64,000 nucleotides of DNA, from contig NZ_JANHAW010000002.1 of assembly GCF_024464595.1 (NCBI RefSeq), forward strand, positions 992,001-1,056,000, written 5' to 3'. The translations under genes and the position numbers were made by a program. Each line of letters opens with the position of its first letter. The stretch's first letter is position 1. Below are positions 1 to 64,000 of this stretch, in pieces. The notes under the pieces were generated by a model. That model did not search any database, had not been told where the DNA came from, and was given only the letters and a program-made list of their open reading frames with translations. This DNA is from Halobellus litoreus. GTDB lineage: Archaea > Halobacteriota > Halobacteria > Halobacteriales > Haloferacaceae.

Positions 1-700
1 CGAACGCCGACTCGAAGTCGATCGACGTCGCCTCGTTGAGGTGCCGGGGCGTGTTGTGCTCCTCGGCGCGGAAGATCGGCCCGATCTCGAAGACCCGCTC
101 GAGGCCGGAGCCGACCATCAGCTGCTTGAACAGCTGCGGCGATTGGTTCATGAAGGCCTCTTCCCCGAAGTACGTGATCGGGAAGAGCTCCGTGCCGCCC
201 TCGGTCCCGGTGGCGACGATCTTCGGCGTGTTGATCTCCGTACAGCCCAGGTCGCGGAAGGCGTCGCGGGCGGATCGAAGGACCTCCGAGCGGATCTCGA
301 AGATGGCCTTGACCTCCTCCTTCCGGAGGTCGAGCGTCCGGTTGTCGAGCCGGGTCGAGAGTTCGGCGTCGACCTTCCCGGAGGGATCGAGCGGCAGCTC
401 GGTGTCGGACGCCGCGAGCACCTCGATCGACTCGGGGACGATTTCGACGTCCGTCGGCGCGCGCGGCTCCTCCTTCACGTCGCCGGAGACGGTGATGACG
501 CTCTCTCGGGAGACGTTGAGGCCGGTCTCGACGAGCTCCTCGTCCATCGAGTCCTCCTCGAGTTTGATCTGGATCTTCCCCGACTTGTCTCGGAGGATCA
601 GGAAGGCGATCCCGCCGAGGTCCCGTACCTCGTGGACCCAGCCGGCGACGGTGACCTCGTCGCCCGGCTCGGCGTCTGCCGTGTAGGTTCTGCCCTGCAT
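1..700 (-). CDS. aspS: Aspartate--tRNA ligase, 5' part (runs off the window)
   Basis: Archaeal AspRS, which charges tRNA-Asp (in many archaea also tRNA-Asn) in the cytoplasm. The 233 visible residues begin [17 protein letters not shown] and form the N-terminal OB-fold anticodon-binding domain (about residues 1-110). The start of the class II catalytic domain follows, with the motif-2 region [14 protein letters not shown] near the window edge. The C-terminal half lies outside the window. The start is the ATG whose complement ends at 700. A TTTTTAAG TATA-like box (complement of 726-733) lies about 28 bp upstream, which implies a leaderless mRNA. Family assignment is secure; whether the enzyme is discriminating cannot be judged. 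Confidence 0.96.
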
Positions 701-881
701 ACCCCGTCTTTCCGCCCGCCCGGTCTTAAAAACGGTCGGTTCGAGCCCGGAATGTGTCGTTCCCGCACGCCGGGCACACGGTCACCCGGCTGCTGACGCC
801 CGATCGACTGCCACCCACACGGGAGTCTGCGGCCGACGCACACAAGAGATATATCTGACACTGTTTCATTCCCGATTCGTG

Positions 882-1787
882 ATGCCGCCCTCGCGACGAT
901 CGTTCGTCTCCGCCCTCGCGTTCCCCGCTGTCGCCGGATTGGCCGGGTGTCTCTCTGACACCGACGCGCGGGCGACCGACGCCGCGGATTCCACGGGTTC
1001 CAGTACCACCCCGGGATCGACCGCGTCCGCGACGGCAGACAGTGCGTTCACGCTCAGACTGGCCGCCCTCGAATCGATCCCGACCGACGCCCCGGTCCGC
1101 GTGCATCCGCGGGCGCTGGCGCGGTTCCTCGCACGCGGCGTCGACGCCGAGGAGGCGGTCCGGACGCACGACGGGATCCTGTTGGAGGGGAGTCGGCCGA
1201 TCCTCCCGCGGATCGACGCCGCCCGCCTGTCCGGCGAGCGCGTCGACGACGGGCCGTACACGCTCGATCTGACCGGCGGACTGCGCTATCGGTGGTTGTT
1301 CGGCGCGACGCCGGTCGAATCGACGCCGGAGAACGCGACGGTGATCGACGTCGACGAGCTCCCGACGGCGCGGCGCGACCTCGCGCTCGCGGCGATCGGC
1401 GACGGTCGCCCGCAGGCGTACCCCGAAACGCCGCTGGGGACGTGGGCGCGGAGAACCTTCGTCGGCGGCTGCCTCCGGCACGAAGGCACGGTGTATCGGG
1501 GTCGAGAGGTGCAACAAACCGACGCCGCGTTCTTCGCCGACGAGGTGTGGTACGTCGGGCGGGCGACGCCGAGAACCGACGCGCCCGCGGACGCGCCGCA
1601 TCTCCTGCTCGATCCTCTGCCCGACGGCGCGCGACGCGCCGTCGACGGCCTCCTCTCGACGTGGGCCGACAGCCGCGACCCGGTCGAGACGGACGTCTCC
1701 GACCTCGATCAGTCGGCGCGGACGGCGTTGCGGGACGCGGAGGCGCTCCTCACGCACGTCGCCGCCTTCGAGGTCATCGTCGAGTGA
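882..1787 (+). CDS. Haloarchaeal secreted lipoprotein of unknown function
   Basis: About 301 residues. The N-terminus has an RR pair, a hydrophobic stretch and the lipobox LAGC (Cys about residue 23), followed by a Ser/Thr-rich linker to about residue 50. This is a typical Tat-exported, lipid-anchored protein facing outside. The remaining soluble domain has no catalytic motif I recognise. A TATA-like gatatatc at 849-856 lies about 28 bp upstream, so the transcript should begin at or next to the GTG (879) or ATG (882), which are adjacent and in frame; I chose the ATG. It is monocistronic and convergent with the GGGP synthase gene. Function unknown. Confidence 0.82.
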   Translation: MPPSRRSFVSALAFPAVAGLAGCLSDTDARATDAADSTGSSTTPGSTASATADSAFTLRLAALESIPTDAPVRVHPRALARFLARGVDAEEAVRTHDGILLEGSRPILPRIDAARLSGERVDDGPYTLDLTGGLRYRWLFGATPVESTPENATVIDVDELPTARRDLALAAIGDGRPQAYPETPLGTWARRTFVGGCLRHEGTVYRGREVQQTDAAFFADEVWYVGRATPRTDAPADAPHLLLDPLPDGARRAVDGLLSTWADSRDPVETDVSDLDQSARTALRDAEALLTHVAAFEVIVE

Positions 1788-1858
1788 GGGCCGCTCGAGT
1801 GCGGGCGTGCGGGTCAGGCCGCTGAAGAATCGGATCGCTGCAGGGTCGAGGCGGCGCG

Positions 1859-1913
1859 GGGCCGGACGACAGAAGCGCCGGACCGCGGTAGGGCCGGGCG
1901 ACAGAAGCACCGG
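1859..1913. repeat. Imperfect direct repeat between convergent genes
   Basis: A 23-bp unit at 1859-1881 recurs at 1891-1913 with two mismatches and a 32-bp period. It sits in the 246-bp gap between two convergent 3' ends (1787 and 2034). No protein or hairpin function is apparent. It belongs with other gene-end repeats in this window. Confidence 0.7.
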
Positions 1914-2033
1914 GCCAAAGAAGCTGTGGAAACGGACCGAGCGGACGGTTCAGACCTCCGGACGGCGCAGACGGGCGGACAGTTCAAGCGGGGGGAGACT
2001 CGGACGGACAGACAACGCGAAACGGGCGATCGC

Positions 2034-2756
2034 TCACTCGACGACCGCTTCGGCGTGGGCGTCCTTGACGCCCTCGACGGTCTCGCGGACGGCGTCGACG
2101 CCCTCGTCGTGGAGGAGGTCGCCGACGACGATCGTGTCGGCGTGCTTGCCCATCTCGTAGGCGGCGTCGTAGTCGCCGATGCCGCCGCCGTAGAACAGCG
2201 TCGACTCCTCGAGGGCGTCGCGGGCGGCCGCGACCTTCTCGGTGTCACCGAAGGTCCCCGAGTACTCGACGTAGACGATCTCCTGGCCGAACATCTTCTC
2301 GGCGACCGCGGCGAAGGAGGCGACGTCCTCGGCGGTCTGGTCGGTGTTGGCCTCGGTCAGTTCCGCGACCGAGGCGTCGGGGTTCATCACGATGTACGCC
2401 TCCGTGTACGTTCGATCCCAGTCGAGTGGGCCGTCGATCCGGACCCACTCCTTGTGCGCCCCGGTGACCCAGAACGACGATTCGGCGTTGAACACCGTCG
2501 GGATGAGGTAGCCGTCGAGGTCGTCCGATTCGATCACGACGCCGGGGTTCGAGGGCTCCTGGTACAGCGGCACGTCGTAGCGGGAGCAGGCGTCGACGAC
2601 CCGTTCCATCTTCTCGGTGGTGATGTCGAGCGTCCCGCCGATCTCGATCGCGTCGGTCCCCGTCCGGCAGACGTCTTCGAACGTCTCGCCGTCGACGAGG
2701 TCTTTGTCCGGGTCCACTTTCAGCACGTGGTCCCACTCGGTCCAAGGCCCGGTCAT
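2034..2756 (-). CDS. Phosphoglycerol geranylgeranyltransferase (GGGP synthase)
   Basis: Prenyltransferase that makes the first ether bond of archaeal lipids: sn-glycerol-1-phosphate plus geranylgeranyl diphosphate gives 3-O-geranylgeranylglyceryl phosphate. The 240-residue protein is a PcrB/GGGPS TIM barrel. Diagnostic stretches are [13 protein letters not shown] near 35-47, [10 protein letters not shown] near 63-72, [10 protein letters not shown] near 160 and [15 protein letters not shown] near 188-203, the last being the phosphate-binding loop. A TTTTTAAC box (complement of 2781-2788) lies about 28 bp from the ATG, so the mRNA is probably leaderless. Length and motifs match haloarchaeal homologues. 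Confidence 0.93.
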
Positions 2757-2837
2757 TGCAGGTACGTCTCCCGGGGAACGTTAAAAATGGCGCGGAAGCG
2801 CGAACAGACCGCCGGTACGTACGGGACGAGCGGCGTG

Positions 2838-3467
2838 TTACCCCGACGTCTCGTCGTCGGCGTCCGCTTCGGTGCTCCCGTCGGTCCCACTGTCGCTCTC
2901 GGGGGCGCCGTCCTCGTCGCCCCCGGCGTCGTCCCCGGCCTCGTCGACGGTGATGCTCACGGGCCCGGTGTCGCCGCCTTCCTCGGCGTCCTCGGAGCCG
3001 CCCAGTCGACTGTCGAGGTTGAACACCGTGTTCAGTTCCGCCTGCACCTGTTCGGCGACGCCCCGCACGAGGTCGCTCGGGGCGATCGCGGTGTACTCGT
3101 AGGGGTTGTTGCCCGCGCCGGCGCTCTCGCGCTTACGGCGCTCGACGGTCTCCTCCTCGTGGAGTTCGGCCAGCGCCTCCCGGACGGTGCTCGGGTACAA
3201 CCCCGTCCCGTCGGCGACCTCCTCGCTCGTCGAGTGCGGGTTCTTTCGCAGATACACGTAGATCCGCGCCCGGGTCTCCGTGTCGAGGAGCCACGCGAGA
3301 AGGTCGACGATGCCCTCGTCGAACTCCGAGACGGCGCGGTCGGCCTCGGCTTCCAGTCGGGCGCGCGGTCCGCCCTCGGCGTCGGCGTCCTCGTCGACCC
3401 CCTCGATGGCGTCCTCGAAGTCTATGCGGCTCCCGTCGCTCTCGTCGGTGTGGTCGTCAGGAGACAT
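2838..3467 (-). CDS. Winged helix-turn-helix transcriptional regulator
   Basis: A 209-residue acidic protein. Residues about 50-125 form a winged-helix domain: an N-terminal helix, then the HTH around HSTSEEVADGTGLYPSTVRE and the wing ETVERRKRESAG. The C-terminal 60 residues are very acidic and low in complexity, ending in a run rich in Asp, Gly and Ser. It lies between the GGGP synthase and gshA genes on the same strand, but each has its own plausible promoter, so co-regulation is only possible. The target is unknown. It resembles ArsR/TrmB-like DNA-binding folds and shows no ligand domain I recognise. Confidence 0.8.
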   Translation of the reverse strand: MSPDDHTDESDGSRIDFEDAIEGVDEDADAEGGPRARLEAEADRAVSEFDEGIVDLLAWLLDTETRARIYVYLRKNPHSTSEEVADGTGLYPSTVREALAELHEEETVERRKRESAGAGNNPYEYTAIAPSDLVRGVAEQVQAELNTVFNLDSRLGGSEDAEEGGDTGPVSITVDEAGDDAGGDEDGAPESDSGTDGSTEADADDETSG

Positions 3468-3519
3468 CGTGTTCTACCCGAAAGGTCAAAACTCGGCGGG
3501 CAAAAGCCTTTCTCAGACC

Positions 3520-4596
3520 TCACGCCAGACAGAGGGACTCACAGAGCGCGTCGAACCCGGATTCGCGGTGGAGTCGCCGCTGCCGCGCCGTCCCGCCCTC
3601 GGCGTCGAGCAGTCGCCGCAGTGCGTCGGTGGCGAGCCGGTCGGTCTCGGCGGCGACGAACTCCTCGAGCGTGATCGTGTCCTCGGCCTCGGGCGTGATG
3701 AACGACGCGTCGCGGCCGTATCGCACCGCGTGCCACTTGTTCGCGTCGAGGAGCTCCCGCCGGACGTCCGTCCCCGACTCACCGTCCTCGTAGCGCGCCG
3801 CGAGGTCCGCGACCAGAGCGTGCACGTACTCCACGAAGGCGGCGGTGGCGGCCGGATCGGTCTGGGCGTCGGGCGTCCGAATCTCTACCGTGCCGTGACC
3901 CGTGTGCGGTCGGACGTCGTACCAGAGCTCGCCGCGGTCCTCGATCGAGCCGAGTTCGACCATCCGGCGCTCGAACCGCCGGTACGCCTCGAAGTCCGCG
4001 AAGTGCGTCGGCATCCCGGTGTTGGGCAGCGCCTCGAAAATCTTCGCGCGAGCGGACGACAGGCCGGTGTCGAACCCGCACCAGAACGGAGAGTTCGCGG
4101 ACAGCGAGAGCAGAGGCGGGAGGTACCATCGGAGCTCGTTCGCGATCCAGGTCGCCTTGTCGGCGTCGTCGACGCCCACGTGGACGTGGAGGCCGGACGT
4201 CGTGTTCCGGTGCTGTGGGTACTGAATCCGGTCCAGTTGCGATGTGTACCGCGGCTTCGTCGCGTGATCGAGTTCGTACCACTCCGCCGTCGGGTGGAGA
4301 CCGGACGCCGCGATCCGGTAGCCGTGCTCGGCGGCGTGGTCGACGAGGGCCGCGCGAACGTCACGGATCACCTCTTCGACGCCGCCGACGTCCTCGATCA
4401 GCGGCGTCTGCGTCTCGATCGTGAACTGGAACAGTTCGTGATCGATTCGGTCTTCGAGTATCCCCGTCGGTGGGGAGTCGTAGACGAGATCAGAGATGCC
4501 CGACGTCGGGCGGCCCCGCTCGTCGACGATGTAGAACTCCTCTTCGACGCCGAGCGTACCCATTCGGTCGAAGGCGTCCGCCGACCCTAGCTCCAT
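3520..4596 (-). CDS. gshA: Glutamate--cysteine ligase (gamma-glutamylcysteine synthetase)
   Basis: ATP-dependent ligation of glutamate to cysteine. Haloarchaea use the product, gamma-glutamylcysteine, as their main low-molecular-weight thiol in place of glutathione. The 358 residues match the GCS2 (YbdK-like) family. The N-terminal [11 protein letters not shown] (about 15-25) carries the metal-binding Glu residues. [12 protein letters not shown] near 139 and the [15 protein letters not shown] stretch near 185 are also family-typical. A TATA box (complement of about 4619-4629, CATATTTAATC) lies about 28 bp upstream of the ATG, suggesting leaderless transcription. No glutathione synthetase is adjacent, as expected. 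Confidence 0.94.
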
Positions 4597-4694
4597 CGCC
4601 CCGTGGTTTGCGGCGGCCGATTAAATATGTCGCGGGCCGCGGCGAACGCTTCGCCCAGCCGCGGTCGCGACGGTCGGCTCACTGGCAACGCGAC

Positions 4695-5354
4695 TCAGAC
4701 TCCATCGTCGCCGTCGTCGCGCGGTTCGGCGACGACCGCGAGGTGATCGTCGTGGAAGCGGTCCAGCCGTCGGGTCTCGAGGATCTCGTAGCCCGAACGG
4801 AGTTCCGCGAGCACGTTCTCGAACACCGTCTCGGGGTCGTCGAGGACGTCTTCGCTCCGCGCTTTGATCGCCGCGAGCAGCCGACCGTCTGGCGCGAGAA
4901 ACCGCCGGTTGCGGAGCGCGACGGTGGCCTGCCCCCGGGTCGCGACGTCCTGGACGATGCAGTCGAGGTCGGATTCGACGACGTGGGCGTACGTCGCGGG
5001 ATCCCGAGCGTCCTTCAGGAGCGGGAAGAGGTTCGGGCGCGACTCCGCGACTGAGAGGAGGTCGCGCGTCGGTCGTGGCGCGAACTCGACGGCGTACGTC
5101 GGTCCGGCGAAGTCCGCGACGTGCGAGACGGTCGTCCCCGAGGCCGCGCCCAGATAGAGCACTCCGCCTCCCCCGTCGAGACCCACGTCGACTCCGAGCT
5201 CCAGCATCGCGCCGAGTTTCGAACGCCCGGCGTCCCACGCCCGCCACCCGCCGGCGTCCTGCGGCTCGCCGTACACCGGCTCGCCGCGGGTGGCGAGTCG
5301 CTCCCGACCGTCGAAGCGACGGCGTTCGACGCCTCGGGGGAGCGTGGGGCTCAT
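4695..5354 (-). CDS. flpA: Fibrillarin-like rRNA/tRNA 2'-O-methyltransferase
   Basis: Catalytic subunit of the C/D-box sRNP that 2'-O-methylates rRNA and tRNA. The 219 residues begin MSPTLPRGVERRRFDG. A Rossmann methyltransferase core carries the SAM-binding GGVLYLGAASGTTVSHVAD (about 65-83), the acidic strand VEFAPR, and LDCIVQDVATRGQ (about 130-142) with the DVA motif typical of fibrillarin. The start codon overlaps the nop5 stop codon (ATGA, 5351-5354), so translation is probably coupled. The genes are co-transcribed from the nop5 promoter. The family's usual order and length are kept. Confidence 0.95.
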   Translation of the reverse strand: MSPTLPRGVERRRFDGRERLATRGEPVYGEPQDAGGWRAWDAGRSKLGAMLELGVDVGLDGGGGVLYLGAASGTTVSHVADFAGPTYAVEFAPRPTRDLLSVAESRPNLFPLLKDARDPATYAHVVESDLDCIVQDVATRGQATVALRNRRFLAPDGRLLAAIKARSEDVLDDPETVFENVLAELRSGYEILETRRLDRFHDDHLAVVAEPRDDGDDGV

Positions 5355-6235
5355 TCGCCCACCTCCCGCTCGCGGATCGTCGTCATTCGCTCGTCGAGGT
5401 CGTCGTGAACGGACTGCTTGTACTCGCCCGAGTAGTGGTCGATTCGGGCCGCGATCGCGAGCTTCCCCGCCAGCGCCCGCGCGGCCGATCCGCGGTTCTC
5501 GGGGTGGGTGCCGCGGACGTACTCGTGCGTGAAGATGACGCCGTGCTTCGGCGAGGACCCCCGACCCCGCAGGTGTGCGAAGAGCGCGTCCTCGGCGCCC
5601 AGCACCTGCACCGTCCCGGCGGGCTTCTTGGCCAGCGACTCCAGCCCGCCCGCCAACGAGAGCAAGCGAGCGGCGAGGACCGGACCGGCCATCGCGGCGA
5701 GGTTCGGAGCCACTTCCGGCGCGTGTGATTCGACGAACGAACGGAGTTCCGCGCGCTCGTCGTCGAGGTCGACGATCCGCTCCGCGAGCGAGACGACCCG
5801 CTCTTCGGCGGGCGACTGCGGCGTCCACTCGGCCACCGCGCGAGCGCCGTCGACGCCGCCGAGGTTCTCGGTGGACCGATCGACGCCGTCTCGCCCGGAG
5901 TCCTCTGCGAGCGAACCGGCCCACTCGGCGAGTCGCTCGGCGAGTTCGTTCGCGGTTCGTTCGGCGTCGTCCATCGCCCGAATACTGTGTCGAAGCTGCG
6001 TGTCCGACGAGGTTTCGCGGGCCGTCACAGCCTCGCGCGTCGCGTGGACTGTCGCCTCGTGTAAGGCGTCGTAGTAGTCGTCCTCGTCGGTTGCGAAGCC
6101 CGACCGGATGGCTTGTTCTGGCCAATTCTGGGGCCGGTCGGCTTCCCCCTCGGAGATGGCAGTCGCTGCCGCGTCGAGGTCGCCCGGATCGAGGTCTGTG
6201 AACCATCCCGTGTGTTCGGGATTCGAGCCGCTCAT
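5351..6235 (-). CDS. nop5: Nop5/Nop56 C/D-box sRNP core protein
   Basis: Scaffold of the C/D-box methylation guide RNP; it bridges L7Ae-bound guide RNA and fibrillarin. The protein has 294 residues, with an N-terminal fibrillarin-binding region and a coiled-coil segment (about 115-175, regular leucines with LAERIVDLDDERAEL). The conserved Nop domain follows, with APNLAAMAGPVLAARLLSLAG and the GAEDALFAHLRGRGSSPKHG stretch near 230-250. An Asp/Glu-rich N-terminus of about 60 residues is typical of haloarchaea. A TATA-like sequence (complement of about 6258-6266) is about 27 bp ahead of the ATG. flpA follows with a 4-bp overlap. Confidence 0.95.
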   Translation of the reverse strand: MSGSNPEHTGWFTDLDPGDLDAAATAISEGEADRPQNWPEQAIRSGFATDEDDYYDALHEATVHATREAVTARETSSDTQLRHSIRAMDDAERTANELAERLAEWAGSLAEDSGRDGVDRSTENLGGVDGARAVAEWTPQSPAEERVVSLAERIVDLDDERAELRSFVESHAPEVAPNLAAMAGPVLAARLLSLAGGLESLAKKPAGTVQVLGAEDALFAHLRGRGSSPKHGVIFTHEYVRGTHPENRGSAARALAGKLAIAARIDHYSGEYKQSVHDDLDERMTTIREREVGE

Positions 6236-6690
6236 AGGCTACGTTGCATACGGGGGCGTATATGCATTCGCGAAATGGTCCTGTTGGGCTCGATGCACAA
6301 CCGCTGCTCAGTACAGCCGATGCGATGACCGGATCGTGACCGTCAAGTGCGGGACGAGAGGCAGTTCACCGGATCTGTTCCGGGGATTTTGTCGCGGTCA
6401 CCGGAGTACCGGGCCCACGAACGGTTCGCCAAATCCATCGAAGTATAACGCCCACTGGACGACACCCCGCCGGGCGAAATCACGGGAATTCCTGCCGAAC
6501 GACCTGAAACGCTTGTCAGACGAATCGAAGTGGTCGTAACTGTGAGATTTTTCGTTTTCGATCACACACCTAGAAATCACGGCAGGTTTTCAGAATCCTG
6601 AGAGAGACCCAAAGAGGACATTGCTGTGCGTTATATCCCATAGAATTATATGCCAGATGATTAAACTGATGATAATATCTGGAAAGTAAT
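6236..6690. other. 455-bp intergenic region between divergent genes
   Basis: It holds the nop5 promoter on the minus side, with a TATA at about 6258-6266 and a partial inverted repeat gcatac/gtatatgc around 6246-6265. The middle, about 6290-6540, has no coding signal I trust. From about 6540 the DNA becomes markedly AT-rich and contains TATA-like ttatatcc (about 6631) and attatatg (about 6645) on the plus strand, presumably driving the gene at 6691. No RNA gene recognised. Confidence 0.6.
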
Positions 6691-9072
6691 ATGAAAGGTC
6701 GATCTCACACCACGCTAACGCTCCTGTTCGTCGGTATGGTCGTTTTCGCTGCCGGACCAGCGATGGGGGCGACCACACCGGCCCCCGTCCCCGATGATCG
6801 ACGGGAGTCACCGGAGTTGCGGTCGTCGGAGAGCACGGGCGGCGAAGTGTCGCCGCCGGCGCGAGTCGAATTCAAGACGGCAGGCTCGGGGGCGGTACAG
6901 GAACTGGTCGTTGTCGAGCGAATCGACCGTGATGGCGACGGCTACGCCTCGGGCGTCCAGCTCAAGGTGGTCAGCGACACGCGCCCGAAGGACCCGAAAG
7001 AGAACGGTCAAGCAGGGCGCTCGACGGCCAAACTGTTCTCGGTCCTCATCGGCGGTCCGTTCAAGAAACTGCACAGGTTCTTTACCAAAGACGCCTCCGA
7101 CGAGTTCTTCACTCCCGGGCAGGTGGTGAGCGCGACGACCGCGGACGGTACCCGTGACGTCGTGACGTACCGGCCAATCGGGCCGAAGAGGTATCTCGGC
7201 CCCGGCGAGGAAGCCGACGAGACACCGCTGTACATCGGGACCGCACGCGAGGACAAGGTGTGGGCTCACGACAGTCACGCCGTCGAGATGTCGCAGTTCC
7301 TCGGGCCGGACGAGGAGCGAACGACCATCGAATCACTCAAGCTTGGAGCATGCTGGGATCCCGAATCGAGAGGGTCGCTGACGGGCAAGGACTTCGACGC
7401 CTGTCTCCAGCCGACGGACATCCCCGACCAGGGCTTCGCTGCGGTCTTCGACTCGCTGTACGGCACGCCGCCGTTCGTTTTCGCGCCCGACGAGCCGTTA
7501 AAAATCGAATCCCCCGAGCAGGATCGGACGGAGACGATGACGGTCACGTCGAACGTCGACGGAGCGGTCGTCACTATCGACAGAGAGCGGGTTGGGACGA
7601 CGCCGTGGACCGGAGAGGTCCCAACCGACGTGGGCAGAGACGGCTCGGTTCGCGTTACCGTGGCCGATCGGGGATATCTTCCGGAAACGCGCCGCATAGC
7701 CGAGCCACGCGACATCGACACGCGGTTGACGAAGATCGAGCAGCCGATAACGGTCCGCACGGCGGAACCGGGGGCGACCGTCTTCGTCGACGGTGAGGTC
7801 GTCGGAGTGACGCCGTGGAGTGGAGAACGGTGGGTTGAGGGCACCTACGACGTGTTCGTCAGCGCCGATGGAAAAGCTCCGAGCCAGTTCACCGACGTCC
7901 GGGCGGGCGATACGATCGCAACCGAACTCGCGAACGACAGCCTGATCACCAGCGTCACGGAGCCGTCACTCGACGGCACGTCGCTCGGCGGGTCGGCTGA
8001 TTCGTCGACAACTGAGACGTCGGGCGACGACGGGTCCGAGCCGGAACTGCTTCTCACGAACACGGACCTGACAGAAGCGCAACTCGAAACGGATCTGCGC
8101 CAGATCCAAGACGTCAAGCTCGTCGCTTCCCGGTTCGAGGCGAGCGAGACGACCGTCGGAGTCGGCGAACCGGTCACGCTGACGGCGGGACAGTCGTACA
8201 GTCTCGTTGGGGCCATCACGGCCTACGAGTGGTCGTTCGGCGACGGCAGCACGACGGGTCGGCTCTCGACCGCGAGCCGGACGCACACCTACGCCAGTCC
8301 GGGGACGTACACAGTCGAACTAACAGTCCGGGACGGGAGTGGGAACACCGATACAGCGACGCGGAAGATCACCGTGAGAGACGCGTCACCGAAAGCCGCG
8401 TTCGCCCCGAGCACGTTCGATTCGCAGACGGGCGAGCCCGTGTCGTTCGACGCCAGCGGGTCGACCGACGCCGAAGGGCCCATCAGTTCGTATCGCTGGA
8501 CGTTCGGCGACGGGTCGAGTGCGAACGGGCCGACACAGACACACACCTACGCGAGTAGCGGGAGCTATACTGTTCGGTTGACTGTCACGGACGGCGGCGG
8601 GAACACCGCCGTTCGAGAAAAGACAGTCAACGTCACCGCTCCGAACGCGCGGCCGTCCGCCGCGTTCACCTCGTCGGCCGACCGCCAGGCCGGTACCGTG
8701 ACCCTCGATGCGAGTGCGTCCGCCGACGACGACGGGAGTATCACCCAGTACGTCTGGTTCTTCGAAAACCGGACGGTGATGACGGGCGAGCGAGTCACCT
8801 ACGACGCCACAGGGACGGGCCCACACGACGTCGAACTTCTGGTCGTGGATGACGCGGGTGGTTCTGCGACGGTCACCGAGACCGTCGACATTGCCGACGA
8901 ACCACGTACCAAGACGACGTCGACAACGAACACGGCCGCTCCCTCGCTCACTGACGATGCCCCTGCCGAACAGACGAGCACGGCGACTGCACCTCCGATC
9001 GAAGAATCGGACGAGGGGATACTCGATGCGCTCGGGAATCTGCTCCGAGAGCTCGTCGATGCACTCGGGTAG
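6691..9072 (+). CDS. Secreted PEGA- and PKD-domain protein
   Basis: A 793-residue exported protein with a Sec-type signal peptide (about residues 1-26, MKGRSHTTLTLLFVGMVVFA... ending at an AMGA site). A unique N-terminal domain (about 30-265) has four or fewer cysteines and no motif I know. Two PEGA repeats follow, near 285-350 and 355-415 (VTIDRERVGTTPWTGEV; VFVDGEVVGVTPWSGER). Three PKD beta-sandwich repeats lie near 485-570, 572-655 and 660-735 (YEWSFGDGS, YRWTFGDGSS, YVWFFENRT). A Thr/Ser/Pro-rich tail ends in an amphipathic helix. There is no C-terminal membrane anchor. Likely a cell-surface binding or adhesive protein; the substrate is unknown. Confidence 0.85.
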   Translation: MKGRSHTTLTLLFVGMVVFAAGPAMGATTPAPVPDDRRESPELRSSESTGGEVSPPARVEFKTAGSGAVQELVVVERIDRDGDGYASGVQLKVVSDTRPKDPKENGQAGRSTAKLFSVLIGGPFKKLHRFFTKDASDEFFTPGQVVSATTADGTRDVVTYRPIGPKRYLGPGEEADETPLYIGTAREDKVWAHDSHAVEMSQFLGPDEERTTIESLKLGACWDPESRGSLTGKDFDACLQPTDIPDQGFAAVFDSLYGTPPFVFAPDEPLKIESPEQDRTETMTVTSNVDGAVVTIDRERVGTTPWTGEVPTDVGRDGSVRVTVADRGYLPETRRIAEPRDIDTRLTKIEQPITVRTAEPGATVFVDGEVVGVTPWSGERWVEGTYDVFVSADGKAPSQFTDVRAGDTIATELANDSLITSVTEPSLDGTSLGGSADSSTTETSGDDGSEPELLLTNTDLTEAQLETDLRQIQDVKLVASRFEASETTVGVGEPVTLTAGQSYSLVGAITAYEWSFGDGSTTGRLSTASRTHTYASPGTYTVELTVRDGSGNTDTATRKITVRDASPKAAFAPSTFDSQTGEPVSFDASGSTDAEGPISSYRWTFGDGSSANGPTQTHTYASSGSYTVRLTVTDGGGNTAVREKTVNVTAPNARPSAAFTSSADRQAGTVTLDASASADDDGSITQYVWFFENRTVMTGERVTYDATGTGPHDVELLVVDDAGGSATVTETVDIADEPRTKTTSTTNTAAPSLTDDAPAEQTSTATAPPIEESDEGILDALGNLLRELVDALG

Positions 9073-9206
9073 TGAGACGACTCTGAGAGGAACGGCAAGC
9101 GGCGGTTCATACGTCTATCGGTCAACGGCTCGATAAGTAGCGCCGACCTCGTTGGGTTCGCCTCCGGCGACAATACGAAGACGCTGGGAGTCGTACGTAG
9201 GTTGTC

Positions 9207-9482
9207 GTGCTGTCCCCAGAGCTGGACCTCGCGGCGACGCTCGCGATGTCGCTGGTGCCGACCTTGTTGTTTCTCGGACTGTGGCGCGGGCTGATGTGGC
9301 TCCGCGACGACGCCCTGGTCGAGGAAGCGCGCCGGATGCGGGCCCAGCAGGCGCGGTTCAGTCCCGCCCGCTCGATGGACGTCGACACGGCCGCGGATAT
9401 CTCGGTCTGTGCGGCCTGTGGATCGCGCAACCCAGTCGGGATGACACACTGTTGGAACTGCCTCGGAGAGCTCGACGGGTGA
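9207..9482 (+). CDS. Small zinc-ribbon membrane protein
   Basis: 91 residues from a GTG start. One hydrophobic segment (about 8-30) is followed by a basic/acidic helix and a C-terminal zinc ribbon with Cys68, Cys71, Cys82 and Cys85 (CAACGSRNPVGMTHCWNC). Short haloarchaeal proteins with this arrangement of one membrane helix plus a terminal ribbon are common and uncharacterised. It stands alone, in opposite orientation to the ABC operon downstream. The codon-position GC pattern and the intact Cys4 motif support a real gene. Function unknown. Confidence 0.72.
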   Translation: MLSPELDLAATLAMSLVPTLLFLGLWRGLMWLRDDALVEEARRMRAQQARFSPARSMDVDTAADISVCAACGSRNPVGMTHCWNCLGELDG

Positions 9483-9662
9483 GTGTCGCGGGCGACCGTG
9501 CGGCGTTGGCACGCTCAGCGACCGATGGCGGTCCGTGTTCGGTGGACATCGTTCGGTTTGTAACCGGCCAGTAACGAAGACGCTGGGTAGTTCGCGAGTG
9601 GACATCGGCGATCCGAGAGCCGGGATTCGACGCGTCCCGAGGCGGCGCTGCGTCCTCCGGGC

Positions 9663-11048
9663 CTACCCGTCGCCGAACCCCTCGTACTCGGCGCGGTGTC
9701 GGATGCAGGCGGCGCGGTGCAATGGTCCGTGAGTGCTGAGTTCCGGGTGAATCTCCGCACAGGGCGTCGTGAACGCTCCGTCGAGGATGCCGGCCGCTCG
9801 GTCGTCCTCGCCTGCGAGCAGCGCGTCGATTGCCGCCCGGAGCGTCCGGTCGGCCTCCGGGTCCGAGAGCGTCTCCGGCAGGTCGTACGTCTCTCTGACC
9901 CGAGTGGCATCGTCGACGCGCTCCTCCGGCGCCCCGCGGTCACTCGAACCCGTCTCCGACCAACCGCCGGGCTGGTCGCCCGCGACGGCTCCCGCCTGCA
10001 GCCGCTCTCTGAGTGCCGCGGGGTCGATTTCCCCGGTGACGACCCGATCGCGGAAATCCAACAGCCGGCGCCAGACCGCCTGGTCGACGTCGACGTGATC
10101 GGGTTGAACCACACGGTGACACCGGGTGTGGAACCGACACCCCGAGGGCGGGTCCGAGGGGCTGGGCACGCTCCCGGTCAGTTCGATGTGGTCCCCCTTC
10201 GACCGCGGATCCGGCGTCGGAACCGCGGATCGGAGCGCCTCCGTGTAGGGGTGGCCGGGCGACTCGAACACCGACTCGGTCGGGCCGACCTCGACGATCT
10301 CGCCGAGGTACATCACCGCGGTCCGGTCGCAGAGCTCTCGGACGACGGAGATGTCGTGACTGATGAAGAGCACGGAGAGCCCGAACTCCGATCGGAGGTC
10401 GTCGATCAGCGCGAGGATGTCGGCCTGAACCGACACGTCGAGCGCCGAGACCGGCTCGTCGGCCACCAGTAGATCCGGATTGAGCACCAGCGCGCGGGCG
10501 AGCGCCAGCCGCTGTTTCTCCCCGCCCGAGAACTCGTGGGGGTAGCGATCGTAGTCCGCCGCGGAGAGCCCGACCCGTTCCAAGAGGTCCTCGACGATCG
10601 CCCGCCGGCGCTCGCGGTCGGTCATTCCGTGGACCAGCGGGAGTTCCGCGATCGACCCCCCCACCGACATCCGCGGGTCGAAACTGGAGGTGGGGTCCTG
10701 GAAGATCAACTGCGCGTCCCGCCGGAACGCTTTGAGTTCCGCTCGATCGAACTGCGTGACGTCGTTGGGATGGGTGCCGTCGTCGTTGCGGACCGCTCCC
10801 CCGCGACCGCCGCCGTTGAAGATCACCTCTCCCGCTGTCGGCTCGGTCAGTCGGAGTATCGACGACGCCGTCGTGGACTTCCCGCAGCCCGACTCCCCGA
10901 CCAACCCGAGCGCCTCTCCCCGTCCGATGTCGAAACTGACGCCGTCGACGGCCCGGACCCGGCTCGTCTCGCGCGAGAGGAACCCGCCGCGCGAGACGGT
11001 GTAGTGCTTCTTCAGCCCGCGGACGGACAGCAGGGGTTCCTCAGTCAT
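9663..11048 (-). CDS. Oligopeptide-type ABC transporter ATP-binding protein (OppF/DppF-like) with long C-terminal region
   Basis: Second ATPase of the peptide importer. The 461 residues carry Walker A GESGCGKST (51-59), signature FSGGEKQRLALARAL, Walker B LLVADEPVSALD and the switch His in LFISHD. The oligo_HPY cysteine motif GCRFHTRCH near 319 is separated from its usual end (CAEIHPELSTHGPLHRAACIRHR) by about 100 acidic residues, so the C-terminal domain appears expanded. The start overlaps the end of the preceding ATPase gene by 8 bp. It is the last gene of the five-gene operon. Confidence 0.92.
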   Translation of the reverse strand: MTEEPLLSVRGLKKHYTVSRGGFLSRETSRVRAVDGVSFDIGRGEALGLVGESGCGKSTTASSILRLTEPTAGEVIFNGGGRGGAVRNDDGTHPNDVTQFDRAELKAFRRDAQLIFQDPTSSFDPRMSVGGSIAELPLVHGMTDRERRRAIVEDLLERVGLSAADYDRYPHEFSGGEKQRLALARALVLNPDLLVADEPVSALDVSVQADILALIDDLRSEFGLSVLFISHDISVVRELCDRTAVMYLGEIVEVGPTESVFESPGHPYTEALRSAVPTPDPRSKGDHIELTGSVPSPSDPPSGCRFHTRCHRVVQPDHVDVDQAVWRRLLDFRDRVVTGEIDPAALRERLQAGAVAGDQPGGWSETGSSDRGAPEERVDDATRVRETYDLPETLSDPEADRTLRAAIDALLAGEDDRAAGILDGAFTTPCAEIHPELSTHGPLHRAACIRHRAEYEGFGDG

Positions 11049-12117
11049 CCTCGGTCACACCCCGCTGAGGCGAACCGTCGACGCCGTCGGACGGGGGCGT
11101 CCCGTCGGTGAGGACGGAGGGGTCGTCCCCCGCGTCGTAGTGAATACACGAGACCAGGTGGTCGCCCCCGAGGTCGACTTCCGGCGGCTGGTCGCCGGTC
11201 GTACACGCCGGCTCCGCGTAGGCACACCGCGGCGCGAACCGGCAGCCGTCGGGTGGATCGTTCGGATCCGGAAGCGAGCCGGCGATCCCGCCGCGCTCGG
11301 CCCCCTCGACCGGGTCGACACCGCCCGACCACCCCGGCAGGCACGCAAGCAACCGTCGCGTGTAGGGGTGGGCGGGGTGCTCGAAGAGCTCCAGTACGCC
11401 ACCGCGCTCCATGACCTTGCCGGCGTACAGCACCACCACCCGGTCGGCGATCTCGCTCACGGTCGCGAGGTCGTGGGTGACGAACAGGACTCCCATCCCG
11501 TACGTCGCTTTCAGTTCCTCGAGGAGTTGGAGGATGTCCGCCTGAATCGTCACGTCAAGCGCGGTGGTGGGCTCGTCGGCCACGAGTAGGTCGGGTTCGG
11601 TGACGAGCGCCATCGCGATCATCACCCGCTGTTTCTCGCCGCCGGAGAACTGATGCGGGTACTCGGTGATGCGGCTGGCGGGGTCGGGAATGCCGACGGT
11701 GTCGAGGAGGTCGATCGCGCGGGCCCGCGCCGCCGACGTCGACACGTCCTCGTGGACCCGGATCGCCTCGATCAACTGCCACCCGATCGTGTAACAGTGG
11801 TTGAGCGCGTCCTGGGGGTTCTGGAAGACGTACGCGATCGACGCGCCGCGGTAGGGCCGAAGCTCCTCGTCGGAGAGGTCGGTGAGTTCCTCCCCGCGGA
11901 ATCGGACGCTTCCCTCGATCCGGCCGGGCGGCTGGTCGATCAGCCGCGCGATCGACTCGACGGCGACGGTCTTTCCCGACCCGGACTCGCCGACGAGACA
12001 GACGGTCTCGCCCCGGCGGACCTCGAAGTCGATCCCGTCGACCGCGACGAGTTCGCCCGTCTCCGTCTCGAAGGTGGTCCGGAGCCCCTCGACCGCCAGC
12101 AGCGGTTCGTCGGTCAT
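11041..12117 (-). CDS. Oligopeptide-type ABC transporter ATP-binding protein (OppD/DppD-like)
   Basis: First ATPase of the importer. The 358 residues have Walker A GESGSGKT (43-50), Q-loop FQNPQDALNHCYTIG, signature FSGGEKQRVMIAMAL, Walker B LLVADEPTTALD and switch His LFVTHD. The C-terminal oligo_HPY region is Cys-rich (PDGCRFAPRCAYAEPAC...HLVSC) and may bind an Fe-S cluster, as reported for some family members. It overlaps the permease gene upstream by 4 bp (ATGA) and the second ATPase downstream by 8 bp, so the operon is translationally coupled. Confidence 0.94.
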   Translation of the reverse strand: MTDEPLLAVEGLRTTFETETGELVAVDGIDFEVRRGETVCLVGESGSGKTVAVESIARLIDQPPGRIEGSVRFRGEELTDLSDEELRPYRGASIAYVFQNPQDALNHCYTIGWQLIEAIRVHEDVSTSAARARAIDLLDTVGIPDPASRITEYPHQFSGGEKQRVMIAMALVTEPDLLVADEPTTALDVTIQADILQLLEELKATYGMGVLFVTHDLATVSEIADRVVVLYAGKVMERGGVLELFEHPAHPYTRRLLACLPGWSGGVDPVEGAERGGIAGSLPDPNDPPDGCRFAPRCAYAEPACTTGDQPPEVDLGGDHLVSCIHYDAGDDPSVLTDGTPPSDGVDGSPQRGVTEDD

Positions 12118-13346
12118 CGCTCCGCCTCCGTCGTCGCCGCGGGGTCGATCGCGTCGAGCAACGCGTCACCCAGGAAGTTGAACGCGAGGATGGTGAGAAA
12201 GAGGACGATCCCCGGCGTGAGGACGATCCACGGTGCGAAGGCGAGGTCGCTCCGGCCGGCGGCGATCAGTTGCCCCCACGAGGAGATCCCGGCGTCGCCG
12301 AGCCCAAGGAACGCCAGTTGCGCCTCCGCCAGCAGGAAGCCCGGAATGAGCAGCGTGAGTTGGGTGATGATACTGCTCGCGGTGTTGGGGACGACGTGAT
12401 GGCGCACGATCCAGCGGGTGCTCGCGCCGCTCATCTTCCCTGCTTTGACGAATTCCTCCTCGGAGACGGAGAGCGCCTTGCTCCGGACGTACCGCGCCGT
12501 CCCGCCCCATCCGAACAGGGAGAACACGACGATGAACATCCCCAACCCCGCGCCGTAGACGTAGAGGATGAGGAGGAAAAAGAGGAGCGTCGGGAACGAC
12601 AGCACGACGTCGACGCCGCGCATCGCGATCTCGTCGACCCAGCCGCCCGCGTACGCGCTGACTGTCCCGACGACGACGCCGACGCCTGCGACGATCGTAG
12701 TCGTGATGAACGCGATCTTGAGGCTCACGGTCATCCCGTAGACGACGCTCTTGAACACGCCGAGCCCGCCCCGAGTCGTCCCCAGCGGGTACTGCCACGT
12801 GCCCTGACACCGCTCGTTCACGACCGGACCGACACACTGGGGGACGGTAGTCTCGGCGATCGAGAGCCCCACTGGCGGCTGGTGGCCGGCGAGGACGTTC
12901 TGTTCCGGCGCGCTCAGAAGTAGCGGCCCGACCAGCCCGCCGACGAAGACCACCACCAGCCACCCGAGACTCACGATCGCGGGGCGGTTCCGCTTGAACC
13001 GCCGCCAGTAGTACCCCGTGATCCGCGGCTGCTGATACAGCGGGAGCACCAGATACCAGAGGAAGAGCAGGAGCGTGATCGCGAAGACGTAATCGACCAT
13101 CGTGACCCCGAAGTCGAGCCCGAGCGCCTCGAAGAGTCCGTCGAGGTTCGCGTCCCGCCCGAGTGCTCCGAGAGCGGTCTCCCGTTGGTCGACGACGAGC
13201 CAGTCGTAGCCCGCCAGTGCGAGCACCGGAGCGACCGTGAGGGCGAACAGCGCGGTGTTGAGCGAGCAGCGTGGCGTCCGCCGGCCGGCGTACGCCTCCC
13301 AGTCGACCCGGTCGAACCGCGGAGCGTCCTCGGTGTCGGTGCTCAT
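12114..13346 (-). CDS. Oligopeptide-type ABC transporter permease (OppC/DppC-like)
   Basis: Inner permease, 410 residues, longer than the typical 300. An N-terminal extension of about 150 residues contains two extra hydrophobic segments (about 25-45 and 88-108) before the usual N-terminal cytoplasmic patch and the first core helix near 140. The BPD permease core (about 210-400) has the EAA-type loop FVKAGKMSGASTRWIVRHHV. The last motif is FNFLGDALLDAIDP, typical of OppC/DppC. The start overlaps the upstream permease stop by 4 bp. Substrates of the family are di- and oligopeptides or nickel; specificity here is unknown. Confidence 0.93.
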   Translation of the reverse strand: MSTDTEDAPRFDRVDWEAYAGRRTPRCSLNTALFALTVAPVLALAGYDWLVVDQRETALGALGRDANLDGLFEALGLDFGVTMVDYVFAITLLLFLWYLVLPLYQQPRITGYYWRRFKRNRPAIVSLGWLVVVFVGGLVGPLLLSAPEQNVLAGHQPPVGLSIAETTVPQCVGPVVNERCQGTWQYPLGTTRGGLGVFKSVVYGMTVSLKIAFITTTIVAGVGVVVGTVSAYAGGWVDEIAMRGVDVVLSFPTLLFFLLILYVYGAGLGMFIVVFSLFGWGGTARYVRSKALSVSEEEFVKAGKMSGASTRWIVRHHVVPNTASSIITQLTLLIPGFLLAEAQLAFLGLGDAGISSWGQLIAAGRSDLAFAPWIVLTPGIVLFLTILAFNFLGDALLDAIDPAATTEAER

Positions 13347-14374
13347 AGTTGTCTATCGTCGTAACTGATCCGCGGGTCGAGGGCGGTGAACGCGAGGTCT
13401 TCGAGCAGGTTCCCGATCACCGCGAGGAAGGTGAAAAACAGCGTCGCCCCCAACACGAGGTTCGTATCCTGTGCGACCAGCGCGTTGAACGTCAGGCGGC
13501 CGAGTCCGGGGATGCCGAAGACGACCTCCACGAGCAGCGACGAGCCCAGGAAGATGGCGAGCAGCTGTCCGACGAGCGTCGTCGACAGCGGTACCAGGGT
13601 CGGGCGCATCACGTGGTAAGCGTACGCCCGGAGCGGCGAGACGCCCTTGGCCTTTGCGGTCTTCATAAAGGTCGCGTTCTGGAAATCCGCCGACTCGTTG
13701 CGTGAGACACGCATAATCGCGCCGATCGAGCCCGTCACCAGAACGAACACGGGAACGACGAGCTGCCTGACGTTCGCGAGGCTGAACGTCGGCACCTCGG
13801 TCCGGTAGACGACCGGGATCCACTCCAGCCACACCCCGAAGATCAAGAGCAGGATGATCCCGAAGAAGAAGTTCGGAATGGCGTACCCGAAGAACGCGAA
13901 GCCCGTCGCGACGTGGTCGCGCCAGGTGTACATATTGGCCGCGGAGTACACGCCGACGAGGGGCCCCAAGAGCACCGTCAGGACGGTCCAGGGAACGGAG
14001 TACTGCGCGGTGTAGAACACCGCGTTCAGGAGCGCCGTCGTCACCGGCTGACTCCGGTAGTCCGACCACCCCCACTGGAGCGTGTAGATGCTCGTGACGA
14101 AGTCCAGATACCTGACGTGGAGAGGTTCGTCGAGCCCCCGGAGTTGGCGCTGCCGTTCGACCGCCTCCTGCGGGTCGCCGCCCTGCAACGCCGCCTGTGT
14201 GGCCGCCTGCTGGATCGACGGGTTGGGAGCGGCCGCGAACAGCCCGAAGGTCACGGTGACGATGATGAACGACACCACCGCGGCCCAGCCGACGCGGAGC
14301 GCGACGTAGCTGGCTAGTCCCATCGTCGGCGGTGCCGGGAGCAGGGGTGCGTAGTCGGTGCGGCGGGAGTCCAC
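13343..14374 (-). CDS. Oligopeptide-type ABC transporter permease (OppB/DppB-like)
   Basis: 343 residues with six predicted membrane helices. The first is at about 27-47 and the EAA loop is TAKAKGVSPLRAYAYHVMRPTL (about 240-261). The end is the family-typical ATLFFTFLAVIGNLLEDLAFTALDPRI. An alternative start is the internal Met at residue 18 (first base 14323), which begins directly at the first helix as most homologues do. It lies 24 bp downstream of the solute-binding protein gene, so it should be co-transcribed. Confidence 0.92.
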   Translation of the reverse strand: MDSRRTDYAPLLPAPPTMGLASYVALRVGWAAVVSFIIVTVTFGLFAAAPNPSIQQAATQAALQGGDPQEAVERQRQLRGLDEPLHVRYLDFVTSIYTLQWGWSDYRSQPVTTALLNAVFYTAQYSVPWTVLTVLLGPLVGVYSAANMYTWRDHVATGFAFFGYAIPNFFFGIILLLIFGVWLEWIPVVYRTEVPTFSLANVRQLVVPVFVLVTGSIGAIMRVSRNESADFQNATFMKTAKAKGVSPLRAYAYHVMRPTLVPLSTTLVGQLLAIFLGSSLLVEVVFGIPGLGRLTFNALVAQDTNLVLGATLFFTFLAVIGNLLEDLAFTALDPRISYDDRQL

Positions 14375-14398
14375 GGACTCGCGTGCGGCTGTTCGGTC

Positions 14399-16282
14399 TC
14401 ACGCATCGAAATACCACGCCGGGAAGTCCCAGCCGTTGAAGAAGTTCTCGGTCGGCCCAACGAGGTCGGGGTTGTACCCGATCAGGTCGTCGCCGAACAC
14501 CAGCATAACGTACGGTTGCTCGGCGGCGAGGTTCCGGAACAGTTCGGTGAACGGCTCCTGGAGGGCGTCCTCGGAGTCGGCTTCTCTGGCGCGCTCGAAC
14601 ACCCCTCGGGCGTCGAAGTCGGGGTAGTAGCCGACGGGGTTGTACTGTGCGGTCGGGCCGTCGAAGAAGACCTCGTTGGTGAGCGGGTTCAGCGGGTAGG
14701 TGTTCAGCCCGTAGACGATCGACATATCCCACGACTCCGCGGCCGTGACGCTCCGCGGCCCCGGATTCGTCAGCGTCGGTTGGTCCCACGTGACCTCCTC
14801 ACCCGCGATGGTGGCGGTGCCGCCCTGCGGCTCCGCCGTCCAGTAGTTCGATTGGAATCGCGTGCCGGCGATCGCCTCCACCGTGACCTCGATTCCGAGA
14901 GCGTCGTCGAGTTCGCTGGCGATGAACTCCGCGATGAGCTGAAAGGTCTCGCCGCCGGCCAAGTGATGCAGGTCTAGCGTGACCGTCTCGCCCTCGGGAG
15001 TGACGAGCGCGCCCCCGTCGAACCGGTAGTCGAACGCCGACTCGGAGATGGCCTCCTCGACGAGTCCTCGAGCGACGTCTCCGCCGTACTGGTCGCCGGC
15101 CCCGAACTGCTCGATGGCGTCGTCGCCGGGATACCAGTCGGACCACGACGGTTGCCAGGTGTAGTGTGGCTGTGCCAGCCCGCGGAAGATGCCCCTGATC
15201 ATCCCCTGCTTGTCGATCGCGGCGGCGAGGCCCTGTCGGAACGCGGTGAACCGGAACAGGTTCCCGGGCCCGGCGTTCCATCCGTTGTCTCGCATATTCA
15301 CCGACAGGATCCGGTTGAACGGCTGCGGAATCCGGAAGGTCTCGACCTGCGGCTTCTCCTGGAACTCCGAGAACCGCTCGGGGGGGATCCCGGCCGAGTC
15401 GGCCTCGCCGGTCTCCAGCGCCCCGAGCCGCGAGGCCCGCTCCTCGACGACGCTGATCGACGCCCCCTCGAAGTAGGGGGCGTCCGAGAACAGGTCCGGG
15501 CCCGCCTCGATGTTCTGGACGTAGTAGTCGCCGTTCCGGGAGTAGGTCGTTCCCGACCCCCGCTCCCACTTGTCGAGGGTGTATCCGCCCAGGTTCCCCG
15601 TGAACGAGAGGTTCAACAGCTCCTCGTCCTGCTGGAGTCCCTCGGCGTCCTCCTCGTCGACGTACGGTTGCACGAGGTCCGTGGGAATCGGGTACAGGAG
15701 CGGATCGTACGACTCCGGCCACAGCAACTGTGCCTCCGGGATTTCGGCCTGGAACTGGTACTCGCCGGTCTCTTCGACGTTGATCCCCCTCCAGCTGCTC
15801 GACGCCGCCGTCGCCGCCCAGTCGCTCTGGTGCAGTTCCCGGATCTGGTAGACGAACGTCGAGGCGGTGACCCCGCCGTACGGATCGCCGAACGACAGCC
15901 CCTCCCGGACGTCGAACACCCACACGGAGCCGTCGTCCGTCGTCGACAGGTCGTACAGCAAGGGGAAGTACGCTCCCTGGTCGTCGAAGGTGTACCCCTG
16001 ATCCAGCGCGTAGCCGATCGCCGTCCCGGCACCCGAACTGGTGTTGTACAGCGGGTTCAGCGTCGAGAACGCCGATGCGGTGACAGTGTCGTACGTCCCC
16101 GACACCGACGGCGTGCCGTCGCTACCGCCGCCGCTGGTCGCCGTACCGGTGCCCTCGGAGTCGTCGTCGCCGGAACATCCCGCGAGCGCGGCCGCTGACC
16201 CTACCCCGAGCGCCGACAGCCACTGTCGGCGAGTGATCGACGGCCCTCCCGTCTGTCGAACCGTCTGCCTCCCTCGTGGCAT
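14399..16282 (-). CDS. Oligopeptide-type ABC transporter solute-binding lipoprotein (SBP family 5)
   Basis: 627-residue extracellular binding protein and first gene of the importer operon. It begins MPRGRQTVRQTGGPSITRRQ. The twin-arginine TRRQWLSALG and lipobox LAGC (Cys36) show Tat export and lipid anchoring. An acidic linker follows, then the SBP_bac_5 fold with NPLYNTSSG near 75 and IAEFIASELDDALGIEVTVEAI near 475. The in-frame upstream extension encodes low-complexity repeats and is rejected as coding: a TATA (complement of about 16309-16316) and a 20-bp palindrome lie right at this ATG. The mRNA should be leaderless. Confidence 0.93.
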   Translation of the reverse strand: MPRGRQTVRQTGGPSITRRQWLSALGVGSAAALAGCSGDDDSEGTGTATSGGGSDGTPSVSGTYDTVTASAFSTLNPLYNTSSGAGTAIGYALDQGYTFDDQGAYFPLLYDLSTTDDGSVWVFDVREGLSFGDPYGGVTASTFVYQIRELHQSDWAATAASSSWRGINVEETGEYQFQAEIPEAQLLWPESYDPLLYPIPTDLVQPYVDEEDAEGLQQDEELLNLSFTGNLGGYTLDKWERGSGTTYSRNGDYYVQNIEAGPDLFSDAPYFEGASISVVEERASRLGALETGEADSAGIPPERFSEFQEKPQVETFRIPQPFNRILSVNMRDNGWNAGPGNLFRFTAFRQGLAAAIDKQGMIRGIFRGLAQPHYTWQPSWSDWYPGDDAIEQFGAGDQYGGDVARGLVEEAISESAFDYRFDGGALVTPEGETVTLDLHHLAGGETFQLIAEFIASELDDALGIEVTVEAIAGTRFQSNYWTAEPQGGTATIAGEEVTWDQPTLTNPGPRSVTAAESWDMSIVYGLNTYPLNPLTNEVFFDGPTAQYNPVGYYPDFDARGVFERAREADSEDALQEPFTELFRNLAAEQPYVMLVFGDDLIGYNPDLVGPTENFFNGWDFPAWYFDA

Positions 16283-16300
16283 CCGTTCGTACGAACGGAT
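16281..16300. promoter_or_regulatory. Perfect 20-bp palindrome at the start of the peptide ABC operon
   Basis: The sequence atccgttcgt/acgaacggat is its own reverse complement over all 20 bases. It lies between the TATA-like element (about 16309-16316) and the ATG, overlapping the start codon at 16280-16282. A dimeric repressor bound here would block a leaderless transcript. The regulator is not identifiable from the window. Confidence 0.6.
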
Positions 16301-16376
16301 TCGTCGGATTAAACTATTGTGATAACACACCTCACACCCGATCGACCGGATCCGCGTCTGGCGTGACAAAGTCGTT

Positions 16377-16496
16377 CCACAGTCCGAAGGGGCCGATGAA
16401 ACCGCGTCGGAAGACCCGGGGAGGACCGCGTCGGAAGACCCTGGTGAAACCGCGTCGGAACGCTCCAGTGGGACTGCGTCGGGAGACCGGGGGTCG
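16377..16496. repeat. 24-bp tandem repeat array between two genes
   Basis: Four copies start at 16401, 16425, 16449 and 16473 with an exact 24-bp period; the core is ac(c/t)gcgtcgg followed by aagacc-type sequence. A degenerate copy precedes them at about 16377. The array lies between the sensor-kinase stop (16530) and the binding-protein start (16282). On the minus strand one frame reads as repeated Ser-Asp-Ala-Val, but it has no suitable start of its own. Confidence 0.8.
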
Positions 16497-16529
16497 CGCG
16501 CACACCCCGCCGGCGGCCGTGGTCGCGGT

Positions 16530-18488
16530 TCACGCCGTCGGGAGTTCGACGGCGAACACGGCGCCCTCGCCGTCGTCGGTGGCTGTCGAAGCATCGGCGG
16601 GCGGTCGCTCCTCGATCCAGACGTCGCCGCCGTAGGCTTCGACGAGCGTGCGGACGAGATACAGTCCGACGCCGGTCCCCTGGCTGTCGAGGCCCTTCTC
16701 GCCTTTTCCGAAGATCGTCGGTCGGAGGTCCTCCGGAACCCCCGGCCCGTTGTCCGCGACTCGGACCGTGACGGTGTCCGTCTCGACCGTGGCGGAGACG
16801 CGCACTTCGGGGGTGGCCTTGTCGTTGTGCTGGACGGCGTTTTTCAGCAGGTTCCGGAACACCGAGGACAGCATCTCGTCGGCCAGCACCGCCGTCGTCG
16901 GGAGAGAGCCATCGACGGCGACGTCGACGCCGTCGAACGTCTCGCGGATCTCGGTGATCTGCGTCCGGATGACGTCGTCGAGGGAGATCCGGACGGGGTC
17001 GCGATCGGGATTGACCATCACCTCGGCGAGGTCGGCCGCCGTGTGGGTGAGTTCGACCGCCGACTCCGCGTTCTTCAAGATCGTCCGCAGGTGGCCTCTC
17101 CCGTCGACATCGACGTGTTCGGTCAGTAACTCGCCGTAGCCGAGAACGACCTGGAGGTTGTTCCGGATGTCGTGGCGCACGACCTTGTTCAGCAGGTCGA
17201 GTCCGTCCCGTTGCTCCTGCAGACGCTGTTCGTACGCCTTGCGATCGGTGATCTCCCGACTCACGCCGACGAGTCCGATGACCTCGCCGGACCCGTCGCG
17301 GTAGGGGAACTTGTTGTCGATGAAGACGTGTTTGCGACCGTCGACGTAGCGGACGCGCTCCCACGTCTCCGCGGTCTCGGTCTCGATCACGTGCCGGTCG
17401 TCGTCGGCGATTCCCTCGACGCTCTCGGCGTCGAAATGTTCGTCGTCGAACGTCCCGACGACCGCCTCGGGCGTGGATCCGAACACCTCGGCGCCGACCT
17501 CGTTGATAAACAGGTACTCGCCGTCGCGACTCTTGATGTATATCGACTCCGAGGTGTTGTGGACGATCGCGTCGAGGCGGCGCTCGGCGCGCGTGAGTTC
17601 CGCCTCGCGCCGCTTTCGCTCCGTGATTTCCCGCGAGAAGACCGAGAGCCCGTCGTCGTCGGGGTGGACGTCGATCTCGACCCAGTAGTCGAACGGGTCC
17701 TCGACGTACATCTCGAACGACTGTGGTTGATTGGTCTCCATCGCCGTTCGGTACTGCTCTTCGGCCTCCGATCCCAGTATCGCCGGGAACGCCGTCCACA
17801 GCGTCTCCCCCACGACCTCCGCCGCCGGCCTGCCGGTTCGAGCGGCCATCTGGTCGTTCCAGTAGGTGATCGTCCACTCGTCGTCGACCGCGTAGTACGC
17901 GTCGGAGATCCGCTCTGTGAGGCGTTTGTACCGTCGCTTCTGGGATTCGAGTTCCTGCCGCGCCCGGAGTCCGCTCATCGCGGTCCCGATCGTCGCCCCG
18001 AGTTCAGCGAGGAGGGACCGTTCGGTCTCCGCGAACGCGTCGACGCGCTCGGAGTACAGGTTCAGGACGCCGTCGGTCCGCTCGTCCGCGACGAGCGGAA
18101 TCGCCGCACTCGACTCGAACCCGTACGAGAGCGCCTGTTCGCGCCAGGGGCCGTAGTCCGGGTCGTCGCGAATGCGCTGCATAATCTGGGCCGTCCCGGT
18201 TCGGAGAGCCGACGCCGTCGGACCACTCGCCTCCGCGGGGTCGTCGAGGCTGATCGTGATCTCGTCGAGGTAGGCCGCGCCTCGCCCCGCGGTGGCGCTC
18301 GGAACGACGCGGTCGGTTTCGGGGTCGTGCGCACCGATCCAGGCGAAAACGTAGGGTTCGGACTCGGCGAAGGCTCGACAGACGGCCGCTTCGAGTTCGT
18401 CGCAGGTCTCAGCCGCGATCAACGCCTCGTGGACGCGTCGGATGACGTCGTTGATTCGGGATTGCGTCCGGTCCACAGAACCACCCAT
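16530..18488 (-). CDS. GAF/PAS sensor histidine kinase
   Basis: A soluble kinase of about 652 residues. A GAF domain lies near 15-165 (SYGFESSAAIPLVADERTDGV). Two PAS domains follow, near 180-290 (AYYAVDDEWTITYWNDQMA) and 300-415 (SIYIKSRDGEYLFINEVGAEV). The phosphoacceptor region is LLNKVVRHDIRNNLQVV near 425-441. The HATPase domain has N-box RNLLKNAVQHND, G1 VADNGPGVPED and GTGVGLYLVR. No membrane helix is present, so it senses cytoplasmic signals. I chose MGGSVDRTQ over the ATG 17 codons upstream. No response regulator is adjacent, which is common in haloarchaea. Confidence 0.9.
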   Translation of the reverse strand: MGGSVDRTQSRINDVIRRVHEALIAAETCDELEAAVCRAFAESEPYVFAWIGAHDPETDRVVPSATAGRGAAYLDEITISLDDPAEASGPTASALRTGTAQIMQRIRDDPDYGPWREQALSYGFESSAAIPLVADERTDGVLNLYSERVDAFAETERSLLAELGATIGTAMSGLRARQELESQKRRYKRLTERISDAYYAVDDEWTITYWNDQMAARTGRPAAEVVGETLWTAFPAILGSEAEEQYRTAMETNQPQSFEMYVEDPFDYWVEIDVHPDDDGLSVFSREITERKRREAELTRAERRLDAIVHNTSESIYIKSRDGEYLFINEVGAEVFGSTPEAVVGTFDDEHFDAESVEGIADDDRHVIETETAETWERVRYVDGRKHVFIDNKFPYRDGSGEVIGLVGVSREITDRKAYEQRLQEQRDGLDLLNKVVRHDIRNNLQVVLGYGELLTEHVDVDGRGHLRTILKNAESAVELTHTAADLAEVMVNPDRDPVRISLDDVIRTQITEIRETFDGVDVAVDGSLPTTAVLADEMLSSVFRNLLKNAVQHNDKATPEVRVSATVETDTVTVRVADNGPGVPEDLRPTIFGKGEKGLDSQGTGVGLYLVRTLVEAYGGDVWIEERPPADASTATDDGEGAVFAVELPTA

Positions 18489-18699
18489 CGAGTAGTCGTT
18501 ATCGCTATGTTGGTGAATAGGTTGTGATGGACGCAACATCCCCGAGATCGAGGAGGTCGGACGTCGGCGGTCGGACCCGTTCTACGGGACGAACGGAGCG
18601 TCGCGGTAGGGGCGGCAGACGTCAGAGCGACGACGACAGACGAGATGCCAACGGATATAATCGTTCGAGTATAGTGCATTACTATGGAGACTATAGCAG

Positions 18700-18960
18700 A
18701 TGAGTGAGGAACCGGCGGCAACGAGCGAGGGGCTCTCCGGTCGCCGTAGCGTCGGAGTCGTCTCCGGCGTGTTTAGCGTGATCGTGGTGCTCGCAGCCGT
18801 CTCGTACGCGGCGATGGTCAGCGTCGTTAACTGGGTGACCGTCGGCGTTCTCGCGTACCCCGTCGGGGGCGTCGCTCCGTTCGTCGTCATCACTGGCGCA
18901 ATACTGACCATTCCCGTCGTCGTTCCGACCGTTCTCGTGTCGGTACGGATGGCGACGTGA
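18700..18960 (+). CDS. Small two-helix membrane protein
   Basis: 86 residues, with hydrophobic segments about 20-45 and 55-82 separated by a short loop and ending in VSVRMAT. There are no cysteines or charged residues in the helices. TATA-like gatataat at about 18653-18660 lies about 40 bp upstream, so a leader of 10-20 nt is likely. Unknown function; conserved neighbours give no hint. Confidence 0.65.
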   Translation: MSEEPAATSEGLSGRRSVGVVSGVFSVIVVLAAVSYAAMVSVVNWVTVGVLAYPVGGVAPFVVITGAILTIPVVVPTVLVSVRMAT

Positions 18961-19051
18961 GCCACGCGGCGGCGACGAGTCAGCCTCGGCAGGCGAGACG
19001 GCCGCGACTCGACCCAGGAATTTAACTTCGGTCGTCAGCCTACGCTCAGTC

Positions 19052-19705
19052 GTGATCTCGAACCGTCGGGCGCTGGCCGCTGTTTCCGTCGCGCTCCTCT
19101 TAGTGACGAGCGGGTGTATCGGCTTTCTCACGGGTGAGGAAGCACTCACGTTCTCCGCCGATCCCGCAGCCGTCGACGAGGCGGCGGCGCAGGAGGCGGG
19201 GTACGAACTGAACGACACGCGGACCCTCGAAGTGAACCGGACGTTCGAGGTCGCCGGGGAGGAGCGTCGCGTCGTCGCCTCCAACGAACTCGCGTCCTAC
19301 GAGAAGACGATGGATCTCGGGCCGCTGGGCGAGATGCCGCTCGGCGTGTTCACCGTGGTCTCGACGCCCGCCGTCGAAATCGCCGGCCAGACGCTCAACC
19401 CGATCGGGAGCTACTCGAACGCGCGGCTGGTCGAGTTCGTCCAACAGCGGTACTCCGGGCTGAGCGACATCGAGACGGTGAGCAGCCGAAACATCACCGT
19501 CCAGGGGACGGAGACGCGCGTGACCAAGTTCGCCGGCACGGCGACGATCCAGGGGCAAGAAGTCGACGTCTTCGTCCACGTGACGAAGTACCGCGACGGC
19601 GACGACTTCATCCTCGCACTCGGCGTCTATCCCCAGCAGATCAGCGGCGAGGAGGAGAACGTGCTCTCGATGATGCGCGCCATCGAGCATCCGGTTTCGG
19701 ACTGA
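19052..19705 (+). CDS. Haloarchaeal lipoprotein, DUF6517-like
   Basis: 217 residues from a GTG start. The N-terminus is basic, then hydrophobic, then has the lipobox VTSGC (Cys22), so the protein should be lipid-anchored outside the membrane. The remainder is a beta-rich domain with segments such as VEIAGQTLNPIGSYSNARLVEFVQQRYSGL and a near-C-terminal DFILALGVYPQQISGEEENVL. It resembles the widespread haloarchaeal DUF6517 family; that name is from memory. TATA-like aatttaac at about 19019-19026 fits leaderless initiation at 19052. Role unknown. Confidence 0.82.
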   Translation: MISNRRALAAVSVALLLVTSGCIGFLTGEEALTFSADPAAVDEAAAQEAGYELNDTRTLEVNRTFEVAGEERRVVASNELASYEKTMDLGPLGEMPLGVFTVVSTPAVEIAGQTLNPIGSYSNARLVEFVQQRYSGLSDIETVSSRNITVQGTETRVTKFAGTATIQGQEVDVFVHVTKYRDGDDFILALGVYPQQISGEEENVLSMMRAIEHPVSD

Positions 19706-19769
19706 GACGGCCCGCTCCCGTCGACGCACCCGAACAACGCTTTTGGTCTCACTCCGAGGAGTGACTGGT

Positions 19770-19934
19770 ATGCGACGCACGCGGGAAGTCGGCATCCTGT
19801 GCACTCTCCTCGGCGTGGCGGGTTACGCGATCGGCGTCGCCGCGCCGTATCCGGGGCGTTCGGCGAGCCTCGTCGGCATAATGGTCGGGGTGACGCTCTA
19901 CGCGATCGGGTACGAGGGGGGTGAAGCGGCGTGA
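19770..19934 (+). CDS. Small two-helix membrane protein
   Basis: 54 residues starting MRRTREVGILCTLLGVAGYA. Two hydrophobic segments (about 8-25 and 33-47) are joined by a short polar loop with Pro and Arg. A purine-rich gaggag about 12 bp upstream could act as a ribosome-binding site. An in-frame start nine codons upstream is possible. It lies 46 bp ahead of corA on the same strand and may be co-transcribed with it. No recognised family. Confidence 0.6.
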   Translation: MRRTREVGILCTLLGVAGYAIGVAAPYPGRSASLVGIMVGVTLYAIGYEGGEAA

Positions 19935-19980
19935 CCGACGAACGGCCGCCGCGACGGGCGGAGACGGAGCGTGAGACCGT

Positions 19981-20979
19981 GTGATATCCGCGATCGTCTA
20001 CGACGCGGGGGGCGTCGAGCACTACGCGATCGACGACGAGGCCGACCTCGAAGCGGCGCGTCGCGCGCCGGGGACGACTTGGGTCCGCGTGAGCACGCCC
20101 ACGGACGAGGAGGAGCGGGCCCTCACGAAGGCGTTCTCGCTCCATCCGCTCGAACTGGAGGACGTTCGGGGGGGCGTCAGGCCGAAGACCGAGGCGTTCG
20201 ACGATCACGCGTTCGTGCTGATCAAAACCGTCGCGCTCGAACGCGGCGAGACGACGTTCGACGAGGAGATCCGCACCCAGCCCATCGGGCTGTTTATCGG
20301 CGACGATTGGCTGGTGACGGTGACCGCAGCGGACGACTACGTCCCCGTCGTCTCCGACGTCTGGCAGTCCGTCGAGAACCAGGAGGGCCGGACGCTGAAA
20401 CAGGGGCCCGACTTCGCGGCGTACCGCGTGATCGACCACGCGGTCGAGGACTATTTCGACCTGCTCGACACCGTCGGCGACACGATCGAGGAGATCGAGG
20501 AGGCGATCCTCGCGACGCCGGACGAGACGCTCATCGAGAGTTTGAACGACGTCAGACGCGATCTGCTGTCGTTTCGGAAAGTGGTCTGGCCGATGCGAGA
20601 AGCCGTCGGAACGCTCGCACGCGGCGGCATCGACGAGATCGGCGACTCGACCGAGAAGTTCTACCGCGACGTCTACGACCACCTCGTCGAGATCGTCGAC
20701 CTGACCGAGACGTATCGCGACCTCACTCGCGGCACGCGGGACATCTACCTCAACGTCGTCTCGCAGTCGACGAACGAGGTGATGAAACGGCTCACGGTCG
20801 TGGCGACGATCTTCATCCCGCTGACCTTCGTCGTCGGCGTCTACGGAATGAACTTCGGCGAGCACGCGACGAACCTTCCGGAGCTGACGTGGCCCTACGC
20901 GTATCCGGCCGTCGTCGTCGGGATGGGGCTCGTGACGGCGATCCTCCTGGTTCACTTCCGTCGCGAGGGCTGGATCTGA
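19981..20979 (+). CDS. corA: CorA-type magnesium/cobalt transporter
   Basis: Pentameric divalent-cation channel of the membrane, 332 residues. The long N-terminal cytoplasmic alpha/beta domain contains LEDVRGGVRPKTEAFDDHAFV near 60-80. It is followed by a long helix and two C-terminal membrane helices. The signature GMN tripeptide is at 289-291 (VYGMNFGEHA), directly after the first membrane helix, and a basic tail HFRREGWI ends the protein. The start is GTG at 19981. Mg2+ uptake or efflux is expected; selectivity cannot be read from sequence. Confidence 0.95.
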   Translation: MISAIVYDAGGVEHYAIDDEADLEAARRAPGTTWVRVSTPTDEEERALTKAFSLHPLELEDVRGGVRPKTEAFDDHAFVLIKTVALERGETTFDEEIRTQPIGLFIGDDWLVTVTAADDYVPVVSDVWQSVENQEGRTLKQGPDFAAYRVIDHAVEDYFDLLDTVGDTIEEIEEAILATPDETLIESLNDVRRDLLSFRKVVWPMREAVGTLARGGIDEIGDSTEKFYRDVYDHLVEIVDLTETYRDLTRGTRDIYLNVVSQSTNEVMKRLTVVATIFIPLTFVVGVYGMNFGEHATNLPELTWPYAYPAVVVGMGLVTAILLVHFRREGWI

Positions 20980-21108
20980 CGGTTGTCGCTTCTGACAACG
21001 AAACGTATATATATCCGTGAAATACGTCTCGCTCCGTCGTCAATATCGCCGATAATGCTTCGTACGGCCGTATATAGCCATATCAAAGGTGATAGATTAG
21101 GAGAAACA

Positions 21109-21140
21109 TTTAAATACCTTCAGTACTTACCGATAGTAAG
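21109..21140 (+). promoter_or_regulatory. tfb promoter with flanking inverted repeat
   Basis: A strong TATA box tttaaata at 21109-21116 is preceded by purine-rich ggagaaac that fits a BRE. About 15-25 bp downstream is a 5-bp inverted repeat cttac-N5-gtaag (21126-21140), close to the expected start site. This predicts a leader of about 60 nt before the ATG at 21201. Further TATA-like sequences occur at about 21071. Confidence 0.55.
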
Positions 21141-21200
21141 GTCAACCCCGGCCGGCCCGTCTCTCTCCTTTCTGCCGGTTCGGACGCCTCCCACCCAACT

Positions 21201-22196
21201 ATGAGTGACACACGAACCCGAGAACGCGACGAGGAACGGAGCACGCGAACAGCGGAGCGAACGGCGGACGAGCGGACGGACGAACAGGAAGCAGAGCACG
21301 TCTGCCCCGAGTGCGGCGGCACGCTCGTCACGGACGCGTCACACGGCGAAACCGTCTGTACGGACTGCGGCCTCGTGGTCGACGAAGACTCGATCGACCG
21401 CGGACCGGAGTGGCGCGCCTTCGACAGCGCCGAGCGGGACCGCAAGTCGCGGGTCGGCGCGCCGACGACGAACCTGATGCACGACAAGGGGCTGTCGACG
21501 AACATCGGCTGGCAGAACAAAGACGCCTACGGCAACTCCCTGTCGTCGCGACAGCGCGAGCAGATGCAGCGGCTGCGCACCTGGAACGAGCGCTTCCGGA
21601 CGCGCGACTCCAAGGAGCGCAACCTCAAGCAGGCGCTCGGCGAGATCGACCGGATGGCCTCCGCGCTCGGCCTCCCCGAGAACGTCCGCGAGACCGCCTC
21701 GGTCATCTATCGCCGGGCGCTCAACGAGGACCTCCTCCCCGGGCGTTCCATCGAGGGCGTCGCGACCGCGGCGCTGTACGCCGCGGCGCGACAGGCCGGG
21801 ACGCCGCGCTCGCTCGACGAGATCGAGCGCGTCTCGCGGGTCGACAAGATGGAGCTCACGCGGACGTACCGCTACGTGGTTCGGGAACTCAAACTGGAGG
21901 TCGAACCCGCGGATCCCGAGCAGTACGTCCCCCGGTTCGCCTCTGATCTGGACCTCTCCGACGAGGCCGAGCGGCAGGCGCGCCAACTCCTCCGGAACGC
22001 GAAGCACGCTGCGATCCACTCGGGGAAGTCGCCCGTCGGCCTCGCCGCCGCCGCGGTCTACGCCGCGGCGCTTCTCACCAACGAGAAGGTGACCCAGAGC
22101 CAGGTCAGCGAGGTCGCGAACGTCTCGGAAGTCACGATCCGCAACCGGTACAAGGAGCTCCTCGAAGCCGAGGACGCCGGCGGCGTCCTCGCGTAA
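21201..22196 (+). CDS. tfb: Transcription initiation factor IIB (TFB)
   Basis: General transcription factor that recruits RNA polymerase to TBP-bound promoters and reads the BRE. The 331 residues include an acidic/basic N-terminal extension, then a zinc ribbon with Cys35, Cys38, Cys53 and Cys56 (HVCPECGG...TVCTDCG). The B-finger/reader region is DRGPEWRAFDSAERDRKSRVG. Two cyclin-like repeats (about 135-220 and 230-325) end in the recognition helix NVSEVTIRNRYKEL. Haloarchaea carry several TFB paralogues with different promoter preferences; which one this is cannot be told here. Confidence 0.96.
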   Translation: MSDTRTRERDEERSTRTAERTADERTDEQEAEHVCPECGGTLVTDASHGETVCTDCGLVVDEDSIDRGPEWRAFDSAERDRKSRVGAPTTNLMHDKGLSTNIGWQNKDAYGNSLSSRQREQMQRLRTWNERFRTRDSKERNLKQALGEIDRMASALGLPENVRETASVIYRRALNEDLLPGRSIEGVATAALYAAARQAGTPRSLDEIERVSRVDKMELTRTYRYVVRELKLEVEPADPEQYVPRFASDLDLSDEAERQARQLLRNAKHAAIHSGKSPVGLAAAAVYAAALLTNEKVTQSQVSEVANVSEVTIRNRYKELLEAEDAGGVLA

Positions 22197-22302
22197 CGGC
22201 CCTCGACGCGCGTGTCGGGCTAACGGCCCGCAACGGATCGTGTAACGCGTCCTGACGGTTCCCGTACCAACCTTTATTGACGTACCGGGAGTCCGGTACG
22301 CT

Positions 22303-22482
22303 ATGGTCGAAGCGTTTGTCCGACTGCTGTGTCCCGAATGTAAGAAAGACTGGCAGGCGGAGCCGACGTCGTTGCCGGATCACCGCCAGAACTTCACGTG
22401 TTCCTCCTGCGGCGCGACGCGCCGGCTGGCGGAATTTATGCGGACGGAACGCGACCTGAGTACGGTAAAACAGTTCGAGTAA
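22303..22482 (+). CDS. Small zinc-finger protein of 59 residues
   Basis: The short frame starts MVEAFVRLLCPECKKDW and has Cys10, Cys13, Cys33 and Cys36 as two C-x2-C knuckles (CPEC, CSSC) 19 residues apart. This is a complete treble-clef/ribbon-like zinc site. A cctttatt TATA element at about 22271-22278 is about 28 bp upstream of the ATG, supporting a leaderless gene. It is convergent with the aIF2-beta gene, with 15 bp between stop codons. Such mini zinc-finger proteins are numerous in haloarchaea; the function is unknown. Confidence 0.78.
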   Translation: MVEAFVRLLCPECKKDWQAEPTSLPDHRQNFTCSSCGATRRLAEFMRTERDLSTVKQFE

Positions 22483-22497
22483 CGTCGGGAACGCGAC

Positions 22498-22905
22498 CTA
22501 CAGGTCCGGAACCGACGACAGCGCCCCGCAGGCGTCGCACTTCAGTACCGTCGTTCCCTGTTCCTCGACGAGTCGGGTGTCCGGCGATCCGCACTCGCTG
22601 CACGTGACAAAGTCGTCGACGTACGTCTCCAGCGCGTCCGCGACGCGCCGCTGTTTGAAATCACCGGTGAACCGGGCGCGACCGCGGTCGTCGATCTGTG
22701 CGCTCGTGCCGAGTTCGGACTGCATAAACCGGACCAGATGGTCCGGATCGCGCGCCAACCGATCGTGGACCGCCTCGAAATTCTCCCAGACCGTGACGTG
22801 CCCTTCCGGTCGGACGTCGGGTTCCGGAACCTCGAACCGTCCGCCGCTGTCGCTGATGTCAGGCGACTGTTCGAGTGCTCGGTCGAGTTGATCCTCGTAG
22901 TCCAT
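22498..22905 (-). CDS. eif2b: Translation initiation factor 2, beta subunit (aIF2-beta)
   Basis: Subunit of the heterotrimeric factor that delivers initiator Met-tRNA to the small ribosomal subunit. From MDYEDQLDRALE it has 135 residues. The core alpha/beta domain includes DPDHLVRFMQSELGTSAQIDD. The C-terminal zinc ribbon has Cys102, Cys105, Cys123 and Cys126 (CSECGSPDT...CDACGA). The Met 11 codons upstream is rejected because the family begins at MDYE. The length is the usual one for archaeal aIF2-beta. Confidence 0.95.
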   Translation of the reverse strand: MDYEDQLDRALEQSPDISDSGGRFEVPEPDVRPEGHVTVWENFEAVHDRLARDPDHLVRFMQSELGTSAQIDDRGRARFTGDFKQRRVADALETYVDDFVTCSECGSPDTRLVEEQGTTVLKCDACGALSSVPDL

Positions 22906-23193
22906 ACGCGGACCTACGTTGTGCGTCGTGTAAAGCATTCATATGTGAGAGCGGTTGCACGTCGTCGCGCAACCCCTCCCACCACCGCGTTCGATCAGGC
23001 GAGCGGGCACGTGAAATCTCGGTCACACGTTCGTCCGGACGACCCGCCGGCGGCGCACGCCGTGGACCAATCCTTCATAATTGAAGACAGGAATTCGGCC
23101 GAATCGGGACGTTTCGCCCGGATATTCGGGAGGCCCGTGTTAACGAGACTCAGGATAGTAATATATCCTTCCAGTCTCAACTGAGCATTGCTC

Positions 23194-23430
23194 ATGAAGA
23201 AGCAGGAGCTCATCCATCTTCACGGCCTGCTTGCAGAGGTACACACCCAGGTCGAAGCGTGGGAAGACGACGACGTATCACTCGAAGCGTACAACGAACT
23301 CGGCGTTCGACCGACATCGATTCACAAATCGAAGACCGATCACAAGGCCGCCGTTTTTAAACTCGTCAAGGGAATCACCGCCTCGTTCGAGGAAGCCGAA
23401 CAGGACCGCGTCGCTGCCACTGCCGACTGA
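23194..23430 (+). CDS. UPF0058 family protein
   Basis: 78 residues starting MKKQELIHLHGLLAEVHTQVE, the characteristic opening of this archaeal family of small, helical, cytoplasmic proteins. The middle YNELGVRPTSIHKSKTDHKAAVFKLVKGI is also typical. A TATA-like taatatat at about 23159-23165 lies about 30 bp upstream. A TTG two codons earlier is possible but the ATG matches the family. The biochemical role is unknown. Confidence 0.88.
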   Translation: MKKQELIHLHGLLAEVHTQVEAWEDDDVSLEAYNELGVRPTSIHKSKTDHKAAVFKLVKGITASFEEAEQDRVAATAD

Positions 23431-23547
23431 ATTCGACGACTCGCCGCCTCCTCCCCGAACGCTACGACCGCATAGCGACGCCCCCGGCGATCCTGAGACG
23501 CCGCGCTGGTCGCAAGACCGGCCGAACCTCTGGGCGCCGTTCTCCGA

Positions 23548-23931
23548 CTACTCCGCCCGCTCGTCGTCCGGCCGCGCCACCAACTCCTCGCGGTAGGCCG
23601 CGACGGCCGCGACGACCTTTTTCGCGTCTTCCGCTGGCACGTCGAACGCCTCGAGGCTGTCCCGGAGGTGATCGACCGCGCGCTCGATGTGGGCGTCCGT
23701 GAATGGGACGTGCAGGTGTGCCTCACGGACCGGTTCGGCGTCGTAGGTCTCGGGGCCGCCGGCGGCCTCACACAGGAAGTCTGTCTGCGTCCGCCGAAGG
23801 CGCTCGACGTCCGCGTTCTCGAAGAACGGTTCCAACTCCTCGTCGTCGAGTAGCCGATCGTAGAAATCGTCGACCACCGCCCGGATCGCGTCGTGACCCC
23901 CAAGCCGATTGTAGAGGTTCTCTCGTGCCAT
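23548..23931 (-). CDS. Truncated haemoglobin (group I-like)
   Basis: 127 residues folding as a 2-on-2 globin: MARENLYNRLGGHDAIRAVVDDFYDRLLDD. The B10 tyrosine is Tyr24 and the likely proximal haem ligand is His72 in REAHLHVPF. The PF motif after helix E and the DAHIERAVDHL helix G support the family. Roles known for the family are O2 or NO binding and detoxification. The upstream Met in the same frame adds 15 residues of unlikely sequence, so I used the family start. It is monocistronic. Confidence 0.9.
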   Translation of the reverse strand: MARENLYNRLGGHDAIRAVVDDFYDRLLDDEELEPFFENADVERLRRTQTDFLCEAAGGPETYDAEPVREAHLHVPFTDAHIERAVDHLRDSLEAFDVPAEDAKKVVAAVAAYREELVARPDDERAE

Positions 23932-24017
23932 ACTGTGACGACAACGGCTCGAAGTACACGAGGGTAACGACTGCACGCCGCGAGGAACCAGGAGATGATA
24001 CCGGAGTGGCGAGACGG

Positions 24018-24479
24018 TCAGTCGCCGTCGACGAGGTCGTCGAACTCGGGGATGAGGTCGTCGTCGTCGTCCGCGTCCGAGTCGTCCGTCCCGTCGTCGG
24101 CCGCCGTGTCGGCGTCCTCGCTCTGCTCGTCGTTCTCCGTTTCGGTCACGATGGGGTCGACGGAGAGAACCTTCAGCGGGACGTTTTCGAGCCGTTGTCC
24201 GATCTCCTTGCGGGCGATCCGCGAGGCGTGTTCCTCCTGCTCGACGTTGAACACGGTCATCTCCAGTTCGAGCGCCACGAGCGCCTCGTCGGCGGCGATG
24301 AACGCGGGCGGGAGTTCCTCCCCGTCGGGGGAGGTCCGTGACCCCATCGAGATCTCGACGTAACTCAGGTCCGGGTTCAGCATCTCGCCCGTCTTCGAGA
24401 TGGCGATGCGGATCGCCTCGTCGGGCGTCGTCACGTCGTACACCGGAATGGCGGCCTCGACGACGACTCTGCAGTCCAT
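24018..24479 (-). CDS. UPF0212/DUF555 family protein
   Basis: 153 residues beginning MDCRVVVEAAIPVYDVTTPDEAIRIAISKTG, the family's conserved opening. A compact domain continues to about residue 110 (VPLKVLSVDPIV), followed by a 40-residue extremely acidic tail of Asp and Glu, as in other haloarchaeal members. Cytoplasmic; function unknown. The upstream in-frame Met (10 codons earlier) is less likely because homologues start at MDCRVVVE or MNCRVVVE. Confidence 0.88.
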   Translation of the reverse strand: MDCRVVVEAAIPVYDVTTPDEAIRIAISKTGEMLNPDLSYVEISMGSRTSPDGEELPPAFIAADEALVALELEMTVFNVEQEEHASRIARKEIGQRLENVPLKVLSVDPIVTETENDEQSEDADTAADDGTDDSDADDDDDLIPEFDDLVDGD

Positions 24480-24591
24480 ACTGTATTGTAAGAGCGCCGG
24501 CGGCATCAAAGGTTCGCCCGTCGAGAAGCGGTGAGAGATCCGTTCCGGTCGCGGCCGCTCGGCCGACGAAACCGCCGGGTGGACACCCGCC

Positions 24592-25563
24592 TCACTCGTC
24601 GCCGCGCGCCCGGAGGTAGTAGAAGAGATACGTCTGCGCGTAGCCGGCGTACTCGCCGCCGAGGCGTTCGCGAAGCGCGCGCGACGTCTCCGCGTAGTCG
24701 CCGCGGTCGCACTCGGGGAAGTGCTCGGCGATCGCGCTCCGGATCCACGTGTCGAGCGGAACGGCCTGGAGGTAGCCCAGCGAGAACAGCAGGACGCAGT
24801 CGGCGACCTTGTCGCCGACGCCGACGAACCGCGTCAGGTACTCGCGCGCGTCCTCGTAGTCTCGGCCGACCGCCTCGCGGGGGTGGGCCTCGCCCGCGGC
24901 GACCATCGCGGCCGTCTTTCGGACGTAGGGGGCGCGGTACCCGAGTTTCCGGTCGCGCAGTTCCGACTCCTCGCGGGCGGCCAGTTGCGCGGGCGTCGGG
25001 AAGGCGGCGACGGTCTCGCCGTCGAACACGTGGCGGTCGCCGAACGCCTCCGCGAGCGACATCTGCATCCCGTGGATTCGCGAAACGCGCATCTGCGCCG
25101 AACAGATGAACGAGACGAGACAGGGAAACGGCGGGTCGCGAACGAGGCGCATCCCGCGATAGGCGTCGTAGGCGCGCCGGATGAGGTCGTCGTCGGGCGT
25201 TGCCTCGTAAATCGCGTCGAGGTCGTCGTCGAGGCGGAGGAGGTGTCGCAGGACCGGAACCGGATCGGCCGTCGCCGCCCACTCCAGTTCGTCGCCGCGC
25301 TGGCGGACCCGCACGACGACGTCCTCGTCTGAGACGCCGTCGATCGGCGGAACGACCGTCCGGTACCACGCGTCGCCGCCGTGGACGTCCATCGACTCGT
25401 ACATCCGTCCGTCCGGGCGGTCCCACAGGTAGGACTGGCCGCTCTCCAGGGTCGCCTGCAGATCGAACGGGCCGGCGACCTCCGTGAGCGGAATCGCGCC
25501 CGTTTCGAGTTCGGAAGCCGCGTCGGCGTCGACGTCGCCACCCGCGCCGGGTTCGGCTGTCAT
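24592..25563 (-). CDS. ogg: 8-oxoguanine DNA glycosylase/AP lyase (OGG1-type)
   Basis: Base-excision repair enzyme that removes oxidised guanine. The 323 residues comprise an N-terminal OGG_N-like beta domain (FDLQATLESGQSYLWDRPDG near 33-52), then an HhH-GPD helical domain. The helix-hairpin-helix FVGVGDKVADC carries the catalytic Lys252, and the conserved Asp271 lies in QAVPLDTWI. The stretch CLVSFICSAQMRVSRI near 148-163 matches eukaryote-type OGG1. A very acidic N-terminal extension of about 25 residues precedes the domain. It is a single gene with no obvious operon partner. Confidence 0.93.
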   Translation of the reverse strand: MTAEPGAGGDVDADAASELETGAIPLTEVAGPFDLQATLESGQSYLWDRPDGRMYESMDVHGGDAWYRTVVPPIDGVSDEDVVVRVRQRGDELEWAATADPVPVLRHLLRLDDDLDAIYEATPDDDLIRRAYDAYRGMRLVRDPPFPCLVSFICSAQMRVSRIHGMQMSLAEAFGDRHVFDGETVAAFPTPAQLAAREESELRDRKLGYRAPYVRKTAAMVAAGEAHPREAVGRDYEDAREYLTRFVGVGDKVADCVLLFSLGYLQAVPLDTWIRSAIAEHFPECDRGDYAETSRALRERLGGEYAGYAQTYLFYYLRARGDE

Positions 25564-25628
25564 CGACAGTCGGGAGGAGCGCGGCGCGTATGCCGGTTTC
25601 GATCAGCGGTTTCGGGCAGGGAGTACGA

Positions 25629-26585
25629 TCAGCGGTGCCGGCCCACCGGGAACTTCACGCGCTCGGGGTTCTCCTCGAACCGCGCGAGGATTCGCTCGTA
25701 CAGCGCGTTTCTGTGCCGCGTCACCCGGCGGGCGGGCGAGAGGAAGCGGAGTCGGAGTTCGATCCAGGACTCCCGCTGGACGACGTTCACCGTCGGCCCC
25801 TCGCGGACGTCGAGGTCGACCGCCGTTCGCTCCAGGCGACTCCGGTACGTCTGCACCCCGCGACGCATCTCCTCGCCCAGGTGGGCGGTCGCCTCCTCGA
25901 TCATCGCCTCGCGGGCGAACGCGAGGTCCGTCTCGTAGGCCACCTGGATCGACACCTCGCTCCAGACGTACTCGAAGAGCGTCGTGTCGTTGACGACCTG
26001 TGCGGACAGGACTTCCGCGTTCGGAACGGTCACCACTCGGCCGGAGGGCTGCCCGGAGGTGACGAGCCGACCGCCGACCTCCCACAGGGTCGTGGTGAGA
26101 AAACCCACCTCGATGACGTCGCCGCGGGTGTCGCCGATCTCGACCCGGTCGCCGACGCCGTAGGGCCGCTTCGAGACGACGTACAGCCAGCCGACGAGCG
26201 AGAGCAGCGGCTGTTGTAACGCGAACGTGATCGCGAAGCCGACGATCCCCAGCGAGAACAGGAGACCGACCCACTGCGCCGTGAGGACGCCCGCGACGCC
26301 CGCGGCCGCGACGACGCCGAAGGCGAGACGGAGGACGTTCCGGACGTCCTGCGTCCGTCGCTTGTCCGAGACGCGTCCGGCGATCACCGACTCGACGATG
26401 AAGTACGCGCCGGTGACGGCGGCCAGGACGGCCGCGGCGAGGAGTCCCCGGGAGAGCACCGGCCGGAGCCGCCAGTTTCCGATGGCGACGTCAGCGAAGA
26501 CGCCTGCCGAGCGGACGACGCCGACAGCGACGAGCAGTGCAGCGGCGACCGCCAGCGCGAGGTATCCAATTGAGCGGCGAACCAC
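25629..26585 (-). CDS. Small-conductance mechanosensitive channel, MscS family
   Basis: 318 residues from a GTG whose first base is 26585. A TTTTTTCA TATA-like box (complement of about 26609-26616) lies 27 bp upstream, which fits a leaderless start better than the ATG 23 codons further up. Four hydrophobic helices (about 6-25, 45-70, 85-105, 108-130) precede the MscS core. The pore-lining helix is GIVGFAITFALQQPLLSLVGW, and the beta domain has PYGVGDRVEIGDTRGDV and VVTVPNAEVLS. The C-terminal cytoplasmic cage is present. Role: osmotic safety valve. Confidence 0.9.
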   Translation of the reverse strand: MVRRSIGYLALAVAAALLVAVGVVRSAGVFADVAIGNWRLRPVLSRGLLAAAVLAAVTGAYFIVESVIAGRVSDKRRTQDVRNVLRLAFGVVAAAGVAGVLTAQWVGLLFSLGIVGFAITFALQQPLLSLVGWLYVVSKRPYGVGDRVEIGDTRGDVIEVGFLTTTLWEVGGRLVTSGQPSGRVVTVPNAEVLSAQVVNDTTLFEYVWSEVSIQVAYETDLAFAREAMIEEATAHLGEEMRRGVQTYRSRLERTAVDLDVREGPTVNVVQRESWIELRLRFLSPARRVTRHRNALYERILARFEENPERVKFPVGRHR

Positions 26586-26672
26586 GTTCGGGACTGGTCG
26601 GCGCGGGTGAAAAAACGGGCGGGCAAGCGGGCGAGGAAGGTTTCCCGCGGCCACCGCCGGTCGCGACGCCGA

Positions 26673-27176
26673 TCACTCCCGTTCGACCGTCAGCAACACG
26701 CCGCCGAAAACGAGGAGCAGCACGACGCCGAGCGGTATCGGAACGCCCGGGAAGCCGCGCGTGAGGAGCAGATACGTCGCGGCCGCGAGCACGACGCCCA
26801 CGAGCGTCAGCAGTCCGCCGAGGAGCCGCACCGGATCGATCGGGCCGGCCTCGACGGCGTCCTCGTAGCGGTAGTAGACCGCGGCGAAGACGACCGCGAC
26901 CGCGAGGACGGCAGCGCCGACCGTCCAGACCTGATACGCCGCCTGAATCGTCTGCCCCGCCTGGAACGCGGTCGCAGAGAGCGGGTCGGAGAGACTGACG
27001 CGACGGGCGGCCGGGACGCCGAAGGCGTACCGCACCTGGAAGAACGGGAACCGAACGAACAGCACCGAACCGCCGGAGACGCCCGTCGAGTAGGTGACGT
27101 TCCAGGGGACGAGCGCGGCGATCCACGTCGAGACCACCGCCAACGCGCCCGCGTACTCCGCGCGAACCCAGACCAT
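26673..27176 (-). CDS. Four-helix membrane protein of unknown function
   Basis: 167 residues beginning MVWVRAEYAGALAVVSTWIAALVPWNVTYS. Hydrophobic segments are at about 9-25, 82-102, 118-138 and 145-163. An extracellular-looking loop of about 50 residues (VRFPFFQVRYAFG...) lies between helices 1 and 2. It resembles an uncharacterised haloarchaeal DUF family I cannot name with certainty. A CTTTTACA element (complement of about 27199-27206) sits about 27 bp ahead of the ATG, so the mRNA is leaderless. The gene precedes mscS on the same strand. Confidence 0.8.
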   Translation of the reverse strand: MVWVRAEYAGALAVVSTWIAALVPWNVTYSTGVSGGSVLFVRFPFFQVRYAFGVPAARRVSLSDPLSATAFQAGQTIQAAYQVWTVGAAVLAVAVVFAAVYYRYEDAVEAGPIDPVRLLGGLLTLVGVVLAAATYLLLTRGFPGVPIPLGVVLLLVFGGVLLTVERE

Positions 27177-27255
27177 ACCAGGTCAGCGTCGTCGGTTCTG
27201 TAAAAGCTACCGGAGCGCGGACGGCGGGGAAGGACGAGGACAGCAGACGGCAGTT

Positions 27256-27321
27256 AGTGCGAGAACACCGGACGGTGGAGAGTATGAGAACAGCGGACGA
27301 CGAGGCAGTGCGAGAAACGGG
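27256..27321. repeat. Three imperfect 25-26-bp direct repeats
   Basis: Units beginning at 27256, 27281 and 27307 share ag(t)(g/a)(c/t)gagaa followed by an ac-cgga-type core. They lie directly downstream of the alanine dehydrogenase/cyclodeaminase stop codon (27328) in a 150-bp gap. No coding or hairpin explanation. Confidence 0.6.
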
Positions 27322-27327
27322 AGCGGC

Positions 27328-28317
27328 CTACTGGAGACCGAGCAGGTCGAACCCGTAGCCGTTGTCGTTCTCCACCGCGTGCTCGTAGACCACGTGGGCG
27401 GCCGCGACGTCCTGGATCGCCAGTCCCGTCGAATCGAAGACTGACACGCCGTCCTCTTCGGTCCGGCCCGGCTTCTTCCCGGTGACGATCTCGCCGACGG
27501 AGCCGTAGATGTCGTCGTCGTCGAGGACGCCCTCGCTCCAGGGGACGTTGATCTCGCCGGAGTGGGTCGTCTGCTCGTAGTCGTCGATCACGAGTTTCGC
27601 GTCCAGCAGGATCTCGTCGGCGATTTCGTGCTTGCCGGCGGCGTCGGCGCCCATCGCGTTGATATGGGTGTGCTCGCCGACCGAGTCCGGAGAGACGATC
27701 GGCGACTCGACGGGCGTGACCGTCGAGAGCACGTCGCAGGCGGCGGCCTCCGCGACCGTGCCGCCGCGGACGTCGTATTCGTCCTCGAACGTCGCGACGA
27801 ATTCGGCGACGCGCTCCTCGTCGAGGTCGGAGATCACGACCGTCTCGATGTCTCTGACCTGCGATATCGCGCGGAGTTGCGTGTACGACTGGACCCCGGC
27901 GCCGACGATGCCGAGCGAGTCGGCATCGGGAATCGCGAGGTGATCGGTCGCGACGGCCGCCGCCGCGCCGGTCCGGAGCATCGTCAGTTCACGGCCGTCC
28001 ATAATCGAGAGCGGCACGGCCGTCTCGGGATCGGAGTAGATCATCGTCCCCAACACCGACGGGAGGTCGAACTTCTCGGGGTTGTCCGGGTGGACGTTCA
28101 CCCATTTCACGCCCGCGGCGTCCCACTCGCCAGCGTCCAGGTACGCGGGCATCGACCGGAAGTCACCGTTGTACTGCGGGAGGTCCACGTACGACTTCGC
28201 GGGCATCTGCGCGTCTCCGCGCTCGAAGGCGACGAAGGCGTCCTCGATCGCGGGCACGAGTTCCGACATCGACGCGTTCTGACGGACGTCCGTCCCGTTC
28301 AGTAGCAGCGTTTCCAT
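27328..28317 (-). CDS. Ornithine cyclodeaminase/mu-crystallin family protein (likely archaeal alanine dehydrogenase)
   Basis: NAD(P)-dependent enzyme of 329 residues. The N-terminal catalytic region includes MPAKSYVDLPQYNGDFRSMPAY and the substrate Lys in GVKWVNVHP near 70. The Rossmann nucleotide-binding motif is SLGIVGAGVQSYTQL (about 134-148), and STVTPVESPIV is in the typical position. Members of this family include ornithine cyclodeaminase and archaeal alanine dehydrogenase; sequence alone does not separate them. An AATTAAGT box (complement of about 28340-28348) lies upstream of the ATG. Monocistronic, followed by small direct repeats. Confidence 0.88.
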   Translation of the reverse strand: METLLLNGTDVRQNASMSELVPAIEDAFVAFERGDAQMPAKSYVDLPQYNGDFRSMPAYLDAGEWDAAGVKWVNVHPDNPEKFDLPSVLGTMIYSDPETAVPLSIMDGRELTMLRTGAAAAVATDHLAIPDADSLGIVGAGVQSYTQLRAISQVRDIETVVISDLDEERVAEFVATFEDEYDVRGGTVAEAAACDVLSTVTPVESPIVSPDSVGEHTHINAMGADAAGKHEIADEILLDAKLVIDDYEQTTHSGEINVPWSEGVLDDDDIYGSVGEIVTGKKPGRTEEDGVSVFDSTGLAIQDVAAAHVVYEHAVENDNGYGFDLLGLQ

Positions 28318-28583
28318 ACGCTCGCGTTCGTCGGTTTCGTACTTAATTCATCCTATTTCTGTATCCAATTTCACTTGAGCTCAAAAATAGAAATATTAGT
28401 CTAAATTATCCTCGTATAATCGAAGTGTAGAGAGGCCAGACAGAGATCCGTATCGGACCAGTGTACCAACGCGAGACGAGGCGCTGTCGGCGAAGTGCGT
28501 CGAAAGAACGGAAGAATACGATCGGTCGGGCCGACGAGACGATGCTGAGCGTCGAGAGGGCGAGTGGCCGGTTCAGACGGGCT

Positions 28584-30266
28584 TCACATCGCGCCGCCCA
28601 TACCGCCCATACCGCCCATTCCACCCATGCCGCCGGCGCCGCCGGGCGCGCCGCCCTCGTCGCCGCCGTCGCCGCCGGTGCTCAGTTCGTCGGCGGCGAT
28701 GATGTCGTCGATCTTGAGCACGAGGTTCGCGGCCTCGGTCGCCGAGGAGAGCGCCTGCTCCTTGGCGTGTGCGGGTTCGACGACGCCGGACTCGAAGGTG
28801 TCCTCGACGTCGCCGCTGAAGACGTTCAGGCCGGCGCGGGTATCGCCGTTCTCGTGGGCCTCACGGATTTTGACGAGCGTGTCGATGGAGTCGAGCCCGG
28901 CGTTCCCGGCGAGCACGCGGGGGACGAGTTCGACCGCGTCGGCGAAGGCCTCGACGGCGAGCTGCTCGCGGCCGCCGACGGAGCCGGCGTAGCTGCGGAG
29001 CCGGCGGGCGAGTTCGACCTCGATCGCACCGCCGCCGGCGAGGACGCGACCGTCGGAGACGGTCGTCGAGACGACGTCGAGGGCGTCCTCGACGCCGCGC
29101 TCGATCTCGTCGACGACGTGGTCGGTCGAGCCGCGCAGCAGCAGCGTGACGCCGTGCGACTCGTCGCCGAGCCCCTCGACGTAGAACAGCTCGTCGTCGC
29201 CGTCGCGGCGGACCGAGCCGTGGCCCAGGTCGGCCTGGGTGAGGCTGTCGAGGTCCGAAACGACGTTGCCGCCGACGACGTCGCGGAGGAACGCGATGTC
29301 GGACTTCTTCGTCCGGCGGACCGCGAGGATGCCCTCCTTCGCGAGGTAGTGCTGGGCCATATCGTCGATGCCCTTCTGGCAGAAGACGACGTCGGCGCCG
29401 GAGTCGACGATCTGATCGACCTTCTGTCGGAGCTGTTTCTCCTCCTGATCCAGGAACTGCTGGAGCTGGTCGGGGGACTCGATGTTGACCTGGGTGTCGA
29501 CGTCGGTCTCCTCGATCTCGATCGGCTCGTCGAGCAGCAGGACGTCCGCCTCGTCGAACGCCGTCGGCATGTCGTCCTGAACGGGGTCCTTGTCGATGAC
29601 GGCCCCGTTGAGGAGTTCCGACTCGCTGGTCGCGCGGCCGGTCTGCGTCTCGACGTTGACGTTCGCGAGGTCGACCACGTAGGAGCCGTCGTCGGCCTCG
29701 ACCGTGACGGCCTCGACGGTTTTGACGACGAGCTCGGCGAGGAGTTCCTTGTTGAGTTCGGAGCTCTTGCCGGTCATCGAGGTCTCGGCGACCTTCTGGA
29801 GGAGTTCCGTGTCGCCGGGCTCGACGGACTCGGCGATGTCGTCGACCTGGTTGCGGGCCTCCTCGCTCGCGAGGTGGAAGCCCTTGATGATCGCCGTCGG
29901 GTGGATGTCCTGTTCGAGGAGGTCCTGCGCGTTCTTCAGGAGCTCACCCGCGATGGCGACGGCCGTCGTCGTCCCGTCGCCGGCCTCGTCCTCCTGGGTC
30001 TCGGCGACTTCAACGATCATCTCGGCCGTCGGGTTGTCGATGTCCATCTCCTGGAGGATGGTGACGCCGTCGTTCGTGATGGTCACGTCTCCCATCGAGT
30101 CGACGAGCATCTTGTCCATCCCTTTCGGACCGAGTGTCGAGCGTACGGCCTCGGAGACCGCTCGGGCGGCCTGAATGTTGTACTCCTGAGCGTCCTTGTC
30201 CTTGACGCGCTGGGCGTCCTCGCCCATAATGATCATCGGCTGACCTTGCTGCATTCGCTGACTCAT
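28584..30266 (-). CDS. Thermosome subunit (group II chaperonin)
   Basis: ATP-driven protein-folding ring subunit, 560 residues, starting MSQRMQQGQPMIIMGEDAQR. Equatorial domain motifs are VRSTLGPKGMDKMLVDSMGDVTITNDG and the ATPase GDGTTTAVAIAGELL. The apical domain and the closing VLAGGGAIEVELARRLR and DSIDTLVKIREAH are present. The tail is the Gly-Met-rich GGMGGMGGMGG repeat. TATATAAA at 30293-30300 (read on the minus strand) is about 27 bp from this start, so the message is leaderless, and the ATG two codons earlier (30272) is the only alternative. Haloarchaeal thermosome genes are heat-inducible. Confidence 0.96.
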   Translation of the reverse strand: MSQRMQQGQPMIIMGEDAQRVKDKDAQEYNIQAARAVSEAVRSTLGPKGMDKMLVDSMGDVTITNDGVTILQEMDIDNPTAEMIVEVAETQEDEAGDGTTTAVAIAGELLKNAQDLLEQDIHPTAIIKGFHLASEEARNQVDDIAESVEPGDTELLQKVAETSMTGKSSELNKELLAELVVKTVEAVTVEADDGSYVVDLANVNVETQTGRATSESELLNGAVIDKDPVQDDMPTAFDEADVLLLDEPIEIEETDVDTQVNIESPDQLQQFLDQEEKQLRQKVDQIVDSGADVVFCQKGIDDMAQHYLAKEGILAVRRTKKSDIAFLRDVVGGNVVSDLDSLTQADLGHGSVRRDGDDELFYVEGLGDESHGVTLLLRGSTDHVVDEIERGVEDALDVVSTTVSDGRVLAGGGAIEVELARRLRSYAGSVGGREQLAVEAFADAVELVPRVLAGNAGLDSIDTLVKIREAHENGDTRAGLNVFSGDVEDTFESGVVEPAHAKEQALSSATEAANLVLKIDDIIAADELSTGGDGGDEGGAPGGAGGMGGMGGMGGMGGAM

Positions 30267-30605
30267 AGACATCGACTGATTGTTTGTGATTCTATATAAA
30301 AACTTCGGAATCGGGGTGTATTCCCAACGGCAGAGAGACCCGTCCGAAACCACCGAAAGCCGCAGAAAACGGCCGCTGTGAGCCAGTACAGTATGACAAC
30401 GAGTATCACTATAGATCGGTTCCGGTCCGACTCGGATGGAGATTTATATACGATGACTCGACCGGGTGGCGTACGTCCGAGTCATCCGACCACAGGGGTG
30501 TTTTCGGGGGACAGTCCGCAATGGATCGAACGAGGAATCTGGCAGGTGAAGATGTGACTGTGTGGCGTGCTCACTGTCGAAGAACGGATCGACGACCGCG
30601 CGCCG
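30267..30605. other. 339-bp intergenic region with two TATA elements
   Basis: It contains the thermosome TATA (30293-30300). A second TATA-like ttatatac at about 30441-30449 is symmetric enough to work on either strand. Just beyond it, atgactcg (30450-30457) and cgagtcat (about 30475-30482) form an 8-bp perfect inverted repeat. No protein-coding frame is convincing, so a short untranslated RNA is possible. Confidence 0.5.
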
Positions 30606-30779
30606 CTACGTCTCGTCCGGGAGTTCGTCGGCAACGAACGGCCGTTCCGAGGACGGCTCGAAGGGCGGAAGTTCCTCGTCGGCATCGAGCGCTTCGATCT
30701 CCTCCTCGTAGAGTTCTTCCTGGAGCTGGCTGCGCTTGTTCCGTCCCTTCCGCTCCCGGCCGTTTTTCGTGTCAGGCAT
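30606..30779 (-). CDS. Small conserved haloarchaeal protein (57 residues)
   Basis: Begins MPDTKNGRERKGRNKRSQLQ. The basic N-terminal third is followed by an acidic helix (EELYEEEIEALDADEELPPF) and a Pro/Glu-rich tail. The charge segregation suggests a nucleic-acid or ribosome-associated small protein, but no family is known to me. The start is the ATG whose first base is 30779; the nine codons upstream look non-coding. It stands between the thermosome gene and the tRNA-Ser locus. Confidence 0.72.
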   Translation of the reverse strand: MPDTKNGRERKGRNKRSQLQEELYEEEIEALDADEELPPFEPSSERPFVADELPDET

Positions 30780-31087
30780 TGTCATCCGTGTTGAGGTGTG
30801 CCACACGCATTAACTTTGTGTTGGCCACATTCACAACGGGATCCACTATTTCATACTATGTGACAGGTCCGCAGGTGACGGCAGCACGTGATCGACTCGC
30901 GTCCGCTCGACGACACGTCTCGCGGGGGAGTCGATTCGAGAAAGCGCCAGGACAGGGATTTGAACCCGATGGCGAGACTCGCTTCGCTCGTCTCGCGTGG
31001 TTCAAATCCTCTCGATGACGGCAGCACGTGATCGACTCGCGTTCGCTCGACGACGACACGTCTCGCGAGGGAGTCGATTCGGGAAAG
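30780..31087. other. 308-bp gene-free region filled by a tRNA-derived duplication
   Basis: The right half contains a copy of the 3' end and downstream flank of the adjacent tRNA-Ser, plus a nested palindrome (listed separately). The left part, about 30780-30875, carries the AT-richer upstream region of the small gene at 30779. No coding frame is supported. Confidence 0.7.
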
Positions 31088-31110
31088 CGCCAGGACAGGG
31101 ATTTGAACCC
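30876..31110. repeat. Direct duplication of the tRNA-Ser 3' end and its flank
   Basis: 30876-30967 (92 bp) and 31016-31110 (95 bp) are near-identical, with three substitutions and one 3-bp indel. The right copy spans the last 23 nt of tRNA-Ser (discriminator, acceptor 3' strand and part of the T-arm) plus 72 bp of downstream DNA. The left copy therefore holds a tRNA 3' fragment with no functional tRNA. Partial tRNA 3'-end repeats are the usual footprint of site-specific integration, but no element lies between them. Confidence 0.9.
30956..31009. repeat. Nested 54-bp palindrome with tRNA T-arm arms
   Basis: Outer arms ggatttgaacc (30956-30966) and ggttcaaatcc (30999-31009) are perfect 11-bp inverted repeats and equal the tRNA T-arm sequence. 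Inner arms gcgagac (30972-30978) and gtctcgc (30990-30996) form a 7-bp hairpin around tcgcttcgctc. The left outer arm belongs to the duplicated tRNA 3' fragment. Confidence 0.85.
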
Positions 31111-31168
31111 TGGATCCCAGAGGGAACACGCTTTCCAGGCGTGCGCCTTACCACTCGGCCATCCTGGC
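31088..31168 (-). tRNA. tRNA-Ser (anticodon GGA)
   Basis: An 81-nt cloverleaf. The acceptor GCCAGGA pairs with TCCTGGC and the discriminator is G. The D-arm begins GCCGAGTGG. The anticodon stem CACGC/GCGTG has loop CTGGAAA with anticodon GGA (reads UCC and UCU). A long class II variable arm and the T-arm AGGGTTCAAATCCCT complete it. No intron, and CCA is not encoded. A TTAAACTA TATA-like box (complement of about 31191-31198) lies about 27 bp upstream and overlaps the stop codon of the preceding small gene. Confidence 0.96.
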
Positions 31169-31195
31169 TCAATCGAGGGTAGCCTACTGAGTAGT

Positions 31196-31399
31196 TTAAG
31201 TCCTTCCCTTCGTCGCCAATCGCGGTTCGGCGACGTAGGAAGCCACGGACACCACGCCCCCGAGGACGAGTGCGATGCCGAGCGCGCTCAGGACGTCGAC
31301 ACCGAGCGAACCGGCGAACAGTCGGTACCCCTGCACGAGAACGAGAAAAGCGAGTGCACCGACGAGCCCCCACAGGAGCGCCGATTTTGTTCGGTTCAC
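31196..31399 (-). CDS. Small two-helix membrane protein
   Basis: 67 residues beginning MNRTKSALLWGLVGALAFLVLVQGY. Hydrophobic segments at about 7-28 and 34-55 are followed by a short basic tail (EPRLATKGRT). It looks like an uncharacterised haloarchaeal membrane-protein family. Its stop codon (complement of 31196-31198) lies inside the predicted TATA box of the downstream tRNA-Ser gene, so the two transcripts may interfere. Confidence 0.72.
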   Translation of the reverse strand: MNRTKSALLWGLVGALAFLVLVQGYRLFAGSLGVDVLSALGIALVLGGVVSVASYVAEPRLATKGRT

Positions 31400-31553
31400 G
31401 CCCGGACGGAGGCCCCGGATCGTCTAAAATCTCCCGAACGACCGGGCGACGAGCAGGACTGCTCATACGTCGGTACCGCCGGAGACGCGAGTGGCGAACG
31501 ACCGTTCTCCCCGAGCGGCGACGTCCGGCAGAGCGGACCGCCGTCGACGGCCG

Positions 31554-32765
31554 TTACGCCAGCACGTCGACCGCGTAGCCGGCGGTTCTGAGCGCGTCCA
31601 GCACCTCGTCGATGTGGTCGTGACCGCGCGTCTCGATGTCGATCTCGACGTCTGCCTCGTTCATCGCGACGTCCCGGGAGGTCCGATCGTGCTGGATCGC
31701 GTAGATGTTCGCCCGCTGGTCGGCGATGATCTCCACGAGGTCCTGGAGCGCGCCCGGTCGGTCGCGGAGGACCGTCCGGATCTTCAGGTACCGGCCGGTC
31801 TCGACGAGACCGCGGACCAACACCGTCGTCAACTGGTTCGTGTCGATGTTGCCGCCGCACAGCGCCGGGACGATCGTCTCGCCCTCCTCGTAGTCGAAGT
31901 GCTCGAAGAGCAGCGCCGCGAGCGGGACCGCCCCGGCCCCTTCGACGAGCGTTTTCGCGCGCTCCAACAGGTACGTCAGCGCGACGGCGGTCTCCTCGTC
32001 GGAGACGGTCACCACCTCGTCGACGCGCTCGCGGATCACCTCGAAGGGGCGCTCGCCGACCTTCCGTGTGGCGATGCCGTCGGCGATGGTGTTCACGGCG
32101 TCGAGTTCCGCGATCGACCCGGTCCGCAGCGACTCCGGCAGCGACGCCGCGCCCTCGGCCTGGACGCCGATCACGCGCGTGTCCGGCTTCCGCGCCTTCA
32201 CCGCCGTCGCGATTCCGGAGATGAGTCCGCCTCCGCCCACCGGGACGACGACGGTGTCGACGTCGGGGCAGTCGTCGACGATCTCGAGGCCGATCGTTCC
32301 CTGACCGGCCATCACTTCGTCGTCGTCGAACGCGTGAACGTAGGTCCGACCCTCCTCGCGTTCGATTTCGTGCGCTTTCGCCTGTGCCTCGTCGTAGTCC
32401 GCGCCGTAGAGGACCGTCTCGCCGCCGTAGCGCTCCGTCGCCTCCACCTTCGAGATCGGTGCGTGCTCGGGCATCACGATCTTCGAGTCGACGTCGGCCC
32501 GCGTCGCCGCGAGCGCGACGCCCTGGGCGTGGTTGCCCGCGCTCGCCGTGACGACGCCCGCGTCGCGCTCGGCCGGCGACAGGGTCGCGATCCGGTTCGT
32601 CGCCCCACGGAGTTTGAACGCACCGGTCCGCTGGAACGTCTCGAGTTTTAGGTGAACGTCCGCCCCGGTCATCTCCGAAAACGTGTAGGAGTACTCCAGC
32701 GGCGTCCACCGGACGACGCCGTCGATCCGCTCGCGGGCGGCCTCGACGTCGGCGAGAGAGAGCAT
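31554..32765 (-). CDS. ilvA: Threonine ammonia-lyase (threonine dehydratase) with ACT domain
   Basis: PLP enzyme converting threonine to 2-oxobutyrate, the first step of isoleucine synthesis or threonine catabolism. The 403 residues start MLSLADVEAARERIDG. Lys51 in RTGAFKLRGATNRI binds PLP, and the phosphate loop is VPVGGGGLISGIA near 180. SAGNHAQGVALAA is the usual substrate motif. A C-terminal ACT domain (about 325-403) follows, as in biodegradative or feedback-modulated short forms with a single ACT. An ATG six codons earlier is possible. It is not next to other ilv genes. Confidence 0.92.
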   Translation of the reverse strand: MLSLADVEAARERIDGVVRWTPLEYSYTFSEMTGADVHLKLETFQRTGAFKLRGATNRIATLSPAERDAGVVTASAGNHAQGVALAATRADVDSKIVMPEHAPISKVEATERYGGETVLYGADYDEAQAKAHEIEREEGRTYVHAFDDDEVMAGQGTIGLEIVDDCPDVDTVVVPVGGGGLISGIATAVKARKPDTRVIGVQAEGAASLPESLRTGSIAELDAVNTIADGIATRKVGERPFEVIRERVDEVVTVSDEETAVALTYLLERAKTLVEGAGAVPLAALLFEHFDYEEGETIVPALCGGNIDTNQLTTVLVRGLVETGRYLKIRTVLRDRPGALQDLVEIIADQRANIYAIQHDRTSRDVAMNEADVEIDIETRGHDHIDEVLDALRTAGYAVDVLA

Positions 32766-33169
32766 TTCAGTCCCCCGTTCCACGTGGCTGGGCCTAAATG
32801 TTCTTCTTACACACTCGGCGACACCCGAGCGATCGCCGATCGTCGCCGGGACGGCGAATCGAGTCGGCGTCGCTCGCGAGTGTCAAAGGGGGAAAGGGGG
32901 GGAATGCACGCGTGTGACGTGCACTTGGGTATGGACCCGCGAGGTACATAAATATCCCCCACGCAGAGTGAAAGTGAAATCGGGTGACAGCGACGGCCTC
33001 CCTGCCGCTGTCTGACGGTTGTCGGCCGTCCGTCTGCCGCTGGGACGGGGGGTCGACCGCCGAGCGGCCGGCCGGTTTCCGCGCCGAAGTCCCCGCAGTT
33101 CGTCGATTGGGTCCCGACTCGCCGGAGAACCAGCAGCCTGAAGCGGAATCGACCCCTCGGCGGAGAAGA
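32766..33169. other. 404-bp gap containing the MATE promoter and possible leader
   Basis: A TATA-like cataaata at about 32947-32954 points rightwards, with an expected start near 32978. From there to the ATG at 33170 lies either a leader of about 190 nt or, from GTG 32984, a 62-residue in-frame extension. The left part holds a purine run (about 32885-32901) and the threonine ammonia-lyase upstream region. No RNA family recognised. Confidence 0.55.
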
Positions 33170-34597
33170 ATGGACGTCGACCGACTGCGGTCCGTGTGGA
33201 GACGGATCTTCGCGCTCGCGTGGCCGGTGATGGCCGAACAGACCACGCGGACGCTGATGCGGACGGTCGACATCCTCGTCACGGCAGCGCTGTCGCCGGC
33301 GGCCGTGGTCGCGATCGGGCTCGCGGACCTGTTCGCGCGGTTTCCCCTCCGGATCGGGCTCGGGCTCGGCGGCGGTGCGATCGCGCTGTCGAGTCAGGAC
33401 ACGGGGAGCGGCGCGGACGCGAACCGGGACGAATCGGTCAGTCAGTCGCTAGTGCTGGGGTTTCTGATCGGCCTCCCGTTCGTCGCGCTCGGTGTCTTCG
33501 CCGGTCCCGCGCTCGTCGGACTCTTTCCGGCGAGCGACGACGCCGTCCGCCTCGGCGGCGCGTACCTCGCGATCGTCTTCGCCACCGCCCCGGCCCGTCT
33601 CCTCGCGATCATCGGCGCGCGCGCCCTCCAGGGCATCGGCGACACCGCGACGCCGATGTACGTCAACGTCTTCGTCAACGTCGTCAACGTCGCGCTCTCC
33701 GTCGGCCTCGGGTTCGGACTCCTCTTTCTCCCCGCGCTCGGCGTCCGCGGCGTCGCGTTCGGAACCGCGACCGCGAACGTCCTCTCGGCCGGCCTGCTGC
33801 TCGCGGCGATCTATCGCCCCGCCTCGCCGCTCTCCGCGACTCGGCCGACCGACCCGACGGTCGCCCTCCAGCTCGTTCGGGTCGGCCTTCCGCGGACGGC
33901 GGAGGGCGTGATCTCGGAACTCGCGGAGTTCCCGTTCAACGCCCTACTGCTCTCGCTCGGCCCCACCGCCGGCGCCGCCGCGTCCGCGGGCGGGGCCGCG
34001 CCGGGCGACGTCGTCAACGCCGGCTTTCAGGTCGGCCGCCGCGTGTACCAGCAGGTGACGGGACCGCTCTCCCGCGGATACAACATCGCCGCGAGCGTCC
34101 TCGTCGGGCAAGCCCTCGGTCGATCCGATCCGGCGACGGCCCGCTACGAGGGGTGGGCGACGGCGGCGCTGGCGCTGCTCTCGGTCGGGGGAATCGGCGG
34201 CCTGCTGGTCGCCTTCGCCGATTCCGTCGTAGCGGTCATCGGCTTCGGCAGTTCGCCCGACGCGCTCGCGTACGCCGCCGCCTTCGCGGTCGTCTACGGG
34301 CTCTCCGCCCCGGGACTCGCGCTGTTCAGCACGCTCTCGGGCGCGCTGCAGGGGGCCGGCGAGACGCGGCTCCCGTTCTACGCGCGGACGACCGGGATGT
34401 TCGGGTTCTTCGTGGGGTTCTCGTACGTCGCCGTCGAGTTCACCGCGTTCGGGCTTACGGGCGTCTACGCGGGCGTCGTCCTCGCGCACGTCTGGATGGG
34501 GGCGGTAATGGTGCTGGCGTTCCGCGACGCCGACTGGGCGGGGACGGCGGCCGGACTTCTGCGGGAGCGGGGGAGCGTCGCCGCCGACGAGGAATGA
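33170..34597 (+). CDS. MATE family efflux transporter
   Basis: 475 residues from MDVDRLRSVWRRIFALAWPVMAEQ, with twelve hydrophobic helices in two pseudo-repeated halves. Signature stretches are MAEQTTRTLMRTVDILVTAAL, RALQGIGDTATPMYVNV near 150 and, in the second half, GALQGAGETRLPFYART near 400. The family exports cationic drugs or organic compounds by Na+ or H+ antiport. A ggag about 6 bp upstream supports this ATG. An in-frame GTG at 32984 would add 62 low-complexity residues and lies near a predicted transcription start, so it is not excluded. Confidence 0.9.
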   Translation: MDVDRLRSVWRRIFALAWPVMAEQTTRTLMRTVDILVTAALSPAAVVAIGLADLFARFPLRIGLGLGGGAIALSSQDTGSGADANRDESVSQSLVLGFLIGLPFVALGVFAGPALVGLFPASDDAVRLGGAYLAIVFATAPARLLAIIGARALQGIGDTATPMYVNVFVNVVNVALSVGLGFGLLFLPALGVRGVAFGTATANVLSAGLLLAAIYRPASPLSATRPTDPTVALQLVRVGLPRTAEGVISELAEFPFNALLLSLGPTAGAAASAGGAAPGDVVNAGFQVGRRVYQQVTGPLSRGYNIAASVLVGQALGRSDPATARYEGWATAALALLSVGGIGGLLVAFADSVVAVIGFGSSPDALAYAAAFAVVYGLSAPGLALFSTLSGALQGAGETRLPFYARTTGMFGFFVGFSYVAVEFTAFGLTGVYAGVVLAHVWMGAVMVLAFRDADWAGTAAGLLRERGSVAADEE

Positions 34598-34697
34598 GTC
34601 GATTCCGCCGCGGTCCGAACGGGCGAAGGAGGGCCTAGCGGGACAATCGATGCTCAGTACAGAACGAGAAACCGCCCGAAATCGGCGGGGAGTCCAC

Positions 34698-35837
34698 CTA
34701 CCGGTCGTCGAGCTCGGGGAAGGTCAGGTCCTCGGGGCCGACGTAGCGCGCCCGCGGGCGGATCAGGCGGTTGTCCTCGTACTGTTCGAGGATGTGGGCG
34801 ATCCAGCCGGCGACCCGGGACATCGCGAAGATCGGCGTATAGATGTCGATCGGAATGCCCATCTGGTAGTACGTCGACGCCGAGTAGAAGTCGACGTTGG
34901 GCGCGAGGCCTTTCTCCTCGGTGATGTACTCCTCGATGGCGACGGAGTAGTCGTACCACTTGGTGTCGCCGGCGGCCTCCGCCAGCGACTTCGACTTCTC
35001 GCCGAGGATCTTCGCGCGGGGGTCCTTGACGTTGTAGACCCGGTGACCGAACCCGGGGACGCGGCGGCCCTCCGCGAGCGCGTTCTCGACCCACTCGGTG
35101 GGACCGACGTCGCTTTCGTCGACCTCCTTCAGCATCCGCATCACGTTGGCGTTCGCGCCGCCGTGGAGCGATCCGGCGAGCGTGCCGACGGCCGAGGTGA
35201 CCGCGCTGTGGAGGTCAGAAAGCGTCGAGGCGGTCACCATCGCCGAGAACGTCGAGGCGTTCAGGCCGTGGTCGGCGTGGAGGACGAGCGCCATATCGAA
35301 GGTCTCAGCGAGGACGTCGTCGGGTACCTCGTCGTTGAGCATGTAGAGGAAGTTCTCCGCGTGGTCGAGATCCGCCCGGGGTTCGACGGGATCGTCGCCC
35401 TGACGGATGCGCTGAAACGCGGCGAGGGCGGTCGGGACCTTCGCGGTGATCCGGCACGCCTTCCGGAGGTTCGCGTCGAGGTCGGTCACGTCCTGATGGT
35501 CGGCGTCGGCGTCGTACGCCGACAGCGTCGAGACGATAGTCCGGAGCGCGGCCATCGGGACCTCGTCGGCCTCCGCGAGCTTCCGGACCACGGAGTGCAC
35601 CTCGTCGGCGAGCGTCCGGCGCTCGGCCATCCACGACTCGAAATCCGCAAGTTCCGCCGCGTCCGGGAGTTCGTCGTGCCAGAGGAGATAGACGACTTCC
35701 TCGTAAGAGGCCTCGCGGGCCAGCGCCTCGATCGGATACCCGCGGTAGACCAGTTTTCCGGCGTCGCCGTCGATGTAGCTCAGCTCCGACTCGGCGACGA
35801 GGACGCCTTCCAGCCCGCGCTTCAGGTCGTCTGACAT
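34698..35837 (-). CDS. gltA: Citrate synthase
   Basis: Condenses oxaloacetate and acetyl-CoA to citrate in the TCA cycle. The 379-residue (short, type I-like) enzyme has catalytic His225 (GSLHGGANANVM), His265 (VPGFGHRVYNVKDPR) and Asp316 (PNVDFYSAS). It starts MSDDLKRGLEGVLVAESELSYIDGD, as in archaeal and Gram-positive citrate synthases. A T-rich CTTTTTTC TATA-like element (complement of about 35867-35874) lies about 30 bp upstream. It is divergent from the TrkA-C protein gene and monocistronic. Confidence 0.96.
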   Translation of the reverse strand: MSDDLKRGLEGVLVAESELSYIDGDAGKLVYRGYPIEALAREASYEEVVYLLWHDELPDAAELADFESWMAERRTLADEVHSVVRKLAEADEVPMAALRTIVSTLSAYDADADHQDVTDLDANLRKACRITAKVPTALAAFQRIRQGDDPVEPRADLDHAENFLYMLNDEVPDDVLAETFDMALVLHADHGLNASTFSAMVTASTLSDLHSAVTSAVGTLAGSLHGGANANVMRMLKEVDESDVGPTEWVENALAEGRRVPGFGHRVYNVKDPRAKILGEKSKSLAEAAGDTKWYDYSVAIEEYITEEKGLAPNVDFYSASTYYQMGIPIDIYTPIFAMSRVAGWIAHILEQYEDNRLIRPRARYVGPEDLTFPELDDR

Positions 35838-35957
35838 ACCTATTCAGTTCCCTTGCGTGTGAAAAAAGCGTTACCGTTTCCTGGTGTCGGAAGTCATTCC
35901 CCCGGACCGACGCCGCGAGCACCAAGCGTTTTTGCGCCCCACCGCGAACGGCGAGGT

Positions 35958-37184
35958 ATGGATCCACAGGACGTCGAGTACGAACCGGTCAGCGTCAAGG
36001 AGGTGCTCGCGGAGATGAAAGACACCGCCGAGCTCCTCATCGACCTCTCGTACTCGGCCGTCCTCAACGGGAGCGACGAGATCGCCCGGGAGGTGCTGGA
36101 ACTCGAAGGGCGGATGGACATCCTCCAGCTCCAGGGCCGGATGAGTCTCCTGATGGCCGCCCGGAGCCCCGAAGACGCCGAGCAGCTCGCCCCCGTCCTC
36201 GGCGTGATGGGAGCCGCCGAGAAGATCTCGAACGCCGCCGGCGACATCGCGAAGATCGTCCTCGAGGACATCGGGATGCCCGACGCGATCCGCACCGCCC
36301 TCCCCGAGGCCGTCGAGGTGCTGGTCCGCGCGAGCGTCGCCGAGGACTCACCCTACGCCGGCCGAACGCTCCGCGACGTCAATATGGAGACGGAGACGGG
36401 CGTGCGCGTCATCGCGATCCGACGCGAGTCCGTCACCGGGAAGCGGCGGTGGCTGATGAACCCCGGTCCCGACAGTCAGCTCCGGCCCAACGACTCGCTC
36501 CTGCTTCGGGGCCCTCGCGACGGGATCTCGACGGTCTACGAGTCGGCGTCGGGGGCTCGCTACGAGCCGCCGGCGGCGGTCGAACCGCCGATCGAGGACC
36601 TCGAACGCGCGATCGACTCGATCACGCTGATGAAGGACATGAGCGAACTCGCCGTCGACCTGGCCTACGGCGCGGTGCTGTTCGACAGCGAGGGCGTCGC
36701 CGAGGAGGTCAAGGAGTTGGAGGCAGAGGTCGACGCCCTGCAGTCGCGCTTCGAGGCGTGGACCCTCCGCGCGGCGGGCCGCGTCGAGGACCCGGTCAGC
36801 CTCCGCGGCCTCGTCCACCTGGCGTCGGCGACGGAGGTCATCTCCGACGCCGCCCTCGAGATCAGCGAGGGCATCTACCGCGGGATCGACGCTCACCCGG
36901 TCGTCGCCGCCGCCGTCGAGGAGTCCGACGAGGTGATCGTGCGGCTCTCGGTCGCGTCCGACGCGCAACTCGCGGGCACCACGCTCGGCGAACGGATGGT
37001 GAAGACCGAGACGGGGATGCGCGTCATCGCCGTCCGCCGCGGCGAGGACGCCGAGGAGTGGGTCGTCCAGCCAGGGCCGGAGACCGAACTCCGCGGCGGC
37101 GACGTCATCATCGCGAAGGGGACGCGAGCGGGTGCCGAACGGCTGAGCGAACTCGTCGGCGACGCCGAAGAGTTCGACGGGTAG
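35958..37184 (+). CDS. TrkA C-terminal (RCK_C) and PhoU-like domain protein, internally duplicated
   Basis: 408 soluble residues made of two homologous halves. The first (about 15-185) reads MKDTAELLIDLSYSAVLN...TETGVRVIAIRR and the second (about 220-395) MKDMSELAVDLAYGAVLF...TETGMRVIAVRR. Each half has a PhoU-like helical bundle followed by an RCK_C domain (LRPNDSLLLRG, LRGGDVIIAKG) that in K+ channels and transporters binds a regulatory ligand. There is no membrane part, so it is probably a regulator of a separate cation transporter. Tcgttttt-type TATA at about 35926-35933 suggests a leaderless message. Confidence 0.88.
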   Translation: MDPQDVEYEPVSVKEVLAEMKDTAELLIDLSYSAVLNGSDEIAREVLELEGRMDILQLQGRMSLLMAARSPEDAEQLAPVLGVMGAAEKISNAAGDIAKIVLEDIGMPDAIRTALPEAVEVLVRASVAEDSPYAGRTLRDVNMETETGVRVIAIRRESVTGKRRWLMNPGPDSQLRPNDSLLLRGPRDGISTVYESASGARYEPPAAVEPPIEDLERAIDSITLMKDMSELAVDLAYGAVLFDSEGVAEEVKELEAEVDALQSRFEAWTLRAAGRVEDPVSLRGLVHLASATEVISDAALEISEGIYRGIDAHPVVAAAVEESDEVIVRLSVASDAQLAGTTLGERMVKTETGMRVIAVRRGEDAEEWVVQPGPETELRGGDVIIAKGTRAGAERLSELVGDAEEFDG

Positions 37185-37214
37185 CAGTTCGACGGTAGCA
37201 GTTCGACGGGCAGC
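37171..37214. repeat. Three tandem 14-15-bp repeats at a gene end
   Basis: agttcgacgggtagc, agttcgacggtagc and agttcgacgggcagc lie head to tail. The first copy is the coding end of the TrkA-C protein (Glu-Phe-Asp-Gly-stop); the other two follow the stop codon. This looks like local slippage or a maintained 3' element. Confidence 0.85.
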
Positions 37215-37256
37215 GGCCTTCGATCGTGGGGGCGGCGGCACGGCCCGCCGGGGACG

Positions 37257-37547
37257 TCACAAGTCTCGTGCCAGCCGAACGGCCTCGACGACGGTCAGCA
37301 CCGAGGCGACGAGCAGCGCCGTCGAGGTCGCGAGGACGAACGCGAGCACGAGAAACCAGCCCTCCGGACCCAGGACGGGGTACTCGCGCGTCCCCGCGAA
37401 CGGCCCGAAGATCTCGAACACGCGGGCGAGGTAGGCGGCGACCGCCAGCGCGACGCCGGCGGCGACGCCGATGGTCGCGTTTCGCGGGACGGACAGCGCG
37501 CGGACCAACCCCGATTGCGGCGGCCGGTCGGGAACCTCTTCGCTCAC
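37257..37547 (-). CDS. Small two-helix membrane protein
   Basis: 96 residues from a GTG whose first base is 37547, starting VSEEVPDRPPQSGLVRALSVPRNATIG. Hydrophobic segments at about 25-45 and 62-85 are followed by a C-terminal EAVRLARDL helix. The pattern of an acidic cap, SGLVRALSVPRNA and a closing RLARDL resembles a conserved haloarchaeal DUF family (possibly DUF7536, from memory). Starts further upstream in this frame would run through the promoter of the divergent gene and are rejected. Function unknown. Confidence 0.7.
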   Translation of the reverse strand: MSEEVPDRPPQSGLVRALSVPRNATIGVAAGVALAVAAYLARVFEIFGPFAGTREYPVLGPEGWFLVLAFVLATSTALLVASVLTVVEAVRLARDL

Positions 37548-37689
37548 GGTCGTCCCTTGCAGCGGGGTCGGCAAAGCGTCGTCGGTCGGCGGCGACCGCC
37601 GTCGGTCCCGGGCCGTGAGAACGGAACGTAGACCACGGGCAGCGGCGGAGACCGAACCCCTAAAGGTCGACCCCTCCGAGTGTCGGACA

Positions 37690-38646
37690 ATGACGACACT
37701 CGGCACGGCGAGTGCGGCCCCCGGCGAGACCGACACGGGCCGTCTGGAAGTGGGCGAATCCCGCGACGGGTCGGCGGTTGGGCTTCCCTGTGCGGTCGTG
37801 AACGGCACTACCGACGGGCAGACGCTCTATCTGCAAGCGGCCTCGGACGGCGACGAACTGAACGGCGTCGGCGTCATCAGTCGCGTCGTTCCGCAACTCG
37901 ATCCCACGGAGCTTTCGGGGACGATCCTCGTCGTGGGCATCGTCAACTACCACGCGTTCCAGGTGGCCGAGCACCGGAACCCGATCGACGACACGAAGAT
38001 GAACCGCGCGTACCCCGGCGACGAGAAGGGGACCTCCTCCGAGCGCATCGCCGCGGCCACGTTCGACGCCGCGACGCGCGCGGATCTGGTCCTGGACCTC
38101 CACCAGGGTTCAACCTCGCGGATGATCGACGAGGTCCGCGTCCGCTGCGGCCGCCGACACCGCCTCCACGACGAGTGCCTCGAGCTCGCGAAGACGTTCG
38201 GCTGCGGGTACGTCCTCGACCAGAAGGGCCCCGAGGGGCAACTGGCCCGTGCGGCCCCCGACGAGGGCATCCCGACGGTGGATCCCGAACTCGGCGGCTG
38301 CGTCGGCTGGGACGAGGAGAGCATCCGGAAGGGCGTCGAGGGCGTGTTCAACGTTCTCCGGGAGTACGGCTTCCTCGGCGGCGACACGAACACGTCGCGA
38401 CAGACCCGCGCGAAGGGGTTCGATCAGTACGGCTCGCCGAGCGGGGGGCTCGTCCGGTTCGAGGTCGACCTCGGCGACCGAGTGTCCGCCGGCGACCTGC
38501 TCTTCGAGGTGACCGACGCCTTCGGCGAACTGAAGGCCCGCGTGACCGCCAACAGCGACGGGGTGTTCTGGCGGACGCGCCGGCTCCCCCAGGTCGCGAC
38601 CGGCGAGTACGTCTGCTCGGTCGGGACCAACGTCGACACGTACTGA
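37690..38646 (+). CDS. Succinylglutamate desuccinylase/aspartoacylase family deacylase
   Basis: A zinc carboxypeptidase-like hydrolase of 318 residues. The family normally uses H-x2-E...H. Here VNYHAFQVAEHRNPIDDTKMNRAYPGD (about 78-108) and LVLDLHQGSTSRMIDEVR (about 133-150, His138) supply candidate metal and substrate residues. DPELGGCVGWDEESIRKG holds the catalytic Glu. A C-terminal barrel-sandwich-like domain (FEVDLGDRVSAGDLLFEVTDAFGE) is typical of the AstE/AspA_AstE group in archaea. Substrate unknown. It is closely followed (24 bp) by the threonine-synthase-like gene, so probably co-transcribed. Confidence 0.85.
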   Translation: MTTLGTASAAPGETDTGRLEVGESRDGSAVGLPCAVVNGTTDGQTLYLQAASDGDELNGVGVISRVVPQLDPTELSGTILVVGIVNYHAFQVAEHRNPIDDTKMNRAYPGDEKGTSSERIAAATFDAATRADLVLDLHQGSTSRMIDEVRVRCGRRHRLHDECLELAKTFGCGYVLDQKGPEGQLARAAPDEGIPTVDPELGGCVGWDEESIRKGVEGVFNVLREYGFLGGDTNTSRQTRAKGFDQYGSPSGGLVRFEVDLGDRVSAGDLLFEVTDAFGELKARVTANSDGVFWRTRRLPQVATGEYVCSVGTNVDTY

Positions 38647-38670
38647 GCGATCACCGAGGCTCACCGAACG

Positions 38671-39777
38671 ATGTCACTCCCGCCCGCGCTCGAACTCGCC
38701 TGCTCGGCCTGCGACGAGACATACGACGAGTGGACGTGGCAGTGTGACTGCGGCGCGCCGCTTGACTTCGCGTCGCCGTCGTGCGCGCACGGCGGGCGGT
38801 CGGGAGAGCCGCCGGCATCGTGGGCGGACACCCGCGCCGGGCTGTGGTCCTTTCGGGACTTCCTCCCGGTCGATCCGCGCGTCACGCTCGGCGAGGGCCT
38901 GACGCCGCTCGTCGACGCTCCCGAGTGGGACGCGGCGTTCAAACTGGAGTACGTGTTCCCGACGGGCTCGTTCAAGGACCGCGGCGCGACGGTGACGCTC
39001 TCGGTCGCCGCCGAACTGGGCGTCGACCGCGTGGTCGAGGACTCCTCGGGCAACGCGGGCGCGGCCATCGCGACCTACGCGGCCCGTGCCGGCATCGACG
39101 CCGAGATATACGTTCCCGACGCCGTCAAGCCCGCCAAGCGCCGCGCGATCGAACGGACCGGCGCGACCGTCGTCCCGATCGCGGGGACTCGCGAGGACGT
39201 CACCGACGCTTGCGTCCGGGCCGTCGAGTCCGACGACGCGTGGTACGCCTCCCACGCCTGGAACCCGGCCTTCTTCGCGGGCACGGCGACGTTCGCCCAC
39301 GAGGTCTGCGCCCAGCGGGACTGGACCGCCCCGGACGCCGTCGTGACGCCGCTCGGCCACGGGACGCTCTTTCTCGGCGCCTACCGCGGCTTCCGCGACC
39401 TCTACGACGCCGGGTGGATCGAGTCGATGCCGCGGCTCCTCGGCGCGCAGGCCGCCGGTGCCGCCCCGATCGCCGCGGAACGACACGGCGAGGCGGCGGC
39501 CGCCGGGGCCAACGACGTCGCCGACGGGATCCAGATCCGCGAACCGGTCCGGAAGTCGCAGATCCTGGCCGCGATCGACGACACCGACGGCGACGCCGTC
39601 GCGCTCGCGTCCGAGGCGGTCGAACGCGAACTCGACGCGCTCCACCGGCGGGGGTTCTACGTCGAACCCACCTGCGCCGTCGCGCCCGCGGCGCTTGAGG
39701 TCTACCGCGAGCGCGGCGTCGTCGCTCCCGACGACGACGTCGTGGTCGCGCTCACCGGGAGCGGGCTGAAAACGTAG
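38671..39777 (+). CDS. PLP-dependent threonine synthase-like enzyme
   Basis: 368 residues of fold type II. An N-terminal zinc-ribbon-like segment has Cys11, Cys14, Cys25 and Cys27 (CSACDE...CDCG), as in archaeal threonine synthases. The PLP lysine is Lys102 in PTGSFKDRGATVTLS, the substrate loop is DSSGNAGAAIATYAARAG, and ALTGSGLKT closes the protein. Threonine synthase itself converts O-phosphohomoserine to threonine; haloarchaea have several paralogues, so the substrate here is uncertain. It is probably in an operon with the upstream deacylase. Confidence 0.87.
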   Translation: MSLPPALELACSACDETYDEWTWQCDCGAPLDFASPSCAHGGRSGEPPASWADTRAGLWSFRDFLPVDPRVTLGEGLTPLVDAPEWDAAFKLEYVFPTGSFKDRGATVTLSVAAELGVDRVVEDSSGNAGAAIATYAARAGIDAEIYVPDAVKPAKRRAIERTGATVVPIAGTREDVTDACVRAVESDDAWYASHAWNPAFFAGTATFAHEVCAQRDWTAPDAVVTPLGHGTLFLGAYRGFRDLYDAGWIESMPRLLGAQAAGAAPIAAERHGEAAAAGANDVADGIQIREPVRKSQILAAIDDTDGDAVALASEAVERELDALHRRGFYVEPTCAVAPAALEVYRERGVVAPDDDVVVALTGSGLKT

Positions 39778-39851
39778 TCGAGCCGACGAGGGTGTCGTAT
39801 AGAAATCTCGTCACGCCGGTGCCGTCACGGCCTCGTGGCCGCACCAGCCGG

Positions 39852-39914
39852 GAGGTGGACCACACCCGAGAATCGAAGGGACTGCTTCGACTTCCTCGAA
39901 GATCGATCCACCTC
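39852..39914. promoter_or_regulatory. Inverted-repeat region upstream of the unknown gene
   Basis: gaggtgga (39852-39859) and tccacctc (39907-39914) form an 8-bp perfect inverted repeat around 47 nt that include an inner cgaag/cttcg hairpin. It lies 65-130 bp ahead of the GTG at 39979. It may be a structured leader or an operator; nothing more can be said. Confidence 0.45.
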
Positions 39915-39978
39915 TCCTCCCTCCGAGGTTTGATGATGATTCGAATGGTTAATCGTCCAGGCCACCAGTCGTAGTATC

Positions 39979-40794
39979 GTGACTGATTGGAGCGATCGTG
40001 TAGAATCCGGTTCGGAAATTCTGCGCCAACGGGCGGTTCGAATTCCGCTCCCGGATGTGGACGCAGAGCGGTCCTTCCATCAGAATATGATGCGAATTGC
40101 GGCCGCTGGCGACCGAAAGAGCAAGTTACTCGACGACCCGGACGTGCCGTTGACGGAAGTCTACGAGGACGAACTGGACGAGATGAGACAGAGTTTCGAA
40201 CACCGCTTGCAACAGGTCGCTGGCGAGAACTACTACGATGTTGCAACCGCGTATCTCGACGGCGAGCGTGACGACTGGATCGGGGCACTCGCAGCGTACT
40301 ACCTGGAGTGTTATTACCGCCTACAGGAACGCTACACGGTCGACGAGCAGATCTTCTTTTTACTAATCCTGCGGTACCCGGAGTCGTTCACTGTGAACCT
40401 CAGCTTTCTCACCGGCGATTTCGGCTCCGAGGGGGTCAGATACGAGTCCTCGACGCACGTCGGGGGCGATCTCAACGAGCACGATCGAGAACAGGTTCAC
40501 GCCGACTGCCAGTACTCACAGCACAAAGCCGCAGAGTACCTTCGAGAGCACGTCGATTGCATTCGAGAAGCCGTCCCGGATCCGGACACGACCCCGTTCG
40601 AACAGCGCCGATACGGGGGGTTCGTGCATATCACGGGGAGGCAAGGACCGACGTTCGAGGAGATACTGGAGTCTCTCTCCCCGGACCCGGACCGGTTCGA
40701 CGACGAACCGTCGACACCCGGCCTCGTTGCGGAGGGACCAGAGGCCAAACGAGCGAAGCGGGAGTTGCTCACCGACGCCGAGGTCGTGATCTGA
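39979..40794 (+). CDS. Unrecognised soluble protein of 271 residues
   Basis: Starts at GTG 39979 (MTDWSDRVESGSEILRQRAV). It is predicted mostly helical and cytoplasmic, with no signal, membrane helix or cysteine motif. Notable stretches are YYLECYYRLQERYTVDEQIFFLLILRYPESF (about 107-137), a Tyr/Phe-rich amphipathic region, and HADCQYSQHKAAEYLREHVDCIREAV near 173-198. I recognise no family. Codon use is less GC-biased at third positions than its neighbours, and AT-richer flanking DNA hints at a later acquisition. Its neighbours (PLP enzyme, methyltransferases) give no functional link. Confidence 0.75.
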   Translation: MTDWSDRVESGSEILRQRAVRIPLPDVDAERSFHQNMMRIAAAGDRKSKLLDDPDVPLTEVYEDELDEMRQSFEHRLQQVAGENYYDVATAYLDGERDDWIGALAAYYLECYYRLQERYTVDEQIFFLLILRYPESFTVNLSFLTGDFGSEGVRYESSTHVGGDLNEHDREQVHADCQYSQHKAAEYLREHVDCIREAVPDPDTTPFEQRRYGGFVHITGRQGPTFEEILESLSPDPDRFDDEPSTPGLVAEGPEAKRAKRELLTDAEVVI

Positions 40795-40874
40795 TCAGCG
40801 ACCCCGCTGTACTGAACGATTCCCATCCGGGGGTGGCAAGCCTCAGATGACACCGACAGCGGGAGAAAAGCGAC

Positions 40875-41675
40875 TTACCGGCGACCCGTCTGCTCGTCCC
40901 AATCGATCCACTCCTGTTCCCAGCCGGTCTTCGCGAAATATCCCGGCTCGCTCGCCCGCTGGGCCTCCTCCCGCTCGGTCCGATTGCGGGCGGGCGCGCT
41001 GCTCTGTTCACCGTCGACCAGCAGGGGTTTGAACGCCACCGGCCCGCACCGCTCGACGACCTCGCCGGCGTCGTCGACGACGGCGAGCGACTGCTCGGGG
41101 CCGCCCAGCGGGAGGACGAGTTTTCCCCCGGGTGCGAGTTGCTCGACCAGTCGCTGCGGGGGGTCGATCGCGGCCGCCTCGACCAGGATTCGGTCGAACG
41201 GCGCGTACTCAGAGAGCCCGCGCGCACCGTCGCGAGCGTCCACGAGGACGCCGCCGTAGCCGGCGGATTCGAGGTTCGATCGCGCGGCGTAGACGAGTCT
41301 GCGGTCGATGTCGACCGCGTGCACGCGCGTCTCGCCCACCATCTCGGCGAGGATGGCCGCCGTGTAGCCGACGCCCGCGCCGACGATCAGGACGTCGCCG
41401 GTCGAGCTATCGGTCGCCGATTCGGGGGCGTCCGCGACCGATCCGCCGGAGCGACCGGCGTTCCGCGCGTCGACGTCGAGCGCCGTCAGCAGGCGGGCGA
41501 CCATCTCGGGAGCCAGAATCGTAGTGCCCTGCGCTTCGCCCCGGCCGTCGTAGGGCGCGTCGTCGACGAACGGCCGGCGGGGGACCGTCCGCATCGCGAG
41601 CGCGACGGCCTCGTCGACCGACAGCCGCTCCTCGAGGCCGTCGACCATCTCGGCTCGGAGGTCCCCGGGTTCCAT
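40875..41675 (-). CDS. PIMT-family methyltransferase (divergent paralogue)
   Basis: 266 residues from MEPGDLRAEMVDGLEERLSVDEAVA. The SAM-binding Rossmann motif is VLIVGAGVGYTAAILAEMVG (the usual form is VLEIGTGSGY), followed by VHAVDIDRRLVYAARSNLE and FDRILVEAAAIDPPQRLVEQLAPGGKLVLPLG. The conserved PIMT substrate motif is changed (GTTILAPEMVARLL in place of TVSAPHMVALM), and an acidic insert of about 25 residues precedes the SAM loop. It may be inactive on isoaspartate or have another substrate. It lies immediately downstream of the canonical enzyme, same strand. Confidence 0.86.
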   Translation of the reverse strand: MEPGDLRAEMVDGLEERLSVDEAVALAMRTVPRRPFVDDAPYDGRGEAQGTTILAPEMVARLLTALDVDARNAGRSGGSVADAPESATDSSTGDVLIVGAGVGYTAAILAEMVGETRVHAVDIDRRLVYAARSNLESAGYGGVLVDARDGARGLSEYAPFDRILVEAAAIDPPQRLVEQLAPGGKLVLPLGGPEQSLAVVDDAGEVVERCGPVAFKPLLVDGEQSSAPARNRTEREEAQRASEPGYFAKTGWEQEWIDWDEQTGRR

Positions 41676-41771
41676 ACGTGCCGCTCGGGCGCGCGGCCTA
41701 ATCAACTGCACGCTCCGGCCGTCGGACCGGTGGCAGCGGCACCGGACACTGCTCGTTCCTCGCTCGACGGT

Positions 41772-42410
41772 TCACCCCTGAATCCGAACGAAGCGGACGC
41801 CCCCGTGGTCGCTCCGCTCGAACGTGCCGTCCGCGCGCTTTTCGAGGAGGACCAGTTCCTGGTGAGCGTCGCCGACGGGCGCGACGATCCGGCCGCCGGC
41901 TCGGAGCTGATCCCGGATCGCGTCGGGAACGGACGGGACCGCGCACGTGACGTACGCGCCGTCGAACGGGGCGTGGTCGGGCCACCCTTCCCGGCCGTCG
42001 CCGACCCGCACCGAGACCCGGTCGTCGTAGCCGAGTCGGGCGAGCGTCTCGCGGGCCGCCGCGGCGAGGTCGGCGTCGTACTCGACGGAGTAGACGTGTC
42101 CCGCGGGGAGGAGTTCGGCCGTCACCGCCGCGTGGTAGCCGCAGCCGGTCCCGACCTCCAGCACGTCGTCCGCGGGATCGGGATCGAGCAGTTCGCTCAT
42201 CAGCGCGACCATGTGCGGGGCGCTCACGGTCTGGTCGTTCCCGATCGAGAGCGGGCGGTCGCTGTAGGCGCGGTCGCGGCTCCTCTCGGGAACGAACTCG
42301 TGGCGCGGCACCCCGCGGAGCGCGTCGGCGACGCGGTCGCTCTCGACGTAGCCGCGACGGCGCAGTCGCTCGACGAGCGCTCGCCGCGCCTTCGCGTGTT
42401 CCCCGTTCAC
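41772..42410 (-). CDS. pcm: Protein-L-isoaspartate O-methyltransferase
   Basis: Repairs spontaneously damaged Asp/Asn residues by methylating L-isoaspartate. The 212 residues are all canonical. PRHEFVPERSRDRAYSDRPLSIGNDQTVSAPHMVALM (about 35-71) contains the substrate-binding signature. DDVLEVGTGCGYHAAVTAEL is the SAM motif, followed by VYSVEYDADLAAAARETL and DGREGWPDHAPFDGAYVTCA. An adjacent second PIMT-like gene follows 96 bp downstream. Typical length and full motif set. Confidence 0.94.
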   Translation of the reverse strand: MNGEHAKARRALVERLRRRGYVESDRVADALRGVPRHEFVPERSRDRAYSDRPLSIGNDQTVSAPHMVALMSELLDPDPADDVLEVGTGCGYHAAVTAELLPAGHVYSVEYDADLAAAARETLARLGYDDRVSVRVGDGREGWPDHAPFDGAYVTCAVPSVPDAIRDQLRAGGRIVAPVGDAHQELVLLEKRADGTFERSDHGGVRFVRIQG

Positions 42411-42483
42411 ACGCGACGGTTGGCGCTCCAGCGAGTCGAAGCTTTCCCCGTAGCGGGACGGGACCGTCGGTTCGTCCGCGCGA

Positions 42484-42693
42484 TCACGGGCCGAGTGCCC
42501 GTTCGACGGCGCTCGTGAGGTCGACGACGCAGAGCACCATTCCCGCGGCGACGACGAGCGCGACAGCGGCGACGAAGCCGACGAACCCCACGGCGTGGAA
42601 CGTCCACGCGGGGAAGGCGAGTCCGGCCACGGCGACCGGGGCGGCGAGCGCGCCCGCGGCTACGAGGAGGGCGTAGGCGGCAGTTCGTGTCAC
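42484..42693 (-). CDS. Small two-helix membrane protein
   Basis: 69 residues, MTRTAAYALLVAAGALAAPVAV..., with hydrophobic segments about 5-27 and 33-57 and a short amphipathic end (DLTSAVERALGP). It lies just upstream of pcm on the same strand, 73 bp away, and downstream of the zinc-finger protein gene. Function unknown; the short length and low complexity limit confidence. Confidence 0.62.
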   Translation of the reverse strand: MTRTAAYALLVAAGALAAPVAVAGLAFPAWTFHAVGFVGFVAAVALVVAAGMVLCVVDLTSAVERALGP

Positions 42694-42751
42694 TTCGGAG
42701 CTATTTTCTCGCGGTCTAGACGTAAGTGTACCGCCGAAACGTAGAATCCGG

Positions 42752-43411
42752 CTACCAGGCGGACCAGGCCGAGGTCGTCTGGTCGGTCCCGTAGAGTCGC
42801 TTGACGTCCTTCGCGTACACCATATCGCCCTCGTGGTCGAACTTCCCGTGGCGGTACTCCGGGGCGTCCTCGCGCACCTGAATCGCCTTGACGCGGAGTT
42901 CCTCGTCGCCGAAGGACTCGATCTCGCCGACGACGAACTCGTGGTCGCCGGGAAGCTGCAGGTCGAAACTCCGCGTGTCCTCGCGGTCGCCCGTTCCCTC
43001 CTTCGGATTGACGGTCACCTTCACCGTCACGTTGTCGACGGCGCGCGTCCAGAGCGTGTCGACGTCCTCGATCCTGGCCTCCTCGGTCCGCTCCTCGGGG
43101 CCGACTTCGATGCCCGTGATCCGGACGAGCATAATCGCCTCCTCGCTGTCGACGATGAACTCGTCCCCGACGGCGACGGTCTCGGCCGGCGGCGCGTCGA
43201 CGGTCGTCGAGAACGACTCGTCGTCCTGGGAGACGACAACGTCGCGTTCGACCTCCGTCTCCGAGTCGACCTTGACCTTGTGGACGTGGCCGCACTCCGT
43301 GCACCGGACGGTGTGGCGGCCTCCACCCTCCTTCAGTACCTCGTGGACCGTCGGTTCGGCGGGCGAACAGGATGGACACTCGACCGCGATGCGGTCCTGT
43401 GGCGTGCTCAT
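42752..43411 (-). CDS. HVO_0476-like zinc-finger protein
   Basis: 219 residues. The N-terminal zinc ribbon has Cys12, Cys15, Cys37 and Cys40 (CPSCSPAEP...CTECGHVHKVK). A beta-rich domain follows, rich in acidic residues, with VVSQDDESFSTTVDAPP, VAVGDEFIVDSEEAIMLVRITGIEVG and KAIQVREDAPEYRHG. It matches the haloarchaeal family named after Haloferax volcanii HVO_0476 (from memory). In that organism this gene also lies close to the GAPDH/pgk cluster, as here. A GACTTTTAC element upstream fits a leaderless start. Biochemical role unknown. Confidence 0.87.
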   Translation of the reverse strand: MSTPQDRIAVECPSCSPAEPTVHEVLKEGGGRHTVRCTECGHVHKVKVDSETEVERDVVVSQDDESFSTTVDAPPAETVAVGDEFIVDSEEAIMLVRITGIEVGPEERTEEARIEDVDTLWTRAVDNVTVKVTVNPKEGTGDREDTRSFDLQLPGDHEFVVGEIESFGDEELRVKAIQVREDAPEYRHGKFDHEGDMVYAKDVKRLYGTDQTTSAWSAW

Positions 43412-43517
43412 ACGGCCTCGTACCCCGTCTGGCCGTAAAAGTCCGCCCTTCCACGGGTCGGCGTGGCAGGCGCTGGCGTGCGCCGATGCGCGGCGCGAGT
43501 CGCGGCGGATGCTGTGC

Positions 43518-44759
43518 TCAGCCTCGGCGGATCTCGTAGGCGGTGTCGCGCTCGTCGTCGTTCAGGATCCCGTCCTGCACCGTGAACTCGAACCCCGAGG
43601 CGATCTCCTCCTCGTAGACCAGTTCGCCGGCCTCCGCCGTGAAGGCCGAGAGGTCGCCGCGCTCGCTCGCAATCCAGACGAGGCCGTCCTCGACGATCGG
43701 CGGGTGCTCGACGACGCCGGCGACGCGGTTCTCCCACAGTTCGTCGCCCGTCTCCCGGTCGTAACCGAGGACGTACCCGCTCTCGGTGCCGACGAACACG
43801 CCGGTCTCGCCGACGCCGACGCCCGTGTTCACCGACCGACCCGTCTGGGCGGACCAATTCTCGTCGCCGTCGGGCAGCGTCAACGCGCGGACCGTCTCGC
43901 CGGGAACGAAGAGCGTCCCGTCGGCGGCGGCGAACTGGCTGAAACCCGCCGTCAATCGTCGTTCTTCGAGCAGTTCCCGCGTCGAGAGCCGGTATATCGA
44001 CAGCCCGAACGTCTGCTGGACGAACAGTCGGTCACCGCGGGCGACGATCGCGTGGATGAACCCCTCCGAGAACTGGATCCGCCACCGCTCCTCGCCGCTC
44101 TCGGCGTCGAGGCCGACGACCAGCGGTTCCTGTTCGTCGCCGCTGCCGCTGCCCTGACTCGCGAAGACGACGGTCCCGTCGGTCACCGTCACCGCGCTGA
44201 TCTCGTCGTGCAGTCCGTCCCCCGACTCCTCGTGCATCCACCGTTCCTCGCCGCTCTCGGGGTCGAGTGCGTACACTCTCCCGCCGGTATCGACCTCGTC
44301 TCGGGCCCTCGCACCGACGTACACGCCGGTGCCGTCGGCGTACAGGCCGTTCCGGAAGGTCGGACTGATCGAGAGGAGGTACCCGTCGGCAATCTCGGCC
44401 TCGAAGACGGTCGTCCCGTCGGGGCGGACTCGCCTGAGGCGGGTGAACCGCGGCCGGAAGAAGAAGTCGCCGTCAGCGGTCGTCACCGCACTGCTCGATC
44501 CCGACCAGGCCGGGACGAGTTCGATCTCGGAGGCCGGACCCGACGCCGTGGACTGTTCGCCGTCGTCCGTCGGTGTCGACCCTACCGATTCGGTCGTTCC
44601 CGATCCTCCCTGTTGGTTCGTCCCCGAGCCACCCTGTTCGTTCGTCTCCGTCTGCCCCGAGCTATCGGTGAGTCGGAGACACCCCGCCGTCGCGACGCTT
44701 CCGATGCCCGCGCAGCCCGACAGCAGGCGGCGGCGGGACCACGTTCGATCTGTCGCCAT
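43518..44759 (-). CDS. PQQ-like beta-propeller lipoprotein
   Basis: 413 residues. Tat signal SRRRLLSGCAGIGSVATAGC with lipobox Cys27, then a Ser/Thr/Gly/Gln-rich linker (NEQGGSGTNQQGGSGT) to about residue 75. The propeller carries repeats of the type VVGLDAESGEERWRIQ, VYALDPESGEERWMH and VLGYDRETGDELWENR (about 90-400), as in BamB/PQQ-repeat proteins. Such domains bind partners or, in true quinoproteins, PQQ; no catalytic PQQ residues are evident. It is divergent from a paralogous gene at 44917. Confidence 0.88.
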   Translation of the reverse strand: MATDRTWSRRRLLSGCAGIGSVATAGCLRLTDSSGQTETNEQGGSGTNQQGGSGTTESVGSTPTDDGEQSTASGPASEIELVPAWSGSSSAVTTADGDFFFRPRFTRLRRVRPDGTTVFEAEIADGYLLSISPTFRNGLYADGTGVYVGARARDEVDTGGRVYALDPESGEERWMHEESGDGLHDEISAVTVTDGTVVFASQGSGSGDEQEPLVVGLDAESGEERWRIQFSEGFIHAIVARGDRLFVQQTFGLSIYRLSTRELLEERRLTAGFSQFAAADGTLFVPGETVRALTLPDGDENWSAQTGRSVNTGVGVGETGVFVGTESGYVLGYDRETGDELWENRVAGVVEHPPIVEDGLVWIASERGDLSAFTAEAGELVYEEEIASGFEFTVQDGILNDDERDTAYEIRRG

Positions 44760-44916
44760 CTGTCCCTACCTTGGGGCGTCCTGACTTAAATACGAGGAAC
44801 CGTCGAGTGCGGCACGGCAGTGTTCCGGACCTGCGCGGCCCGGCTGGTCGGCGAGCGAACGGGGCTCGTCGGAGTGGAGTGGGAGTCTTTATTGTAACCG
44901 CCTGACGGGATGTCGT

Positions 44917-46149
44917 ATGGACCGCCGTCAGGTGTTGGCGACGTTCGGGGTGGGGATCGGTGGATTGAGCGGCTGTCTGCGACTCACGGGCGCGGACGAC
45001 GGCTCGACGTCGACCGGCGAAGCAGACGCGTCCACGGACGGACAGTCGACAGGCGGGGACGGGGGAGCCTCCGAAGGAGAGCCGGCGGGCGACGTGACGC
45101 TGACGGAGAACTGGAGTGCGGACCCGGGCATCGACTTCGCCTGGGTAGAGAACGGGCGGATCTACTTCAACGATTACAACGGGGCGGCGTCTGCGAGCCA
45201 CGGCGGCGGCATCAACTGGGAGGCCGAGGTGACCTACGAGGGATTCGAGGACAACTTCGGTGCCGACGCGTTCGCGATCGGCGACGACCACGTCACCTTC
45301 GGCTACAGACCCGACACGGAGGTCGACGAGACGCTCGGCAGTCACTTTCACACCTTCGATACGGGAACGGGTGAGGAAGTGTGGAGCTTCGCCGCGCCCG
45401 ACGACGGCAAACACAACTTCTCGACCGGTGCGACGAGGGTTTCCGACACCGTCGTCGTCACCGCGGGCAGTTTCGGTGCGCCGCGCGAACAGGAGCCGCT
45501 CGTCATCGGCCTCGACGCCGAGAGCGGCGAGGAGCGGTGGCGGACCGACAAGTCGACGCTGCCGACCACGTTCGTCAATTTCGTCGGTTCCTACGCGGGC
45601 GAGGTGTACGTGGGAATGCAGTCCGACGGGGTACAGGTGCTCGATCCCGAGACCGGATCGCTGACCGAGGTCCACGAGTCGTGGTCCGTCGCGAGAGGCT
45701 GGGGAAGAACCTGGGGACAGATACACGGTGACACGCTCTTTGCGGCCGACCGCGGGACCTCGGAGAACGAGACTGTCCTCCACGCGTACCCGCTGGGTTC
45801 CAACGGTCGCGAGTGGTCGGGGAGCTTCGAGGGCAACGTCACGGTCGGCCCCGTCGTCGACAACTCGCTCGTCATCGTCGGTACGGAGGCCGGAACCGTG
45901 TACGTGTTCGACCGCTCGACCGGAGAGACCCTGTGGGAGGTGGGAATCGAGGGGAGCGTCGGTGCAGTCGATGCGTCGGCTGCTCACGTGTGGGTCGGCG
46001 ATATGGAGACGGGGATCACCGCGTACGACCGAGCCGACGGGACGCGCGTACACCGCTCGACGAAGCCCCTAGGCGGGGACGACATCGCCGTCTCCGACGA
46101 CGTGTTACTCCTCGGCGGAAGCGACGTCCACGCCTACTGGATCGAGTGA
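44917..46149 (+). CDS. PQQ-like beta-propeller lipoprotein (paralogue)
   Basis: 410 residues with a short twin-arginine start MDRRQVLATFGVGIGGLSGC (lipobox Cys20) and a Ser/Thr/Asp-rich linker to about 65. The propeller repeats are VIGLDAESGEERWRT, VQVLDPETGSLTEV, VYVFDRSTGETLWEVG and ITAYDRADGTRVHRS. TATA-like ctttattgt at 44886-44893 is about 27 bp upstream of the ATG. It is a clear homologue of the divergent gene at 43518-44759, with 157 bp between starts. Probably cell-surface; function unknown. Confidence 0.88.
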   Translation: MDRRQVLATFGVGIGGLSGCLRLTGADDGSTSTGEADASTDGQSTGGDGGASEGEPAGDVTLTENWSADPGIDFAWVENGRIYFNDYNGAASASHGGGINWEAEVTYEGFEDNFGADAFAIGDDHVTFGYRPDTEVDETLGSHFHTFDTGTGEEVWSFAAPDDGKHNFSTGATRVSDTVVVTAGSFGAPREQEPLVIGLDAESGEERWRTDKSTLPTTFVNFVGSYAGEVYVGMQSDGVQVLDPETGSLTEVHESWSVARGWGRTWGQIHGDTLFAADRGTSENETVLHAYPLGSNGREWSGSFEGNVTVGPVVDNSLVIVGTEAGTVYVFDRSTGETLWEVGIEGSVGAVDASAAHVWVGDMETGITAYDRADGTRVHRSTKPLGGDDIAVSDDVLLLGGSDVHAYWIE

Positions 46150-46160
46150 GGGGCCTTCTC

Positions 46161-46288
46161 GTCTCGCGGTTTCACCGCTCGACACTCGGGAGGTCTACGA
46201 CCTCCCCGCTCGCTCACCGAGGAAGCTCTACTTCCTCGCCGTCTCGCGGTTTCACCGCTCGACATTCGGGAGGTCTACGACCTCCCCG
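46161..46288. repeat. 80-bp-spaced 48-bp direct repeat made of hairpins
   Basis: 46161-46208 and 46241-46288 are identical over 48 bp except one base. Each copy contains two inverted repeats, gcggt-ttc-accgc and gggaggtc-tac-gacctccc; between the copies lies gaggaag-ctcta-cttcctc. The right copy covers the last 12 codons and stop of the aminopeptidase gene; the left copy follows the propeller gene's stop. It could act as a bidirectional terminator between convergent genes. Confidence 0.85.
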
Positions 46289-47211
46289 TCCGCCCACACG
46301 GTCGGCTCCCGAATGATCCCGTCGAGGTGCAGCGGCGCGTCGGTGTCGCCGCCGATCCCCGCGTCGTCGCCGATGGCGACGTGGACCGTCCCCGCCGCCT
46401 TCTCGTCTAGGAGAACCGACCCGACGAGGTCGGTCACGCCGACGTTGGTCCCGATCCCTAACTCCGCGAGGTTGTAGGCGTCGCGGCCGACCGCCTCGGC
46501 GGCCGCCTCGACCTGCCCGCGGATCTCGTCGTCAGATATCTCGGTCACGTAGCCGTCCTCGACTTCGAACCGGAGTTCCTCGCCCTCGTCGAGCAGGCCG
46601 TGCGGCCGCATCGTCCCGTCGACGACGTAGGTCCCGTTCGCGTTCGTCGGCGAGACGAACACCTCGCCCGCGGGTAGGTTCGAGAAGTCCCCGGCGTCGT
46701 GGACGATGCCTGTGTCGGTGTTCCACTCCCGGTCGCCGGGCTCGAACGTGATGTCCGTCCCCGCAGGTGCGGTCACGCGGATCTCGTCGGCGTCTGAAAC
46801 CTGCGCGAGCACGTCCCGGCAGTGCTGGGCGATGGCGTCGTAGTCGGCGTCGAGCCCCGTGAGAAACACGTCCTCGGTGATTCCGGGCAGCGTCGCCCCG
46901 CGAGCGCCCGCGTCGCAGGCGTTCCCGCGGGCGCGGGTGTGACTGATGCTCTTCGTCGTCGGCGCGAGGAACACGTCCGCCTCGGCCATCGCGGCCGCCA
47001 CCGGCCCCGGCGGCTCCTCGCCGTGCTGGTCGCCCGGGGGGTACTGAAGGATCGTCGTCTCGTCTGCGACCGCCGAGGCGGCCTCGTAGAGGGCTTCGCC
47101 GATGGGTCGCCGCTCGTCGTCGGTGACGATCACGCACGATTCGGCGGCGTCGAGCGCCATACACTGCTCGACTGCCGTGGTCGCGGCGGTCGCGAGTCCG
47201 TCGTTCGACAT
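46252..47211 (-). CDS. Aminopeptidase (M29/leucyl aminopeptidase-like family)
   Basis: 319 residues, MSNDGLATAATTAVEQCMALDAAESC. Family features include SHTRARGNACDAGARGATLPGITED (about 90-114), TDITFEPGDREWNTDTGIVH, LPAGEVFVSPTNANGTYVVDG (about 188-208, with the metal-ligand Glu) and the closing HVAIGDDAGIGGDTDAPLHLDGIIREPTVWADGEVV (about 278-313), which carries acidic and His metal ligands. This matches the archaeal aminopeptidase family related to M29 thermophilic aminopeptidases. Cytoplasmic peptide turnover is the likely role. The last codons lie in a duplicated hairpin repeat. Confidence 0.86.
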   Translation of the reverse strand: MSNDGLATAATTAVEQCMALDAAESCVIVTDDERRPIGEALYEAASAVADETTILQYPPGDQHGEEPPGPVAAAMAEADVFLAPTTKSISHTRARGNACDAGARGATLPGITEDVFLTGLDADYDAIAQHCRDVLAQVSDADEIRVTAPAGTDITFEPGDREWNTDTGIVHDAGDFSNLPAGEVFVSPTNANGTYVVDGTMRPHGLLDEGEELRFEVEDGYVTEISDDEIRGQVEAAAEAVGRDAYNLAELGIGTNVGVTDLVGSVLLDEKAAGTVHVAIGDDAGIGGDTDAPLHLDGIIREPTVWADGEVVDLPNVER

Positions 47212-47414
47212 ACCGTCGTCTGGGTACCCCGTGGAGTTAGACGTTCGGATCGGTGTCGGGCCGAACGGCCGAGCGATCGCTCTCGCGGGACGCCGACGGG
47301 TTCTTCACCCGGTACTCGGATCCGGGGAAATCGACCGCGTTACTCGACGAGGAGTTAATTTCTCCCCGTTAGGCTCCGAAATAACTATGCGTGTGCTCGT
47401 CGGATATTCCCCTA

Positions 47415-48488
47415 ATGATACGAGTGGGTGTCAACGGCTACGGAACGATCGGGAAACGCGTCGCCGACGCCGTCGCGGCCCAGCCAGATATGGAAGTCGC
47501 GGGCGTCGCCAAGACGCAACCCAACTTCGAGGCCCACACCGCCGTCGAGCGCGGCTATTCGATGTACGCGGCGATTCCGGAACGAGCGCCGCTCTTCGGC
47601 GACGCCGGCATCGAGACCGCGGGCGTCGTCGACGAACTGGTCGCCGACGCCGACGTGATCGTCGACGCCACGCCCTCCGGAATCGGCGCGGAGAACCGAT
47701 CGCTGTACGCCTCCTACGACACGCCCGCGATCTTCCAGGGCGGCGAGGACGCGAGCGTCGCCCAGGTGAGTTTCAACGCCCGGGCGAACTACGACGCCGC
47801 CTGGGGAGCGGACTCCGTTCGCGTGGTCTCCTGTAACACGACGGGACTCTCGCGGCTCGTCGCACCGCTCGACGAGGAGTACGGCGTCGAGAAGGTCCGC
47901 GCGACGCTCGTCCGACGCGGCGGCGACCCGAGCCAGCACTCCCGCGGACCGATCAACGACATCCTCCCGAACCCGATCGAGATCCCCTCCCACCACGGCC
48001 CCGACGTCCAGACCATCTTCCCCGACCTGTCGATCGACACGATGGGGCTGAAGGTGCCGGCGACGCTGATGCACGTCCACGCGGTCAACGTCACGCTCGA
48101 ATCCGACGTGACGGCCGCGCACGTCCGCCAGCTCCTCGAGTCCCAGTCGCGGATCTACGTCATCCCGGAGGGCCTCGGCCTCGACGGTGCCGGGAAGCTG
48201 AAGGACTTCGCGCTCGACGCCGGCCGGCCGCGCGGCGACCTCTGGGAGAACTGCCTGTGGGGCGAGTCGATCGCGACCGAGGGCCGAGACCTCTATCTCT
48301 TCCAGGCGGTCCACCAGGAGTCCGACGTCGTCCCCGAGAACGTCGACGCGATCCGCGCGGTGACAGAGAGCGCCGACGCCGAGGAGAGCATCGAGCGGAC
48401 GAACCGGACGATCGGAGTCGGCCTCGCGGGCGACCCGTCGGGCTTCAACGACTCCGACCGAGTCGGCGCCGAGGCCGCGGACGACTGA
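47415..48488 (+). CDS. gap: Glyceraldehyde-3-phosphate dehydrogenase, archaeal type II
   Basis: Phosphorylating GAPDH of the archaeal class, 357 residues starting [20 protein letters not shown] (Rossmann motif). The catalytic nucleophile is Cys140 in [31 protein letters not shown] and [14 protein letters not shown] are class hallmarks. In Haloferax volcanii the type II enzyme serves gluconeogenesis while a bacterial-type paralogue serves glycolysis, and the same pair occurs here 3 kb apart. A gaaataac element at about 47377 may be its TATA. The in-frame extension upstream is unlikely. Confidence 0.94.
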
Positions 48489-48592
48489 CCAGTCCGGCTC
48501 GACTACGCGGTCTCGATCCACCGACCGACCACGACTCTCTGATTCTCCAGGTACTGACCGGATTTATTAGTCCCTGCATCGTGGGCGGATTC

Positions 48593-49252
48593 GTGACCGA
48601 CGACGACCAGTCCGCCGATCCCGGGTCGGCCCGGTCCGACCGCGACAGTCGGGCGACGCGCGGATTCGAGGACGACCTCGGGGACGGCGAGCACGAGATC
48701 GATTCGTCGGACGAGGAGCTGCAGCGCCTCCTCGAGGAGTTCGACGCGCTCGCAGAGACGGTCGACTCCCCGGAGGAGCGAGCGCGGGTCCGGACCGCCC
48801 GGCGCGCCGCTGTCGCCGCCGCAGCGGAGGCCCCCGTGTTCGGTCGGGTCATCCGCGGCTTCGACCGGAGCGACCTCGCGGAGGCGTTCCTGGGATCGTT
48901 TCTGTTCGGGGTTCCGATGTTCGTCGAGGGGGGTACGAACGAGGTTGGAGCGTTCCTCGCAGGCCGGCCGCTCTTGCTCGCCGGGACGCTCCTCGGCGGG
49001 ATCGCGCTCGTCGTCTCGATCCTCTACGTCGCGGAGATACAGGACGTGCGCGTTCAGGATCCGTTCTTCGGCGTGATTCCCCGGCGGCTGGTCGGCGTTC
49101 TCGGCGTCTCGTTTCTCACCGCCGTCGTCGCGATGACCGCGTGGGGACGCGTCGCGTGGTCGGAACCGGCCCTGGCGTTCGCGACGGTAGTGGTCGCGTT
49201 CGTCCCGATGAGCGTCGGGGCGGCGCTGGGCGACATCCTCCCGGGGACGTGA
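48593..49252 (+). CDS. DUF2391-like integral membrane protein
   Basis: 219 residues from GTG 48593. A highly acidic N-terminal cytoplasmic part (about 1-75, with a helix DEELQRLLEEFDALAETVDSPEERARVRTARR) is followed by FDRSDLAEAFLGSFLFGVPMFVEGG. Four membrane helices (about 88-105, 115-135, 155-175, 185-210) complete it. The arrangement fits the DUF2391 family; the name is from memory. TATA-like tttatta at about 48562-48568 supports GTG 48593 (or GTG 48581). It follows the GAPDH gene by 105 bp. Confidence 0.82.
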   Translation: MTDDDQSADPGSARSDRDSRATRGFEDDLGDGEHEIDSSDEELQRLLEEFDALAETVDSPEERARVRTARRAAVAAAAEAPVFGRVIRGFDRSDLAEAFLGSFLFGVPMFVEGGTNEVGAFLAGRPLLLAGTLLGGIALVVSILYVAEIQDVRVQDPFFGVIPRRLVGVLGVSFLTAVVAMTAWGRVAWSEPALAFATVVVAFVPMSVGAALGDILPGT

Positions 49253-49330
49253 GGGTTTTCTCGCGGGTGGTAGCGCCCGATCGGCGCTTCCCCCTCCCCT
49301 GAACGAAATCCCGGGGCGACGCCGTTCGGA

Positions 49331-49837
49331 CTACGGCGTGACCTCGGCGAACGTCACGTCGCCGGCGTCGGTCTCGAAAAGGGCGACGTGGTAGGCGTCG
49401 TCGGCACCGGGGAACGGCAGGCCGCCCGGGTTAACGTGGACCGTCCCGTCGCGCTCTTGGTGGGTCCGCTGGTGGGTGTGCCCGCGGACGACGTAGTCGT
49501 ACGTGCCGCAGTCGAGGAGCGCGTCCACGAGGCGCTCGCTCGTCCCGTGGTAGACCGCGACGTCGACCTCGCCGTCCGGCGCGTCGAAGGTCAGGTGGGC
49601 GCTCTCGCCGTGGTACGTCCCGAACTCGTCGATCGTGTCGGCCAGGGCCCACTCGCCGTCGTTGTTCCCGCGAACGGCGTGGAAATCGAAACCGGCGTCG
49701 AAGACCGCCGCCGTGAAGGGCGCGACGACGTCCCCGCAGTGGACGACGGCGTCGACGCCCTCGGCTTCGAACGTTTCGACCGCGCTCCGCGCCAAATCGA
49801 GGTTGTCGTGGGTGTCCGAACAGAGTCCGACGAGCAT
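49331..49837 (-). CDS. YfcE/MJ0936-type metallophosphoesterase
   Basis: 168 residues. The calcineurin-like metal-binding motifs are SDTHDNLD (about 7-14), HCGDVV (33-38), GNND (57-60), YHGT (95-98) and GHTHQRTH (118-125). This small single-domain family dephosphorylates phosphodiesters in vitro; the native substrate is not known. It is on the same strand as pgk and lies 78 bp beyond the pgk stop, so it may be read from the same transcript. Confidence 0.92.
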   Translation of the reverse strand: MLVGLCSDTHDNLDLARSAVETFEAEGVDAVVHCGDVVAPFTAAVFDAGFDFHAVRGNNDGEWALADTIDEFGTYHGESAHLTFDAPDGEVDVAVYHGTSERLVDALLDCGTYDYVVRGHTHQRTHQERDGTVHVNPGGLPFPGADDAYHVALFETDAGDVTFAEVTP

Positions 49838-49856
49838 ACTCCGGGTTCGAGTGTCT

Positions 49857-49936
49857 CCCGCTTCAGCGCTTCGGCGGTAGAGCTAGAATGCGGCTCGGGA
49901 GAGTCGCCCCCGGATCAGTCCCGCTTCAGCGCCTCG
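49857..49936. repeat. Duplicated pgk 3'-end segment
   Basis: The 17-bp cccgcttcagcgcctcg at 49920-49936 encodes the last residues of pgk. It recurs at 49857-49873 with one mismatch, 63 bp away in the downstream gap. Another example of a gene-end copy in this window. Confidence 0.7.
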
Positions 49937-51147
49937 ACGCCAGCCAGCGGTTGCCCGGTCAGCGCCCGGATGTACGCGCCGCCGGCGATCGAGACGTGTC
50001 CGAAGTTGGCCTCGTCCATCCCGTACATCCCGATGGCGCGGGAGGTGTCGCCGCCGCCGACGACCGAGAAGCAGTCCGTCTCGGCGATGGCTTCCAGCAC
50101 CGTCACGGTCCCGACCGAGAAGCGCTCGTCCTCGAAGACGCCGAGCGCGCCCTTCACGAAGACCGCCTCGGAGTCGCGGACCACGTCGGCGTACCCCTCG
50201 GCGGTGTCGGTGCCGACGTCCAGGAAGGAGACGTCCTTCTCCTCGATCGCGTCGACGTCGATCTCGGCGCGCTCGCCGTCCTCGTCCTCGTAGGCGAGGT
50301 CCGTCGCGAGCGTGATCTGGTCGCCGCACTCGTCGAGCATCGCCTCGACGACCGCGTGGTTCGCCTCCCACTGGGAGTCGTAGAGGTCGGCGTCGGGGTC
50401 GAGGTCGAACCCGACCGGGTGGCCGGCCGCCCGGAGGAACAGTTCGCCCGCGATGCCGCCCAGCAGGAAGTCGTCGACTGTGGTCCCTAAATTGTTCATC
50501 ACGTCGATCACGTCGGTGGCCTTCGTGCCGCCGACGACCATCGTGACCCGACCGTCGAACTCCTTCGCGGCGATGGCGGTGTTGGCCTCGTACTCGGTCT
50601 CCATCACGCGGCCGGCGTACGCCGGGAGGACGAGCGGGAAGCCGACGAGCGACGCGTGCGAGCGGTGCGCTGCGGAATAGGCGTCGTTGACGTAGGCGTC
50701 GAAGTGCGGCGCGAGCGCCCGCACGAACTCCGTCTCGGCCTTGGTTTCTGGGTCCTCCTCGGGCAGTTCGTCGTCGCACATCCGCGTGTTCTCGAGGAGG
50801 AGGATCTCTCCCCCGCCGAGTCCCTCGATGGCGTCGATCGCTGTTGTTCCATACGTGTCTGCGACGAACCCGACGTCGCGGCCGAGGTGTGAGGCGAGGA
50901 TCTCGGCGTGGCCCGACAGGGAGACGAAGTCGTCGCGGCCGGGGCGGCCCTGGTGCGCCAGGAGCACGACGCGGTGGCCCGCCTCGGCGAGTTCGCGCAC
51001 GGTCTTCGCGTGGCGCTCGAAGCGGCGGTTGTCCTGTGGCTCGCCGTCGACGATCGGGGAGTTCAGATCGAGACGGACGAGCACGCGCTGTTCGGGTGGG
51101 AGGTCGTCGAGCGTATCGAACGTGGATGTGGCGGTGGATTCGGACAT
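49915..51147 (-). CDS. pgk: Phosphoglycerate kinase
   Basis: Interconverts 1,3-bisphosphoglycerate and 3-phosphoglycerate with ATP. The 410 residues include VLVRLDLNSPIVDGEPQDNRR (N-domain substrate loop), RVVLLAHQGRPGRDDF, the conserved VNDAYSAAHRSHASLVGFP, VVGGTKATDVIDV and the nucleotide loop VVGGGDTSRAI near 375. It sits between the two GAPDH genes, downstream of the bacterial-type GAPDH on the same strand (153-bp gap). A CTAAGTAATC element (complement of about 51174-51183) may be its own TATA. Confidence 0.96.
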   Translation of the reverse strand: MSESTATSTFDTLDDLPPEQRVLVRLDLNSPIVDGEPQDNRRFERHAKTVRELAEAGHRVVLLAHQGRPGRDDFVSLSGHAEILASHLGRDVGFVADTYGTTAIDAIEGLGGGEILLLENTRMCDDELPEEDPETKAETEFVRALAPHFDAYVNDAYSAAHRSHASLVGFPLVLPAYAGRVMETEYEANTAIAAKEFDGRVTMVVGGTKATDVIDVMNNLGTTVDDFLLGGIAGELFLRAAGHPVGFDLDPDADLYDSQWEANHAVVEAMLDECGDQITLATDLAYEDEDGERAEIDVDAIEEKDVSFLDVGTDTAEGYADVVRDSEAVFVKGALGVFEDERFSVGTVTVLEAIAETDCFSVVGGGDTSRAIGMYGMDEANFGHVSIAGGAYIRALTGQPLAGVEALKRD

Positions 51148-51232
51148 ACGTCTCTGTCTGGGAGTGTCGTGAGGTGATTACTTAGTCGTGGTCGAAGTCG
51201 GGTCGGTTCGGGGGCGATCGCCGGCGGAGCAG

Positions 51233-51292
51233 GGCCGGGGCGAGCGCGGGATCCGTGGTGACCAGCAGCGCCTGGCCGGGGCGAGCGCGGGA
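51233..51292. repeat. 19-bp direct repeat downstream of GAPDH
   Basis: ggccggggcgagcgcggga occurs at 51233-51251 and again, identical, at 51274-51292, just beyond the bacterial-type GAPDH stop codon (51301). Confidence 0.8.
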
Positions 51293-51300
51293 CCGCCGCG

Positions 51301-52353
51301 TCAGCCGTAGATGACGTAGTGCGCGACGTCGAGCATCCGGTTGGAGAAGCCGTACTCGTTGTCGTACCACGTCAGGATCTTGTAGAGGCCGCCGTCGTTG
51401 ACGGCGTTCGTCGAGTTCAGGTCGACCGTCGAGGAGAAGGGCAGCCCGAGGATGTCGGTGGAGACGACCTCGTCGTCGGTGTAACCGAGCACGCCCGCGA
51501 GCGGGCCCGCGTCGGCGGCGTCGCGGAAGGCGTCGTTGATCTCCTCGGTCGAGGGCGTCGAATCGAGGGAGACGACCAGTTCGGTGATCGAGCCGTTCGG
51601 GACGGGGACGCGAATCGCCATCCCGTCGAGTTTCCCTTCGAGTTGTGGGAGGATCTCGGTCGTCGCCGCTGCGGCCCCCGTCGAGGTAGGGACGATGTTC
51701 TCGGCGGCCGCCCGGCCGCGGCGCGTCTTCGACATCGGGCCGTCGACGAGGTTCTGGCTGCCGGTGTAGGCGTGGACCGTCGTCAGCAGGCCGCTCTCGA
51801 TGCCGAACTCGTCGTCGAGCACCTTCGCGACGGGGCTGATGGAGTTCGTCGTACAGGAGGCGTTCGAGATCACGTCCTCGCCGTCGTACTCGTCGTGGTT
51901 GACGCCGTAGACGAGCTGTTTGACGGGCTCTTCACCCTTCGGGGGCGCGGAGATGATGACCTTGTCCGCGCCGGCTTCGAGGTGCGCGGAGGCGTCCGCC
52001 TTCGTGCGGAAGATGCCGGTACACTCCAGGGCGACGTCGACGTCGAGGTCGTCCCACGGGAGGTTCGTGGGATCCTGGACGTTGTACAGCGGAACCGTCG
52101 TGTCGCCGGCGACGAGGCTGTCGCCCTCGCGTGCGACGTCGTCTGCGCGGCCCATCACGGTGTCGTACTTCGCGAGGTACGCCATATCGTCGAAGTCCAT
52201 CACATCGTTGATGCCGACGAGTTCGACGTTCGGGTGGTCCCGTACCGCCCGGAAGACGTTGCGGCCGATTCGACCGAAACCGTTCAGGCCGACGCGGACG
52301 GTCTCCGAGTCGGCGGCGGCTTGCCCGGTGCTCACATTCGATCGTTCACTCAT
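51301..52353 (-). CDS. gap: Glyceraldehyde-3-phosphate dehydrogenase, bacterial type I
   Basis: 350 residues from MSERSNVSTGQAAADSETVR. NAD-binding VGLNGFGRIGRNVFRA, catalytic Cys167 in SNASCTTNSISP and His194 in TTVHAYTGSQN are those of bacterial or eukaryotic GAPDH, unlike the type II enzyme at 47415. The C-terminal WYDNEYGFSNRMLDVAHYV is canonical. In H. volcanii this class is glycolytic. An ATG four codons earlier is possible. The start codon lies within a TrmB-like palindrome (52347-52362). pgk follows on the same strand. Confidence 0.95.
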   Translation of the reverse strand: MSERSNVSTGQAAADSETVRVGLNGFGRIGRNVFRAVRDHPNVELVGINDVMDFDDMAYLAKYDTVMGRADDVAREGDSLVAGDTTVPLYNVQDPTNLPWDDLDVDVALECTGIFRTKADASAHLEAGADKVIISAPPKGEEPVKQLVYGVNHDEYDGEDVISNASCTTNSISPVAKVLDDEFGIESGLLTTVHAYTGSQNLVDGPMSKTRRGRAAAENIVPTSTGAAAATTEILPQLEGKLDGMAIRVPVPNGSITELVVSLDSTPSTEEINDAFRDAADAGPLAGVLGYTDDEVVSTDILGLPFSSTVDLNSTNAVNDGGLYKILTWYDNEYGFSNRMLDVAHYVIYG

Positions 52354-52362
52354 ATCTGAGTA
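52347..52362. promoter_or_regulatory. TrmB-like operator candidate overlapping the GAPDH start codon
   Basis: On the minus strand TACT-N7-GAGTG matches the published haloarchaeal TrmB motif TACT-N7/8-GAGTA with one mismatch. It covers the ATG of the bacterial-type GAPDH gene. TrmB controls glycolytic and gluconeogenic genes in Halobacterium. Confidence 0.35.
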
Positions 52363-52726
52363 CACTTCACCCTCCTACTTGAATCCCTGTGTCATTGAAT
52401 TCGAGCGGGAAAGAGAGAAATTCGACGGGTACGGCACCTCAGTCATCAGTATTGTCTCCCCGAGTCCGGTTTTCCTCTCGGGGAGCGTAGACGGCCCCAA
52501 TCACGAGAGCGCAGAATCAATCAGGGCAGAGCAGATATCGGATACGACTCGGACAGAATCAGTCACGCCTGGTCGGTGTCAGACCGCGCTTCGTCGGAAA
52601 CAGCCGCGCGAATCGAAAGGCCGCGAAGGAAGAGCGGGCCGTCGAACGACCGGCGCCGATCGAGAATGCTACTAGATCCCGCCGGGGGGAGAAGGCTTTT
52701 CATCGGAACCGACCTAAGGGCTGACG
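52354..52726. other. 373-bp divergent intergenic region
   Basis: It holds the GAPDH promoter side, with a weak TATA-like ATTCAAGTAG at about 52374-52384 on the minus strand. A 9-bp perfect hairpin lies at 52456-52464/52477-52485. The Hsp20 TATA-like gcttttca is at about 52693-52700. The middle has no coding or RNA signal I can support. Confidence 0.55.
52456..52485. repeat. Perfect 9-bp stem-loop upstream of GAPDH
   Basis: ctccccgag (52456-52464) pairs with ctcggggag (52477-52485) around a 12-nt T-rich loop. It lies 100-130 bp upstream of the GAPDH start and 240 bp from the Hsp20 start. Operator, terminator or structural element cannot be decided. Confidence 0.55.
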
Positions 52727-53089
52727 ATGAGAGACGACCGCGACGACCCGTTCGACGACTTCTTCGACGGAATCGAACGGATGATGGACGAAATGACCGG
52801 CAGCGACGCCACCGGATTCGCCTCCGAGACGCACGTCGACGTCTACGACGAGGGCGAAGAACTCCGGCTCGTCGCCGACCTCCCGGGCGTCACGAAGGAC
52901 GCCATCGAACTCAAGTGCGACGGCGAGGTCCTCACGATTTCCGCCGCCGGCGACCGTCGCGAGTACGACGAGCGCATCCGACTCCCGGCCCGCGTCGACG
53001 AGCACAGCGCGAGCGCGTCGTTCAACAACGGGATCCTCCAGGTGACGCTCGAAAAGGTCGACGACTCGGCGTCGATCGACCTCGACTAA
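52727..53089 (+). CDS. hsp20: Hsp20/alpha-crystallin small heat-shock protein
   Basis: 120-residue ATP-independent chaperone that holds unfolding proteins. A short acidic N-terminus (RDDPFDDFFDGIERMMDEM) precedes the alpha-crystallin domain (about 33-118) with VDVYDEGEELRLVADLPGVTKDAIEL, and the near-C-terminal FNNGILQVTLEK. There is no long C-terminal IxI extension. TATA-like cttttcat is about 27 bp upstream, which predicts a leaderless mRNA. Haloarchaeal members are heat-induced; no operator is evident. Confidence 0.93.
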   Translation: MRDDRDDPFDDFFDGIERMMDEMTGSDATGFASETHVDVYDEGEELRLVADLPGVTKDAIELKCDGEVLTISAAGDRREYDERIRLPARVDEHSASASFNNGILQVTLEKVDDSASIDLD

Positions 53090-53383
53090 CCCCGTCGCGC
53101 TCAACGGGCCCGCTGGCAGCCGCTCACGGCGGCGTGAACGGTCTCGGCGCAGACTGGTGGGTTCTGGTTCGATCGACGAGTGACGCGCGTCTGCTACCGA
53201 GTACTCTCGGCTCGGCCATCCTCCGACGGAGAAGAGACCGATTTCGAGCCCGTCGCCCCCGGAACGCGACTGTGAGCCGGGATCCTCGTCACTGCGGATC
53301 GGAGCATCGGCTGCGAGAGCGTTCCGGTCGAAAAAGCGGTGATCGGTGTCGCGACCGAAGTCGCGAGCGGCGTGGTCGACGGC

Positions 53384-53914
53384 TTACGAGACCAGCAGCT
53401 TCTCGCCCTTCTCGACGTCGATGCGGCACGGCGGCGACATCTTGTTGTACGCGCGGCGGAGCGCGTCCTTCGCGATGTCGGCGTCCTCGGGCTGGCAGTA
53501 GACGGTGAAGACCCGCTCGCCGTTCTGGACGCGCGCGGCGGTGCCGACGGGTTTGCCGAACGCCTGGCGCATCCCGTCGGAGACGCGGTCCGCGCCCGCG
53601 CCGGTCGCCTGCTTGTTCTCGCGGAGGATCTGGTGGGGGAACTTCCGGAGGACCATCTTGTAGTTCTCTTGGCCGACCTGCTTGAGCATCACGCGGTTCG
53701 CCGACAGGCGCGCGGATTCGAGCGAGCCGTGACGGACCTGACACTCCTCCTCGAGGCGGAGGCTGATCTGGACCGGGTAGTCCTGCGGCCCGGTCTGGAG
53801 GTTGCCCATATTGTGCTGTGCGATCTTCGAGCCGGGGATCCCTGTGACGTAGTCGCGTCGCGTGTACGACGGCTTCGACAGTTCCCGGTACATTGAGGCG
53901 GGTTTGTCGGACAT
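53384..53914 (-). CDS. rpl10e: 50S ribosomal protein L10e (uL16)
   Basis: 176-residue large-subunit protein near the tRNA-binding and peptidyl-transferase region. It starts [95 protein letters not shown] and [18 protein letters not shown] match archaeal L10e. The upstream in-frame extension of 34 codons is rejected. The gene is monocistronic here, with no other ribosomal genes beside it, as is usual for archaeal rpl10e. Confidence 0.96.
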
Positions 53915-54044
53915 AGTTACTTGTGCGGAACAACGCCTATTCGACCTAAAAGCGCTTCGAACTGTTCGCCGCGGAAACGCGGTGCGTTCACCGGCCGGGA
54001 ACCGAGGTGTTCCCACCGGCCGGCGCGGGCGGTCGAAGGGACAC

Positions 54045-54114
54045 TAGCGTTTGCAAGTCTTCACTCGCTCGCGCGACTGCGCGCGGTCGGCTGAGTAATC
54101 AGTTGCAAACGCTA
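54045..54114. promoter_or_regulatory. 12-bp inverted repeat abutting a TATA box
   Basis: tagcgtttgcaa (54045-54056) and ttgcaaacgcta (54103-54114) are perfect complements separated by 46 bp. The right arm ends 2-3 bp before gatatatt, the TATA box for the gene starting at 54148. The spacer contains a further GC palindrome (gcgcgactgcgcgc region, about 54070-54085). It resembles a two-half-site operator or a looped element. Confidence 0.6.
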
Positions 54115-54147
54115 CGATATATTTGTCTCCGCGACGTCTACAGACCC

Positions 54148-54804
54148 GTGATACTGGTCCTCGAAAACGAGGTCGATCCCGACACCCGGTACTTCGTCCC
54201 CGAGATCAGTCGGCACCTCGAAGCCGCGGGCGCCGACGTCGAGGTGTACCCGTACGCCGACGCAGGTGGTCGTCCCGACGCTCTCGCCGACGCCGAGGGC
54301 ATCGTTCTCTCCGGGAGCACCGCGGGCGTCTACGAGACTGCGGCCTATCCGTGGATGGACGAGTTGCGCTCGCTGGTCCGGGAGCTCGTCGCCGCCGAAG
54401 TCCCGACGCTCGGCGTCTGTTTCGGCCACCAGCTCGTCAACGACGCGCTGGGCGGCCGCGTCGAGCACCGCGGCCTGCGGAAGGGAATCGAGACGATCCG
54501 ATTCGCCGACGATCCGCTCTTCGACTCGGTCGGGGCCCGCGTCCCGATGGTTCACGGCGACTTCGTGACGGAACTCGGCGACGGGATGGAGCGTATCGCC
54601 GCCGCGGACTACTACGAGAACCTGGGCAGCCGACACCGCGACGCGCCGCTGTGGACCGTCCAGTACCACCCGGAGTTCACCGCTGCGCTCCTGCCGCAGA
54701 TCGAGACCGACTTCGGCTGGCCCGCGAACAGTTCTGATCGCGATTTCGACGGCGTCTCCGTCGAGCGCACGCTCGCCAACTTCGTTCGGCTGTCGACGGA
54801 GTGA
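54148..54804 (+). CDS. Class I glutamine amidotransferase-like protein
   Basis: 218 residues from GTG 54148. The triad is Cys in TLGVCFGHQLVNDALGG (about Cys91) with His and Glu in VQYHPEFTA near 173-178. GIVLSGSTAGVYETAAYPWMDELRSLVREL is typical of stand-alone GATase1 proteins annotated as GMP-synthase-like. No synthetase partner is nearby, so the acceptor is unknown. TATA gatatatt lies about 27 bp upstream, which fits a leaderless start. The promoter carries a 12-bp inverted repeat. Confidence 0.9.
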   Translation: MILVLENEVDPDTRYFVPEISRHLEAAGADVEVYPYADAGGRPDALADAEGIVLSGSTAGVYETAAYPWMDELRSLVRELVAAEVPTLGVCFGHQLVNDALGGRVEHRGLRKGIETIRFADDPLFDSVGARVPMVHGDFVTELGDGMERIAAADYYENLGSRHRDAPLWTVQYHPEFTAALLPQIETDFGWPANSSDRDFDGVSVERTLANFVRLSTE

Positions 54805-54837
54805 ACGGACGACGCCCCGGGCGTCACCCCGCTCGAT

Positions 54838-55569
54838 TCACTCGGGAGCGGCCGACTCGGGCGGTTCGGCCGGGACGAACTCCAGATCGAGTTCGTCGAG
54901 CAACGCCGCCGCCCGATCGGTGACCGAGGGCGCGACGAGCAGTCCGCGAACGCCCTCGTCGGGGAACTCTTCCTCGACGGCCTCGACGTAGCGCCGGAGT
55001 TGACTCGCCGCCGAGGGACCGACGCGCCGACGCTTCAGTTCCACGACGACCGGCCGTCCCGCGTCGTCCTCGCCGAACACGTCGACCGGCCCGGCGGTCG
55101 TTTCGCGCTCGGTCGCCGTCGGGACGAACCCCGGTTCGACGAGTTCGGGATCGTCAAGGATCCGTCCCCGGAGGTCCTCCTCGCTCCCGGTCAACCGCAG
55201 GTCGCTCCGGTCGGTCACCTCGTAGGCGGTCGCCTGTTCGATGCGCTCGAAGCCGACGTCGAGGCGCTCGTTCGGCGAGGAGCGCTCGCTGCGGATCCGG
55301 AGCCGGCCGTCCCGGACACTGGCGCGGTGGACGCACCCCGGCGGCTGCCAGTTCACCGGTTTGCGGTTCTCGTCGGTGTGGACGAGGACCGTCCCGTCGG
55401 GCTTGCAGACGACGAGCCTGTCGCCCGGGCCGAGACTCGACGACGCCCGCCCGTCGTACTCGACGCGACACCGCCCGAAGACGGTCACCATTCGGCCGTC
55501 GCCGAACGCGGATTCGAGCAGGCCCAGCGCGTCCCGGTGGGTCGGGCGGTGGAGCGTCGTCACGGACAT
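54838..55569 (-). CDS. nucS: Endonuclease NucS (EndoMS-type)
   Basis: Mismatch- or branched-DNA-specific endonuclease that substitutes for MutS/MutL in many archaea. The 243 residues begin MSVTTLHRPTHRDALGLLE. The N-terminal DNA-binding domain has GDRLVVCKPDGTVLVHTDENRKPVNWQPPG. The C-terminal RecB-like nuclease domain has PGFVPTATERETTAGPVDVFGEDDAGRPVVVELKRRRVG, with catalytic Asp and Glu-x-Lys (VELKR), and QLRRYVEAVEEE. The C-terminus does not show an obvious PCNA-binding box. The longer frame upstream belongs to the opposite reading of VanZ. Confidence 0.93.
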   Translation of the reverse strand: MSVTTLHRPTHRDALGLLESAFGDGRMVTVFGRCRVEYDGRASSSLGPGDRLVVCKPDGTVLVHTDENRKPVNWQPPGCVHRASVRDGRLRIRSERSSPNERLDVGFERIEQATAYEVTDRSDLRLTGSEEDLRGRILDDPELVEPGFVPTATERETTAGPVDVFGEDDAGRPVVVELKRRRVGPSAASQLRRYVEAVEEEFPDEGVRGLLVAPSVTDRAAALLDELDLEFVPAEPPESAAPE

Positions 55570-55658
55570 CGGTTCGTCGGTCGGTTGGCGCTCGGCGGGT
55601 AAAAGTCGCGCGTCGCCGACAGCCGACCAAGCGGGCCCAGCGCCCGGACGAGTCGCGG

Positions 55659-56153
55659 TCACCGACGCGCTCGCTGCAGGAGCGTGCGAGCGCCGACGGC
55701 CACACCGGCACCAGCGGCGTTCAGAAGGGCATCTGCGGAGCTGGCGGTTCGCGCCGCCAGCGGAGCCTGAACGAGTTCGACACCGAGGCCGACCGCAGCG
55801 GCGACTGCGACGGCGGCGAGGGCGGTCCGGAGACCGGCGGCTGTCCCGGATCGAGCGGTGGTTTCGACGTCGCCGTTCCGTTCCGATCCGGGTCCGCGTG
55901 CGATACCGACGGCGACGAGCCACCCGAGAACTCCGTAGGCGACGACGTGAGAGAGCGCGAAGACGTCGACGTCGAACGAGCCGGTTGGGCCTGCGTCCGT
56001 CGGTGTCGTCGTCGGGGCGTCGACCGGACCGAACAAACTCGGATCGACGACCGACGCGAGGACGACGAGGCCGATCCAGCCGACTGCGACCCGGCGCGCC
56101 CGACGCCCCGACCACCGCACCCCGGGCGCGTCACCGCGCGTCCGACCCGTCAC
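55659..56153 (-). CDS. VanZ-like membrane protein
   Basis: 164 residues with an Arg-rich start (RWSGRRARRVAVGWIGLVVLASVVD). Three to four hydrophobic segments follow (about 22-38, 65-84, 105-125, 140-158). FDVDVFALSHVVAYGVLGWLVAVG and VELVQAPLAARTASSADALLNAAGAGVAV are the family-typical motifs (H...Y, Q...R...D...N). The start overlaps the stop of the aldo/keto reductase gene by 4 bp (ATGA), so it is co-translated. Role unknown; VanZ itself affects teicoplanin resistance in bacteria. Confidence 0.85.
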   Translation of the reverse strand: MTGRTRGDAPGVRWSGRRARRVAVGWIGLVVLASVVDPSLFGPVDAPTTTPTDAGPTGSFDVDVFALSHVVAYGVLGWLVAVGIARGPGSERNGDVETTARSGTAAGLRTALAAVAVAAAVGLGVELVQAPLAARTASSADALLNAAGAGVAVGARTLLQRARR

Positions 56154-56995
56154 CGAAGTTCGCTCACCATCCCGTCGAGCATCGCCGCGCCGGACTTGAG
56201 CAGCGACGGTTTCGTGAGCGTGTCGACCTCCTCGCGCGTGAGTTTGAAATCGAACAGCGCGAGGTTCTCCCGCAGGTGGTCCTCGGTGGTCGACTTCGGA
56301 ATGACGACGACGCCGCGGTGCTGGGTCGCCCAGCGGAGTACGATCTGGGCGGGCGTCCTGTCGTACGTCTCGGCGAGTCGCTGGACGTCGTCGTCGCCGA
56401 GCGCCTTGCCGCGGGCCAGCGGGCTGTAGGCGGTGAGGAACATCCCCTCCGATTGGCAGTAGCCGAGCATCCCCCGCTGGGGCTTGTAGGGGTGGAACTG
56501 CACCTGGTTCGTCACGAGCGGCGTCTCGGCGGCCGCCCGTGCGCGGTCCAGGAACACCTGCGGGAAGTTGCTGACGCCGACGTTGTACACCAGCCCCATC
56601 TCGACCAGGCGGTCCATCGCCGCCATCGTCTCCGAGACCGACACGAGCGGGTTCGGCCAGTGGAGCAGCAGGAGGTCCACGTAGGACGTGTCGAGGCGAT
56701 CGAGGCTCTCCTTCGTGGATTCGATCACGTCGTCGTACCCCGCGTTACCCGGCGTGACTTTCGTCGTCAGAAACACCTCGTCGCGGTCGACATCGGCGTC
56801 GGCGATGGCGCGGCCGACTTCCGCCTCGTTCTCGTACAACTGCGCGGTGTCGACGTGTCTGTACCCGAGTTCGAGCGCCGTCGAAACCGTCTCGTAACAC
56901 GTTTCGCCCGTGAGCTGCCACGTCCCGAGTCCCACTTTCGGGACGCGCGCCCCGTACGCCTCGGCGTACTCCATCTCGACGTCGACCTCGTCCAT
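56150..56995 (-). CDS. Aldo/keto reductase
   Basis: NAD(P)H-dependent carbonyl reductase of 281 residues. TIM-barrel motifs are VPKVGLGTWQL, the catalytic Asp-Tyr-Lys-His set (YRHVDTAQLYENE with Asp48 and Tyr53; VFLTTKV with the Lys; LLLLHWPNP with the His), and the coenzyme-binding VVIPKSTTEDHLRENLALFDF. SVSEAAMDRLVEMG-type stretches also match 2,5-diketo-gluconate reductase-like members. It is first in a two-gene unit with the VanZ-like gene. The actual substrate is unknown. Confidence 0.92.
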   Translation of the reverse strand: MDEVDVEMEYAEAYGARVPKVGLGTWQLTGETCYETVSTALELGYRHVDTAQLYENEAEVGRAIADADVDRDEVFLTTKVTPGNAGYDDVIESTKESLDRLDTSYVDLLLLHWPNPLVSVSETMAAMDRLVEMGLVYNVGVSNFPQVFLDRARAAAETPLVTNQVQFHPYKPQRGMLGYCQSEGMFLTAYSPLARGKALGDDDVQRLAETYDRTPAQIVLRWATQHRGVVVIPKSTTEDHLRENLALFDFKLTREEVDTLTKPSLLKSGAAMLDGMVSELR

Positions 56996-57230
56996 ACCCC
57001 AGTTGTGTGCTCCGTCGATGAGAACGTGTCGGCGGATGCAACTATAGTGGCATCGGCGAGCGCTCGCTCATCGACTCGCAGTTCGCTACCGCGCCGGCCC
57101 GCGACGGCGTCGCGACTCGGCGCGCGTCGAAATAAGAATAGTTCAGAGAACTGCCGCAACCGAACCGGACCCGTCTGCCCGCTCGCCCGCCAGCCTCCGA
57201 CCGCTACCGTGAGTCGCGTTGACTTCCTGC

Positions 57231-57425
57231 TTACAGGCGCTCGAGGTTCGTCGCACGCGGACCCTTGTCCGCCTGCTCGATGTCGAACTCGACTTCCTGC
57301 CCCTCTTCGAGGTCCGGACCGCCGACGTCTTCCATGTGGAAGAAGACGTCCTCGTCCGCGTCGTCAGTGGAAATGAAGCCGTAGCCGCCCGTGTCGTTGA
57401 AGAAGTCAACCTTACCGTTTGCCAT
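57231..57425 (-). CDS. cspA: Cold-shock domain protein
   Basis: 64-residue OB-fold single-stranded nucleic-acid-binding protein. RNP1 is GGYGFIST (residues 13-20) and RNP2 is VFFHM (27-31). The rest, EDVGGPDLEEGQEVEFDIEQADKGPRATNLERL, is canonical. The charge is acidic, as usual for haloarchaeal Csp. It is monocistronic, 90 bp from the FNT fusion gene on the same strand. Confidence 0.95.
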   Translation of the reverse strand: MANGKVDFFNDTGGYGFISTDDADEDVFFHMEDVGGPDLEEGQEVEFDIEQADKGPRATNLERL

Positions 57426-57515
57426 TGCGACCGTACCGAGAGCCCGGGGAGGGATAACTGTTGTGCGGTGCGTGATACCACGGACTGTGGTCGGTGGCGG
57501 GCGAGGACCGCGCGG

Positions 57516-59378
57516 TCACCGGCCGAACAGCCGCTCCCAGAGCGACCGCTCGGACGGACGCTCCGCCAGCAGCACCGAACAGTCGACGTCGTTGACGACT
57601 TCGTAGTGTAGCGAGTCTGTCAGCAGTCGAGACAGCAGTCCGCGCTCGGTCGCACCGAGGATCAGCAGACTGTGCTTCCCAGCCTCTCGCTCGATGACCG
57701 TCTCGACGTCGCCTGCCTCGACGAGCAGCTCGGCGTCGGTGAGTTCGTGCTCCAGCGCCCACGTTTCGAGGAACCGCTGGCCCGCCTCGACGTCCGCGTC
57801 GGACTCGACGACGTGGAGCAGCGACACCGCCGATCCGACGGCCGACTGGAGCATCCCGACGACCTCGGCGCTCAGATCCGAGTCCGGACCGCCGTAGGTG
57901 GGAAGCAGGACGTCCGAGGGATCGAAGCCGCGGTCTTTGACGATCAGGAAGTCACACGGCAACTGGTTCGTCAGCTCTTCGAGCGGCCGCTCCGCCCGCG
58001 CGTCGCTCCACAGTCGGTTCTCGTCCCAGCCCAGCAGGACGAGGTCGGACTCCGTCCGGCGGGCGGCGTCGAACATCTCCTCGAACGAGCGGTTGGTGAC
58101 GACCATCGACGTCTCGAAGTGCACGTCGTATCCCGACGCCGTCTCGCGGATCGGCTCCATCAGTCGCGCCGACTCGCCCGCGATCCGCTGTCGCTGCCGA
58201 TGGCTCGGGTCCGCCGGCCGACGTCCCGGCGTCTGGATCACGTGGACCGCGTGGACGGTCGCCGCCTCCTTCGCGCTCGCGAGCGTGCAGGCCAGGTCGA
58301 CGAGGCCCGACTCGGTCCGCGGGTTCGCGATCGGGACCATAATCCGGTAGTCGCCGTCCCGCGAGAGCGACCGCTCGGAGGGGTCCAGCATCGGCACGTA
58401 CGAGCGCCCGGCGAGGCGGCCGAACAGCCACTCGCGGGGCGTCAGACGGCGCTCGATCCCCTCGAACCGGGCGGATTCGAGGCGGTCCTCGCTCGTCTGG
58501 AAGTAGTTGACGAGCGTGACAAGCGCCACGCCGCCGATCGTGTTGCCGAGGAGAACGGGGAGCACGAAGTCGGTCAGGCCGGCGAGAAACGCCAGTTCCC
58601 CGTGCAGTACGAGGTACCACGCCTCGGAGAACGCGACGACCGAGTGGAACAGGCCGCCGACCGGGATCGAGAGGAACGCCAGGTAAGTCACCACGATGCG
58701 GGAGATCGTATCGCGGGAACTGAACCCGACCCAGACCACGCCGGCGACGATGAGCCCCGCGAAGACCGCCTTCGAGAACAGCGCCCACCAGCCGACCTCG
58801 AACGCGCCTTGGCGGGCGAGGTAGAGCGCCTCCTCGGCGGCCGCGGGATCGAAGACGCCGCCCCACGCGAGCACGACCGTGCCGATCGCACCGCCGGCGA
58901 AGTTGCCGAACAGGACGATCGTCCAGTGACGCAGCAGCGCGGGGAGGCTCGCGATCCGCTCTAAGGTCAGCGCGACCGGCGGCAGCGTGTTCTCCGTGTA
59001 CAGCTGATAGCCGCCGATGATGATGTAGATGAACCCCAGCGGGTACAGGAGCGCGCCGACGATCTTGTTGTCCGTCGTCGCCGACACCGAGGCGTAGAGC
59101 AGGAACGTGATACTGATCGCGAACCCGGCGGCGATGCCGCTGAAGAACAGTTCGCGCCCGGTCGAGGTGACCTCCTCGTCGGCGGCGGCGACGATCCGCT
59201 GGAACACCTCGTCCGCCGAGAACCGGTCGCGAACGGCCTCGCCGACGGCCGGCGCGCCCATCCGCGAGCGTTCGACGGCCTCCCGGACCGATTCGTCCAG
59301 GTCCGTTTGGTCCGGGAACTCGTCCACATCCGTCCGTTCCGGGGGCGGCTCCCCGACGTCTGAATCCGAATCGTCCAT
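57516..59378 (-). CDS. Formate/nitrite transporter (FNT) fused to two UspA domains
   Basis: 620 residues. An acidic N-terminus (about 1-60) is followed by an FNT channel domain (about 60-310) with six hydrophobic segments and motifs GNFAGGAIGTVVLAWGG, SFSEAW-type loop VVAFSEAWYLV and LLGNTIGGVALVTLVNYF. Two C-terminal UspA-type nucleotide-binding domains follow, about 345-475 (DYRIMVPIANPRTES...DLVLLGWDE) and 490-615 (DVLLPTYGG...LLILGATERGLLSRLL). The channel would conduct a monovalent anion such as formate or nitrite, with the UspA part sensing ATP/AMP. The start is the ATG at 59378. Confidence 0.9.
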   Translation of the reverse strand: MDDSDSDVGEPPPERTDVDEFPDQTDLDESVREAVERSRMGAPAVGEAVRDRFSADEVFQRIVAAADEEVTSTGRELFFSGIAAGFAISITFLLYASVSATTDNKIVGALLYPLGFIYIIIGGYQLYTENTLPPVALTLERIASLPALLRHWTIVLFGNFAGGAIGTVVLAWGGVFDPAAAEEALYLARQGAFEVGWWALFSKAVFAGLIVAGVVWVGFSSRDTISRIVVTYLAFLSIPVGGLFHSVVAFSEAWYLVLHGELAFLAGLTDFVLPVLLGNTIGGVALVTLVNYFQTSEDRLESARFEGIERRLTPREWLFGRLAGRSYVPMLDPSERSLSRDGDYRIMVPIANPRTESGLVDLACTLASAKEAATVHAVHVIQTPGRRPADPSHRQRQRIAGESARLMEPIRETASGYDVHFETSMVVTNRSFEEMFDAARRTESDLVLLGWDENRLWSDARAERPLEELTNQLPCDFLIVKDRGFDPSDVLLPTYGGPDSDLSAEVVGMLQSAVGSAVSLLHVVESDADVEAGQRFLETWALEHELTDAELLVEAGDVETVIEREAGKHSLLILGATERGLLSRLLTDSLHYEVVNDVDCSVLLAERPSERSLWERLFGR

Positions 59379-59856
59379 CGTGTTACGCGAGCGAACCCGC
59401 GTGACTTTATAGTAGTGTTTGCCCGTGACCCCGCCGGCGTCGTGCTCGAGTGGCCGACCGCCAGTAACCCGCAGAAGCCCGGAACGTGCGACGTGACACT
59501 CGTCCGCAACGATCAGCGGGAGGCGGTCGTCCCCGTCGCGATCGAATAGGTCGGCCGGTGAAACCGGGAAGCCAACCACGACTGAGAGATCTGTTTGATA
59601 AATCAATATAGATACGGACTTTGGCCATATTCGGACACTAATTCGAGAATATATAGAATGCTTGTTTATTTTTTGCCCATCAGAGTAGCTACCTGAGTAC
59701 CTTATCCGACGTCCTTCCGAAGGGACGTATAAACAACCGCAGTTTGACGGCATAATGATGATACGCTATTCCCTGAGACTCAGTGACGTACCCTAGAGCC
59801 GGCGACACGGGGCGACGTCGACGTCGTCCATCGGTCGACCTATGGGGGACGAACCT
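59379..59856. other. 478-bp divergent intergenic region
   Basis: The FNT-gene TATA-like CTATAAAG lies at about 59405-59413 on the minus strand. A pronounced AT-rich tract spans about 59585-59690. A small hairpin acgtcc/ggacgt at about 59709-59728 is followed directly by gtataaac (about 59727-59734), the likely TATA of the ABC operon. That predicts a leader of about 95 nt before 59857. A short palindrome ctgagactcag lies near 59773. No gene recognised. Confidence 0.6.
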
Positions 59857-61083
59857 ATGTCACGAGAAAATCCGTTCACGCGGCGAGAGTATATGCAGGC
59901 TGCCACGGCAACGGCCGGGTTGGCCGCGATCACTGGTTGCCTCGGCGGTGGCGGGGGCGGCGGCGAGTCGTCCTGGCGCAGCCAGGAGCTCGCGGCGGTG
60001 CCCGCCGAGGAGTACGACGCGCTGTACGAGCCGAGCGACGAGGACGAGACCGGAGAGACGATCAACCACCTGACGTGGACAGGCTACGACGCCTCGAACG
60101 TCCAGGACCCGTTCCGTGAGCAGTTCGACTGCGACACCCAGCTCGACCTCTTCACGTCGAACCCACAGGCGTTCAACCGACTCCAGTCGGGCGAGTGGGA
60201 GCAGTTCCACCAGGCCACGTTCGATATGGCGTGGCTGCCCGACCTCGCGGAGGCGGAACTGATCCGCCCGCTCGACTACGAGGAGTGGGAACCCTACACG
60301 TTCGACAAGTACATCGATATGTTCACCAAGGACGAGGGGTACGCCTACGCCTTCCTCAACGAGGACGACTACTCCTTCGACCTGGACGGGACGATGTACG
60401 GCGTGCCGCAGCGCTTCGGCTGGGCGTCGTTCGTCGTGAACAAAGACGCCGTCAATCAGGCCGACTACAGCAGTTACGACGCCGCCTGGATGGAGGACTA
60501 CGAGGTCGGCGTCTACGACCTGATGTTCTGGGCGATCCAGATCATTATGCTCCGGGAGGGAATCGATCCGTACAAGGAACACACCGACGAGGAGGTCGAA
60601 CAGGTCCGCCAGGCGACGTTCGATCTCTTCGACAACGCGAAGACGCTGCTGCCGGACTTCGCGTCGATGAACCAGGCGATGAAGTCCGGCGAGATCGACA
60701 TCGGCTTCATCTCCGGGAGCTGGATCAACGGGACGCTCCGCCGCGGCGGCGACCTCCAGTTCGAGGCGCACGTCCCCGAGGAGGGCGGCGTCATCTGGGT
60801 CGAGACGACCTGTATGATGAAGGGCGATCAGCCGACTGCCTCGGACAACTACCTCGCCTATATGCAGCAGGGCGAGACCGCGAAGAACCTGATGTGGCCC
60901 ACCTCCGGCGGGACGAACGCCGTGCCGCACCAGACGGCGATCGACGAGCTCAACGACGAACAGCGGGAGGTGCTCCGGATCGACGAGATTCCGGACATCG
61001 TCGACAATTCGGTGTTCTACACCGGCGTTCCGGATCTGGAGAAGTTCGAACCCATCTGGCGAGAAGCGAAGTCGCGGATATAA
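59857..61083 (+). CDS. ABC transporter solute-binding lipoprotein (PotD/FbpA-like family 1)
   Basis: About 408 residues from MSRENPFTRREYMQAATATAG. Tat motif TRREYMQ and lipobox ITGC (Cys28) with a following poly-Gly stretch show an exported lipid-anchored protein. The fold resembles polyamine/ferric-type binding proteins: INHLTWTGYDASNVQDPF near 68-85 (typical LTWxGY), DMAWLPDLAEAELIRPLD, YGVPQRFGWASFVVNKD and IWVETTCMMKGDQ near 315. First gene of a four-gene operon. Substrate is probably a small organic cation or anion; not determinable. Confidence 0.9.
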   Translation: MSRENPFTRREYMQAATATAGLAAITGCLGGGGGGGESSWRSQELAAVPAEEYDALYEPSDEDETGETINHLTWTGYDASNVQDPFREQFDCDTQLDLFTSNPQAFNRLQSGEWEQFHQATFDMAWLPDLAEAELIRPLDYEEWEPYTFDKYIDMFTKDEGYAYAFLNEDDYSFDLDGTMYGVPQRFGWASFVVNKDAVNQADYSSYDAAWMEDYEVGVYDLMFWAIQIIMLREGIDPYKEHTDEEVEQVRQATFDLFDNAKTLLPDFASMNQAMKSGEIDIGFISGSWINGTLRRGGDLQFEAHVPEEGGVIWVETTCMMKGDQPTASDNYLAYMQQGETAKNLMWPTSGGTNAVPHQTAIDELNDEQREVLRIDEIPDIVDNSVFYTGVPDLEKFEPIWREAKSRI

Positions 61084-61118
61084 CCGTCCCTCTCGACGTA
61101 CGTACCTATTTCATCACT

Positions 61119-62183
61119 ATGCTACAAGCAACAAACCTCAGAGCGGAATACGGTTCCCTAGTCGCCGTCGACGACGTGAACCTCCAGATCGAGACCGGGG
61201 AGTTCGCGACGATCGTGGGGCCGAGCGGCTGTGGCAAGACGACGCTGCTCAGGATGCTCGCGGGCCACCAGGAGCCGACCTCGGGGACCGTCGAACTGAA
61301 CGGGGAGGACGTCACCTACACCGAGCCGCAGAACCGTCCGACGAGTCTGGTGTTCCAGTCGTGGGCGCTATTTCCCCATATGACCGTTCGGGAGAACATC
61401 GAGTTCCCGATGCGGAACAACGGGATCGAGATCGGAAACCGGGTCGAAGAACTCCTCGAACAGGTGCGGCTGGACCCGGACGTCCACGCGGACAAGCAGG
61501 CGACTGAACTCTCCGGTGGGCAGAAACAGCGCGTCGCGCTCGCGCGTTCGCTGGCCTACAACCCGGACATTCTTCTCCTGGACGAACCGCTCGCGTCGCT
61601 GGATTACGTGCTCAGGAAGCGCCTCCAGCGCGAACTGGCCGACCTCAACGAGGAGTTGGACATGACGTTCATCTACGTCACCCACTCGCTGGAGTCGGCG
61701 CTCCTGATGAGTGACAAACTGTTCGTCCTCGACGACGGGGACATCATCCAGACGGGGTCGCCCGAGGACATCTACCGTCAGCCAAACACGAAGTTCATTG
61801 CGGAGTTTATGGGCGACGCGAACGTCTTCGAACTCGACGCCGCATCCCAGATGGACGGCGGCTACGAGGTACAGTCGTCGGTGTTCGAACAGACGACCAC
61901 CGTGCCCTACCACCACGACCACGGCGAACCGAAGTACCTGGTCGTGCGGTACGACGATACTGCCGTCGGGACCGATCTCACCGCGGAAATCGGCCTCGAA
62001 GTGGACGTCGAGAACGTGCTCGTGCGCGGGAACACCGTCCTGATCGAGTGCGGCTCGCCGGAGACCGACGATGAGTACGTCGCCGAGATGCCCGTCGACG
62101 CGTTCAGGGACACGAACATCGAGAAGGGCGACACGGTGTGCCTCCAGTGGGACTCCGCGAAGTCCATCCTGGTGCCGGAGTGA
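61119..62183 (+). CDS. ABC transporter ATP-binding protein (PotA-like)
   Basis: 354 residues. Walker A GPSGCGKTT (36-44), Q-loop VFQSWALFPHMTVRENI, signature LSGGQKQRVALARSL, Walker B ILLLDEPLASLD, switch His in IYVTHS. A C-terminal TOBE-like regulatory domain (about 230-354) contains EFMGDANVFELDA and VLVRGNTVLIECGS. It starts 36 bp after the binding-protein stop and is followed by the first permease after 5 bp, so all four genes form one operon. Note Ser replaces Asp after the switch His, as in several Pot-type ATPases. Confidence 0.93.
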   Translation: MLQATNLRAEYGSLVAVDDVNLQIETGEFATIVGPSGCGKTTLLRMLAGHQEPTSGTVELNGEDVTYTEPQNRPTSLVFQSWALFPHMTVRENIEFPMRNNGIEIGNRVEELLEQVRLDPDVHADKQATELSGGQKQRVALARSLAYNPDILLLDEPLASLDYVLRKRLQRELADLNEELDMTFIYVTHSLESALLMSDKLFVLDDGDIIQTGSPEDIYRQPNTKFIAEFMGDANVFELDAASQMDGGYEVQSSVFEQTTTVPYHHDHGEPKYLVVRYDDTAVGTDLTAEIGLEVDVENVLVRGNTVLIECGSPETDDEYVAEMPVDAFRDTNIEKGDTVCLQWDSAKSILVPE

Positions 62184-62188
62184 TTCCG

Positions 62189-63121
62189 ATGTCGACGATA
62201 GAGACACTCCGAGCCGAGATCGACGCGCTGGAAGGGGACGAAAATCCGGTACGTCGGCTCCTCTCGCCGCCCGGGATTCTGATCGCGCCGATGGCCCTGT
62301 TGCTTCTGTGTATGTTCATCGGGCCGATGCTCGCGATCGTCGTCTTCTCGTTCCAGACGGGCAACAGCATCGCGCTGAGCCCCCTCGAGTGGTCGATCGC
62401 GACCTACCAGGAGGTGATCGGCGGGATGGCCTCGGGCGAGGGAGTCTACGGCGACGTCCTCGCCAACACCGTCGCGGTGAGTATCACGACGACGGCGCTC
62501 ACGCTGATCGTTTCGTACCCGGCGGCGTACGCGCTCGCGCACAAGATCTCTCGGTACAAACTGGTCTTCCTGATGATCCTCATCATCCCGCTTTTCACCA
62601 GCGTGAACATCCGGGTGTTCGGGTGGGCGCTCTTCCTCGTGCAGAACGGCGTTTTCGACAGCATCGTCGGGCTGTTCGGAATCGAGGAGTACGCCTCGCT
62701 GATGTACCGCCGTTCGACGATCATCCTGGGAACGACCTACATCTACCTACCGTTCATGTTGTTCCCGATCTACCTCTCGATGCTCAGTATCGAGGACACG
62801 ACGCTGGAGGCGGCGAAGGACTTGGGAGCGAGTCGGTTCACGCTCTTCCGGAAGATCCTGCTGCCACTGAGCAAACCGGGCATCATCATCGGCTCGTTGT
62901 TCGTGTTCGTCCTGAGCCTGGGGGCCAACGTCGAGGCGGAGATCCTCGGCGGCGGGTCGATCTTCACGATGGCGAGCAACATCCAGTACTCCTTCGGCTA
63001 CTCGCAGAACTGGCCGCTCGGATCGACGCAGGCGGTCGGCCTGTTGCTCATCACCGTCGTCGCTGGCGTCGTCATCCTGCGAACGATCGACCTGCGGGAA
63101 ATCGCGGCACGAGGTGACTGA
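62189..63121 (+). CDS. ABC transporter permease (PotB-like)
   Basis: 310 residues starting MSTIETLRAEIDALEGD. Six membrane helices include the first at about 28-52 (GILIAPMALLLLCMFIGPM) and a typical LTLIVSYPAAYALAHK near 110. The EAA loop is LEAAKDLGASRFTLFRKILLPLSKPG. It is 5 bp after the ATPase gene, and its stop is 2 bp before the next start. The family moves polyamines, ferric iron or sulfonates; the specificity is set by the partner at 59857. Confidence 0.93.
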   Translation: MSTIETLRAEIDALEGDENPVRRLLSPPGILIAPMALLLLCMFIGPMLAIVVFSFQTGNSIALSPLEWSIATYQEVIGGMASGEGVYGDVLANTVAVSITTTALTLIVSYPAAYALAHKISRYKLVFLMILIIPLFTSVNIRVFGWALFLVQNGVFDSIVGLFGIEEYASLMYRRSTIILGTTYIYLPFMLFPIYLSMLSIEDTTLEAAKDLGASRFTLFRKILLPLSKPGIIIGSLFVFVLSLGANVEAEILGGGSIFTMASNIQYSFGYSQNWPLGSTQAVGLLLITVVAGVVILRTIDLREIAARGD

Positions 63122-63123
63122 GT

Positions 63124-63939
63124 ATGAGCACCAAACACTCCTCGGGACTCGGTGCACGGCTCGGCGACAGCGTCTGGTACGTCTACGTCGCGCTCGTCGC
63201 GCTCTTCCTGATGACGCCGCTCGTGAGCCTCGTCATCGCGTCGTTCTACGACGGCCGGTTCTTCTCGATCGTCGACTACGAGTTCACGCTCGGCTGGTAC
63301 GAGGCGGCGCTCACCTCCGGCAGCGTCCGCGGGGCGTTCACCAACACGGTGTACATCTCCGTCCCGGTCACGATTCTGAGCACGGTCATCGGGACGGCCG
63401 CGGCCATCGCGTACACGCGCTATGAGTTCCCGTTCCGCGAGCAGTTCAAACTGTTCGCGCTGCTGCCGATCTTCTTCCCGCTCATCCTGCTCGGTCTGGG
63501 AATGTCGATGTGGGCGAGTCAGATCAACCTCGGCTACGGCATCGTGCCGTCGATCATCGGCGAACTGGTCTGGATCTCGCCCATCGTGATGTTCGTCGTC
63601 TCGATCACCGCACTGGGGATCGACCCGAACATCGAGGAGGCCGCGAAGGACCTGGGAGCCGACACCGTGACCCTGTATCGACAGGTGCTGCTGCCGCTGA
63701 TCGCCGACGGCGTCGTCTCCGGCGCGATCTTCGCGTTCGTGCTCTCGTGGAACAACTACTACATCGTCTCCTACCTGTCGGGCCCGCAGAGCACGATCAC
63801 GACGTGGATCCACGGGCGGATGACGCAGGGCTTCACGCCGGTCGTGCCGGCCGTGGCGTCGCTCATCTTCTACGTCTCGATACTGCTCGTCATCGGCGCG
63901 GCGGTGCTCGAGTACCGCTCGGTCGACGAGAGCAGCTGA
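63124..63939 (+). CDS. ABC transporter permease (PotC-like)
   Basis: 271 residues, last gene of the operon. Membrane helices at about 17-40, 75-97, 108-130, 140-162, 190-212 and 240-262. The EAA loop is IEEAAKDLGADTVTLYRQVLLPLIADGV. The GTAAAIAYTRYEFPFREQFKLFALLP segment is typical of PotC/FbpB-2-like subunits. It is directly followed by a T-rich stretch (63946-63957), a plausible archaeal terminator. Confidence 0.93.
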   Translation: MSTKHSSGLGARLGDSVWYVYVALVALFLMTPLVSLVIASFYDGRFFSIVDYEFTLGWYEAALTSGSVRGAFTNTVYISVPVTILSTVIGTAAAIAYTRYEFPFREQFKLFALLPIFFPLILLGLGMSMWASQINLGYGIVPSIIGELVWISPIVMFVVSITALGIDPNIEEAAKDLGADTVTLYRQVLLPLIADGVVSGAIFAFVLSWNNYYIVSYLSGPQSTITTWIHGRMTQGFTPVVPAVASLIFYVSILLVIGAAVLEYRSVDESS

Positions 63940-63945
63940 GCCGTT

Positions 63946-63957
63946 CTATTGTTTTTT
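63946..63957 (+). terminator. T-rich terminator after the Pot-type operon
   Basis: ctattgtttttt just downstream of the last permease stop (63939). Archaeal terminators are often simple T-tracts on the coding strand, and this is the only such tract at the operon end. Confidence 0.5.
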
Positions 63958-64000
63958 GCGTCAGATAAGCGGACAGTCACAGACTGATCCGGAGCATTTG

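Follow-up and report, generated by a model that had tools for sequence, protein, structure and literature searches.

A partial tRNA-Ser(GGA) copy in Halobellus litoreus is apparently one of a family of gene-less hairpin units behind haloarchaeal tRNA genes

Partial copies of tRNA genes are routinely taken as the marks of integrated elements. In the 64,000 nt stretch of Halobellus litoreus DNA analysed here (the window), the gene for tRNA-Ser(GGA) is accompanied by such a partial copy, which was described in an earlier note as a duplication of 92–95 bp with three substitutions, one 3 bp indel, less than 50 bp between the copies and no element in the gap. Two readings had been offered: the scar of an excised element, or a minimal palindromic insertion that had duplicated its target. 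The locus therefore raises the question of what the second copy is, and whether comparable structures stand behind other tRNA genes.

The repeat was borne out by our analysis: positions 30876–30967 pair with 31016–31110 through two repeats, D1 (60 nt, 97%) and D2 (39 nt, 97%), with three substitutions and a 3 bp indel that follows from a spacing of 140 in one repeat versus 143 in the other. All parts lie on the minus strand. The tRNA-Ser(GGA) gene itself (31087–31168) is intact and functional (ARAGORN; Rfam tRNA, 63.2 bits), and tRNA is the sole Rfam match in the window. Its T-loop/T-stem and 3′ acceptor strand (31087–31110, approximately nt 52–73) form the source segment, which is repeated downstream from T-loop to discriminator base (30944–30967) with an 11 nt tail identical to that of the tRNA, the tRNA part common to both copies being 24 nt. 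Identity continues for about 70 bp beyond the 3′ end of the tRNA. A proximal flank copy (31016–31086), with the hairpin GAATCGACTC..GCGAGTCGATC, lies between the tRNA end and the gap, and a distal flank copy (30876–30943) equals it apart from the three substitutions and the indel. The gap (30968–31015) measures 48 bp and holds no gene, but it is not featureless. Together with adjoining T-loop bases it forms a 54 bp palindrome with arms GGATTTGAACC and GGTTCAAATCC (30956–31009), overlooked at first reading and recovered by pattern search as GGATTTGAACC ACGCGAGACGAGCGAAGCGAGTCTCGCCATC GGGTTCAAATCC. On the tRNA strand, GGATTTGAACC is followed by the inner hairpin GCGAGACGAGCGAAGCGAGTCTCGC (30972–30996; GCGAGAC-loop-GTCTCGC by sequence and fold), then by GGGTTCAAATCC and finally by the copied tRNA tail CTGTCCTGGCGC. 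Since TTCAAATCC is the usual haloarchaeal T-loop and T-stem end, the arms of the palindrome are T-arm sequence. The repeat is not an assembly artefact, as a separately assembled relative (G009) shares both the two-copy arrangement and the palindrome with the window and another (G011) has a decayed form.

We searched for T-loop palindromes with the pattern GGATTTGAA-N12..42-TTCAAATCC, using the reversed pattern as a control. The H. litoreus genome contains four (control, 0), located behind tRNA-Leu(TAA), tRNA-Leu(CAA), tRNA-Asp and tRNA-Ser(GGA). Further copies of the 92 bp unit, for which the earlier note had proposed a search, were not found in this genome; the palindrome units behind the other three tRNAs are what recurs. 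Among 60 relatives, 36 carry between one and seven sites each, and the control gave none in any of them. The 73 rows obtained in this way include one duplicate; 69 of them (about 68 of 72 distinct sites) are located no more than 300 nt behind a tRNA gene and on its strand, and nearly all of these then carry the 3′ tail of their own tRNA. Two of the four exceptions are explained by integrated elements of 8 kb (G028) and 1.3 kb (G054) between the tRNA and the unit; a third (G018) is an orphan array adjoining a tRNA-Lys fragment, and for the fourth (L184) the nearest tRNA under the automatic rule lies on the other side.

The same tie to tRNA genes was observed independently in a named genome set (84,980 genomes), which yielded 93 strict sites of one core family, family A, all of them in Halobacteria, haloarchaeal bins or unplaced euryarchaeal bins. 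Behind a tRNA and with its tail copied are 86 of the 93; six of the remaining seven lie within 170 bp of the start of the locus, where the retrieved sequence stops short of the tRNA, and a single site (L292) has no tRNA within 6.8 kb. When 148 genomes were drawn across the phylum, matches occurred in 19 of the 24 from the order and in 0 of the 124 outside it, a count to be read with the fixed T-loop pattern in mind, which may miss archaea with another T-loop consensus; Halocatena halophila (‘Actinarchaeum’) belongs to the class Halobacteria and is not an outgroup here. A search of 2.9 million viral contigs for T-loop palindromes returned unrelated matches only. Four high-GC bacterial prophage contigs (L073, L078, L098 and L101) carry near-perfect palindromes, GGATTTGAACCGTGGACCTCTGG..CCAGAGGTCCACGGTTCAAATCC, shorter in L073, which are flanked by cat/atg and have no tRNA. 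The half-copy in the window is apparently one of a large and undescribed haloarchaeal family of tiny non-coding hairpin cassettes behind tRNA genes. Its novelty is judged within the searchable literature, for the most part that outside subscription journals, in which no description of a tRNA-trailer hairpin family was found.

The anatomy of the unit is recurrent. Read in the direction of the tRNA, an intact gene is followed directly after nt 73 by a spacer of 30–95 nt, usually hairpin-forming; next comes a palindrome that repeats the T-stem and bears an inserted core where the T-loop would otherwise start (GGATTTGAA-core-TTCAAATCC), and then an exact copy of the 3′ end of the same tRNA, comprising the 3′ strand of the T-stem, the acceptor strand and the discriminator base. 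Palindromes measure about 38–70 nt and whole units roughly 75–170 nt, and none contains a gene. Of 92 units, 66 have a tail copy free of mismatches; decay is seen in many tails. Identity between tRNA and copy mostly ends 0–4 nt after nt 73, so that the flank is uncopied in most units; the window, in which the flank is duplicated too, is atypical in this respect and shares the feature with a minority of units that includes those of G015 and G030.

The 5′ boundary is equally defined. Identity of the right arm with the tRNA starts at the GG of nt 52–53, and the triplet before GGATTTGAA both tracks nt 49–51 of the unit's own tRNA and pairs with nt 63–65, each at no more than 1 in 1000 permutations, whereas the signal is gone at nt 48. 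Neither a pure copy of nt 49–51 nor pure pairing with nt 63–65 could be cleanly assigned, both being significant; in the unit of the window, the triplet pairs poorly with nt 63–65. From the 5′ boundary and the triplet signals, we read the palindrome as the 5 bp T-stem reproduced, with the core placed where the T-loop starts. Among 36 family-A units of a single length, 95.7% of the stem cells are paired, and 42 were changed on both sides compared with 15.6 after shuffling (0 of 500 shuffles). The inner stem and the triplet of the T-stem account for this covariation, since the conserved outer bases are fixed by the search pattern. The invariant G–G mismatch and A/GA internal loop of family A likewise occupy positions that the search pattern fixes.

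Units also occur in arrays, and their cores are shared among different tRNA genes. Four copies stand about 87 bp apart behind tRNA-Leu(CAA) in G030, and two or three tandem units are found in several Halobellus species. At the tRNA-Leu(CAA) and tRNA-Leu(TAA) loci of 17 congeners, some species have no unit and others have one to three. The suggestion that the tRNA-Ser(GGA) gene is a recombination hotspot holds in a general sense, as the regions downstream of Ser(GGA), Leu(CAA) and Leu(TAA) all vary by species within the genus. Family A has the core CAGGGA..GACCGTG and family B CCCTGCCAG..CTGGCTTCG; both families, together with the spacer hairpins, are common to the Leu(CAA) and Leu(TAA) loci despite the differing tails. 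The core in the window (family C) is 91–95% identical to cores behind tRNA-Lys(TTT) in another genus and behind tRNA-Gly(CCC) and tRNA-Ala(CGC) in another taxonomic family, each of which carries its own tail or a decayed one. The core of the window thus recurs at unlinked, non-homologous sites, as is expected of a non-autonomous mobile repeat.

The direction of change can be read clearly at one locus only. In G006, the sequence right after tRNA-Ser(GGA) is foreign when compared with the flank of the unit-less G002 (z 1.3), whereas the flank past the distal copy is ancestral, as in G002 (z 18.6); as the ancestral flank is distal and the foreign one proximal, new DNA entered between the tRNA gene and the sequence that once followed it. 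The window shows a match to the single flank of G002 on either side of its palindrome (z 21 for the proximal flank and 14 for the other), and hence the flank was copied in tandem when the unit arrived or later. Recombination between the repeats could remove the unit and restore the state seen in G002.

Of the two readings originally offered, a minimal palindromic insertion that duplicated its target fits best. Given the anatomy of the units, their tie to the tRNA 3′ end, their boundaries and stem pairing, the arrays, the recurrence of cores and the presence or absence of units among congeners, we assign a probability of about 0.5 to the reading that the feature belongs to a haloarchaeal class of gene-less tRNA-trailer cassettes which would spread as small non-autonomous repeats, mobility here being read from sequence comparison. 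Insertion of a unit would take place at the T-arm/3′ end of the tRNA gene, which would keep its own end whole while another came to lie downstream; TTCAAATCC and the tail, regenerated in this way, would then offer a fresh target, from which arrays could grow, and units might be lost again through recombination between repeats. In the window, roughly 70 bp of ancestral flank would have been copied in tandem along with the unit, through duplication or conversion; simple insertion does not account for this extra copy.

The small mobile repeats of Haloquadratum are the nearest described class (PMC3119063). SMR-A and SMR-B of Haloquadratum walsbyi are non-coding, 80–110 bp long and rich in prominent inverted repeats, with a means of mobilization that is not known; they target PATEs and IS605-type elements, as well as the palindromes of other elements, without target duplication (PMC3119063). 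The present units are likewise haloarchaeal, small, gene-less and provided with inverted repeats, and they too show a strong target preference. In contrast to SMRs, they sit behind tRNA genes with a copied tRNA 3′ end, so that the target is duplicated. SMR insertions are strain-specific; for our units, presence and absence were seen between congeneric species only.

Two candidate carriers were set aside because they are not consistently present in unit-rich genomes. Cas1 was searched for and is absent from the H. litoreus genome and from several other unit-rich genomes. The Y1 transposase was found in none of the unit-rich G006, G009, G021 and G028, and the H. litoreus genome has one interrupted copy. 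The Halobellus genomes richest in Y1 (10–17 matches; G001, G008, G010, G012 and G016) have no T-loop palindromes, and the regions downstream of their tRNA-Leu genes are plain.

The chief competing reading gives the unit a role as RNA, since at least eight species of Halorubrum retain one and the same unit behind tRNA-Leu(CAA), with paired changes. The unit would be part of the primary transcript of the tRNA and either assist pre-tRNA folding or 3′ processing (tRNase Z) or serve as a stable trailer. The 5 bp T-stem, the locked T-loop and the second acceptor 3′ strand would be under selection for RNA structure, and spread would occur by recombination between tRNA paralogues. The paired stem changes, the exact T-stem boundaries, the fixed strand relative to the tRNA, the Halorubrum trailer and the family-A mismatch and loop, albeit pattern-fixed, are all in keeping with such a role. 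Nevertheless, units accompany only a handful of the tRNA genes in a genome, the pattern finds none in many haloarchaea and many tails are decaying, which argues that the unit is not a required tRNA feature. We regard an RNA role as possible but doubtful; the Halorubrum unit suggests a function for the host or as RNA and not selfishness alone. Trailer repeats have a bacterial precedent: the tyrT gene of E. coli carries tandem 3′ repeats that give RtT RNA (Rfam RF00391). The likeness is one of layout only, as this is a single bacterial locus with another sequence, and we know of no T-loop palindrome family there. A search with RF00391 gave no match in the H. litoreus genome, and E. coli alone was positive among 14 controls.

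A more far-reaching reading, which we consider unlikely, is that Halobacteria possess a dedicated tRNA-targeting system. A specific recombinase would insert imperfect-hairpin units and regenerate its target (T-loop plus tail), giving rise to arrays of the integron or CRISPR type while the tRNA is never inactivated. Integron attC sites do resemble the units in forming arrays beside one fixed site, in their imperfect palindromes with a conserved mismatch and in their variable inner stem-loop. The units differ in being gene-less and in lacking the GTTRRRY/RYYYAAC core sites: the arm GTTCAAA is not GTTRRRY, and the arms read GTTCAAATCC / GGATTTGAAC.

Local mutation is improbable as the sole origin. 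Under this reading, the tRNA 3′ end would have been duplicated in place when template switching or slippage occurred at the hairpin of the T-arm, leaving quasi-palindromes without any mobile unit. The window itself lends it some weight, with its own flank duplicated at 97% and both flanks resembling the single flank of G002, as do the duplicated flanks of G015 and G030. However, the cores cannot be derived from the local tRNA, nearly identical cores stand behind different tRNAs in different families and the flank is not duplicated in most units.

The other original reading, in which the copies are the attL and attR of an integrative element excised from tRNA-Ser, or a minimal remnant of it, has been largely refuted, and we consider it very improbable. 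Haloarchaeal elements do use tRNA 3′ ends as att sites (reviewed in PMC8371274), and integrated elements stand at tRNA-Gly in relatives. Like the SSV, pNOB8 and SNJ2 types of plasmid and provirus, the units involve duplicated tRNA 3′ ends, but those elements are large and integrase-bearing, with att identity set by a shared core (PMC8371274). Neither integrase nor cargo lies between tRNA and partial copy in the window or in the units of relatives, and identity in the window runs well past the tRNA instead of being confined to an att core. A compact unit like that of the window recurs behind many tRNAs in many genera and is standard across the order. The palindrome arms were not found as the ends of large elements, and the right arm GACCGTGGTTCAAATCC matches only three viral contigs, all unrelated. 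The tandem arrays, the core families at several tRNAs and the integrase elements between tRNA and array all argue against a scar; the genuine elements of G028 and G054 have att copies of their own and sit between the tRNA and the unit, and true att copies in relatives comprise 45–53 nt of tRNA, separate from the units and proximal to them.

The 8 kb element of G028 (L334, 10638–18900), behind tRNA-Gly(TCC), encodes a large restriction-modification-like protein and a tyrosine integrase that is divided between two overlapping ORFs; its att copy, 45 nt long, immediately precedes an array of two hairpin units. In G002, an integrase-like ORF begins directly behind tRNA-Leu(CAA) (L354), and a 53 nt partial tRNA copy stands on a separate contig (C11:3802–3854).

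Least probable of all is insertion by a casposase or Cas1-like enzyme, with each unit regenerating its target and arrays growing in the manner of CRISPR. The idea is attractive because TTCAAATCC, at the unit end, contains TCAAATC, the T-loop motif that the casposase of Aciduliprofundum boonei recognizes upstream of the target it duplicates (PMC6614799), and because casposons (Methanosarcina mazei, A. boonei) also target and duplicate a tRNA 3′ end. Casposons, however, are kilobase elements that carry Cas1-solo, a polymerase and terminal inverted repeats, none of which is present in the much shorter units. Cas1 is missing from the H. litoreus genome and from several unit-rich genomes, and the casposon duplication comprises 14–15 bp from the extreme tRNA end and the flank rather than a T-arm/acceptor copy.

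As many haloarchaeal partial tRNA copies are a recurrent short hairpin unit, calls of islands or proviruses that are based on tRNA fragments need revision in this group. An order-wide family that is tied to tRNA genes and copies the end of its own host tRNA also offers a clean natural experiment, in which one can ask how a repeat devoid of genes locates essential genes and leaves them unharmed. It poses a concrete question about tRNA trailer RNA as well.

Three minor observations concern the surroundings and variants of the units. At the tRNA-Leu(CAA) loci of Halorubrum (L241 and others), a further hairpin, GGAAGACGCTCTCGGAGCGCTCTTCC, follows past the unit genus-wide and terminates in a shorter tail copy, CTCGCA. 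In G058 (contig C8; L342, 1–180), a tandem repeat of about 50 bp, GAACGAAGCGCAGCGAAGTGACCGAGTGCGAGGCGGAAGCCGAGCGCAGA, ends in the right arm of family A and is an expanded inner stem of the unit. Finally, a small ORF of about 56 amino acids in the window (30610–30779, minus strand; MPDTK.GRERKGRNKR.QLQEEL...) is found again in several Halobellus genomes, a few hundred bases past the trailer of tRNA-Ser(GGA).
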